A stretch of DNA of 38,966 nucleotides, taken from positions 1 through 38,966 of the forward strand of contig NZ_AYKG01000029.1 of the NCBI RefSeq assembly GCF_003788585.1. The letters are read 5' to 3'. This DNA comes from Salinisphaera japonica YTM-1 (lineage in GTDB: Bacteria; Pseudomonadota; Gammaproteobacteria; Nevskiales; Salinisphaeraceae). A program made the translations under genes and the position numbers. Numbering within the stretch: the stretch's first letter is position 1; each line of letters starts with the position of its first letter. The notes under the pieces are model-generated. The model had not been told where the DNA came from and made no database searches. It was given only the letters and a program-made list of their open reading frames with translations. Shown piece by piece: positions 1 to 38,966 of this stretch.

Positions 1-1764
1 AGGACCGGCCGGCTGGGGGCCACAGCAACGATGCTCGCCATCGCTGTCGTGGCCGCGCCGAGCCAGGCGGCACTGCGCGCTGATGATGCGCGTATCCCCG
101 GCTGGCAGGCAGCCATTGAACGATCGATGACCACGGCGGCGAACGCGCCGGCCGCGCGGATCGCCTATCACGTGCTGGCCGGGGAGATGGCGTTGTCGCG
201 CGACAACATGAGCGAGGCCGCGGAACAATATGCGGCCGCGCTGGCGCTGAACGCGCGTGTGGATCAGCCGGTCGATGCGCCAACCGATCTGGCCGAGCGT
301 ACGGCCAAGGTGGCGATCACCGCCGACCGACCGGACCTGGCTTACCCGGCGGTCAAGCTCTGGGCGGCCCGCCAGGCCGACGATATCGCCGCCCAACAGG
401 CCGCGCTCGAGCTTGCTTTCGTCAATGACGATGCCGACGGCGTGATCGAGTTCGCACCGCGATTCGCGCGCGCCGTCGGGCCGGGGACGGCCAAGACGCG
501 TCAGGCGTATCAGAGAATCGCCGATCTCTTGTCGGGCAAACCGGCGAAATCGGCAGCAGCCATCGCGCTGGCAAAACAGATCCAGGCCGCCGCCGACGAC
601 AAGACGGCAGCCGGCTATGCGCTGGCTCTGGTGGCGTTCGGTTACGACGAGTTGGCCACGGCACGGCAAGCGATCACGCCGGTGATCGCTGCCGCACCCG
701 AGTGGGCCGATGCCCACCTGCTGGCGGCCTTCATCGAAGCGCGTGATCTGCATGTGGCGCGCGCCCGCGACACGCTGGCCGCACTGAGCGGCTCGGCCGA
801 TGAGAAGGCCACCTATCACGCGCGGCTGGCGCGGTATCTGTTGTCCATCGGCAAGAATACGGCGGGGCTGTCTGAGTTCGAAACCGCGGTCTCTCTGGCC
901 CCCAGCGATAGCGATGCCCGCTTCGGGCTGGCCCTGGCGCGTCTTGGCAACGAGGAGCCGGACAAGGCGCGCATGGCCTTCGAGGCACTGACCGACGATG
1001 CTGCGCACGGCGATGCCGCCAGCTATTATCTCGGCCGGATCGCTGAGCAGCAGGGCGCGGCTGATGCCGCGCGCCAGCGCTACGAACAGGTCGGCGCCGG
1101 CGATTATCTGTTTCAGGCGCGCCTGCGTCTGGCCGTCGTCCAGGCCGGCAGCGGCGAGCTGGACGCGGCCCTGAACACGCTGGACGCCTTGGCCGAACAA
1201 ACGCCCTCCAAGGCCGACGACCTGCTCTCGGCCAAGGCCGAACTGCTCACGAACGCCGGCCAGGCGGATCGCGCACTGTCGCTGTACAACGAGGCGCTGG
1301 CGCATCGCCCGGGCAAGCCTGACCTGTTGTACGGCCGGGCGCTGGCGCACGAATCGATGGGCGATATCGATGCCGCCCGGGCCGATCTCGACCAGATATT
1401 GAAGATCGAGCCGGACAACGCGATGGCGCTGAACGCGCTCGGTTATCTACTGACCAATCATTCGAGTGATTATGCCCGGGCCGAAAAACTGATTCGTCGC
1501 GCCTTAAAGCAACAGCCCGAGGATGCCTCCATGCTCGATAGCCTGGGCTGGGTGGAGTACAAACAGGGCGATCTGGCCGCCGCGCGTCGTCATCTCGAGC
1601 GGGCGTATGAAAGTGCGGGCCACCCTGAAATTGCCCGTCATCTGGGTGAAGTGCGCTGGGCCCAGGGGGATCACGAGGCCGCGCGCCAGATCTGGCAGGA
1701 GGCGTTGGCCGCCCACCCGGACGACGCCGACCTGAAACAGACCTTGAAAACGCATCGCTCATGA
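1..1764 (+). CDS. Tetratricopeptide-repeat protein, 5' end probably outside the window
   Basis: This protein consists almost wholly of helical repeat sequence. Clear TPR units lie in the last 190 residues or so, with the A/G/Y/A/P pattern of segments such as ALSLYNEALAHRPGKPDLLY and AEKLIRRALKQQPEDASMLD. TPR proteins are scaffolds for protein-protein contacts, and one of this type precedes lolB in many gammaproteobacteria. The first ATG is at 31, but the frame is open back to base 1. The short hydrophobic run ending APSQA looks like the end of a signal peptide whose charged start lies upstream, so I treat the gene as 5' partial and the product as periplasmic or outer-membrane attached. Its stop overlaps the lolB start (ATGA at 1761), which implies translational coupling. 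The exact function is unknown. Confidence 0.8.
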   Translation, partial: RTGRLGATATMLAIAVVAAPSQAALRADDARIPGWQAAIERSMTTAANAPAARIAYHVLAGEMALSRDNMSEAAEQYAAALALNARVDQPVDAPTDLAERTAKVAITADRPDLAYPAVKLWAARQADDIAAQQAALELAFVNDDADGVIEFAPRFARAVGPGTAKTRQAYQRIADLLSGKPAKSAAAIALAKQIQAAADDKTAAGYALALVAFGYDELATARQAITPVIAAAPEWADAHLLAAFIEARDLHVARARDTLAALSGSADEKATYHARLARYLLSIGKNTAGLSEFETAVSLAPSDSDARFGLALARLGNEEPDKARMAFEALTDDAAHGDAASYYLGRIAEQQGAADAARQRYEQVGAGDYLFQARLRLAVVQAGSGELDAALNTLDALAEQTPSKADDLLSAKAELLTNAGQADRALSLYNEALAHRPGKPDLLYGRALAHESMGDIDAARADLDQILKIEPDNAMALNALGYLLTNHSSDYARAEKLIRRALKQQPEDASMLDSLGWVEYKQGDLAAARRHLERAYESAGHPEIARHLGEVRWAQGDHEAARQIWQEALAAHPDDADLKQTLKTHRS

Positions 1765-2417
1765 AACGACTCATCAACATTGTTGCCGTCATCATCGCCG
1801 TGGCGGCTGTTCTGCCTGGCTGTGCGGTCATCACTAAGCCCGATCAGCGTACGGCCGGGATCGCCAACGCCACCGCCTGGCAGGCGCATCGCGCCGAACT
1901 GACGGATTTCACGACCTGGTCGCTCCAGGGCCGGGTGGCCACCGGCCAGTTGCTGGGCTGGACGGGCAATCTGAGCTGGCGTGAGCGCGGCGAGCATTTC
2001 GACGTGCGCCTCGCCGGGCCACTGGGTGCCGGCGGCATGCGTGCTCAGGGCACGCTCGATCAAGTCACTATCGATACCGACAAGGGCGAGCATTTGGTCA
2101 CCCGTCAGCCCGATGTGCTGGTCGAGCGCACGCTGGGTTGGTCGTTTCCGTTGGCGCCGCTGCGTTACTGGGCACGTGGTCTGCCGGCACCGGGCGACTA
2201 TGCGCGTATCTCGGTCGATGAAGACGGGCGCCTGCAGTCGATCACACAGGACGGCTGGCGCGTGTCTTATGAGGCCTACACCACGCCGGCAGGGGCGCCG
2301 ACCGCGCTGCCCCGAAAGATCGTGCTCGACAACAACGAGACCCGGATCCGGCTGGTCGTCGATCGATGGTTTGATCTGCCCGGCGCCACGACCGAAAAAC
2401 CGGTTGCGGTGAATTGA
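1761..2417 (+). CDS. lolB: Outer-membrane lipoprotein LolB
   Basis: LolB is itself an outer-membrane lipoprotein. It receives lipoproteins from the periplasmic carrier LolA and inserts them into the inner leaflet of the outer membrane. The N terminus is a classic lipoprotein signal: KR, a hydrophobic stretch, then the lipobox LPGC with Cys21 as the acylated residue. The following region (FTTWSLQGRVATGQ, then GWTGNLSWRERGEHFDVRLAGPLG) matches the LolB beta-barrel fold, and 218 residues is close to the family length. The start overlaps the stop of the TPR gene. The stop codon lies inside the -35 box of the tRNA-Gln promoter. In many relatives ispE follows lolB directly; here it does not. Confidence 0.9.
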   Translation: MKRLINIVAVIIAVAAVLPGCAVITKPDQRTAGIANATAWQAHRAELTDFTTWSLQGRVATGQLLGWTGNLSWRERGEHFDVRLAGPLGAGGMRAQGTLDQVTIDTDKGEHLVTRQPDVLVERTLGWSFPLAPLRYWARGLPAPGDYARISVDEDGRLQSITQDGWRVSYEAYTTPAGAPTALPRKIVLDNNETRIRLVVDRWFDLPGATTEKPVAVN

Positions 2418-2442
2418 CACATCAAGGCGTTGCAAAGAGAAT
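2414..2442 (+). promoter_or_regulatory. Sigma-70 promoter for tRNA-Gln
   Basis: A perfect TTGACA -35 box (2414-2419) is separated by 17 bp from GAGAAT (2437-2442), and the tRNA begins 15 bp further on. The -35 box contains the TGA stop of lolB. It may also serve prs by readthrough, since no terminator with a T-run lies between tRNA-Gln and prs. Confidence 0.7.
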
Positions 2443-2456
2443 ACGCGACTCTTAAT

Positions 2457-2531
2457 TGGGGCGTAGCCAAGCGGTAAGGCAACGGGTTTTGATCCCGTCA
2501 TGCGCAGGTTCGATCCCTGCCGCCCCAGCCA
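2457..2531 (+). tRNA. tRNA-Gln (anticodon TTG)
   Basis: The cloverleaf folds cleanly: acceptor TGGGGCG pairs with CGCCCCA, the D arm is AGCCAAGCGGTAAGGCA, the anticodon stem ACGGG/CCCGT encloses TTG, and the T arm contains GGTTCGATCC. The discriminator base is G and CCA is encoded. Apart from arm changes it matches known gammaproteobacterial tRNA-Gln(UUG), including the unusual T at position 1. A tRNA-Gln between lolB/ispE and prs is the conserved arrangement. Confidence 0.97.
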
Positions 2532-2540
2532 AATCAATTT

Positions 2541-2571
2541 GATGCCCGAGCGCAGACGCGCCTTGGGCATC
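2541..2571 (+). other. Hairpin between tRNA-Gln and prs
   Basis: GATGCCC (2541-2547) pairs with GGGCATC (2565-2571) in the leader of prs. No T-run follows, so it is probably not an intrinsic terminator. It could be a tRNA 3' processing or attenuating hairpin. Confidence 0.35.
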
Positions 2572-2600
2572 ATGGCCAATTCCCCAACCGACAGTTTCCC

Positions 2601-3563
2601 ATGGCGGATACCCGATTGATGGTCTTTACCGGCAATGCCAACCCGGCATTGGCGCGTGATGTTGCGGGCTATCTGAAGCTGCCGATCGGCAAGGCGACCG
2701 TGGGCTGTTTCTCGGATGGCGAATGCCAGGTCGAGATCGAGGAAAACGTTCGCGGGCGCGACGTGTTCGTGGTCCAGTCGACCTGCCAGCCCACCAATGA
2801 CAATCTGATGGAACTGTTGATGATGATCGATGCCCTGCATCGCGCATCGGCAGGTCGCATCACGGCCGTCGTGCCGTACTTCGGCTATGCCCGCCAGGAT
2901 CGGCGTCCGCGCAGTGCGCGCGTGCCGATTTCGGCCAAGGTGGCGGCCAGTCTGCTCGGCACGGTCGGCACCGATCGGGTGCTCACCGTCGATCTGCACG
3001 CCGACCAGATCCAGGGCTTTTTCGACATGCCCGTGGACAACGTCTATGCCTCGCCGGTGTTGCTGGGCGATATCTGGCGCCAGAAGCAACGGGATGACAA
3101 TCTCGTCGTCGTCTCGCCGGACGTGGGCGGGGTGGTGCGCGCCCGCGCGCTGGCCAAGCGCCTCGACGAGGCTGATCTGGCCATCATCGACAAGCGCCGG
3201 CCGCGGGCCAACGAAGCCAAGATCATGAACATCATCGGCGACGTGAACGGCAAGAGCTGCATCATGGTCGATGATCTGGTCGATACCGCCGGCACGCTGT
3301 GTGCTGCGGCCGACGCCTTGAAGAATCAGGGCGCGACCAAAGTGCGGGCCTATGTCACGCACCCCGTGCTCTCGGGCAAGGCGGTCGAAAACATCCGCAA
3401 CTCGCGTCTCGACGAGCTGGTGGTCACCGACACCATTCCGCTGTCCGGCGATGCCGCGGCCTGTGGCAAGATCCGCCAGCTGCATATCGCGGCCTTGCTG
3501 GCGGAAACGATTCGTCGCGTGAGTGCGGAAGAATCGGTGTCGACGCTGTACAAGGACGCATAG
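2601..3563 (+). CDS. prs: Ribose-phosphate pyrophosphokinase
   Basis: This enzyme makes 5-phosphoribosyl diphosphate (PRPP) from ribose 5-phosphate and ATP for nucleotide, histidine, tryptophan and NAD synthesis; it is cytosolic and oligomeric. The sequence shows [10 protein letters not shown] at the N terminus, the catalytic flexible-loop and ATP region [20 protein letters not shown], the metal-binding [12 protein letters not shown], and the PRPP loop [13 protein letters not shown] near residues 218-230. Length 320 is close to the usual 310-320. The ATG at 2601 gives the family's normal N terminus. It follows tRNA-Gln and precedes rplY-pth-ychF, the conserved gammaproteobacterial order. Confidence 0.96.
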
Positions 3564-3589
3564 CAAGGCGAGCGTCGATGAGCGCCCAG

Positions 3590-3620
3590 TTCGTGCAAAA
3601 CCCGATCAAACGCGTATACT
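3590..3620 (+). promoter_or_regulatory. Putative promoter for rplY
   Basis: A good -10 box, TATACT, lies at 3615-3620 in the prs-rplY gap. The -35 is weak (TTCGTG at 3590-3595, spacer 19). A hairpin (CTCGGCC 3639-3645 with GGCCGAG 3651-3657, loop CGAAT) lies downstream in the predicted leader. Confidence 0.4.
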
Positions 3621-3728
3621 ACGCGGTCTTTTAACGCCCTCGGCCCGAATGGCCGAGTGCCATGAACACCTTCAAACCGCGGCCGCGGAGCAATTCCCGG
3701 CGGCCTCATAGCCAGCTGGAGCCAGACT

Positions 3729-4439
3729 ATGGAAGCCTTCGAGCTCAACGCCGAGAAACGTCAGTCCACCGGCCGTGCCGAGAACAAGCGCCTGCGCAAG
3801 ACAGGCCGCGTGCCGGCCATCATCTACGGCGGTAACGGCGATCCCAAGATGGTGTCGTTCAACCATAACGACCTCAACCATCATCTGGACAACGAGGCGT
3901 TCTTTTCGCACATCATCAAGATCAACGTCGAAGGTGGCGAGACCGAAGAAGCCGTGCTGCGTGCGCTCCAGCGTCATCCGGCCAAGCCGTTCATCGAGCA
4001 CGCGGATTTCCTGCGCATCGTGGCCGGCGAAGCCCTGCGCATGAGCATCCCGCTGCACTTCATCGGTGAAGAAGTCTCGCCGGGCGTGGTCGACGAAGAC
4101 GGCGTGATCTCGCACAACATGAACGATGTCGAGATCGAGTGCCTGCCGCGTGATCTGCCCGAGTACATCGAGGTCGACTGCTCCAAGCTCAACCTGAACG
4201 ATTCGGTGCATCTGTCTAACCTGGTCGTTCCGGCCGGCGTGCAGATCGTCGACCTGATGGGCGACGAAGACGAGCAGAACGACCAGACCGTGGTCACCGT
4301 CCAGATTCCGCGTGCCGCGGTCGAGCTCGAGGCCGAAGAAGAAGCCGAGGCCGAGGCCGCTGCTGCCGAGGAAGCCGAAGGCGAAGACAGCGAAAGTGCC
4401 GACGACGGCGACTCGGACGGCGAGGACGAGGACAAGTAA
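3729..4439 (+). CDS. rplY: 50S ribosomal protein L25 (long Ctc/TL5 form)
   Basis: L25 binds 5S rRNA in the large ribosomal subunit. The N-terminal domain (FELNAEKRQSTGRAENKRLR, then GRVPAIIYGG) is the 5S-binding beta-barrel. The second domain, from about residue 95 (ALRMSIPLHFIGEEVSPGV), identifies the two-domain Ctc/TL5 type. Residues from about 198 to the end form a low-complexity Glu/Ala/Asp/Ser tail, ending DGDSDGEDEDK, that is far more acidic than in most mesophiles. This fits a salt-adapted proteome, though that reading is inference. The gene precedes pth, as is common, and the start was chosen for its match to the family N terminus. Confidence 0.95.
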   Translation: MEAFELNAEKRQSTGRAENKRLRKTGRVPAIIYGGNGDPKMVSFNHNDLNHHLDNEAFFSHIIKINVEGGETEEAVLRALQRHPAKPFIEHADFLRIVAGEALRMSIPLHFIGEEVSPGVVDEDGVISHNMNDVEIECLPRDLPEYIEVDCSKLNLNDSVHLSNLVVPAGVQIVDLMGDEDEQNDQTVVTVQIPRAAVELEAEEEAEAEAAAAEEAEGEDSESADDGDSDGEDEDK

Positions 4440-4476
4440 GCGTCACGCGCTTGTCAACGCTTGAGCGAGCCGCAAG

Positions 4477-5058
4477 ATGAGTGAGCGCTTGCGCGCGATC
4501 GTGGCACTGGGCAATCCGGGGGCCGACCATGCCGGCGATCGTCATAACGCCGGCTTCTGGTTCATCGACCGGCTTGCCGAGCGTTGGCGCGCCGGTTTTT
4601 CGTCCGAGAAGAAATTCAAGGGCGATCTGGCGCGTGCCGGCCGCGGTGAGGACACTGTCTGGTTGCTCAAGCCCATGACGTTCATGAACGCCAGCGGCCA
4701 GGCAATCCAGCCGCTCGCCGCGTTTCACAAGATCGAGCCGGCCGAGATTCTGGTCGTGCACGACGAGCTCGATCTGGGCCCCGGCACGGCTCGTCTGAAA
4801 GACGGCGGCGGCCACGGGGGGCATAACGGCCTGCGCGATACGCATCGCGTGATCGGCCCGGGCTATCGTCGGCTGCGTATCGGTATCGGGCATCCCGGCA
4901 GCAGTGCCGGCGTGTTGTCCCATGTGCTGGGCAAGCCGTCGCGGGACGATGGCATCGCTATAGACCAAGCCATCGATGCGGCCATTGAAGCCGTGGAAAC
5001 CGCGCTGGCCAGTGGCTGGATGCGCGGCGCGCAACAACTCAACTCGCGCAAGCCCTAA
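4477..5058 (+). CDS. pth: Peptidyl-tRNA hydrolase
   Basis: Pth cleaves peptidyl-tRNAs released from stalled ribosomes and recycles the tRNA. The catalytic set is visible: Asn in LGNPG, His in RHNAGFW, Asn in KPMTFMNASG, and Asp in VVHDELDLGPG. GGGHGGHNGLR and RLRIGIGHPG are typical of the bacterial family. At 193 residues it has the usual length. It lies 37 bp after rplY and just before ychF, the standard neighbours. The ATG at 4477 gives the family-like MSERLRAIVALGNPG start. Confidence 0.95.
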   Translation: MSERLRAIVALGNPGADHAGDRHNAGFWFIDRLAERWRAGFSSEKKFKGDLARAGRGEDTVWLLKPMTFMNASGQAIQPLAAFHKIEPAEILVVHDELDLGPGTARLKDGGGHGGHNGLRDTHRVIGPGYRRLRIGIGHPGSSAGVLSHVLGKPSRDDGIAIDQAIDAAIEAVETALASGWMRGAQQLNSRKP

Positions 5059-5112
5059 ACAGTATCGCTGCCCGCGTGCTGTGGGCCAGCGCAATCATCA
5101 AGAGGTCAGGCC

Positions 5113-6204
5113 ATGGCGCTTCAGATCGGTATCGTCGGTTTGCCGAACGTCGGCAAATCAACGTTGTTCAACGCGCTCACGGCGGCCGAGATCCCGGCCG
5201 AGAATTATCCGTTCTGCACGATCGATCCCAATGTGGGTGTGGTGCCCGTGCCGGATCCACGGCTGGACAAGCTGGCCGCGATCGTCAAGCCGGCCAAGGT
5301 GCTGCCCACGAACATCGAGTTCGTGGATATCGCCGGGCTTGTCGCCGGGGCATCAACCGGTGAAGGGCTGGGCAACCAGTTTCTTGCCAATATCCGCGAG
5401 ACCGATGCCATTCTCCACGTGGTGCGTTGTTTTGAAAACGACGACGTGATGCACGTGGCCGGCCGTGTCGATCCGATTGCTGATGTCGAAACGATCGATA
5501 CCGAGCTTGCACTGGCGGATCTGACGACCGTGACGCGTGCAGCCGAACGCGCGGCCAAGGCAGCCAAATCCGGCGAGAAGGCCGCCAAGCGCAACGTCGA
5601 ACTGTTCGAGCGTGTGCGCGATCATCTGGACACGGGCGCGCCCGTTCGGGCGATGACGCTGTCCGAAGACGAGCAGCTGGCACTGCGTGAGCTGCACCTG
5701 ATTACGGCCAAACCGGCCCTGTTCGTTGCCAATGTCGATGAATCGGGCTTTGAGAACAACCCGCTGCTGGATCGTATCCACGAACACGCCGAGGCACAGA
5801 ATGCCCGCGTCGTGCCGGTCTGTGCGGCGCTCGAGGGCGAGCTGGCCCAGCTGGAAGGCGACGACAAGAACGAATTCCTGGCCGATCTGGGTCTGGCCGA
5901 GCCCGGCCTGAACCGTGTGATCCGTGCCGGCTATGCCTTACTTGGCCTACAGACCTTCTTCACCGCCGGCCCGCAGGAAGTGCGCGCATGGACCGTGCGC
6001 ACCGGGTCGACCGCGCCCCAGGCCGCCGGGGTGATCCATACCGATTTCGAGCGGGGTTTCATTCGTGCCGAAGTCATCGAATACGATACCTATGTCGATC
6101 TGGGCGGTGAAAAAGGCGCCAAGGAAGCCGGCAAGCAACGTCTGGAAGGCAAGGAATACATCATGGCCGAAGGCGATGTCGTGCACTTTCGCTTCAACGT
6201 CTGA
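5113..6204 (+). CDS. ychF: Redox-regulated ATPase/GTPase YchF (Obg-like)
   Basis: YchF is a universal OBG-family ATPase that associates with ribosomes and is linked to translation fidelity and stress responses. The P-loop GLPNVGKST is at residues 8-16, the switch motif [10 protein letters not shown] at about 71-80, and NVDE replaces the NKxD guanine-specificity motif, as expected for an ATP-preferring YchF. The C-terminal TGS domain ([20 protein letters not shown] to the end) is complete. Length 363 is typical. A GAGGT sequence precedes the ATG. It forms the pth-ychF pair with the gene upstream. Confidence 0.96.
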
Positions 6205-6231
6205 TCACTGTAATGAATTGCCAGATTCGCC

Positions 6232-6260
6232 TTGACGAAAAAGCCTCGGGCGAACATAAT
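6232..6260 (+). promoter_or_regulatory. Sigma-70 promoter for tRNA-Met
   Basis: TTGACG (6232-6237) and CATAAT (6255-6260) are spaced by exactly 17 bp, and the tRNA begins 15 bp after the -10 box. This is one of the strongest promoter matches in the window. Confidence 0.75.
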
Positions 6261-6274
6261 CTCGCGCTTTCCAA

Positions 6275-6350
6275 GGCCATGTAGCTCAGGGGTTAGAGCA
6301 CAGCATTCATAATGCTGGTGTCGCTGGTTCAATTCCAGCCATGGCCACCA
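6275..6350 (+). tRNA. tRNA-Met (anticodon CAT, elongator type)
   Basis: The cloverleaf is complete: GGCCATG pairs with CATGGCC, the D arm is GTAGCTCAGGGGTTAGAGCA, the anticodon stem CAGCA/TGCTG encloses CAT, and the T arm has GGTTCAATTCC. Discriminator A and CCA are encoded. Base pair 1-72 is G-C, so it is not the initiator tRNA. A CAT anticodon could also belong to tRNA-Ile2, in which lysidine replaces C34, and the T arm is somewhat Ile2-like. A tRNA-Met after ychF is common in related genomes, so elongator Met is preferred. Confidence 0.9.
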
Positions 6351-6430
6351 GACACTGATGAATCCTCGTATTCATCGGCCCGCACGATGCTTGGTTGACG
6401 TGCACCGGCAATCGCCCGATTGTCGGAGAA

Positions 6431-6459
6431 AAGGCCCGGTCGAAGATCGGGCCTTTTTT
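6431..6459 (+). terminator. Intrinsic terminator after tRNA-Met
   Basis: The stem AAGGCCCGGTC pairs with GATCGGGCCTT (one wobble) around a GAA loop and runs directly into six T. It closes the ychF/tRNA-Met unit. Confidence 0.85.
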
Positions 6460-6508
6460 GTTTTCGCCCGCCGGTGATTGTTCGGATGGTCTTGCGCATA
6501 CTAACTGC

Positions 6509-6514
6509 TAGACT
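6509..6514 (+). promoter_or_regulatory. Possible -10 box for the ABC1 kinase gene
   Basis: TAGACT lies 30 bp before the ATG at 6544, and no strong -35 is seen. A transcript starting near 6520 would exclude the upstream in-frame GTG at 6517, which supports the ATG at 6544. The same TAGACTTCGT string precedes dgoK. Confidence 0.3.
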
Positions 6515-6543
6515 TCGTGATATGCCGACAGCTAGCACACGCC

Positions 6544-7977
6544 ATGGCGAATAACTCCAAGAGCGACAAGCGCAAGCCGCTCAAACTCAAGACCGGCTCG
6601 TTCGATCGCAATGCCGCGATGGCCCGGATGGGCGTGATGGCCGGTGCGTCGTACGCCACGCACACGTTCGGTAACCTGTTTCGCAACAAGTCCGATCGTG
6701 AGGCCCGTAACCGCGAGTTCTACGTGCGCCAGGCCCAGTTCCTGGCCGACGAGCTCGGCCAGCTGAAGGGCAGCGTCATGAAGGTGGGCCAGATGCTCTC
6801 GGTCTATGGCCAGTACTTCATGCCGCCGGAAGCCATTGAAGTGCTGCGCAGCCTGCAGGACGACAGCCCGCCGGTGGCCTGGGACGATCTGGCCCCGGTC
6901 GTGCGCGAACGTCTGGGCGCCGAGCGCCTGGCCGAGCTCGAGATCGACGAAGAGCCGCTGGCGGCAGCCTCGCTGGGCCAGGTGCATCGCGCACGGCGCA
7001 AATCCGACGGGCGCGAGCTGTGCATCAAGATCCAGTATCCACAGCTGGCCGATGCCATCGATTCGGATATCCGCACCCTGACCAATATCGTGCGCCTGGC
7101 GCGGCTCGTGCCCAAGGGCATCGAGCTCAACGCGATCATGGAAGAAGTGCGCGAGATGATCTATCGCGAGGTCGATTACGACCGCGAGCTGCGCATGACG
7201 CGCGAGTTCGGCGAGCGTCTGGCCCACGACGATCGTTATGTCGTGCCCGAGGTCTTCCCCGAATACTCGACCGAGACCGTGCTGGTCACCTCGTTCGAGG
7301 CCGCCAGCCACGTCCAGAGCGAGGCCGTGAAGGCGTTGGCCCAGCCCCGGCGTAATCGTCTCGGCGGCGCCGCGCTGGAGCTGTTTTTTCTCGAGTTCTT
7401 TGATTGGGGCATCGTCCAGACCGATCCGCACTTCGGCAACTACAAGATTCGCGTGGACGAGGCCGGCGACGACGACAAGTTCGTGCTGCTGGATTTCGGT
7501 GCCACGCGTGAGTTCGCGCCGCGTTTTCTGGGCGCCTATTACGACACCGTGGCCGGTGCCTTCGAATACGATCAGGACAAACTCATCGACGGGGCGATCG
7601 GTATCAGCCTGCTACGCCGCGACTCACCGCAGCAGGTCTTCGATGACTTCGCCAAGGTGGGCATGCTGATCATCGAGCCGTTCACGAAAGAACCCCCGGC
7701 CGAATTCGCCACCGCGGATCACCAGTACAAATGGGGCGAGTCGGATCTGTTCTGGCGCGTCTCGCGGGCGGTACAGGATGCTGCCATCTCGCGCTGGTTC
7801 CGTATCCCGCCGCGTGAAATCGTATTTCTGCATCGCCGGCTGGGTGGCGTGTTCGTGCTCATGTCGGTACTCGATGCCGAATACAACGCCCACGACATGC
7901 TCGCGCACTATCTCTATCAAGAACACGGACGCATCCGGCCGGACGCCGGATCTGAAGCTTCAAAGGACGACGTATGA
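6544..7977 (+). CDS. ABC1/UbiB-family atypical kinase (AarF/ADCK type)
   Basis: UbiB/ADCK proteins have a protein-kinase-like fold with ATPase activity and support quinone or lipid metabolism. Visible motifs are the family's KxGQ signature (GSVMKVGQMLSVYGQYF, near residue 80), the Ala-rich AAASLGQVHRA loop, the lysine strand LCIKIQYP, the catalytic-loop motif GIVQTDPHFGNYKI, and the DFG motif LLDFGATREF. Length 477 suits the soluble subgroup. No C-terminal membrane helices like those of E. coli UbiB are evident, so this is probably a paralogue of the ubiquinone UbiB; the other ubi genes are not nearby. Its stop overlaps the start of the DUF2505 gene (ATGA), so the two are likely co-translated. 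Confidence 0.85.
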   Translation: MANNSKSDKRKPLKLKTGSFDRNAAMARMGVMAGASYATHTFGNLFRNKSDREARNREFYVRQAQFLADELGQLKGSVMKVGQMLSVYGQYFMPPEAIEVLRSLQDDSPPVAWDDLAPVVRERLGAERLAELEIDEEPLAAASLGQVHRARRKSDGRELCIKIQYPQLADAIDSDIRTLTNIVRLARLVPKGIELNAIMEEVREMIYREVDYDRELRMTREFGERLAHDDRYVVPEVFPEYSTETVLVTSFEAASHVQSEAVKALAQPRRNRLGGAALELFFLEFFDWGIVQTDPHFGNYKIRVDEAGDDDKFVLLDFGATREFAPRFLGAYYDTVAGAFEYDQDKLIDGAIGISLLRRDSPQQVFDDFAKVGMLIIEPFTKEPPAEFATADHQYKWGESDLFWRVSRAVQDAAISRWFRIPPREIVFLHRRLGGVFVLMSVLDAEYNAHDMLAHYLYQEHGRIRPDAGSEASKDDV

Positions 7978-8468
7978 AGTTCGAGGAAACCTTCGATTTC
8001 GATTATCCCGCCGAGACCATCCTCAAGATGTTCGGCGACAAGGATTACTACCTGAAGAAATACGAACGGATGGGCGGCGACGCGCCCGAAGTGCTAGACA
8101 CCAATGCCGAAGGCGACAAGTTCTCCATCACCGTGCGCCACGCGCTTGATGCCTCACGCATGAGCTTCCCCGACTTCATCAAGAGCCGCCTCGGCGACAG
8201 CCTGTATCTCAAGCAGACCGACGCCTGGCAGCTCGACCAGGCCCGCGGCCGCATCGATATCGATATCGAAAAAGCGCCCGTGGCCATTCATGCCGACATG
8301 CACTTGGAAAACCAGGGCAGCGGGTCGCGCATGACGCTGGCCTACGAGATCGACGCCTCGATTCCCTTGATCGGCGGCAAGGTCGAAAAAGCCGTCGCCG
8401 GGCCGATCGCCAAGCATACGAAGAAGGATTTGAAGATCACGAATGATATGGCGGCGGATTACGCCTGA
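7974..8468 (+). CDS. DUF2505 (START-like fold) protein
   Basis: The 164-residue product starts MKFEETFDFDYPAETILKMF and has the alternating strand pattern of the SRPBCC/START-like DUF2505 family, which probably binds a hydrophobic ligand in a helix-grip pocket. No enzymatic residues can be assigned. It overlaps the kinase gene by 4 bp. Pairing with an ABC1 kinase suggests a joint role in lipid or quinone handling, which is inference. No signal peptide is seen, so it is probably cytosolic. Confidence 0.7.
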   Translation: MKFEETFDFDYPAETILKMFGDKDYYLKKYERMGGDAPEVLDTNAEGDKFSITVRHALDASRMSFPDFIKSRLGDSLYLKQTDAWQLDQARGRIDIDIEKAPVAIHADMHLENQGSGSRMTLAYEIDASIPLIGGKVEKAVAGPIAKHTKKDLKITNDMAADYA

Positions 8469-8601
8469 TCGTTTCGTGCACACTTCAACCTGGCTCAGGG
8501 CGCTCTGACTTCGCGAGTTGGAACGCTTTCGAGATTGCTTTGAACGCCGGTTTCGCGCTGTAGCGCGAGTCACTTTCGTTTGCTTGTCCAAACGAAAGTG
8601 A

Positions 8602-9692
8602 GGCGGTCTCTAATCTGAAGTGCAACAGCACGCACGGAGGTTGGAGATGGGCAATCATTATGAGCATCTGGGTGCCGAAGAGCGCGGCACGATTATGGCC
8701 TTGCGCTGCCAAGGGGCAGGCGTTCGTGAGATCGCACGAATATTGATTCGCGCCCCGAGCACGATCCTGCGCGAGTTGCGTCGTAACGGCGATCAGCTTG
8801 GTCGGCGCACGCCCGTCATGGGACGACCGGTGCGCCTGCCCGGTTACGATGCGCGGCATGCCGGTGCGCGCGCACGGCGCCTACGCCGCAAGCGACATGT
8901 CGTGCGCAAGCTGGATCGACACGGCCCGCTCTGGGCCGAGGTCGCACGCCTGTTACAGCTCAAGTGGTCGCCGCAGCAGATCGCGGGCAGACTGAAAAGT
9001 GTGTCGCACGAAACGATCTATACCGCCATCTACGCCATGCCGCGCGGCACGCTGCGTCGGGAATTGACGCGCCTGCTGCGCCAAGGCCGCGCTCGGCGCC
9101 GACCGCGCAGTCGGGGCACCGACCGACGCGGGCAGATGCGCGATCTGCCGAGTATTCATCTGCGCCCGCCGGCCGCAGATGAACGGCTGCTTCCCGGCCA
9201 CTGGGAAGGCGATCTGATCCGAGGCGCTGCCAACCGCAGCCCAGTGGGCCGTGCTGGTCGATCGTCGGACGCTGTTTTTGATGATCGTACGCATGGAAGG
9301 CGCCTCAGCGCAGGCCGCGCTGGCTGGCTTCAGCCAGGCGTTCGCGCCCTTGCCGGTGGAGATGCGCCAGACGCTGACCTATGACCAGGGCAAGGAAATG
9401 GCCTTGCATGCCGAACTGGCCCAGAGCACGGGGCTATCGATCTACTTCGCCGATCCGCACAGCCCGTGGCAGCGCGGCATCTGCGAAAACACCAACGGCT
9501 TGCTGCGCCAGTACCTGCCCAAAGGCAGCGATCTGAGTATCTACTCGCAGCGCGAACTCGATGCGATCGCCTGGGAGATGAATACCCGGCCTCGCGCCAC
9601 CCTGGCGTTTCGCACGCCCGCTGAAGTCTTCTTCGAGTACTGCTTCCAAGCCCCAGACAAGGCGAGTGTTGCACTTGATGCTTGAAACCGCC
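8602..9692 (+). mobile_element. IS30-family insertion sequence
   Basis: The element is bounded by imperfect terminal inverted repeats of about 25 bp. The left end (GGCGGTCTCTAATCTGAAG, continuing to TGCAAC) matches the reverse complement of the right end (GGCGGTTTCAAGCATCAAG, continuing to TGCAAC). It contains one transposase gene, disrupted by a frameshift. It interrupts the larger inverted-repeat element between AACGAAAGTG and GACCAAAGGAAAGG. No clear target duplication can be read by eye. Confidence 0.8.
8647..9685 (+). pseudogene. IS30-family transposase, frameshifted
   Basis: The first frame (ATG at 8647, preceded by GGAGG) encodes the N-terminal helix-turn-helix (GTIMALRCQGAGVREIARIL) and the first catalytic Asp in GHWEGDLI. 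After NRSPVG the frame is lost at about 9248-9250, where one extra C appears to have been inserted. The second frame continues VLVDRRTLFLMIVRM to the family C terminus, with the second Asp in LTYDQGKEM and the Glu in ICENTNGLLRQYLPKG. Joined, the protein would be about 345 residues, a normal IS30 length. A programmed frameshift is not typical of this family and no slippery run is evident, so I call it a pseudogene. Confidence 0.8.
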
Positions 9693-10275
9693 TGACCAAA
9701 GGAAAGGACCCCCTACATATCCGCCCGCTACGCGGGTACGCGCAGCCGCACAGGTTGCCTGGGACACGGCCAGAACTCGCATCGCTTTGGCGATGCTCAG
9801 ACAACTGGCCGCGCTGGCGCGGTGCGCCAGACACCCATGCAACTTACGCGTCTGCGCCGGCTCTGAAGGGACTGCGAATACAGGCGCGGCGCGGTAGGTA
9901 GGGAGTCGTTCCAGGACGCCCGGCAAACGCCGATGGCTTTGGCCCAACTCTCGATCCCAGGCCGCCCGTGCTGTATTCCGTCCGTTGCTGAGGTGACGGA
10001 GACGCGGAGCGGCGGCGGGTGTCCGGCGCACAGAGATGTTTAAGCATCGCGAAAGCGATGTAGGTTTTTGTGCGTCCCGTTGACGTGAGCATCGGAGTGG
10101 ACCGGCGAAGCCGGCGCCGAGGACGGGGTCCTTTGTTTTGGCTACTTTAATTTGGACAAGCGGATAAAAGTGGCTCGCACAGCAGTGCGAAAACGCCCGC
10201 CTAAAGCAGCTCGTGAGCGTTTCGACTCAGAAACTTAGCGCCCCTGCCGGCGCTCAAGCCATTCCCGGAAGCGTT

Positions 10276-10746
10276 CTAACCAGCTTTCCGCCGAATGCCA
10301 ATCTGTCGCCCCGCCTGCGACGGCCAATCCGACCGCTCAACCTGCCCATAAGCATCGGCAGCTCGCGAAACAGCCTCAGGAAACGCGGTCCCACGATGCG
10401 TGGCCGGGTCGATTGCCATGAGCATCTGTTCGCTGGTGGCGGCCAACGTGTCGTCGGCGCGATAGAGCGAGAAGAACAGATGAAAGCGTTTGGCATCGCG
10501 ATCGAGAACGTCGAGCGTGACGCGCAGGGCTTCATCTTCGACGCATTCGGCCAGAAAACAGACGTGCGACTCGAGCGTGAAGGTGGTCACGCCCACGGTG
10601 TCGCGCTCGGCATCGCCCAGGCCGAGCGCGTCCCAGAAGGCATCCACGGCATAGGAGAAGACTCGCGCATATTCGGCGTCGTTCATGTGCTGGTTGTAGT
10701 CGACCCAGGCACTGGCCACGCGGGTGTCGTATATCAGCTGACCCAT
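10276..10746 (-). CDS. cdhB: Betainyl-CoA thioesterase, 4HBT-like (carnitine degradation)
   Basis: The product is a hotdog-fold thioesterase: WVDYNQHMNDAEYARVFSYA carries the Asn/His/Met-Asn/Asp pattern of the 4-hydroxybenzoyl-CoA thioesterase family. In carnitine degradation CdhB hydrolyses betainyl-CoA to glycine betaine and CoA. I assign that role because the gene follows cdhC and cdhA on the same strand. The ATG at 10746 is preceded by AAGGA at suitable spacing and gives MGQLIYDTRV. Unlike the tightly coupled upstream pair, it is separated from cdhA by a 265-bp inverted-repeat element. The assignment of the fold is firm; the substrate comes from context. Confidence 0.8.
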   Translation of the reverse strand: MGQLIYDTRVASAWVDYNQHMNDAEYARVFSYAVDAFWDALGLGDAERDTVGVTTFTLESHVCFLAECVEDEALRVTLDVLDRDAKRFHLFFSLYRADDTLAATSEQMLMAIDPATHRGTAFPEAVSRAADAYGQVERSDWPSQAGRQIGIRRKAG

Positions 10747-10816
10747 ATGGATTGTCCTTGCAGGCAATAAACGGGGATCTCAAATCCCCGGAAAACAGAA
10801 ACGTCTAAGACGCCTA

Positions 10817-11081
10817 GGGGCTGTTGCCGTTTCGTACGAGTCCGCGCCAAGCGCTGTTTTACGGCAAGACGAGGCGTAGCCCACGCCGCGCAGTCATTCT
10901 GCGCCAGTGGGCTAGAACGCTGTATTGCCGCAAAACAGCGCTTGTCCCGAAGGGTTGGGACCAAAATCTGGCCATGCCGCTGGCTCACCTTGATCGTGGC
11001 ACAGCCAGAGCCGCGGCTCGCGCCTTGCCTGGCCAGATTTTGGGCGCCAACGCGGCGCTCGTACGAAACGGCAACAGCCCC
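10817..11081. repeat. Structured terminal-inverted-repeat element, copy 1
   Basis: A 265-bp non-coding element with 24-bp perfect terminal inverted repeats (starting GGGGCTGTTGCC), flanked on both sides by TA. Inside are two long helices: CAAGCGCTGTTTT with AAAACAGCGCTTG, closed by CGGCAA with TTGCCG; and CCAAAATCTGGCC with GGCCAGATTTTGG. The first helix encloses a further hairpin (TAGCCCAC/GTGGGCTA, then GCGCAG/CTGCGC around TCATT). Architecture and short motifs are shared with the copy at 18895. The first 106 bases of the copy at 38861 are nearly identical. Open frames crossing it are not credible genes. It lies between cdhA and cdhB. Confidence 0.85.
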
Positions 11082-12070
11082 TAGATTCGTCCAGCCAAGC
11101 CTTCGGACTCCGGCCAGTAGCGCTCGACCAGGTTCAGCAGATCGGTGAGAAACGCATCGCGACGGTCTTCGAGCTGGGCCACGGTGCGACCGGCCGCCTG
11201 GTGCTCACAGCCGGCGACCACGCGCTCGATCAGCGTATCGGTGAGTTCGGGCGCTTCGAGCTTGGTCCAGGGCAGTTTCAGCGCCGGGCCGAACTGTTCG
11301 AGCATGTGGCGCATGCCTTGTTCGCCGCCGGCCATGTGAAAGGTCAAGAACGTGCCCATGAGCGACCAGCGCAGCCCGGCGCCATAAACCACGGCGGCAT
11401 CGATCTCTTCAGTTGTGGCCACGCCGTCGTTGACCAAGTGTAGGGCTTCGCGCCAGAGCGCTTCCATCAGCCGATCGGCGATATGACCCTCGATTTCGGC
11501 GCGCACCACGAGCGGTTTCATGCCCAGACCGCGATAGTGCGCGCGGGCCTGTTCGATCGTCGCCTCGTCGGTGGCCGTGTTGCCCACGATCTCAACCAAC
11601 GGCAAGAGATAGACCGGGTTGAACGGATGCGCCACCACGATACGCCCCGGTGCACGCGTGGCCTGTTCGGCCAGCTCGCTCGGCTTGATGCCGGAGGTTG
11701 ATGAGCCGATCAGCACGTCTTTAGGCACCAGCGCATCGATCTCGGCCAGCACGTGTTGTTTGAGTGCCGTGCGCTCGGGCACGTTCTCCTGGACCAGATC
11801 GGCACCGGCCAGCGCGTCGGCCAGGTCATCGGTCACGCGCCAAGCGGTGTTATCGGCGGTCGCGGCCAGGCCACGTTTTTCCATCGACGGCCAGGCGATA
11901 TCGATGGCCTGTTTCAGGCGACGCTCGGCGGTGGCCACATCGGTATCGAAGACCGTGACACGGGCGCCGGCGGCCAGTGACCGCACGGCCCAGCCGCAGC
12001 CGATAACGCCGCCGCCGACGATGGCAACGTGTTCGGGCGTGATGACGGATTGATCGGTTTGTGTGTTCAC
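11081..12070 (-). CDS. cdhA: L-carnitine dehydrogenase
   Basis: This NAD-dependent enzyme oxidises L-carnitine to 3-dehydrocarnitine, the first step of the pathway. It has the 3-hydroxyacyl-CoA dehydrogenase fold: a Rossmann motif VAIVGGGVIGCGWAVRS (residues 15-31), FDTDVATAERRL after strand 2, the VQENVPE segment, SSTSGIKPSEL, and the catalytic HPFNPVYLLPLVE. At 329 residues it matches carnitine dehydrogenases. Translation starts at a GTG that overlaps the cdhC stop (GTGA). The TAG stop falls at the right boundary of the inverted-repeat element: the TA of the stop is the element's flanking TA. Confidence 0.88.
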   Translation of the reverse strand: MNTQTDQSVITPEHVAIVGGGVIGCGWAVRSLAAGARVTVFDTDVATAERRLKQAIDIAWPSMEKRGLAATADNTAWRVTDDLADALAGADLVQENVPERTALKQHVLAEIDALVPKDVLIGSSTSGIKPSELAEQATRAPGRIVVAHPFNPVYLLPLVEIVGNTATDEATIEQARAHYRGLGMKPLVVRAEIEGHIADRLMEALWREALHLVNDGVATTEEIDAAVVYGAGLRWSLMGTFLTFHMAGGEQGMRHMLEQFGPALKLPWTKLEAPELTDTLIERVVAGCEHQAAGRTVAQLEDRRDAFLTDLLNLVERYWPESEGLAGRI

Positions 12071-12966
12071 GGGGCACCTCGAAGGCCAAGTGTTTCGCGG
12101 GTGGCTGCCGGGGTGGCGACATCACCGCCCAGCGCCTGAATGATGTCCACGGCCTTGGCCACCAGCTCGGCGTTGTCGGCTTTCACCCCGCGCGAAAGAT
12201 AGAGATTGTCTTCCAGGCCAACGCGGCAATGCCCGCCCGCGATCATCGCCTGGGCGACCATGGGCATCTGCATGCGCCCGATGGCAAAGGCGGCCCAGTG
12301 GGCGTTGACCGGCAGCTTGTCGCGCATGGCCAGCAGGGTGGCCGGATCGGCCTCGGCGCCCCAGGGAATGCCCAGGCACAGCTGGAACAACGGATCACCG
12401 GCGATCAGCCCTTCGTCGATGAGCTGGCGGGCGAACCAGACATGGCCCAGGTCGAAGCATTCCAGCTCGGGCTTGACGCCGGCATCACGCACGAGGGCTG
12501 CGTGCTCGCGCAGCCAGTCGGCGGTGTTCAGATACACCGCGTTGCCGAAGTTCAGGGAGCCACAGTCCAGCGTGCAGATTTCGGGCAATAGTTCGCCGAT
12601 CGGTGCGTGGCGCTCGGAGGGTGTTTGCAGGTCAGAGCCGGCCGCGGCCCGAATCTGGCGATCGTCGTCGGCGGTGCCGATCAGTTCCGGGATCAGGTCC
12701 CCGCCGCCGCCGGCGGTGAAGTTGAGCACGATATCGGTATCCGAATCGCGTACGCGGTCGACGATTTCGGCGAAATAGGCGGTGTCGTGGCGATGCGCGC
12801 CGGTTTCCGGATCGCGGACATGCACGTGGGCGATCGAGGCGCCGGCGCGGGCTGCGGCCACACAGTCGTCGGCGATGGCACGCGGGGTAACCGGCACGTT
12901 GGGGTTCTTGGGCGGGGTATCACCGGCGCCGGTAACGGCACAGGTTAGAATGATGTCTGTATTCAC
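12067..12966 (-). CDS. cdhC: 3-dehydrocarnitine:acetyl-CoA trimethylamine transferase (BKACE family)
   Basis: BKACE (DUF849) enzymes are zinc-dependent and cleave beta-keto acids with acetyl-CoA. Here the neighbours point to 3-dehydrocarnitine, giving acetoacetate and betainyl-CoA. The sequence opens DIILTCAVTGAGDTPPKNPNVPVTP, has the metal-binding HVHVRDPETG near residues 46-55, NFTAGGGGD, and SLNFGNAVYLNT, all typical of the family. Length is 299. The GTG start at 12966 is the only one giving the standard N terminus. It is first in the operon, is coupled to cdhA by a 4-bp overlap, and is divergent from the AbrB-type gene. No CdhR-like activator is adjacent. Confidence 0.87.
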   Translation of the reverse strand: MNTDIILTCAVTGAGDTPPKNPNVPVTPRAIADDCVAAARAGASIAHVHVRDPETGAHRHDTAYFAEIVDRVRDSDTDIVLNFTAGGGGDLIPELIGTADDDRQIRAAAGSDLQTPSERHAPIGELLPEICTLDCGSLNFGNAVYLNTADWLREHAALVRDAGVKPELECFDLGHVWFARQLIDEGLIAGDPLFQLCLGIPWGAEADPATLLAMRDKLPVNAHWAAFAIGRMQMPMVAQAMIAGGHCRVGLEDNLYLSRGVKADNAELVAKAVDIIQALGGDVATPAATRETLGLRGAP

Positions 12967-13085
12967 GGCTTTGACGATGGATCGGTGAAAAACGAAGTAT
13001 GCCGCGTGCCTGTCATGATGTTTGACCGGATGCGCTGTTTGTTTGATCTGGCGCGACGTTTTTATCGGCTGGTGAGCGAGTGTTC

Positions 13086-14165
13086 ATGAGGCCAAGTGTC
13101 CGCACCGTCGGGGCCTTCGTTGTCTTCGTTATCGTATCGGCCGCGGCGGGCCTTGGTATTTCAGCGGCGGGCCTGCCGGCGGGGTTCCTGCTCGGGCCGA
13201 TGATCGTGGCGGTGGCCTTCGCGCTGGCCGGCACGCCACTTTCGGTGCCGCCCGGCATGTTCCAGCTGGCCCAGGTCGTGATCGGGCTGATGATCGCGCG
13301 CAGCATCACCACCGATCTGCTGGGCGAGATCGCGCTGGAATGGCCGGTGTTCGCCGCCGGCGTGCTGTCGGTGATTGGGGTGAGCTTCGCGCTGGGCTGG
13401 TGGTTGGCCGCGCGTCAGATTCTGCCCGGGCCCACGGCGATCTGGGGCACGTCACCCGGTGCCGCCGTGGCTATGACGCTGATGTCCCAGGCCTACGGCG
13501 CCGATGAGCGCCTGGTCGCCTTCATGCAGTATCTACGCGTGGTGCTGGTCGTGTCCTCGGCGTCATTGGTGGCGGCTTGGGTGGGCGTGCCGGCACAGGA
13601 AAGCTCGATGTTCGCGCATTGGTTCGTGGCCCTGGATACGACGGCGCTGGCGCTTACGATCGGTCTGGGGCTGGCCTGTTGGCTAGTCGCGCGTTGGTGG
13701 CGGTTTCCAGCCGGTGCGCTGATCGTTGCCCTGGTGGCGGGGGCCGTTGCGCAGGATATCGGCGGGCTGACGCTCACGTTGCCGGCATCAATATTCGCGA
13801 TTAGCTTCATGGTCGTGGGCTGGGGCATTGGGCTGCGTTTCACGCGCGAGACAGTGCGCTATGCCATCAAGGCATTGCCGGCGGTGCTGGCATCGATCGT
13901 GTTGTTGATTGTGGTCTGTGCCGGCATTGCCGGCCTGCTCGTGGTGTTTGCCGATGTCGATCCGTTGACGGCATTCCTGGCGACGAGCCCCGGCGGGGCC
14001 GATACGGTGGGCATCATCGCCAGTACAACGCATGTCGATGTGGCGTATGTCATGGCCATGCAGCTGGCCCGTTTTCTGGCGGTCACACTCATCGGGCCGC
14101 CACTTGCGCGCTGGCTCACGCATCGCGCCGGGTTCGAGCCGGTCACAAGCGCGCCTCGACGGTAA
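13086..14165 (+). CDS. AbrB-family integral membrane protein (putative transporter or regulator)
   Basis: The 359-residue product is almost entirely hydrophobic, with about ten predicted membrane helices. It has two related halves with GxxLGPMI-type motifs (GLPAGFLLGPMIVA near the start; PAGALIVALVAGAVAQDIGG in the middle) and the SPGGADTVGIIA segment that marks the AbrB/YdcZ-like family often annotated as ammonia monooxygenase. That name is not supported by mechanism. Substrate is unknown. It is divergent from cdhC across a 113-bp gap and upstream of choline sulfatase, so a role in moving small solutes is possible but unproven. A GTG at 13080 would add two residues. Confidence 0.75.
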   Translation: MRPSVRTVGAFVVFVIVSAAAGLGISAAGLPAGFLLGPMIVAVAFALAGTPLSVPPGMFQLAQVVIGLMIARSITTDLLGEIALEWPVFAAGVLSVIGVSFALGWWLAARQILPGPTAIWGTSPGAAVAMTLMSQAYGADERLVAFMQYLRVVLVVSSASLVAAWVGVPAQESSMFAHWFVALDTTALALTIGLGLACWLVARWWRFPAGALIVALVAGAVAQDIGGLTLTLPASIFAISFMVVGWGIGLRFTRETVRYAIKALPAVLASIVLLIVVCAGIAGLLVVFADVDPLTAFLATSPGGADTVGIIASTTHVDVAYVMAMQLARFLAVTLIGPPLARWLTHRAGFEPVTSAPRR

Positions 14166-14245
14166 TCTGAATCATCGCGGCTTGTCGCGGGCGGGGTGGC
14201 ACACGCATGATTCGCGCTCGTTAACCCAACTCGTGGACCGACGTC

Positions 14246-15763
14246 ATGGCCGACAAACCCAATGTGCTGGTGCTGATGGCTGACCAGCTCAACGGCACGC
14301 TGTTCGAGAACGGCCCGGCAGATTTTCTGCATGCGCCGAACCTGAAAAAACTCGCCAAGCGCGCGGTGAACTTCAACAACGCCTATACGCCTAGCTATCT
14401 CTGTGCGCCGGGGCGGGCGGCCTTCATGTCCGGCCAGCTGCCCAGTCGCACGGGTGTGTACGACAACGCCGCGGAGTTCCAGTCCTCGATCCCGACCTGG
14501 GCTCATCATCTACGCCGCGCCGGCTATGAAACCTGTCTGTCGGGCAAGATGCATTTCGTTGGCCCCGACCAGCTGCACGGCTTCGAGTCGCGGCTGACGA
14601 CAGATGTCTATCCGGCCGATTTCGGCTGGACGCCGGATTATCGCAAGCCCGGTGAGCGTATCGACTGGTGGTATCACAACCTGGGCTCGGTCACCGGGGC
14701 CGGCGTGGCTGAAATTTCCAACCAGATGGAATACGACGACGACGTGGCCTTCCAGGCCGAGCAGAAACTCTTCGATCTGTCGCGCGGCCACGACGAACGG
14801 CCCTGGGCGTTGTGTGTGAGTTTCACTCACCCGCACGACCCATACGTGGCCCGTCGCAAGTTCTGGGATCTGTACAACGACTGTGACCAGCTCGAGCCCA
14901 CGCAGGGCGCAGTGGCCTTTGATGATCTGGACCCGCACAGCCAGCGCGTGTTCGAGGCCAACGACTACACCAAGTTCGATATCCAGCCCCAGGACGTGCG
15001 TAACGCCCGCCAGGGCTATTTCGCCAACATCTCTTATGTCGACGACAAGATCGGCGGCATTCTGGATGTGCTGGACCGTACGCGCATGGCCGACAACACG
15101 ATCATCGTGGTCTGCTCTGACCACGGCGACATGATTGGCGAGAAGGGCCTGTGGTTCAAGATGAGCCCGTACGAGGGCAGCTCGCGCGTGCCCTTGATGC
15201 TCGCAGCGCCCGGTCTGTCGCAGGCCAATGTCGATGCGCCGGTGTCCACCATCGATATCAACGCCACGCTGGCCGATATCGTGGGTATCGACCTGGCCGA
15301 TATCGAACCCTGGACCGACGGTCAGTCGCTGGTGCCGCTGGCCAAGGGCGAGACCCGCGATGCCCCGGTTTACATGGAATACGCCGCTGAGGGCACGTAT
15401 GCGCCGTTGGTGACCATCCGCGAGGGCAAGTACAAGTTCAACCACTGCGAGATCGATCCGCCGCAGCTGTTTGATCTGGAAGCCGATCCGGGCGAGACCA
15501 CCAACCTGGCGGGCGACTCCGCGTACGCCGAGGTGCTGGCTCAGTATCAGGCCAAAGTGCGCAATCGTTGGGATATGGACGGCTTCGACGCCGACGTGCG
15601 CGAGTCCCAGGCGCGGCGCTTGATCGTTTATGAAGCCCTGCGCAACGGCCATTACTACCCGTGGGATCACCAGCCGTTGCAGGATGCGTCCCAGCGCTAC
15701 ATGCGTAACCACATGGACCTCAACGAGGTCGAGGAAGCCCAGCGCTTCCCCCGCGGCGAGTAA
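14246..15763 (+). CDS. betC: Choline-sulfatase
   Basis: BetC hydrolyses choline-O-sulfate to choline and sulfate; choline can then be oxidised to glycine betaine. The formylglycine-forming motif CxPxR appears as C53-A-P-G-R in NAYTPSYLCAPGRAAFMSG. The metal-binding start NVLVLMADQLNG, the active-site SGKMHFVGPDQLHGFE and the C-terminal ARRLIVYEALRNGHYYPWDH segment are characteristic of choline sulfatases rather than arylsulfatases. Length 505 is normal. No betA, betB or betI lies in the window. With the carnitine operon next door, it suggests a locus gathering sources of glycine betaine. Confidence 0.92.
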   Translation: MADKPNVLVLMADQLNGTLFENGPADFLHAPNLKKLAKRAVNFNNAYTPSYLCAPGRAAFMSGQLPSRTGVYDNAAEFQSSIPTWAHHLRRAGYETCLSGKMHFVGPDQLHGFESRLTTDVYPADFGWTPDYRKPGERIDWWYHNLGSVTGAGVAEISNQMEYDDDVAFQAEQKLFDLSRGHDERPWALCVSFTHPHDPYVARRKFWDLYNDCDQLEPTQGAVAFDDLDPHSQRVFEANDYTKFDIQPQDVRNARQGYFANISYVDDKIGGILDVLDRTRMADNTIIVVCSDHGDMIGEKGLWFKMSPYEGSSRVPLMLAAPGLSQANVDAPVSTIDINATLADIVGIDLADIEPWTDGQSLVPLAKGETRDAPVYMEYAAEGTYAPLVTIREGKYKFNHCEIDPPQLFDLEADPGETTNLAGDSAYAEVLAQYQAKVRNRWDMDGFDADVRESQARRLIVYEALRNGHYYPWDHQPLQDASQRYMRNHMDLNEVEEAQRFPRGE

Positions 15764-15783
15764 CGGCGCGGCATGAGCCAACG

Positions 15784-15811
15784 AGCCGGCGGGGTCCTCG
15801 CCGGCTTTTTT
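15784..15811 (+). terminator. Intrinsic terminator after choline sulfatase
   Basis: AGCCGGCG pairs with CGCCGGCT and is followed by six T, 20 bp past the betC stop. Confidence 0.85.
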
Positions 15812-15825
15812 GTGCCCGTCACCAG

Positions 15826-15852
15826 AGACGAAATGGCTTAGACTTCGTTTCG
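15826..15852 (+). promoter_or_regulatory. Possible promoter and operator of the dgo genes
   Basis: ACGAAA and TTTCGT form an inverted repeat around a TAGACT -10-like box (15839-15844) directly upstream of the dgoK ATG at 15854. If this is the promoter, the transcript has almost no 5' leader. No adjacent regulator gene is present. Confidence 0.3.
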
Positions 15853-15853
15853 T

Positions 15854-16813
15854 ATGACAGATAATCACACATCGCCGGCGGCCCTGATCGCCGTGGACTG
15901 GGGCACCTCGTCACTGCGTGCCTGGTTGCTCGATGCCGACGGCCAGGTGCTGGACGCGCGCCGCAGTGATCAAGGCCTCATGCAGGTGGCAAACAGCGAT
16001 TTTGCAGGCACGTATCACGCCTTGGTGCACGACTGGGTCAGGGCCCACGGCCGATGTCCGGCGATCGCCTGCGGCATGATCGGCAGCCAGGGCGGCTGGC
16101 ACGAGGTGCCTTATATCGAAACACCGGCTGCCCCGGCCTCGCTGGCCGAGCGGTTGGCGGTCATCGATACCGAGGCCGGTGCGTTTCATATTGTGCCCGG
16201 CGTGATGCAGGCTCCGGCCGCGGGGCGGCTTGCCGACGTCATGCGCGGTGAAGAAACCCAGAGTCTCGGCGCGCTGGCGCTGGATCCAACGCTTGCCGCC
16301 TCGGCCCGGCTCATCACGCCCGGCACGCACAGCAAATGGATTACGGTCGAAGACGGTCGTCTTGGCACGTTCGCCACTTATATGACCGGTGAGCTGTACG
16401 CGCTGCTTACCGCCCACTCGATTCTCGGCCGCCCGGCACAGGCATGCGCGGAGACGCCCGACCCGGCGGCCTTCGATCTGGGTGTGGCCACAGCGCGCGA
16501 TACGGGTGAGACCGGCGGCATGCGCGCCTTGTTCTCCGCGCGTAGCCGGTGGCTGGCCGGTGAATTGTCGGCCGCCGATACCACGGCGTATCTGTCCGGG
16601 CTTTTGATCGGCGAGGAATTGCGCAGCGCGCTGGGCCACGATGATCACAAGATACCGATCTGTCTCATCGGTGATGCCGATCTATGCGCACGCTACCAGC
16701 GCGCGCTGGGGCATTTCGATCGCGCGCCCGCACGAATCATCGAAGATGCTGCCCGCCACGGTCTATGGCGGATCGCGGAACAGGCCGGTCTTCTGGCCAA
16801 GGAACAGCTATGA
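15854..16813 (+). CDS. dgoK: 2-dehydro-3-deoxygalactonokinase
   Basis: DgoK phosphorylates 2-keto-3-deoxygalactonate with ATP to the 6-phosphate. The sequence begins with the phosphate-binding strand IAVDWGTSSLRAWLLDADG and has the family motifs GMIGSQGGWHEVPYI, VPGVMQ and LITPGTHSKWI, then SGLLIGEELRSAL. Length is 319, slightly longer than the E. coli enzyme (292). It overlaps dgoA by 4 bp (ATGA), so the two are co-translated. It works in the De Ley-Doudoroff route between DgoD (17742) and DgoA. Confidence 0.93.
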   Translation: MTDNHTSPAALIAVDWGTSSLRAWLLDADGQVLDARRSDQGLMQVANSDFAGTYHALVHDWVRAHGRCPAIACGMIGSQGGWHEVPYIETPAAPASLAERLAVIDTEAGAFHIVPGVMQAPAAGRLADVMRGEETQSLGALALDPTLAASARLITPGTHSKWITVEDGRLGTFATYMTGELYALLTAHSILGRPAQACAETPDPAAFDLGVATARDTGETGGMRALFSARSRWLAGELSAADTTAYLSGLLIGEELRSALGHDDHKIPICLIGDADLCARYQRALGHFDRAPARIIEDAARHGLWRIAEQAGLLAKEQL

Positions 16814-17442
16814 CATTGAACGATTATCTGACCGATCTGCCGTTGATCGCGATCCTGCGCGGTATCCAGCCGGATGAGGTCATCGACGTGGGCGATGCCC
16901 TGGTCGCGGCGGGTTTTCGCGTGATCGAAATCCCGCTGAACTCGCCCGAGCCGTTGGATAGCATCGAACGCCTCGCCACGCACTTGGGCGAGTCGGCGGT
17001 CGTGGGCGCGGGTACGGTGCTCAGCACCGATGACGTGACCTCCGTGGGCGCGGTCGGCGGCCGGCTGATCGTTTCGCCCAACATGAAGCCCTCGGTGATC
17101 GAGGCCGCCAAGGCCGCCGGGTTGTTCAGCGCGCCCGGTGTGGCCACGCCCACCGAGGGCTTTGCCGCGCTGGATGCCGGCGCCGACGCCTTGAAGCTCT
17201 TTCCCGCGGAGGCGATCACGCCGGCCATCGTCAAGGCCTGGCGCGCCGTGGTGCCGCACCACGTGCCCTTGATGCCGGTGGGCGGCATATCGCCGGATAC
17301 CATGCAGCCCTACATGACGGCCGGCGCCACCGGCTTCGGCCTGGGCTCCGCGCTCTACAAGGCCGGCATGGACGCCGACACCGTGGCTGCCAACGCCCAG
17401 GCTTTTGCCAACGCCTTTGCCGGGCTTCGTTCAGCGCTTTAG
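16810..17442 (+). CDS. dgoA: 2-dehydro-3-deoxy-6-phosphogalactonate aldolase
   Basis: This class I aldolase splits 2-keto-3-deoxy-6-phosphogalactonate into pyruvate and glyceraldehyde 3-phosphate. The Schiff-base lysine is K129 in ADALKLFPAE; the general base is probably E40 in FRVIEIPLNSPEP. GAGTVLS, SPNMKPSVI and PVGGISPDTM complete the KDPG/KDPGal barrel pattern. The IPLNSPEP segment favours the galactonate over the gluconate enzyme. The ATG at 16810 overlaps the dgoK stop and gives the normal 210-residue length. Confidence 0.93.
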   Translation: MTLNDYLTDLPLIAILRGIQPDEVIDVGDALVAAGFRVIEIPLNSPEPLDSIERLATHLGESAVVGAGTVLSTDDVTSVGAVGGRLIVSPNMKPSVIEAAKAAGLFSAPGVATPTEGFAALDAGADALKLFPAEAITPAIVKAWRAVVPHHVPLMPVGGISPDTMQPYMTAGATGFGLGSALYKAGMDADTVAANAQAFANAFAGLRSAL

Positions 17443-17481
17443 ACAACCGTCCGCGAATGAACGCCGCGAAAAACAAAACAA

Positions 17482-17710
17482 TCCGCCGATGGACGCAGAT
17501 GAACGCAGATGTGGACTTGGCGTTTCGCGCGGATGACGGCTGTATGCGCATGCCGTGCGTCTCGCCGAATGGGAAAGGATAGAGAAATCATAATGAGCGG
17601 TGTTTGGATCATCGTTCTCGGTGTAAACCAAACCGCTATTTCGTCGTTCAGCCGTAATCTTCAAAAGACCACCAAGCCCACATCTGCGTAATCTGCGTCC
17701 ATCTGCGGAT
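17482..17710. repeat. Element with inverted ATCTGCG-type repeats upstream of dgoD
   Basis: The left arm (17482-17520) and right arm (17672-17710) are imperfect inverted copies of about 39 bp. Both contain GATGGACGCAGAT, AACGCAGATGTGG or its near-match, and CTTGG. Each arm carries two or three tandem copies of ATCTGCG or its complement. The 150-bp interior holds no credible gene; it contains a weak hairpin (AGCGG..TTTGG with CCAAA.CCGCT). It fills the 299-bp gap between dgoA and dgoD. Tandem ATCTGCG repeats are familiar dispersed sequences in many bacterial genomes. Confidence 0.6.
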
Positions 17711-17741
17711 GAATGCCTGTATTCAAAGGAGCGATAACCGC

Positions 17742-18890
17742 ATGAAGATCACACAGCTCGAAACCTTCATCGTCCCGCCGCGCTGGTGTCTCCTGAAGAT
17801 CTCTACCGATGAGGGCATTGTCGGCTGGGGCGAGCCGGTCGTGGAGGGCCGGGCGCATTCGGTGGCCGCCATGGTCGAGGAGCTGGCTGATTATCTGATC
17901 GGTACTGATCCGCGGCGTATCGAGGATCACTGGACCGTGCTCTATCGCGGCGGCTTTTATCGCGGCGGACCTATTCACATGAGTGCCCTGGCCGGTATCG
18001 ATCAGGCGCTGTGGGATATCAAGGGCAAGGCACTCGGCGTGCCGGTCCACGAGCTGCTGGGCGGACGGCTGCGTGATTCGATCAAGGTCTATTCCTGGAT
18101 CGGCGGCGACCGGCCGGGCGATACGGCGGCCATGGCCAAGGAACGCGCGGATCTGGGTTTTACCGCGATCAAGATGAACGCCTCGGAAGAGATGCAGTTC
18201 GTCGACAGCCACGCCAAGGTCGATAGCGTGCTGGATAACGTCGCAGCCATCCGCGAGGCCTGCGGGCCGCATTTCGGAATCGGCGTGGATTTTCATGGCC
18301 GGGTGCACAAGCCCATGGCCAAGGTCCTCATGCGCGAGCTGGAACCCTATAAGCTGATGTTCATCGAAGAGCCTGTGCTATCGGAAAACCGCGAGGCGCT
18401 GCCCGAGCTGGCGGCGCTGACCAGTACGCCGATCGCCCTCGGTGAGCGGCTTTACTCGCGCTGGGATTTCAAGCCGATCCTCGAAGGCGGCTATGTCGAT
18501 ATCATCCAGCCCGACCCCTCGCATTCGGGCGGCATCACCGAAACCCGCAAGATCGCAGCGATGGCCGAGGCCTACGATGTCGCCGTGGCCCTGCATTGTC
18601 CGCTGGGGCCGATCGCGCTGGCGGTCAACCTGCAGCTCGACGCCGTCTGCTATAACGCCTTCATTCAAGAACAATCGCTGGGGATTCACTACAACCAGGG
18701 CAACGATATCCTGGACTACATCAAGAATCCCGACGTCTTTGCCTACAACGACGGCTATGTGGCTATCCCTGACGGGCCGGGCCTGGGCGTGGAGATCGAC
18801 GAAAACTACGTACGCGAGCGGGCCGAGATCGGCCATCGCTGGCGCAACCCGATCTGGCGCCACGCCGACGGCAGTTTCGCCGAATGGTGA
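17742..18890 (+). CDS. dgoD: D-galactonate dehydratase
   Basis: DgoD removes water from D-galactonate to give 2-keto-3-deoxygalactonate. It belongs to the mandelate racemase branch of the enolase superfamily. The catalytic set falls at the same residue numbers as I recall for E. coli DgoD: metal ligands D183, E209 and E235, and bases H185 and H285. Length 382 is also the same. AAGGAG lies about 10 bases before the ATG at 17742, which settles the start over the upstream one at 17709. It is separated from dgoKA by a repeat element, and its stop lies 4 bp before the second inverted-repeat element. Confidence 0.95.
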
Positions 18891-18894
18891 ACTA

Positions 18895-19161
18895 GGGCGT
18901 GTCGTCATAAGATAAGCCGGCGCACCGGCGGCCAAGCCGTGGCAAGACAAGGCATCGCAGGTGCAGCGTGGTTATTCCACGTAAACGGGCGATAACGCAG
19001 GATTGCCGGGGCTTGGCCACCGGCCCATTCGGGTTGCTCGCGCCGGACGCGCCATGCGGCGTTACGGGCCTTGACCGTGGCTGGCCACGCTCGGCGGCCC
19101 GCGCCTTGCCTGACACGCCCGGCACGGGCAATGCGACGGCATATCCTATGACGACACGCCC
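18895..19161. repeat. Structured terminal-inverted-repeat element, copy 2
   Basis: A 267-bp non-coding element whose ends (GGGCGTGTCGTCATA and complement) form inverted repeats of about 22 bp with two mismatches, extending as a paired outer stem (GATA, GCCG and GCGCA with TGCG, CGGC and TATC). It is flanked by TA on both sides. Helix A is GGCCAAGCC with GGCTTGGCC, closed by GGCAA with TTGCC, and encloses CGTGG/CCACG around TTATT. Helix B includes GGGCC/GGCCC and CGTGG/CCACG. The shape matches copy 1 although arm sequences differ. The motifs GGCAAGACxAGGC, AACGCxGxATTGCC, CCTTGAxCGTGGC and CGCGCCTTGCC are shared. Confidence 0.8.
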
Positions 19162-19844
19162 TAGCCGATAGCGAATCCAAAAGCCGCCGCGCACTGAATC
19201 TTTAGCGGATCGAGCAGGGCAAGCGGGGCGGTATCGGCATCAATCAGGCCGGGTAGTTCGGTGCAGGCCAGTACCGCGGCCTCGCATTCGGGATAACGCG
19301 CCCAAAGAGCCGCAAACCAAGCCGCGGCGTCGGGCGGCGTGATGCCCTGGCTGGCCTGTTCCTGAAACGCCTGAATCGTTTCTCGCTCATCGGCATCGGG
19401 GATGACGACGTCGAGCCCGGCCGTGCCGAGCCGGCCGGCGTAATAGCCGTTTTCCATGGTGAAGCGGGTACCTAACAACAACACGTTCCGGTGCCCGGCC
19501 GATCGCGCCACGCGAGCAGTTTCATCGACCATATGAATCACCGGCAGGTCAGGGAGTGCGCTGCGATCCAGCTCGTCCAGCGCACGGTGCAGGGTGTTAC
19601 AACAGATAACGAGGCAGTCCGGGCGCAGGGCCGCGAGCCCTGCCAGTTCGTCGGCAAACAGCCGCCGTGCCTCGGCCCAATCGGTCTCGTAGCGCGATAC
19701 AAGCGGCGCTTAATCGATACTCTTGAGAATGAGCGGGGCCGAGTGCGGGGCACCGTAATACGCCTGGGTACGCTCGTTGAGATCGCGATAATAATCGATC
19801 GTCGAGGCCCAGCTCGTCCCGCCCAACAGGCCGATGGTCTTCAT
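19161..19844 (-). pseudogene. Aspartate/glutamate racemase-family protein, nonsense-mutated
   Basis: The frame starts MKTIGLLGGTSWASTIDYYR, the family signature, with GGGAG upstream of the ATG at 19844. It runs in one frame to the TAG at 19161, 227 codons, about the family length. Codon 45 (19710-19712) is TAA, where relatives usually have an aromatic residue after SVD or SID. The two catalytic cysteines remain, in VICCNTLH and LACTELPGL. The enzyme would interconvert L- and D-amino acids. Restart at an internal ATG (19541) would lack the first Cys, so the gene is probably inactive unless the stop is a sequencing error. Its own stop lies at the right boundary of element copy 2. Confidence 0.8.
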
Positions 19845-19907
19845 CGCGTGTCTCCCGCACACGGGCGATCGTCCGGCGCCCGCTTCAAGTTATCTTTTGA
19901 ACCGGTA

Positions 19908-20858
19908 TCAGCCGGTGATGGCCAAATGCTGACGCAGCGCCGCCGCGATCCGGTCCATGGCGTTGCCGGTGGCCGCCAGCCAGGCATGCATCTCGATAAA
20001 GCCGTGAATTACGCCCGGGTAGTGGGCATGGTCAACCTCGATATCGTCATCTCGCAGGCGCGCGGCATAAAGCACGCCTTCATCCATGAGCACATCGGCC
20101 CCGGCGGTGAGGACAAGCGCGGGGGCGGTGCCCTCCAGCGTTTCAGCCAGAATCGGCGAAACGCGCCAGTCCAACGGGTCGGTGTTGGCATCCACGCTGC
20201 GGGCGCCGAACCAGGCCATCAATTCCGCCGTCAGCGGCGGGAAATTGGCATTGCGGCCTTTCGACGGGTACTTGGCCGCGGCCTCTCGCAGATCGGTGGC
20301 CGGGTAGATGAGCACCTGCAGCGCGAGCGGCCAGCCGGCATCCCGCGCGGCCAGCGCCACCACGGCCGATAAATGCCCGCCCGCGCTGTCGCCGCCGACG
20401 GCGATGCGCTGGGCATCGATCTCGAAATCCGCGGCGTGCTCGACAAGATAGCCGTAGGCCGCGATCGCGTCTTCGGACGATGCCGGCAAGCAATACTCCG
20501 GCGCCAGGCGATAATCCACGGCGACCACCTGACAGCCCGCGCGCTCGGCCAGTTGGCGACAGACGCGATCATGGGATTCCAGATCGCCCAGCACCCAGCC
20601 GCCGCCGTGGAAATAGACCAGCGTGGGGGCCGCGCCCGCGGCCAATGCCTCGGGCCGGTAGCGCCGCGCACCGATCGTGCGGCCCTCCAGGGCGATCTCG
20701 TGATCGCTGACTGTGGCCATGGGCACCGGCTCGCCACCGCTGGCGGCCAGCGTGTCGATATAAAACTGGCGCGCATCGGCCAGGCCCAGATCCTCGAACG
20801 AGATCGCGGCTTCGCGCATCTTGGCGACAACGCCGGCGACTTCCGGGGTGAGCGACAT
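19908..20858 (-). CDS. HSL-family alpha/beta hydrolase (esterase/lipase)
   Basis: This is a hormone-sensitive-lipase-type carboxylesterase with the oxyanion-hole motif HGGGW in LVYFHGGGWVLGD, the nucleophile Ser in GGDSAGGHLS, an Asp in AGADVLMDEG and a His in GVIHGF near the C terminus. It probably hydrolyses short-chain esters in the cytosol; no signal peptide is seen. The ATG at 20858 is preceded by AAGGA and gives MSLTPEVAGVVAKM, the usual start, rather than the longer frame from 20939. It lies upstream of the broken racemase on the same strand and is divergent from the copper operon. Natural substrate unknown. Confidence 0.88.
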   Translation of the reverse strand: MSLTPEVAGVVAKMREAAISFEDLGLADARQFYIDTLAASGGEPVPMATVSDHEIALEGRTIGARRYRPEALAAGAAPTLVYFHGGGWVLGDLESHDRVCRQLAERAGCQVVAVDYRLAPEYCLPASSEDAIAAYGYLVEHAADFEIDAQRIAVGGDSAGGHLSAVVALAARDAGWPLALQVLIYPATDLREAAAKYPSKGRNANFPPLTAELMAWFGARSVDANTDPLDWRVSPILAETLEGTAPALVLTAGADVLMDEGVLYAARLRDDDIEVDHAHYPGVIHGFIEMHAWLAATGNAMDRIAAALRQHLAITG

Positions 20859-20976
20859 AAACGGTCCTTGTAAACGCCTGGATGAGAGCGTGTTTGATAG
20901 CACGATTGCCCCGCCGCGTGCAGACCGGATAAAGCCCACGCCAGGAATTTGACGGCTTTGCAGATCACGGCGTACC

Positions 20977-21010
20977 TTGACCGCACCCCACCCCCGGTGG
21001 GGTGTAAATT
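20977..21010 (+). promoter_or_regulatory. Copper-responsive promoter with CsoR-type palindromic operator
   Basis: The arms CACCCCACC (20984-20992) and GGTGGGGTG (20996-21004) form a perfect palindrome around CCC. CsoR repressors recognise G/C-tract palindromes of this kind. TTGACC (20977-20982) lies just upstream as a -35 and TAAATT (21005-21010) just downstream as a possible -10, so bound repressor would sit inside the promoter. The operon's second gene encodes a CsoR protein, consistent with autoregulation. Confidence 0.75.
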
Positions 21011-21023
21011 AAAGAGGCAAACA

Positions 21024-21224
21024 ATGAAACTCAAAATAGACGGCATGACCTGTGAACACTGTGTGGCCGCTGTACGCGAGGCGCTGACCGACGTCGACGG
21101 CGTGGTACAGGTCACCGACGTGAGCCTGGCCGATGGCACGGCTGAGATCGAAGGCAACCCCGACAGCGACGTGCTCTTGGCCGCCGTCGAGGCCGAAGGC
21201 TATACCGCAAGCGTTGCCCAATGA
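21024..21224 (+). CDS. copZ: Copper chaperone CopZ (HMA domain)
   Basis: A 66-residue heavy-metal-associated domain with the metal-binding MTCEHC near the N terminus (two cysteines in CxxC). CopZ carries Cu(I) in the cytosol and delivers it to the exporter CopA. The ATG at 21024 follows AGAGG and gives MKLKIDGMTCEHC; a longer frame from 20949 would run through the operator and is rejected. Its stop overlaps the csoR start (ATGA), and copA follows. Confidence 0.93.
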   Translation: MKLKIDGMTCEHCVAAVREALTDVDGVVQVTDVSLADGTAEIEGNPDSDVLLAAVEAEGYTASVAQ

Positions 21225-21529
21225 GTGACGCGCACGACACGCCGGGATGCTGCGACGCGCTGGCCATCGACCCGGCGATTCGTCGCGACGCGTTGGCCCG
21301 GCTGCGCTCGATCCGTGGGCACGTCGAGGGCATCGTGCGCATGCTGGAGCGCGACGATGTCTATTGCGTGGACGCACTCAAGCAGATCAAGGCGGTGCAG
21401 GGCGGCCTGGCCAAGACCTCGGACACGATCCTGCGCGGTCACTTGAAGCACCATGTGGTCACGGCCCATGAGCGCGGCGATGACGATGCGATCGTTGCCG
21501 AGTTGATGGACGTATTGAAGTATCGCTGA
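21221..21529 (+). CDS. csoR: CsoR-family metal-sensing repressor with His in place of the second Cys
   Basis: A 102-residue all-helical CsoR/RcnR repressor; metal binding releases it from the operator. The expected ligands are C49 (in DDVYCVDAL), H74 and residue 78. In Cu(I) CsoRs residue 78 is Cys; here it is His (LRGHLKHHV), the C-H-H pattern of RcnR-type nickel/cobalt sensors. The second-shell Tyr (Y48) and Glu (E94) associated with copper CsoRs are present. An N-terminal His5 and Cys10-Cys11 could add ligands. Sitting between copZ and copA with a palindromic operator upstream, it most likely still senses copper. Confidence 0.88.
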   Translation: MSDAHDTPGCCDALAIDPAIRRDALARLRSIRGHVEGIVRMLERDDVYCVDALKQIKAVQGGLAKTSDTILRGHLKHHVVTAHERGDDDAIVAELMDVLKYR

Positions 21530-21539
21530 GCGCGCCGAT

Positions 21540-24005
21540 ATGTCCGAGACGACCACGCTCGAGTTCGGTATCGATGGGCTCATGTGCGGCGCCTGCGCAG
21601 CACGGGTCGAGAAGAAGATCGCAAAGGCGGCCGGTGTCGTATCGAGCTCGGTGAACCTGGCGACCGAGAAGGCCGCCGTCGTCGTTGACGATGCCACGCG
21701 AGCGTGCGGCGTGTTTGAAGCCGTGGCGGCCGCGGGGTATCACCCGCAAGCGGCAGCGCTGCGGCTTGATGTGGGGGGCATGCACTGCGGCGGCTGTGTA
21801 GCGCGGGTCGAAAGAGCGCTTGCGAAAACACCGGGCATACGACGTGCCACGGTGAATCTGGCGACCGGCCGCGCCGATATCGCCTATATTTCGGGCGCGA
21901 TTGATACCGCCGATATCGTGTCGCAGATCGAGGCGACCGGCTATACCGCCACGGTGCCACAGCGCGCGCCTGCGGATGAGCCGGCCAGCGGCCACGACGA
22001 AGCCGCGGCCCTCAAGCGCGATGTGTTGATTGCCGCGCCTTTCACGGTCGGCGTGTTCGTGATCGCCATGGGGCAGATGCTGCCCGGTATCGGCACAGCG
22101 CTGGCGACGATCGCCTCGCCGGCCACTTGGCTGACGATCCAGCTATTGCTGGTTCTACCGATACAGTTCTGGGCCGGGCAGCGCTTCTATCGCACGGGCT
22201 TCAAGGAGCTGGCCCATGGTGCGCCGGGCATGAACAGTCTGGTGCTGATCGGCTCGAACGCCGCATTTCTGTATTCGCTGGCGGTATGGCTCGTGCCCGG
22301 GCTGTTCCCGCCCGGCACGGCCCATGCATATTTCGATGCGGCAGCCATGATCGTGACCTTGATTCTGTTGGGCCGTTGGTTGGAGGCCGTGGCCAAGGGG
22401 CAGACCTCGCAGGCAGTACGCGGGCTGCTGGCGTTACAGGCACGTACGGCGCGGATATGGCAGCACGAGGCCTGGCAAGAGATCACGATCGATGGCATCA
22501 AGGTCGAGGACCGGGTGCTGATACGCCCCGGCGAGCGAGTGCCGGTGGATGCCTGCATCGTGGCCGGGCGCTCCACGGTCGATGAATCGATGATCTCTGG
22601 CGAGCCGATGGCCGTCGCCAAGCACGGCGCCGATACGCTGATTGCCGGGACGATCAACCAGACCGGCACGCTCGAAGCCACGGTCACGCACGTCGGCGAT
22701 GACACCACGCTGGCGCGCATCATTCGGCTGGTCGAAGACGCCCAGGCCGAAAAACCGGCCATCCAGGCGATCGCCGATCGGATCGCCGGCGTGTTCGTGC
22801 CGGTGGTGATGGGGATCGCGGCGGCCACGTTCATCGGGTGGGCGTTGCTTGGCCCGGCGCCGGTGCTCTCGCATGCGTTCGTGGCTGCGGTGGCCGTGCT
22901 GCTCATCGCCTGCCCCTGTGCCATGGGCCTGGCCACGCCCACGGCGATCATGGTGGGCACCGGCCGGGCCGCGCGCCTGGGCGTGCTGTTTCGTCGCGGC
23001 ACCGCCATCGAGGCATTGTCCCAAGTGGATACCGTGGTTTTCGACAAGACAGGCACGCTCACCCAGGGCCGACCCGCGGTGACCGATATCCAATGTGCGG
23101 CAGGCCGCGATGAAGACGATATGCTCGCGCGTATCGCCGCACTGGAGACCCGCAGCGAGCATCCGCTGGGCGCGGCGATCATGGCGGCGGCCGAAGATCG
23201 CGGCCTGCGGCTTGCCGCGGTGGATGATGTCGAAATAGAAACCGGGCAGGGTATACGCGGGCAGGTGGCTGGCGCGTTGGTCGCCATCGGCTCGGCGGCC
23301 TACATGACGCATCTGGGCATCGATATCGGTCCCTGGCCGGCCGAGGCCAATCGTCTGGCCGCACAAGCGCGCACGCCACTTTATGTGGCTATCGACGGCC
23401 AGTTTGCCGGGCTTGTCGCCGTGGCTGACCCGGTACGTGCCGAGGCGCGCGATGTGGTGACGGCACTTCAGGCCGCCGGCTTGTACGTGGCCATGCTCAC
23501 CGGCGATCAACGCGCCACGGCGCAGGCCATCGCGGCCGAGCTGGGCATAACGCGCGTCATCGCCGACGTACGGCCCGCCGACAAGGCCAATGAAATCGCC
23601 GCTTTGCAGCAAGACGCACATCGTGTGGCCTTCGTGGGCGACGGCATCAACGATGCACCGGCCCTGGCCCGAGCCGATGTTGGCATCGCGATCGGCACGG
23701 GTACGGATATCGCCATCGAGGCCGGGGATATCGTCTTGATGCGGGCCGCACTGGACGGCGTATTGAACGCGCGCCGAATGGCCCGGGCCACGATGCGCAC
23801 CATTCGTGGCAACTTCGTCTGGGCCTATGGCTACAACGCAGCCCTCATACCGCTGGCGGCCGGGCTGTTCTATCCGTGGACGGGCTGGCTGTTGAACCCG
23901 GCCATTGCGGCCGGGGCCATGAGCCTGTCGAGCGTGTTCGTGCTGGCCCACTCATTGCGGCTGCGCCGTATCAAGACGATCACGGGCCGTCGAGAAACGT
24001 ATTAG
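21540..24005 (+). CDS. copA: Cu(I)-exporting P1B-type ATPase CopA
   Basis: CopA pumps Cu(I) from the cytosol across the inner membrane using ATP. Two N-terminal HMA domains carry CxxC sites (C16/C19 and C83/C86). The transmembrane CPC motif (IACPCAMGLATP) lies near residue 459, the phosphorylation site DKTGT near 501, the SEHPLG nucleotide motif downstream, and GDGINDAPALA in the hinge. Length 821 is typical of a two-HMA form. It follows csoR by 10 bp. Its last 26 bp overlap the 3' end of galM on the opposite strand. Confidence 0.95.
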   Translation: MSETTTLEFGIDGLMCGACAARVEKKIAKAAGVVSSSVNLATEKAAVVVDDATRACGVFEAVAAAGYHPQAAALRLDVGGMHCGGCVARVERALAKTPGIRRATVNLATGRADIAYISGAIDTADIVSQIEATGYTATVPQRAPADEPASGHDEAAALKRDVLIAAPFTVGVFVIAMGQMLPGIGTALATIASPATWLTIQLLLVLPIQFWAGQRFYRTGFKELAHGAPGMNSLVLIGSNAAFLYSLAVWLVPGLFPPGTAHAYFDAAAMIVTLILLGRWLEAVAKGQTSQAVRGLLALQARTARIWQHEAWQEITIDGIKVEDRVLIRPGERVPVDACIVAGRSTVDESMISGEPMAVAKHGADTLIAGTINQTGTLEATVTHVGDDTTLARIIRLVEDAQAEKPAIQAIADRIAGVFVPVVMGIAAATFIGWALLGPAPVLSHAFVAAVAVLLIACPCAMGLATPTAIMVGTGRAARLGVLFRRGTAIEALSQVDTVVFDKTGTLTQGRPAVTDIQCAAGRDEDDMLARIAALETRSEHPLGAAIMAAAEDRGLRLAAVDDVEIETGQGIRGQVAGALVAIGSAAYMTHLGIDIGPWPAEANRLAAQARTPLYVAIDGQFAGLVAVADPVRAEARDVVTALQAAGLYVAMLTGDQRATAQAIAAELGITRVIADVRPADKANEIAALQQDAHRVAFVGDGINDAPALARADVGIAIGTGTDIAIEAGDIVLMRAALDGVLNARRMARATMRTIRGNFVWAYGYNAALIPLAAGLFYPWTGWLLNPAIAAGAMSLSSVFVLAHSLRLRRIKTITGRRETY

Positions 24006-25110
24006 CCGGCGGCAGGTCAGGCAAAAAGCGATAGATCGTGGTCTGGCTGTATTTTTCGCCCGGGCTCAGGATCGTGTTCGGGAAATCCGCCTGATTGGGA
24101 GCGTCGGGAAACCGTTGGGCTTCCAGGCAAAAACCCGAGCGCGGCGGATAGGTCTTGTCGTTCTTGGCCACGAAACCGCCCGGTAGATTATTGCCGGTAT
24201 AAAACTGCACACCGGGCTCGGTGGTGAACATCTCCAGCCCGCGGCCGGATTCCGGCTCGATCACGCGGGCCGCCAGACGGGCGATATCGCCTTCGGTATC
24301 CAGCACCCAGTTATGGTCATAGCCCCCGGCGCGGATGAGCTGCTCGTGATCGTCATCGATTGCATCGCCGATACGCCGCGGCCGCATGAAATCCAGCGGC
24401 GTGTAGGCCACCGATTCCAGGGCGCCGGTCGGAATCATCGCCTCGTTTACCGGGGTGAAGCGGCTGGCGTTGAGCGTGGCCACGTGCTCCAGCACGCTCG
24501 GCATGCCGGCCCCGGCCAGGTTGAAATAGACGTGGTTGGTCAGGTTCACCGGCGTGGCCCGGTCACAGACGGCCGAGTAGTGCAGGCGCAGGCGGTTGGC
24601 ATCGTCCAGCGTATAGCGCACGGTGACCGCCAGGTTGCCGGGAAAGCCCATCTCGCCGTCGGGCGAGAAATAGGTCATCTCCACGCCCACGGTGCTGCCG
24701 GCATCGAACGATTCTGATGCCCAGACACAGCTGTCGAACCCGTGCTGGCCACCATGCAACGTGTTGGCGCCTTCATTGGCCGAAAGCTCGTGCGCCGTGC
24801 CGTTGACATCGACACGCGCGCCGCCGATCCGGTTGGCATAGCGCCCGATCGTGGCACCGAAGTAGGCATCGTTTTCGCCGAGATAACCGTCCAGCGAATC
24901 AAAGCCCAGGGTGATGTCTTCGCTGTTGCCGTGCATGTCCGGCACGTGGACGGCGTGGATACGCGCACCGTAGGTGACAAGCTCTACCGTCATACGGCAA
25001 CGATTGGTCATCCGGTAGCGCCAGATCGGGGTGCCGTCGGGCATCTGGCCGAACGGTTCCCGGGTGACGGCCAGTGCCGGGCGCGGCGTTTCGGTCAAGG
25101 TTTCGGACAT
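23980..25110 (-). CDS. galM: Aldose 1-epimerase (galactose mutarotase)
   Basis: GalM interconverts the alpha and beta anomers of galactose and glucose, supplying the right anomer to galactose dehydrogenase downstream. Family motifs include YGARIHAVHVPD, IGRYANRIGGAR, NTLHGGQHGFD, the catalytic His segment VNLTNHVYFNLAG, and the catalytic Glu in GFCLEAQRFPDAPN. Length 376 is somewhat above E. coli GalM (346). No signal peptide is seen, so it is cytosolic. It follows the dehydrogenase on the same strand, 35 bp away, and converges on copA with a 26-bp overlap. Confidence 0.9.
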   Translation of the reverse strand: MSETLTETPRPALAVTREPFGQMPDGTPIWRYRMTNRCRMTVELVTYGARIHAVHVPDMHGNSEDITLGFDSLDGYLGENDAYFGATIGRYANRIGGARVDVNGTAHELSANEGANTLHGGQHGFDSCVWASESFDAGSTVGVEMTYFSPDGEMGFPGNLAVTVRYTLDDANRLRLHYSAVCDRATPVNLTNHVYFNLAGAGMPSVLEHVATLNASRFTPVNEAMIPTGALESVAYTPLDFMRPRRIGDAIDDDHEQLIRAGGYDHNWVLDTEGDIARLAARVIEPESGRGLEMFTTEPGVQFYTGNNLPGGFVAKNDKTYPPRSGFCLEAQRFPDAPNQADFPNTILSPGEKYSQTTIYRFLPDLPPANTFLDGP

Positions 25111-25145
25111 GCGGGTGCTCGAATCAGGGATACCTTAGCGTGCCG

Positions 25146-26084
25146 TTATTCGTAAAAAGCGTCCACTACGCCGCGAGTGCCAATGAGAAAGACATCGGCG
25201 ACGAGTCTAAAGGGCGCGATATCGCAATCTGAACGCATGTTTTCGATACAGCGGGCATAGCGTGCGTAAACGCCGGCGTATTCGTCCTTGGTGGCATCCA
25301 CCACGAGCTGGTCATCCACGTGCAGTTGCGCACCGCCATCGCCAAGCTGGACAGGGCCGGCATCGGTCTGGATATCGATCGTCCAGCCGGGGGCGCCGGT
25401 ATGACGGAAATCGAAAACGGCCGCGATCGGGATGTCGTCGCCCGTGACGAAGGCCAGCTCGGCGGCGATCGGCGCATCACAGTTGCTGGGCATATCCAGA
25501 TGCGCACGCGTGGCTCGTACGGGCGTATCGACAAGTGCCGTCAAGATCGAGAACGCATTGATGCCGGGATCGAACACGCCCAGCCCGCCGGCCTGCCAGA
25601 TCCAGGCCTGGCCCGGGTGCGTTACCGTCACATCCTCGCGCCAGTCGATATCGATGCGCTGGATACGGCGCCCGGCCAGTGCCTGCCGGGCGGCCTCGAT
25701 TCCCGGAGCATGCCGCGAATGCCAGCTGGCATACAACACCACGCCGGCGCGTTCGGCGCGCTGCCCCAGATCGATCACCTCGGTCAGCGTGATGCCCGGC
25801 GGTTTTTCGAGCATCACGTGCCAGCCGGCCGCGATGGCCTGCGTGGCTACGGTATGACGGATCTGTGGCGGCACGGCCAGCGTCACGGCATCGATGGCAA
25901 TCTCGCTGGTCGCCAATGCGTCCAACGAGGCGAACGTGGCCGGTGTCGTTGTCGCATCCGTATCGAGATTGGGATCGACGAGTGCGACGAGCTCGAACGT
26001 GTTTCCGGCATCGATGGCTGGTAGATGTTCGTCGGTGGCGATCTTGCCGGCGCCGATGATGGCCAGTTTGATAGGCATGGGCAT
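25146..26084 (-). CDS. gal: Gfo/Idh/MocA oxidoreductase, probably D-galactose 1-dehydrogenase
   Basis: The N-terminal Rossmann motif (IKLAIIGAGKIATDEHLPAI) and the EKPPGITL active-site motif near residue 100 define the Gfo/Idh/MocA family; length 312. The KIATDEHLPAI form resembles NAD(P)-dependent galactose 1-dehydrogenases, which make galactono-lactone. The context of galM, a lactonase and the dgo genes supports that substrate. The lactonase stop is 2 bp before the ATG at 26084, so the genes are translationally coupled; a second in-frame ATG at 26078 is possible. Confidence 0.8.
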   Translation of the reverse strand: MPMPIKLAIIGAGKIATDEHLPAIDAGNTFELVALVDPNLDTDATTTPATFASLDALATSEIAIDAVTLAVPPQIRHTVATQAIAAGWHVMLEKPPGITLTEVIDLGQRAERAGVVLYASWHSRHAPGIEAARQALAGRRIQRIDIDWREDVTVTHPGQAWIWQAGGLGVFDPGINAFSILTALVDTPVRATRAHLDMPSNCDAPIAAELAFVTGDDIPIAAVFDFRHTGAPGWTIDIQTDAGPVQLGDGGAQLHVDDQLVVDATKDEYAGVYARYARCIENMRSDCDIAPFRLVADVFLIGTRGVVDAFYE

Positions 26085-26086
26085 GC

Positions 26087-26977
26087 TCAGGTAAGCGGGC
26101 GAAACGAGGATTTGACCAGCCCCGGCGTATCCACGGCCATCGCCAGCAGGGCGCCGGAATCTGGCCAGCGGACCAAGTCGCTGGCCGTCATGTCTTCACG
26201 CGCGGTAGTGACATACAGCGTTTTAAGGTCCGGGCCGCCAAAGCAGGGCATGGTCGGGTTCAACGCGGCCATGGGATAGCGCGCCACCAGCCGGCCGCGC
26301 TCGTCGAAGCGTGCAACGGCCGCGCCGCCAAATAGCGCGCTCCAGTAGTGGCCGTCGGCATCGACGGCCGCACCGTCGGGATAACCTTCCAGATCGATTG
26401 CGTTCAAGTCGATCCAGGGCTCGCCGGGGCCGATTTCCCCAGTGGCCGCGTCAAAGGCATGGCGCCGGATCACGCGGGTCGGCGTATCGGTGTGATACAG
26501 CCACGCGCCGTCAGGGGAAAACGCCAGCCCGTTAGTGATCGTCATGGCCGGTACACGAGAGACCAGGGCCTGGCCGTCGTAGCAATACAGATCGGCATCG
26601 GCTTTATCGACGTCCTCGTTCATCGCGCCGATCCAGAATCGCCCGGCCGGGTCGCAGCCGCCGTCGTTGAAGCGATGGCGCCGCGTCTCGTAAGGGGCCG
26701 CGCTGATGTGGGCTGTCTTGGTGAGCTGGCCGTTCAACTGCCAAAGGCCCGAGCGGCAAGCGGCGATGAAGCCGCCGTCTGCGGCGGGTACCACACAGGT
26801 GATCGCTTCATCGAAATCCACGACGGTATGGGCAGCGGTCGCCGGCACCAGGCGATGCACGGCAAAACCCTTGATATCCACCCAATAGAGTGCCGCTTCA
26901 TCGGCGTGCCAGACCGGGCCTTCGCCCAGTTCCATGGCCAGCGGAACAGCGATCTCGAACTTGGCGTCGTCGTTCAT
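26087..26977 (-). CDS. SMP-30/gluconolactonase-family sugar lactonase (probable galactonolactonase)
   Basis: A six-bladed beta-propeller lactonase of the SMP-30/regucalcin family. It has the metal-ligand Glu in ELGEGPVWH near residue 19, RFNDGGCDPAGRFWIG, the central TNGLAFSPDGAWLYHTDT, and YPDGAAVDADGHYW with the ligand Asp. It would hydrolyse galactonolactone from the adjacent dehydrogenase to galactonate, the DgoD substrate. Length is 296. It overlaps the gluconokinase stop upstream by 4 bp and is followed after 2 bp by the dehydrogenase. Substrate preference is inferred from context. Confidence 0.85.
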   Translation of the reverse strand: MNDDAKFEIAVPLAMELGEGPVWHADEAALYWVDIKGFAVHRLVPATAAHTVVDFDEAITCVVPAADGGFIAACRSGLWQLNGQLTKTAHISAAPYETRRHRFNDGGCDPAGRFWIGAMNEDVDKADADLYCYDGQALVSRVPAMTITNGLAFSPDGAWLYHTDTPTRVIRRHAFDAATGEIGPGEPWIDLNAIDLEGYPDGAAVDADGHYWSALFGGAAVARFDERGRLVARYPMAALNPTMPCFGGPDLKTLYVTTAREDMTASDLVRWPDSGALLAMAVDTPGLVKSSFRPLT

Positions 26978-27453
26978 GATTTGTTTTCCAGCGCGGCAAC
27001 GCTGCGATCGACCACGGTATCGATACCGGCATCGATATCGATGCGATGGGCCTCGTCGGCGCCGGGCACCTCCAGCGTATCGAACTGGCTCTGTAGCATC
27101 GCCGGCGAGAAGAAATGCTCGCGTTGCTGCATGCGCCCGAGGATCACCTCGTAGCTGCCATGCAGATACACGAACTGCAGCGCGGGATCACCGCGGCGTA
27201 GCTGATCACGATACGTGCGCTTGAGCGCCGAACACCCGATCAGCACGGTCATTTCGTCATCGCGATAATCACGAATCAGCTGGGCGAGAACGTCGAGCCA
27301 GCCGGCGCGGTCGTCGTCGGTCAACGGCTCGCCGCGCGCCATCTTTTCGATATTGGCCCGCGGGTGATAGCGATCACCGTCGAGAAACGCAGCCCCCACG
27401 CGTTGGGCGATACGCTCGCCGATCGCGGATTTGCCGCTGCCCGATACGCCCAT
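26974..27453 (-). CDS. Gluconokinase (GntK family), true start possibly an upstream ATT
   Basis: The Walker A motif GVSGSGKS, DGDRYHPRANIEKMARGEPLTDDDR, CSALKRTYRD and HFFSPAMLQSQFDTLEVPGADE are diagnostic of the small gluconokinases, which phosphorylate gluconate to 6-phosphogluconate. The first ATG (27453) begins right at the P-loop and would remove the beta-strand that precedes it in relatives. The in-frame sequence upstream encodes TDSQKKTFTGRCIV, a good family N terminus, and reaches an ATT at 27498 with TGAGG upstream, but no ATG, GTG or TTG. So translation may begin at ATT. It is coupled to the lactonase gene downstream. A galactonate-pathway role beyond gluconate is unproven. Confidence 0.85.
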   Translation of the reverse strand: MGVSGSGKSAIGERIAQRVGAAFLDGDRYHPRANIEKMARGEPLTDDDRAGWLDVLAQLIRDYRDDEMTVLIGCSALKRTYRDQLRRGDPALQFVYLHGSYEVILGRMQQREHFFSPAMLQSQFDTLEVPGADEAHRIDIDAGIDTVVDRSVAALENKS

Positions 27454-27507
27454 GACGATACAGCGCCCGGTGAACGTCTTTTTCTGTGAATCCGTAATGA
27501 TGAAGCC

Positions 27508-28746
27508 TCAGCAGCTGCTATCGGTGAGTTTGGGCACGCCCATGCCGAACACGGGCCGCAGGCGGATACCGATGATCGTACCGACAAGACCGACCACACC
27601 CCAGAGCCAGCCGTGCAACGAGAACGAGGCGATGCCGCCGAAATAAGCGCCGATATTGCAGCCAAAGGCGATACGCGCCCCGTAGCCCATCAAAATACCG
27701 CCGATCATTCGCGCGGCGACGAGTCGCCATGGCATGCGTCGGACCAGGGCGAAGGTACCACCCAATGCGGAGGCCGCCATCGCCCCGAAGATGATGCCGA
27801 TATTCATCACGCTAGTGCGATCAGCCAGGATCGGCACCGACAGGCCACCGGCATGGTGACCGGACCAGTAGTACCAGCTCTGGACATCCACGCCCGTCAA
27901 AGCCAACAATTTCGAGCCCCACAGAGCGAATGCACTCGTGATGCCCCAGGGCTTGCCCGAGATCGCCAGGGTGGCCGCATTGAGTGCTGCCAGAACCAAC
28001 GCCCCGACCCAAAGGGGCCAAGTGCCACGCACCAGCCGCGCAAGGCCCACCGCACTCGGCGGGCCCACCCGCGGCGGCGGGTTCAACCGGCGCTCCACGG
28101 CCAGCGTGGCCAGCACGATCGCGCCGATCAGAATCGCCTGCATGACCAACGCGCCGGTATAGCCAAACCCCGTATCGGCCAGCGAAACCGTTTTCCACAC
28201 GAAATCCGGCTGGAGCCAGAAACCGAAATCATGCGCGCCCCACACCGAGCCGATGATGAAGCCGCCCAGCGTGATCAGAATCGAGGTCTGGCCCGAGCCC
28301 ACGGTATACAACGAGCCCGAAGCACACGCCCCGCCCAGCTGCATGCCGATACAGAAGATGAACCCGCCAAAGGCAACCGACAGGCCCACTGGAAACACAT
28401 AACCGGTCAATGGCCCGCCAAAGATCGTGGTACCCGCGGCCAGTAGCGGGGCAAACAACAGGCTGGCCACCGCGAGCATGAGCATATGCGCGCGAAGCGT
28501 CTGCCCCTGGCCCACGGCCATGATCTGGCGAAACGCCGAGGTGAAACCGAACCGGGCGTGGTAAAGCGCCACACCCAAGGCCAGCGCGATCACGAACAAC
28601 AGCCCCTGCGCCAGCCCGTATCCCCCAAAGAGCACGCCCGCCAGGCCCAGGGCGGCCAGCCCGGCCACGATCGCCGGCACCGGCAAGGGCGGCGCCGGCC
28701 GCTCAAGATTGCGTGCAGGGCGCTCGGGATTACGAACGTCGGCCAT
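27508..28746 (-). CDS. YeeE/YedE (TsuA-like) membrane transporter
   Basis: The 412-residue product has about nine or ten hydrophobic helices and the paired signatures of YeeE/YedE proteins. The first is FCIGMQLGGACASGSLYTVG, the second GYGARIAFGCNIGAYFGGIA followed by SFSLHGWLWG. The cysteines in these motifs relay thiosulfate or other reduced sulfur species through the membrane in TsuA. A further Cys is the last residue. No TusA-like partner is beside it. It lies 9 bp upstream of the proposed ATT start of the kinase, so it may lead the galactose operon although its function seems unrelated. An 11-bp tandem repeat lies directly upstream. Confidence 0.82.
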   Translation of the reverse strand: MADVRNPERPARNLERPAPPLPVPAIVAGLAALGLAGVLFGGYGLAQGLLFVIALALGVALYHARFGFTSAFRQIMAVGQGQTLRAHMLMLAVASLLFAPLLAAGTTIFGGPLTGYVFPVGLSVAFGGFIFCIGMQLGGACASGSLYTVGSGQTSILITLGGFIIGSVWGAHDFGFWLQPDFVWKTVSLADTGFGYTGALVMQAILIGAIVLATLAVERRLNPPPRVGPPSAVGLARLVRGTWPLWVGALVLAALNAATLAISGKPWGITSAFALWGSKLLALTGVDVQSWYYWSGHHAGGLSVPILADRTSVMNIGIIFGAMAASALGGTFALVRRMPWRLVAARMIGGILMGYGARIAFGCNIGAYFGGIASFSLHGWLWGVVGLVGTIIGIRLRPVFGMGVPKLTDSSC

Positions 28747-28752
28747 GGCGGG

Positions 28753-28795
28753 TCTCTGGCGAATCTCTGGCGAATCTCTGGCAAGTCTCTGGCGC
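28753..28795. repeat. 11-bp tandem repeat, nearly four copies
   Basis: The unit TCTCTGGCGAA is repeated with small changes 3.9 times, ending 7 bp upstream of the yeeE-type start codon. On the coding (minus) strand each unit contains AGAGA, a weak Shine-Dalgarno-like sequence. Slippage in copy number could change leader length and expression. Confidence 0.7.
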
Positions 28796-28913
28796 TAGTT
28801 TAGAGATTGTAGCCGCGGCGCACGAGGCCGGGCGACCGACTATTGTCGGGGTGTCGGCCGTGTTTTGCCGGTGCCAATGTCGAATGACTCCGTGCCTTTG
28901 AGAGGAATACGTC

Positions 28914-30716
28914 ATGCTCGATACGGCCGCTGCCACGAAGATTCAGAACGTCCTGTCTGCGCTGAACCGCGCGCTCGCCAACCACAAGATCGACGATGCG
29001 CTGGAGCTGTTCACCGACGACTGCTATTGGCGAGACCTTTTAACCTTCACCTGGAACATCAAAACCGTCGAAGGCAAGCCCGAGATACGCGACATGCTCG
29101 AGCAACGCCTGGCCGATGTGGTCCCGGCGGATTGGACAGTCGATGCCGAAGAACACGCCGCGCACGCCAAGGGCATCACCGAAGGCTTCTTCACCTTCGA
29201 TACGGCCGTCGCCCGTGGCCACGGTTATGTTCGGTTAAAAGACGGGCTGATCTGGACCCTGCTCACTGCCATGCACGAGCTCAAGGGCCACGAAGAACCC
29301 AAGGGTAATGCACGGCCGATGGGCGCGCGTCACGGGGCCGAGCAAGGCGAGCCCACCTGGGCCGAGGAACGTGAGGCCGAACAAGCCGAGCTTGGTATCA
29401 CCACCCAGCCCTACGTGCTCATCATCGGCGGCGGGCAGGGCGGCATCGCGCTCGGCGCCCGGCTGCGCCAACACGGCGTGCCCGCGCTCATCGTCGAAAA
29501 GAACGCCCGCCCGGGCGACTCCTGGCGCAAGCGCTACAAGTCGCTGTGCCTGCACGACCCGGTCTGGTACGACCATCTGCCTTATATCAAGTTTCCCGAT
29601 AACTGGCCGGTCTTTTCGCCCAAGGACAAGATCGGCGACTGGCTGGAAATGTACGCCAAGGTTATGGAACTGAACTTCTGGGGCGCCACCGAAGCAAAAC
29701 AGGCCAGCTACGACGAGACGACACAAACCTGGACCGTCGACGTCGAGCGCGACGGTGAGCGCGTCACGCTTCAACCCAAACACCTCGTGCTGGCCACCGG
29801 CATGTCGGCCAAGCCCAACGTGCCGGGCTTTCCGGGCCAGGATATCTTTACCGGCATCCAGCAGCACTCCTCGGAACACCGCGGCCCGGACGACATGGCC
29901 GGCAAGCAAGTGGCCGTCGTGGGCTCAAACAACTCGGCCCACGATATCTGTGCCGCGCTAGCCGAGAACGGCGTGGACGTCACCATGATCCAGCGCTCGT
30001 CCACGCATATTTCCAAGTCCGACTCGTTGATGAAACACGCCCTCGGCCCGCTCTACTCGGAAGAAGCCGTAGCCCGTGGCATCACCACCGAAAAAGCCGA
30101 CTTGATCAACGCCTCGATCCCCTACGGCCTGGCGCCCGAGTTTCAAAAACCGGCCTTCGATACCATTCGCGAAGAAGACGCCGATTTCTACCAGGCACTC
30201 GAAGACGCCGGCTTCATGCTCGACTTCGGGGCCGACGACTCCGGCCTGTTCATGAAGTATCTCCGCCGCGCCTCTGGCTACTACATTGACGTCGGCGCCT
30301 CACAGCTCATCATCGACGGCAGGATCAAGCTGGAAAGCGGCTCACAGGTCAAAGCACTCACCGAGAACAAGGTTGTCCTCGAAGACGGCCGTGAAATCCA
30401 AGCCGACGCCGTCATCTACGCCACCGGCTACGGCTCCATGAACGGCTGGGCTGCTGATCTCATCTCACAAGACGTCGCCGACAAGGTGGGCAAGGTTTGG
30501 GGGCTGGGCTCCGACACCCCCAAAGACCCGGGCCCGTGGGAAGGCGAACAACGCAACATGTGGAAACCCACCCAACAAGACAACCTGTGGTTCCACGGCG
30601 GCAACCTGGCCCAGTCGCGTCATTACTCGCATTATCTGGCGTTGCAGTTGAAGGCACGGATGGCGGGTATTTCCATGCCGGTTTACGGGCTGCAGGAGAC
30701 GCACCATTTGAGTTGA
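28914..30716 (+). CDS. NTF2-like domain fused to flavin-dependent monooxygenase
   Basis: Residues 1-130 form an NTF2/SnoaL-like domain (IDDALELFTDDCYWRDLLTF). Residues from about 165 to 600 are a flavin-containing monooxygenase: FAD motif IIGGGQGG (170-177), FMO signature FTGIQQHSS, NADPH motif VAVVGSNNSAHD, and YATGY near the C terminus. It would use NADPH and O2 to oxygenate a small substrate in the cytosol; the substrate is unknown. Similar fusions occur in proteobacteria and fungi. GAGGAA precedes the ATG at 28914. It appears monocistronic; the next gene is convergent. The 30717-30988 gap holds nothing recognisable. Confidence 0.87.
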   Translation: MLDTAAATKIQNVLSALNRALANHKIDDALELFTDDCYWRDLLTFTWNIKTVEGKPEIRDMLEQRLADVVPADWTVDAEEHAAHAKGITEGFFTFDTAVARGHGYVRLKDGLIWTLLTAMHELKGHEEPKGNARPMGARHGAEQGEPTWAEEREAEQAELGITTQPYVLIIGGGQGGIALGARLRQHGVPALIVEKNARPGDSWRKRYKSLCLHDPVWYDHLPYIKFPDNWPVFSPKDKIGDWLEMYAKVMELNFWGATEAKQASYDETTQTWTVDVERDGERVTLQPKHLVLATGMSAKPNVPGFPGQDIFTGIQQHSSEHRGPDDMAGKQVAVVGSNNSAHDICAALAENGVDVTMIQRSSTHISKSDSLMKHALGPLYSEEAVARGITTEKADLINASIPYGLAPEFQKPAFDTIREEDADFYQALEDAGFMLDFGADDSGLFMKYLRRASGYYIDVGASQLIIDGRIKLESGSQVKALTENKVVLEDGREIQADAVIYATGYGSMNGWAADLISQDVADKVGKVWGLGSDTPKDPGPWEGEQRNMWKPTQQDNLWFHGGNLAQSRHYSHYLALQLKARMAGISMPVYGLQETHHLS

Positions 30717-30988
30717 TGGCCCATCTTCTGGCAGGCCGTGGGGCTTTACGCCTCGGCGTTGCATCAACCGAAGCGACGTCATGTCGATTGCTCTTGCCTA
30801 ACGGCGGTCGGGTCTTGTCGGTTCCGCTCGTTTGGTTTCCGCGTCTTGCAGTTACGACGCACGAGCAACTGTCGACTTCGAACTGATTGCGCAAAGTGCA
30901 GGCGCGTTTCAGTCGGTGATTGGCTCGGGCGCGAAATACGCTCAAGAGTGGCCTATGGATCATCGTCAGCCATGGGGTAGCCGACAAT

Positions 30989-31024
30989 AAAAAGCCCGAT
31001 CACGAAACCGCGATCGGGCTTTTT
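30989..31024. terminator. Bidirectional intrinsic terminator between the monooxygenase and glpK
   Basis: AAAAAGCCCGATC pairs with GATCGGGCTTTTT. T-runs on both strands allow it to stop transcription from both the monooxygenase gene and the converging glp genes. Confidence 0.85.
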
Positions 31025-31043
31025 CATACGGTCGCTCTAAACG

Positions 31044-32564
<1,521 letters not shown>

Positions 32565-32590
32565 TCATCAAGATAAATTCAGTCGTGGCT

Positions 32591-33319
32591 TTAATAGACA
32601 GTGGCAGCCAGCGCGGCCAGCGAGCCGCCAATCAACGGGCCGACGATCGGCACCCAAGCATATCGCCAGTTGCTGTGGCCCTTGTTCTTGATCGGTAGCA
32701 TCGCATGCGCGACCCGCGGGCCGAAATCACGTGCCGGGTTGATGGCATAGCCCGTGGGCCCGCCGAGCGAGGCGCCGATGGAAACCACCAGTAACGCCAC
32801 AGCCAGTGGGCCAAGCTCGTTCGGGGTGTTGCCGAACATGATGATGATGAAAATCAGTACAAAGGTGCCGATGATTTCAGTGACCAGGTTCCAGCCAAAA
32901 GACGGGATCTCCGGCCCGGTCGAGAACGTGCCGAGAATGGTCGCACTGTCTTGTGCCTCATCATATTGTTTCTTATAGGCGAGATAACACACAATCGCAC
33001 CTAGCCAGCCACCGACCATTTCGGCAACCACGTAAGCCGTTGTTGTAGCGGCGTTTATGGGGATGCCATCGGCATATTCGGTGGCCGGGCCCAGCAGCAG
33101 ACCGAGGGTGACGGCCGGGTTGAGGTGCGCGCCTGTATCAAAGGCCACCCAGACACCGCCATAGACGGCAAACCCCCAACCGAAAAAGATCATCAGCGGG
33201 CCGCCACCGTTGCCGCCGGTTTTATCCAACAAGGCATTGGCGACCACGCCGCAGCCCAGCAGAGTCAGAAAGGCGGTGCCCGCGATCTCGTGCACGAGAA
33301 TCGTTTCTATGATGCCCAC
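32591..33319 (-). CDS. glpF: Glycerol uptake facilitator (aquaglyceroporin)
   Basis: An inner-membrane channel of the MIP family that lets glycerol enter by diffusion. Both pore motifs are present: NPA in GAHLNPAVTLG and NPARD in YAINPARDFGPR, with Asp after the second motif marking the glycerol-conducting subgroup. Six membrane helices fit the 242 residues. The GTG start at 33319 is preceded by AAGGAT. It lies between glpR and glpK on one strand, and a GlpR-type operator lies about 140 bp upstream. Confidence 0.93.
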   Translation of the reverse strand: MGIIETILVHEIAGTAFLTLLGCGVVANALLDKTGGNGGGPLMIFFGWGFAVYGGVWVAFDTGAHLNPAVTLGLLLGPATEYADGIPINAATTTAYVVAEMVGGWLGAIVCYLAYKKQYDEAQDSATILGTFSTGPEIPSFGWNLVTEIIGTFVLIFIIIMFGNTPNELGPLAVALLVVSIGASLGGPTGYAINPARDFGPRVAHAMLPIKNKGHSNWRYAWVPIVGPLIGGSLAALAATVY

Positions 33320-33322
33320 GGC

Positions 33323-33457
33323 TTAATCCTTTTTGTATCGGCCTTGTTGTATCGGCCATCGGCCGGGCACGCACACGGCGTAACGGCTCGATGCCCGCCC
33401 CCAGACGCGATCGGTGAGACGCGTAAAATCGTCCGCTGATTGTTCGGGTGATGACAT
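33323..33457 (-). CDS. Possible 44-residue leader peptide upstream of glpF
   Basis: A short frame, MSSPEQSADDF to RYKKD, begins just downstream of the GlpR-like operator at 33460 and stops three bases before the glpF GTG. No homologue is recognised. If translated, it would couple ribosome movement to glpF initiation. Otherwise this is an untranslated leader. Confidence 0.25.
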   Translation of the reverse strand: MSSPEQSADDFTRLTDRVWGRASSRYAVCVPGRWPIQQGRYKKD

Positions 33458-33459
33458 TA

Positions 33460-33478
33460 ACGCTCGAAAACGAACACT
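33460..33478 (-). promoter_or_regulatory. GlpR-type operator upstream of glpF
   Basis: On the minus strand GTGTTCGTTTTCGAGCGT shows the two TTCG/CGAgC half-sites of a GlpR operator. A further TGTTCG half-site lies at 33441-33446. GlpR released by glycerol 3-phosphate would allow glpFK transcription. Confidence 0.5.
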
Positions 33479-33543
33479 GGCAATTGCGCCGATAGTCGTA
33501 GAAACCGCGCGCTGCGCGGGTAAGAACGTTTGTCGTCGCTGTT

Positions 33544-34332
33544 TCACGTCGAGGTCACGTGAACGGGCACGCCGGCACGCGCGACAACATCGGCCAGCAC
33601 GCCCGTCGGTGCGCCGTCGGTGAATACGCCGTCGAATTCGGCGATATTGGCCACGCGAATCAGCGCGGGACGCCCGTATTTGCTGGCATCCACCAGCAGA
33701 TAACGCTTGCGGGCGTGCGCCAGGATCGCCTGCAGCAGACGGACCTCGTGGTAGTCGAAATCCAGCAGGGTGCCGTCGGCTTCGATGCCGGAAATACTGA
33801 TTACCGCGTAGTCCACGCGAAAGCCGCGAAAGAACTCGATGGCCGACTCGCCGGTGATACCGGCATCCAGGGGCCGCACGAGGCCGCCGGCGAGCATGAC
33901 CTCGTTGGATTCGACGGCCGATAGCGTGGCGGCCACGCGCAGGTTGTTCGTGACCACCTTGAGGCCACGGTGATGCTTCAACGCGGTGCCTACGGCCTGT
34001 GCCGTGGTGCCCAGGCCAATCGCCACGGCGGCATGATCCGGAATATGCGAGGCCGCCAGCTCTGCGATATGTCGCTTGGCCTCGGCGTGCAGGCCTTCTC
34101 GGGTTTCGTAGGCCAGGTTTTCGGTGGCCGGGGGCAGGCCGGCACCGCCGTGATAGCGCTGCAACAGGCCCTGGCGACAGAGCGCGTTGATATCGCGGCG
34201 CACGGTCTGCGGCGTGATATCGAACTCGCGCGCCAGTGCCTCGATGGCCACGAACCCGTGCTGTTGCACACGCGCGACGATGGCCGCCTGGCGCGGGGAG
34301 ACAGCGGCATCGATGATCGATGAATCGGCCAA
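33544..34332 (-). CDS. glpR: DeoR-family glycerol 3-phosphate regulon repressor
   Basis: GlpR represses glp genes until glycerol 3-phosphate binds. The N-terminal helix-turn-helix (GFVAIEALAREFDITPQTVRRDINALCRQGLLQRYHGG) and the sensor domain (AIGLGTTAQAVGTAL, VTNNLRVAATL, LAGGLVRPLDAGI, ISISGIEADGTLLDFDYHEV) follow E. coli GlpR closely. No ATG or GTG lies at the right place. The TTG at 34332 gives 262 residues and lies about 30 bp after a TAGACT -10-like box, so I choose it. It is transcribed towards glpF and glpK. Confidence 0.88.
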   Translation of the reverse strand: MADSSIIDAAVSPRQAAIVARVQQHGFVAIEALAREFDITPQTVRRDINALCRQGLLQRYHGGAGLPPATENLAYETREGLHAEAKRHIAELAASHIPDHAAVAIGLGTTAQAVGTALKHHRGLKVVTNNLRVAATLSAVESNEVMLAGGLVRPLDAGITGESAIEFFRGFRVDYAVISISGIEADGTLLDFDYHEVRLLQAILAHARKRYLLVDASKYGRPALIRVANIAEFDGVFTDGAPTGVLADVVARAGVPVHVTST

Positions 34333-34375
34333 GACAACAGGCGTCGATGAACGAACGGCGCAAAGTCTAGGCCCG

Positions 34376-34393
34376 ATGTTCGATTGTGAACAT
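34376..34393. promoter_or_regulatory. GlpR-type operator at the glpR promoter
   Basis: ATGTTCGATTGTGAACAT is an almost perfect palindrome matching the known GlpR operator pattern. It lies about 45 bp upstream of the glpR TTG, which implies autoregulation. Confidence 0.65.
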
Positions 34394-34482
34394 GCGACCA
34401 TCGGCCAAGAGCGCGTTCGCATCGGTGGATGCCGATCGGCACCGTTATCATGACGATTATTGATCCCGTAAAGCTCGCCCGG

Positions 34483-34965
34483 ATGACTGTCACCGAACCG
34501 CCTGTCATGTGCGAAGACGATATCGCGTGGATGCGCCGGGCCCTGGCCCTGGCCGATGCAGCAGCATCGGCAGGCGAGGTGCCAGTCGGCGCGCTTGTCG
34601 TGCGTGACGGTGAAATGCTGGGTGCCGGCCACAATCAGCCGATCGCGGCCTGTGATGCCACGGCACACGCGGAGATCGTGGCGATTCGTGCGGCCTGTGC
34701 GGCCGTGGGTAACTATCGTCTGCCCGGCGCCACGCTTTACTGCACGCTCGAGCCCTGTGCCATGTGTGCCGGGGCCATCGGGCATGCGCGTATTTCCCGC
34801 GTGGTCTATGGGGCCGATGATTTTCGGGCGGGGGCGGTGCATTCCATATTTTCGATACTCGACGAGCCGCGTCTAAACCATCGCGTGGCGCATGTGGGCG
34901 GGGTGCAGGGAGTAGAAAGTGCTACGCGCCTGCGTGATTTCTTCCGCCCCCGACGTGGCGGGTAA
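34483..34965 (+). CDS. tadA: tRNA-specific adenosine deaminase TadA
   Basis: TadA converts A34 to inosine in tRNA-Arg(ACG). The zinc site and proton shuttle are visible: H62 and E64 in THAE-like AHAEIVAIRAA, and C92/C95 in TLEPCAMCAGAI. The N terminus WMRRALALADAAASAGEVPVGALVV and C-terminal LNHRVAHVGGV, then LRDFFRPRR complete the family. Several ATGs are possible (34450, 34483, 34507); I took 34483 for length, 160 residues, against 167 in E. coli. No clear ribosome binding site separates them. It is divergent from glpR. Confidence 0.93.
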   Translation: MTVTEPPVMCEDDIAWMRRALALADAAASAGEVPVGALVVRDGEMLGAGHNQPIAACDATAHAEIVAIRAACAAVGNYRLPGATLYCTLEPCAMCAGAIGHARISRVVYGADDFRAGAVHSIFSILDEPRLNHRVAHVGGVQGVESATRLRDFFRPRRGG

Positions 34966-35066
34966 CGAGTCGCTGGCCACGGTCGTGCGTGCTGCAGACG
35001 GGTAGTCGGCTACAAGACGACGATTCGGGCATTCGCAAGCCGCAGCCACAGTGATACTGTCGCGAC

Positions 35067-36218
35067 ATGACGACTCAAAAGACTTGGCGCGTCGCGGTTC
35101 TACCCGGCGACGGCATCGGCCCCGAAGTAATCGCCCAGGCCACGCGTGCGCTGGATACGTTGGCGGCCAGCGACCCCGGGCTGGCACTCGAATACGACAC
35201 GTTCGAGTGGCCCTCGCATGCCTGGCACAAGGCCCACGGTGAATCGGCGCCGGCGGATTATCTGGCGCAGTTGGCCGGGTACGACGCGATCCTGCTCGGT
35301 GCGCTGGGCGACCCCGGCCCGATCGACGACGCCAACCGCTATCTGCTGTCCGACTCGGATTCGCTGGCGCCGCTGTTGGAAATCCGCAAGGGCTTTGACC
35401 AGTGGGTGTGCGAGCGCCCGGTGCGACGCCTGGACGGGGCGCTGCAGTATCTGGCCGATCCGCGCGCCAACGATATCGACATGCTCGTCATTCGCGAGAA
35501 TTCCGAGGGCGAATACGTCAATCAGGGCGGGCGCCTGGCTCAGGGCACGCCCAATGAGGTGGTGACCCAGACCGCGGTATTCACCCATCGGGCAACCGAC
35601 CGCATCATCCGGCATGCTTTCGAACAGGCGCGTGCCCGCGTGGCCCTGCGCAAGGTCGAGGGCCGCGAGCGTGATTTTGGTGGCAAGGCGGCCCAGGTCT
35701 GTCTGGTTACAAAACGCAACGCCCAGAAGTTCTGGGGCGATATGTATACCGAGATGTTTGCGGCCATCGCCAAGGATTATCCGGATATCGCCACCCATCA
35801 CGAACTGGTGGATGCGGCCTGCATGAAGTTCGTCTCTCACCCCTGGGCGTTTGACGTGGTGGTGGCCTCGAACCTGCACGGCGATATCCTGACCGATCTG
35901 GCCGCGGTGCTGAATGGCGGCATGGGGGTTTCGCCCTCGGCCAACCTGAACCCGAGTGATCGCACGCGCCCGCCCATGTTCGAGCCCACGCACGGCAGCG
36001 CGCCGGATATCGCCGGCCAGAACAGGGCCGGCCCGGCCGCCATGCTGCTCACCGCGGCCATGATGCTCGACTGGATGGGCGAGGCCGACGAAGCCGCCGC
36101 CCGTGCCGGCCAGCGGTTGAAGCAGGCCGTGGCCGATGATCTGGCGGCCAACGCCGACCAGCGCCGGGCCACGGACACCATCGGCGATGCCGTGATTGCG
36201 GCACTCGAGAAGGCCTGA
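35067..36218 (+). CDS. Tartrate/D-malate dehydrogenase-like beta-decarboxylating dehydrogenase
   Basis: A 383-residue member of the isocitrate/isopropylmalate dehydrogenase family: VLPGDGIGPEVIAQATRAL at the start, LLEIRKGFDQWVCERPVR with the substrate arginine, IRENSEGEYVNQGGR, the catalytic Lys in LVTKRNAQKFWGDMY, the metal Asp in VVASNLHGDILTDLAA, and the NAD-binding EPTHGSAPDIAGQ. The IRENSEGEY form and length point to the tartrate/D-malate dehydrogenase branch rather than LeuB. The substrate is therefore a 2-hydroxy dicarboxylate, but exact specificity cannot be read. It precedes a class III aminotransferase by 80 bp. Confidence 0.85.
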   Translation: MTTQKTWRVAVLPGDGIGPEVIAQATRALDTLAASDPGLALEYDTFEWPSHAWHKAHGESAPADYLAQLAGYDAILLGALGDPGPIDDANRYLLSDSDSLAPLLEIRKGFDQWVCERPVRRLDGALQYLADPRANDIDMLVIRENSEGEYVNQGGRLAQGTPNEVVTQTAVFTHRATDRIIRHAFEQARARVALRKVEGRERDFGGKAAQVCLVTKRNAQKFWGDMYTEMFAAIAKDYPDIATHHELVDAACMKFVSHPWAFDVVVASNLHGDILTDLAAVLNGGMGVSPSANLNPSDRTRPPMFEPTHGSAPDIAGQNRAGPAAMLLTAAMMLDWMGEADEAAARAGQRLKQAVADDLAANADQRRATDTIGDAVIAALEKA

Positions 36219-36298
36219 AACCATTCATTGCAGGGCCTTCGTAACAGGTCTAGTGTCGAGCGCACAGCAACCAAAGACGACAGGCAAGGAGAACAGCC

Positions 36299-37561
36299 AT
36301 GACGGCGACGCGCCACGGTAATCTGTCCCCGCTTCTGAAGCAGGCCACCGATGTCTACGCCGAGCGTGGCGAAGGCTGTTATCTGATCGATACCGAGGGC
36401 CAGCGCTATCTGGACTTTACCGCCGGTATCGGCGTGACCAGCACCGGTCATTGTCACCCCAAGGTGGTGGCCGCGGCCCAGGAACAGGTCGGCAAGCTGA
36501 TCCACGGCCAGTACACCACGATCATGCACAAGCCGATTCAGGATCTGTCGGCCCGCCTGGCTGAAAAGATGCCCGGCGATATCGACACCATCTTCTATGC
36601 CAGTGCCGGGACCGAGGCCGCCGAGGCCGCACTGCGCCTGGCCCGCCAGGCCACCGGAAAACCGAATATCGTGGTCTTTCACGGCAGTTTTCACGGCCGG
36701 ACCATGGGCTCGGCGTCCATGACAACCTCGGGCACTTATTATCGTGACGGCCTGCAGCCGATCATGGGCGGCGTGACCATCGCGCCGTTCCCGCATGCCT
36801 TTCGTTACGGCATGAACGAAAACGATGCCGCCGAGTTCTGTCTGCGCGAGCTGGACTATATTCTCGACACCTACAGCTCGCCGGGGGATACCGCGGCCTG
36901 CTTCATCGAGCCGATTCAGGGCGAGGGCGGCTTCGTGCCGGCCAGCACCAAGTTCATGCAGGGCCTGCGCGAGCGCTGTGATCATCACGACATGCTGCTG
37001 GGCGTGGACGAAGTCCAGGCGGGCTATGGCCGCACCGGTGAATTCTGGTCACACAGCCATTACGACGTGCAGCCGGATATCGTCATGACGGCCAAGGGGC
37101 TGGCATCGGGCTTCCCGCTGTCCGGTTTTGCCGCACCGCGCGGCATCATGGAAAAAGGCTGGGCCGGCTCGCAGGGCGGCACCTACGGCGGCAACGCCGT
37201 GGCCTGTGCCGCCGCACTCGCCACGCTGGACGTGATCGAGGAAGAAGGCCTGGTCGAGAACGCCCGTGACGTGGGCGCACATCTGAAAGAACGCCTGGAA
37301 AGCCTCAAGGACAAGCACGATTGCCTGGTCGACGTGCGCGGCAAGGGTTTCATGATCGGCTGCGAGATCCAGACCGACGGCATGGCCGACGGCGATCGCG
37401 CCGACCGGATCGTCAAGGTTTGTGAGGCCCATGGGCTGTTGCTGCTGCGCTGCGGGCCCAAGAAGAACGTCGTGCGCTGGCTGCCGCCGCTGATCGCCAC
37501 CCAGCAGCAGATCGACGAAGGCGTGGATATCTTCGCCAAGGCACTGGATGCCACGGTCTGA
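36299..37561 (+). CDS. Class III PLP aminotransferase (4-aminobutyrate aminotransferase type)
   Basis: The PLP-binding lysine is K266 in MTAKGLASGFPLSG. D237 in LLGVDEVQAGYGRTG contacts the pyridine nitrogen, and FYASAGTEAAEAALRLAR binds the phosphate. GEGGFVPAS and GGTYGGNAVACAAALA follow the GabT/omega-amino transaminase pattern. It transfers an omega- or alpha-amino group to 2-oxoglutarate or pyruvate; the donor is uncertain (GABA, 5-aminovalerate or similar). Length is 420. AAGGAGA precedes the ATG. No succinate-semialdehyde dehydrogenase lies beside it. The dehydrogenase upstream may share the transcript. Confidence 0.87.
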   Translation: MTATRHGNLSPLLKQATDVYAERGEGCYLIDTEGQRYLDFTAGIGVTSTGHCHPKVVAAAQEQVGKLIHGQYTTIMHKPIQDLSARLAEKMPGDIDTIFYASAGTEAAEAALRLARQATGKPNIVVFHGSFHGRTMGSASMTTSGTYYRDGLQPIMGGVTIAPFPHAFRYGMNENDAAEFCLRELDYILDTYSSPGDTAACFIEPIQGEGGFVPASTKFMQGLRERCDHHDMLLGVDEVQAGYGRTGEFWSHSHYDVQPDIVMTAKGLASGFPLSGFAAPRGIMEKGWAGSQGGTYGGNAVACAAALATLDVIEEEGLVENARDVGAHLKERLESLKDKHDCLVDVRGKGFMIGCEIQTDGMADGDRADRIVKVCEAHGLLLLRCGPKKNVVRWLPPLIATQQQIDEGVDIFAKALDATV

Positions 37562-37577
37562 CAGGGCCTGAGAGTCC

Positions 37578-37610
37578 AAAGCCGTCGGTCACCGAATCGA
37601 CGGCTTTTTT
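37578..37610 (+). terminator. Intrinsic terminator after the aminotransferase
   Basis: AAAGCCGTCG pairs with CGACGGCTTT and is followed by a T-run. Confidence 0.87.
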
Positions 37611-37658
37611 ATGTCCGCTCTTTTAAACTCGGCGCGAAGAGCACTCAGGTAGATCGCC

Positions 37659-38966
37659 ATGCGGGCCCGTTTTTTCGAGTTTGTCGAGCTGGCACGAAGC
37701 AGCTTCTGGTATCTGCCGTCGATGATGATGGCGGCCGGGCTGGCGTTGTTCGCGCTTACCTTGGCTATCGATAAGCTCGGCATCACCGGCGGATTCGTTG
37801 CCGCTGTTTTCTACAGCGGCGGGGTAAATAACGCTGCCAGTCTGCTACAGACGCTGACCGGGGCAATGGTTGCCATTGCCACCGTGGTCTTCTCCACGAT
37901 GATGGTGGTGCTGACACTGGCCACCAGCCAGTTCGGCCACCGATTGATCCGCAGCTTCATGCGGGATCGCGCGAACCAGGCCGTGCTCGGTATCTTTCTG
38001 GCCACGTTTGTGTTCTGTCTGCTGGTTTTCCATATGGTCGGCAACGACGCCGACAACACGTTCGTGCCCGGCGTATCGCTGACAGTGGGTTTCGTGCTGG
38101 CGATTTTCTCTACCTGCACGCTGATTTATTTCACGCATCACATGGCCTCGCTCGTGGCCGCGCCCGAAGTGCTGGAAGCCGTGGGTAGCGAGTTCGATGC
38201 GGCGATCGCCCGTGTCTATCCCGCCCGCGCCGCCGGTGACGATAGGTCCAAGCGCCGCATGTCTTATCAGCCCACGGGCACGCCGCGTGACGAGGTGGTG
38301 TGCCCTCAGGCGGGCTACATACAGGTCATCGGCGTGGCCGCACTATGCGATCTGGCCGCAAAACACGACATCGTGATCGAGTCTGTCGTCACCTACGGCG
38401 ATCATGTTGTGGCCGGGCTCGCTCTGGCGCGTATCCACGGCGGTGTTATCGACGACAGCATACGGGCTGCCGTGGCGCGCCAGTATGTCGTAGGCGATGA
38501 ACGCCTGACCGATCACGATCTCCTGTTTGCGATCAATCAGGTCGCCGAGGTCGGTGTTCGTGCGCTTTCGCCGGCGTTGAATAATCCATACACCGCGATG
38601 GACTGCATCAACCGTATCGCGGCCTCATTGGCCGACGTGCTCTCCCGGGGCCTGCCGGATCTGGCCCATGTCGATGACAAGGGCACACCACGTTTCTTGT
38701 TGGACCTGCCCGATTTCGCCAGCCTGCTGGACGGCGCCTTCACGCCGCTGCGCAATTACGGCAGCACGAGTATCCAGACGATGATGCAGCTGCTGCTGAC
38801 GATCGAGAAACTGGCCGAGCTGGCTCGCCGGGATGTCGAACAAAACGCGCTGCGCCGCTTGGGCCTGTTGAGGTTTCATACGAGTCCGCGCCAAGCGCTG
38901 TTTTACGGCAAGACGAGGCGTAGCCCGCGCCGCGCAGTCATTCTGCGCCAGTGGGCTAGAACGCTG
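37659..38966 (+). CDS. DUF2254 membrane protein, 3' end invaded by a repeat element and cut by the window edge
   Basis: The frame from the ATG at 37659 (CAGGTAG upstream) runs open to the last base. The N-terminal 165 residues hold four hydrophobic segments. VVFSTMMVVLTLATSQFGHRLIRSF and DRANQAVLGIFLATFVFCLLV are characteristic of DUF2254 inner-membrane proteins. The soluble part includes FAINQVAEVGVRALSPALNNPYTAMDCI. From about codon 401 (38861) the DNA is a copy of the 265-bp inverted-repeat element, so residues after LRRLG are encoded by the element rather than by the family. The native C terminus, perhaps 20-40 residues, is missing or displaced. Function unknown. Confidence 0.82.
   Translation, partial: MRARFFEFVELARSSFWYLPSMMMAAGLALFALTLAIDKLGITGGFVAAVFYSGGVNNAASLLQTLTGAMVAIATVVFSTMMVVLTLATSQFGHRLIRSFMRDRANQAVLGIFLATFVFCLLVFHMVGNDADNTFVPGVSLTVGFVLAIFSTCTLIYFTHHMASLVAAPEVLEAVGSEFDAAIARVYPARAAGDDRSKRRMSYQPTGTPRDEVVCPQAGYIQVIGVAALCDLAAKHDIVIESVVTYGDHVVAGLALARIHGGVIDDSIRAAVARQYVVGDERLTDHDLLFAINQVAEVGVRALSPALNNPYTAMDCINRIAASLADVLSRGLPDLAHVDDKGTPRFLLDLPDFASLLDGAFTPLRNYGSTSIQTMMQLLLTIEKLAELARRDVEQNALRRLGLLRFHTSPRQALFYGKTRRSPRRAVILRQWARTL
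38861..38966. repeat. Structured terminal-inverted-repeat element, copy 3 (left part only)
   Basis: From GGGCCTGTTG onward this matches the start of the copy at 10817, with a handful of differences in the first 20 bp and then near identity up to the window end, including the helix A left arm, GGCAAGACGAGGC and the inner hairpin around TCATT. One difference (CCCGCGCC for CCCACGCC) lies in that inner hairpin. The remainder lies beyond the window. Confidence 0.85.

Follow-up and report, generated by a model that had tools for sequence, protein, structure and literature searches.

Two stretches of about 265 bp in the window (the whole 38,966 nucleotides of DNA analyzed here), starting at positions 10817 and 18895, follow a common plan with arms that differ in sequence, which raises the question of what kind of element keeps its shape while its letters change, and what the shape is for. 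A first-pass annotation had described both copies with inverted ends, a long helix A enclosing a small hairpin, and a helix B, and had taken them for members of a family with conserved shape, changing arms, and fixed motifs. Both copies are present with their inverted ends, and so are the arm sequences quoted, the closures GGCAA/TTGCC, the loops TCATT and TTATT, and all four segments quoted from between the helices. Helices A and B both exist as well, but they are not distinct helices; matches to R1, a covariance model built from 20 units of the same genome (its E-values are rough), identify them as two inverted copies of one unit. The features of the window are as follows.

10817-11081: element 1, 265 bp, a MITE with TA on both flanks
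10815..10816: TA target duplication, left of element 1, read in the sequence
10817..10840, plus strand: left terminal inverted repeat of element 1, GGGGCTGTTGCCGTTTCGTACGAG
10847..10945, plus strand: folded unit alpha of element 1, the former helix A with its hairpin (R1 97.8 bits, E 2.7e-20)
10946..10954, plus strand: central mini-hairpin CCC-GAA-GGG between the two units of element 1
10954..11050, minus strand: folded unit beta of element 1, the former helix B, with the same plan inverted (R1 55.4 bits, E 1.3e-10)
11058..11081, minus strand: right terminal inverted repeat of element 1
11082..11083: TA target duplication, right of element 1; with base 11081 it forms the TAG stop of a minus-strand gene
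11081..12070, minus strand: 3-hydroxyacyl-CoA dehydrogenase-like gene with its TAG stop at the element 1 junction
18895-19161: element 2, 267 bp, a MITE with TA on both flanks
18893..18894: TA target duplication, left of element 2; the site lacks the element in relatives G008 and G010
18895..18914, plus strand: left terminal inverted repeat of element 2, GGGCGTGTCGTCATAAGATA
18925..19023, plus strand: folded unit alpha of element 2 (R1 83.8 bits)
19024..19033, plus strand: central mini-hairpin CCC-ATTC-GGG of element 2
19034..19131, minus strand: folded unit beta of element 2 (R1 82.6 bits)
19142..19161, minus strand: right terminal inverted repeat of element 2, one base different from the left repeat
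19162..19163: TA target duplication, right of element 2; with base 19161 it forms the TAG stop of a minus-strand gene
19161..19541, minus strand: Asp/Glu racemase-like gene with its TAG stop at the element 2 junction
38891..38966, plus strand: third element of the window, with the fifth unit, cut by the window (contig) end (R1 55 bits)

In each element, R1 thus places two units, each about 99 nt long and one per strand, that point toward a CCC/GGG mini-hairpin and are symmetric about the element center. The layout is general: 58 of 60 close unit pairs, from loci found in a class search and with a core pattern of loop letters, are convergent, and of 60 linkers between units at other loci, 56 contain a CCC/GGG-type mini-hairpin (loose rule). 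In the closed genome G012, all 37 pairs are convergent and 9 of 83 units are unpaired; some copies consist of one unit only. Antisense duplicates were removed before unit pairs were counted, as well as before the selection of units for alignment A4 and the inward-read mismatch counts given below. Folded as single strands, elements 1 and 2 beat all 200 shuffled sequences (z −13.2 and −9.8, respectively).

The first-pass annotation had considered a transposable element recognized by shape among other possibilities. As MITEs whose inverted ends and TA duplication are of the ordinary kind, the elements give no hint of recognition by shape, and elements 1 and 2 contain no transposase gene. We regard the MITE anatomy as well supported, and the two elements are probably IS630-like. 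One copy (L109) has an empty paralogous stretch that fits a TA duplication exactly. At the element 2 site, G008 lacks the element and has 16 bases between the flanks, and G010 has AACCAGCC in place of the AACTA-element-TAGCC of the window, with CA at the site; with the right flank aligned by eye, the G010 sequence would fit a two-base duplication with one base different. TA precedes 112 of 153 ends, 89 of which stand in a CTAG context. Among the 72 elements with both ends read, TA is found on both sides in 42 and is missing on one or both sides in 30; of the former, 30 lie in CTAG, which is uninformative on duplication length, and 12 are incompatible with a four-base direct repeat. In L119, L125, and L014, the left and right borders are not TA but complement each other (CTGG...CCAG, CGAG...CTCG), as would happen if one end had served as the template for border bases at the other. 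At L011 (G000 contig 30, 36121-36166), a family 1 element and a family 2 end stand back to back with one TA common to both.

Insertion favors CTAG, often the TAG stop of a gene, and the first G of the element restores TAG. Of the long coding-like frames that run into a junction, 38 stop at the junction TAG; the two remaining frames account for 8 and 6, and in two cases the same frame lacks a stop at the junction. Which unit faces the upstream gene shows no bias (16 alpha versus 11 beta in 27 own-genome head-tail elements). A tail-to-tail preference like that of Pseudomonas fluorescens repeats was considered and is not strong, with 49 head-tail, 20 tail-tail, and 13 head-head arrangements among 82 elements (plus one undetermined), as judged from crude gene calls by GC3. 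The window also contains two ordinary tRNA genes (2457-2528 and 6275-6347).

The elements are abundant in their own genome (G000; 3.26 Mb in 69 contigs). At least 40 matches of about 140 bp or longer to element 1 were obtained when the best 40 of 149 candidates were scored, and at least 31 of about 100 bp or longer to element 2, plus three end fragments, when 40 of 113 were scored. Patterns for the inverted ends, with up to three mismatches, matched 152 (element 1) and 63 (element 2) times, compared with 0 for reversed control patterns. When 150 of the 4361 first-look candidates were scored with R1, at least 145 units reached E 0.001 or better.

The units follow one plan, consisting of an outer helix of 23-24 bp, an internal loop AAGGC/AACGC, a middle helix of 7-9 bp, and an apical hairpin. 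In alignment A1, comprising 20 own-genome units (MAFFT), the covariation score was 0.640 compared with 0.210 for shuffled and at most 0.151 for slid partners; these units were 18 of 25 non-redundant ones plus two more, chosen with units carrying insertions or replaced arms excluded, which favors pairing. The number of further pair types in A1 (57) fell below that of the shuffles (62.0; 493 of 500 at least as high). Alignment A4 holds 59 of 174 units, 97-101 nt long and less than 75% identical, from many genera; it was made with MAFFT with no structure supplied. Here, 82.7% of cells pair versus 48.6% after shuffling, 790 cells versus 273 are changed on both sides, and the covariation score is 0.797 versus 0.198 for shuffled and at most 0.193 for slid partners; these units were all collected with R1, a model that favors both pairing and loop letters. 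For pairs with change on both sides, the count (38) was not separated from the shuffles (278/500). The compensating changes extend over all three helices; at columns 14/89, for example, UA occurs 17 times, AU 15, GC 14, and CG 9, with four units unpaired. The first-pass annotation would have been contradicted by arm changes that fail to compensate in an alignment of many copies; in both the 20-unit and the 59-unit alignment they compensate, so that its family of elements with a common shape and changing arms holds.

Since all 59 A4 units were collected with R1 and 30 of them come from core-pattern loci, conservation of the loop is partly ascertained by both; with that limit, A26, G27, and A71 (first-row numbering) are invariant in A4 and C24, G28, C29, A70, C72, and G76 are at least 90% conserved. 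The arms are a different matter. The core pattern places no demand on the 19 arm pairs counted, and in 75 units found by loop letters alone (five of 80 loci gave no unit with both arms), Watson-Crick pairing holds for 1058 of 1425 arm pairs. For the 32 non-redundant units among them, the figure is 421 of 608 (69%), compared with 33.4% when arms are swapped between units. Fourteen of the 75 fall short of 12 Watson-Crick pairs out of 19, with three as the minimum, and R1 matched 79 of the 80 loci. Pairing is thus present in units found without asking for it, and the arms are nearly free in their letters but held to match.

Several own-genome copies (G000 L004, L014, L017, L024-L026, L029, L030, L043-L049, and L052) have a segment replaced or enlarged by an unrelated piece of 12-22 nt, for example CCATAAAATCGACTATGG and ACGTGTCGTTAATTTCAGGG. 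Pieces like these turn up at various positions in both families, where they disrupt pairing or core. In some copies, one arm is replaced and unpaired. The copy alignments cover 51 full-length elements and omit the partial loci L050, L051, L053-L055, and L057-L060.

Without selection on the folded strand, the ratio of G-T to A-C mismatches should approach that of swapped partners. In A4, G-T:A-C is 140:69 (bootstrap ratio 1.57-2.70), compared with 0.77-1.44 for slid controls and 1.10 for swapped partners; the 32 non-redundant units found without R1 give 73:22, against a ratio of 1.67 for swapped arms. Units read inward from their own end give 115:43 (50 units) and 176:60 (78 units). In alignment A3, a rough split by motif gives 127:34 for beta and 49:26 for alpha units; each kind favors G-T when read in its own orientation, and the two orientations lie on opposite strands. 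Eight beta units of alignment A2, however, give 3:3 in the outer helix. That both units favor G-T argues against one fixed transcript orientation and points to folding of the inward-read strand of each unit, either as RNA entering from either side or as DNA on both strands.

The second of these possibilities, that the fold acts as single-stranded DNA, deserves attention. A host protein or one of the transposase complex would bind the hairpins on each strand and so aid transposition or replication of the element, and the fold would be selected for mobility. The opposite-strand preference of alpha and beta agrees with this, as do the abundance of the elements and the symmetry of the units about the center, and a G-T excess is also expected of DNA hairpins. 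IS630-type transposases, however, act on double-stranded ends, and we consider the explanation possible but rather doubtful.

The speed of arm change bears on another alternative. Among 67 own-genome units with at least 17 of 23 pairs, nine outer-helix cells have acquired a new Watson-Crick pair through changes on both sides, versus 40 changed on one side (16 G-T, seven A-C, and 17 other). Such compensation is quick for independent double mutation, and templated correction, in which one arm is copied from the other during replication or repair, also fits. Arm matching would then be mainly a by-product of copying, with little selection on the helix. In relatives the inverted ends differ too, both ends of an element changing jointly, and a few borders are complementary beyond the ends, as this explanation would predict; conserved loop letters (though partly ascertained) and the excess of G-T over A-C speak against it, and we judge it unlikely as the main cause.

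A fixed locus in Pseudomonas allows rates to be compared. A one-unit element lies between a putative hrpB gene and a small lipoprotein-like gene; eight of 398 genomes of the Pseudomonas family match nearly the whole query at 85-100%, four named records bring the set to 12 orthologues, and the site is empty in four other genomes. Apart from the removal of L210, which equals L356 over the query, the set was not deduplicated. Mean pairwise divergence is 2.3% in the inverted ends, 5.0% and 7.0% in unpaired and paired positions of the unit, and 14.0% in the rest of the element; the surroundings diverge by 9.1% on the hrpB side, 11.8% in lipoprotein coding sequence, and 22.5% in intergenic sequence. 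The unit hence diverges less than the neighboring genes, which counts against templated correction and, since 12 fixed copies keep it so, against selection for mobility through single-stranded DNA; gene conversion between copies could also have lowered the divergence. Variant pair states in the unit comprise nine G-T, four Watson-Crick (three changed on both sides), three A-C, and two other, and L224 has a weakened middle helix. A thirteenth occupied site, outside the divergence set (L365 in G1100), has cleanly lost the unit (query 93-185 missing) and kept both inverted ends, so the unit is not essential at this locus; its loss at a fixed copy fits a function in mobility, as the DNA explanation has it, rather than one for the host.

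Taken together, covariation, the G-T excess, low divergence at the fixed locus, and pairing in units collected without regard to it bear out the proposal of the first-pass annotation that a folded single strand is selected, and we regard selection on the fold as well supported.

The unit is spread far beyond Salinisphaera. Searching own and related genomes with a covariance model, as had been suggested, recovered units in G000, its family, its class, and its phylum: at E 1e-5, R1 found them in 15 of 17 family genomes, 79 of 369 class genomes (64 of 272 genera), and 60 of 398 phylum genomes, some outside the class, where the searches of class and phylum, each covering more than 40 genomes, used stricter filters and scored the best 10 or 11 candidates per genome. 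Among 28 phylum loci inspected, CAAGGC or TAAGGC stood at the expected place in 17 and CTAGGC in six; the fixed segment inspected missed the unit at L334, L337, L340, and L354, and L349 departs from the core. The core pattern occurs in at least 114 stretches of named genomes, of which 80 were examined. Hosts among the matches listed are Salinisphaera, Pseudomonas, Stutzerimonas, Azotobacter, Solimonas, Alcanivorax, and Vreelandella, and further Thiomonas, Variovorax, Ramlibacter, Acidovorax, and Herbaspirillum. A few matching MAGs labeled Flavobacteriales, Lewinella, Oscillospiraceae, or Desulfovibrionaceae may reflect contamination. A blastn search of a plasmid collection with element 1 gave no match.

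This patchy distribution (79/369), high copy number, decayed solo ends, and the loss of the unit at one fixed copy are what one would expect of ordinary selfish MITEs whose interior is conserved because the families are young or horizontally spread and whose fold has no function. We find this improbable, given that the fold is kept in units less than 75% identical, that pairing is found in units collected without it, and that the fixed-locus rates are low. Solo or decayed inverted ends without a recognized unit were seen at L159, L161, L162, L164, and L165.

Across genera, the ends are quite different (TAGTACTCC, TAGTGTCC, TAGAGCCTGTC, and TATTAACCCGG) while the core persists. L203, L214, L231, and L269 carry the same unit within another kind of end, which reads TTCAACCTGGAAACGGCAGTTG or nearly so and lacks the TAG start. 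Ends lacking the TAG start occur in some Burkholderiaceae-type copies. Because ends differ between hosts while the core persists, several transposases may move the elements in trans. Among ten single-end places read in G000, which are remnants, solo ends, or truncated elements, and among matches to PF13358 (the IS630 catalytic domain), there is no autonomous IS with the ends of the window elements. PF13358 had no match in three of six genomes searched (G004, G008, and G013), and these hold 131, 73, and 130 R1 matches, respectively. The partner transposase is for these reasons one that we infer. The single PF13358 match of G000 (L196 58-1204, contig 9) is an IS630 with ends TGTCCTGTAAC that differ from those of the window elements, with no unit listed inside; it sits in a CTAG directly adjoining the TA of an element. 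The ends of L180, an element of another host, resemble, by eye, those of this G000 IS630.

We describe the elements as a superfamily of MITEs, probably IS630-type, defined by a folded unit on which selection acts. The explanation we tentatively prefer, at a probability of roughly 0.45, sees the likeliest role of the selected fold in an RNA structure at transcript ends. The interior would be more than a transposase remnant, and the fold would work in single-stranded form. As the units converge, a transcript entering from either neighbor would first meet a unit in sense orientation, and this layout, the mismatch asymmetry, and the stop-codon sites together suggest a role in RNA entering from either side. 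Such a structure could provide protection, processing, or insulation and make insertions beside stop codons tolerable or useful. Action as single-stranded DNA and templated arm correction are both live rivals. A bolder version holds that the unit is a transposase-agnostic passenger of the Pseudomonadota, one structured module within many unrelated ends, delivered repeatedly and harmlessly to amber stops, with a selectable RNA function at gene ends and some copies domesticated at fixed loci; on the sequence evidence, this is conceivable but on the doubtful side. Support for both the preferred explanation and this version is lowered by the deletion of the unit in G1100, by the ratio of 1.67 for swapped arms, and by the absent PF13358 matches.

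Known systems offer only partial parallels. No Rfam family matched element 1 or 2 above its gathering score; at a loose threshold element 2 gave nothing and element 1 weak candidates only (mir-1265 at 25.5 bits against a cut-off of 79, MIR8788, mir-235, narK, and ncS54), which were rejected. Searches of the open-access literature gave no description of these elements, and the core strings matched nothing there. Strong arm-for-arm compensation thus stands without an Rfam entry. Bacterial MITEs are usually viewed as decayed insertion sequences; here, a folded core persists while the inverted ends differ by host. R1 can be used to annotate copies, and why mobile elements carry structured RNA or DNA becomes testable in laboratory pseudomonads.

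Like the present elements, RUP (an IS630-type MITE whose ends resemble IS630-Spn1), Correia/NEMIS, and ERIC are short, stably folded, and devoid of a transposase, with TA ends; as far as the available portion of the source describes them, two convergent units, a common internal-loop motif, compensated arms, and many different ends are found only here (PMC2229807). CIR of Caulobacter and Brucella also has a pair of long inverted repeats that fold into two arms with a linker between them, in the portion of the same source available (PMC2229807), but exposes GANTC in its loops, whereas no GANTC is conserved in A4. MITEPsy1 of Pseudomonas syringae is likewise mobile and inserts at CTAG or YTAA, but the accessible part of its description gives 100 nt, a four-base duplication, and ends like those of ISPsy2 of the IS5 family (PMC3189936); a four-base repeat of that kind is excluded for 12 of 42 elements here. 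MITEPsy2 (228 bp) was set aside, its ends resembling a Tn3-family IS in the same partial text (PMC3189936). The P. fluorescens families R0, R1, R2, R178, R200, and others share high copy number and intergenic location; several of the families form hairpins, and two have ends in common with an IS. Compared by description only, the available part of the report describes neither covariation nor a family beyond those strains (PMC2718517). REP, BIME, and REPIN elements also form hairpins, often as inverted pairs, in many copies, but REPs, as characterized in the available text, are palindromes of 20-40 bp (PMC3733652), whereas the units found here measure about 99 nt and are enclosed by inverted ends and a TA duplication.
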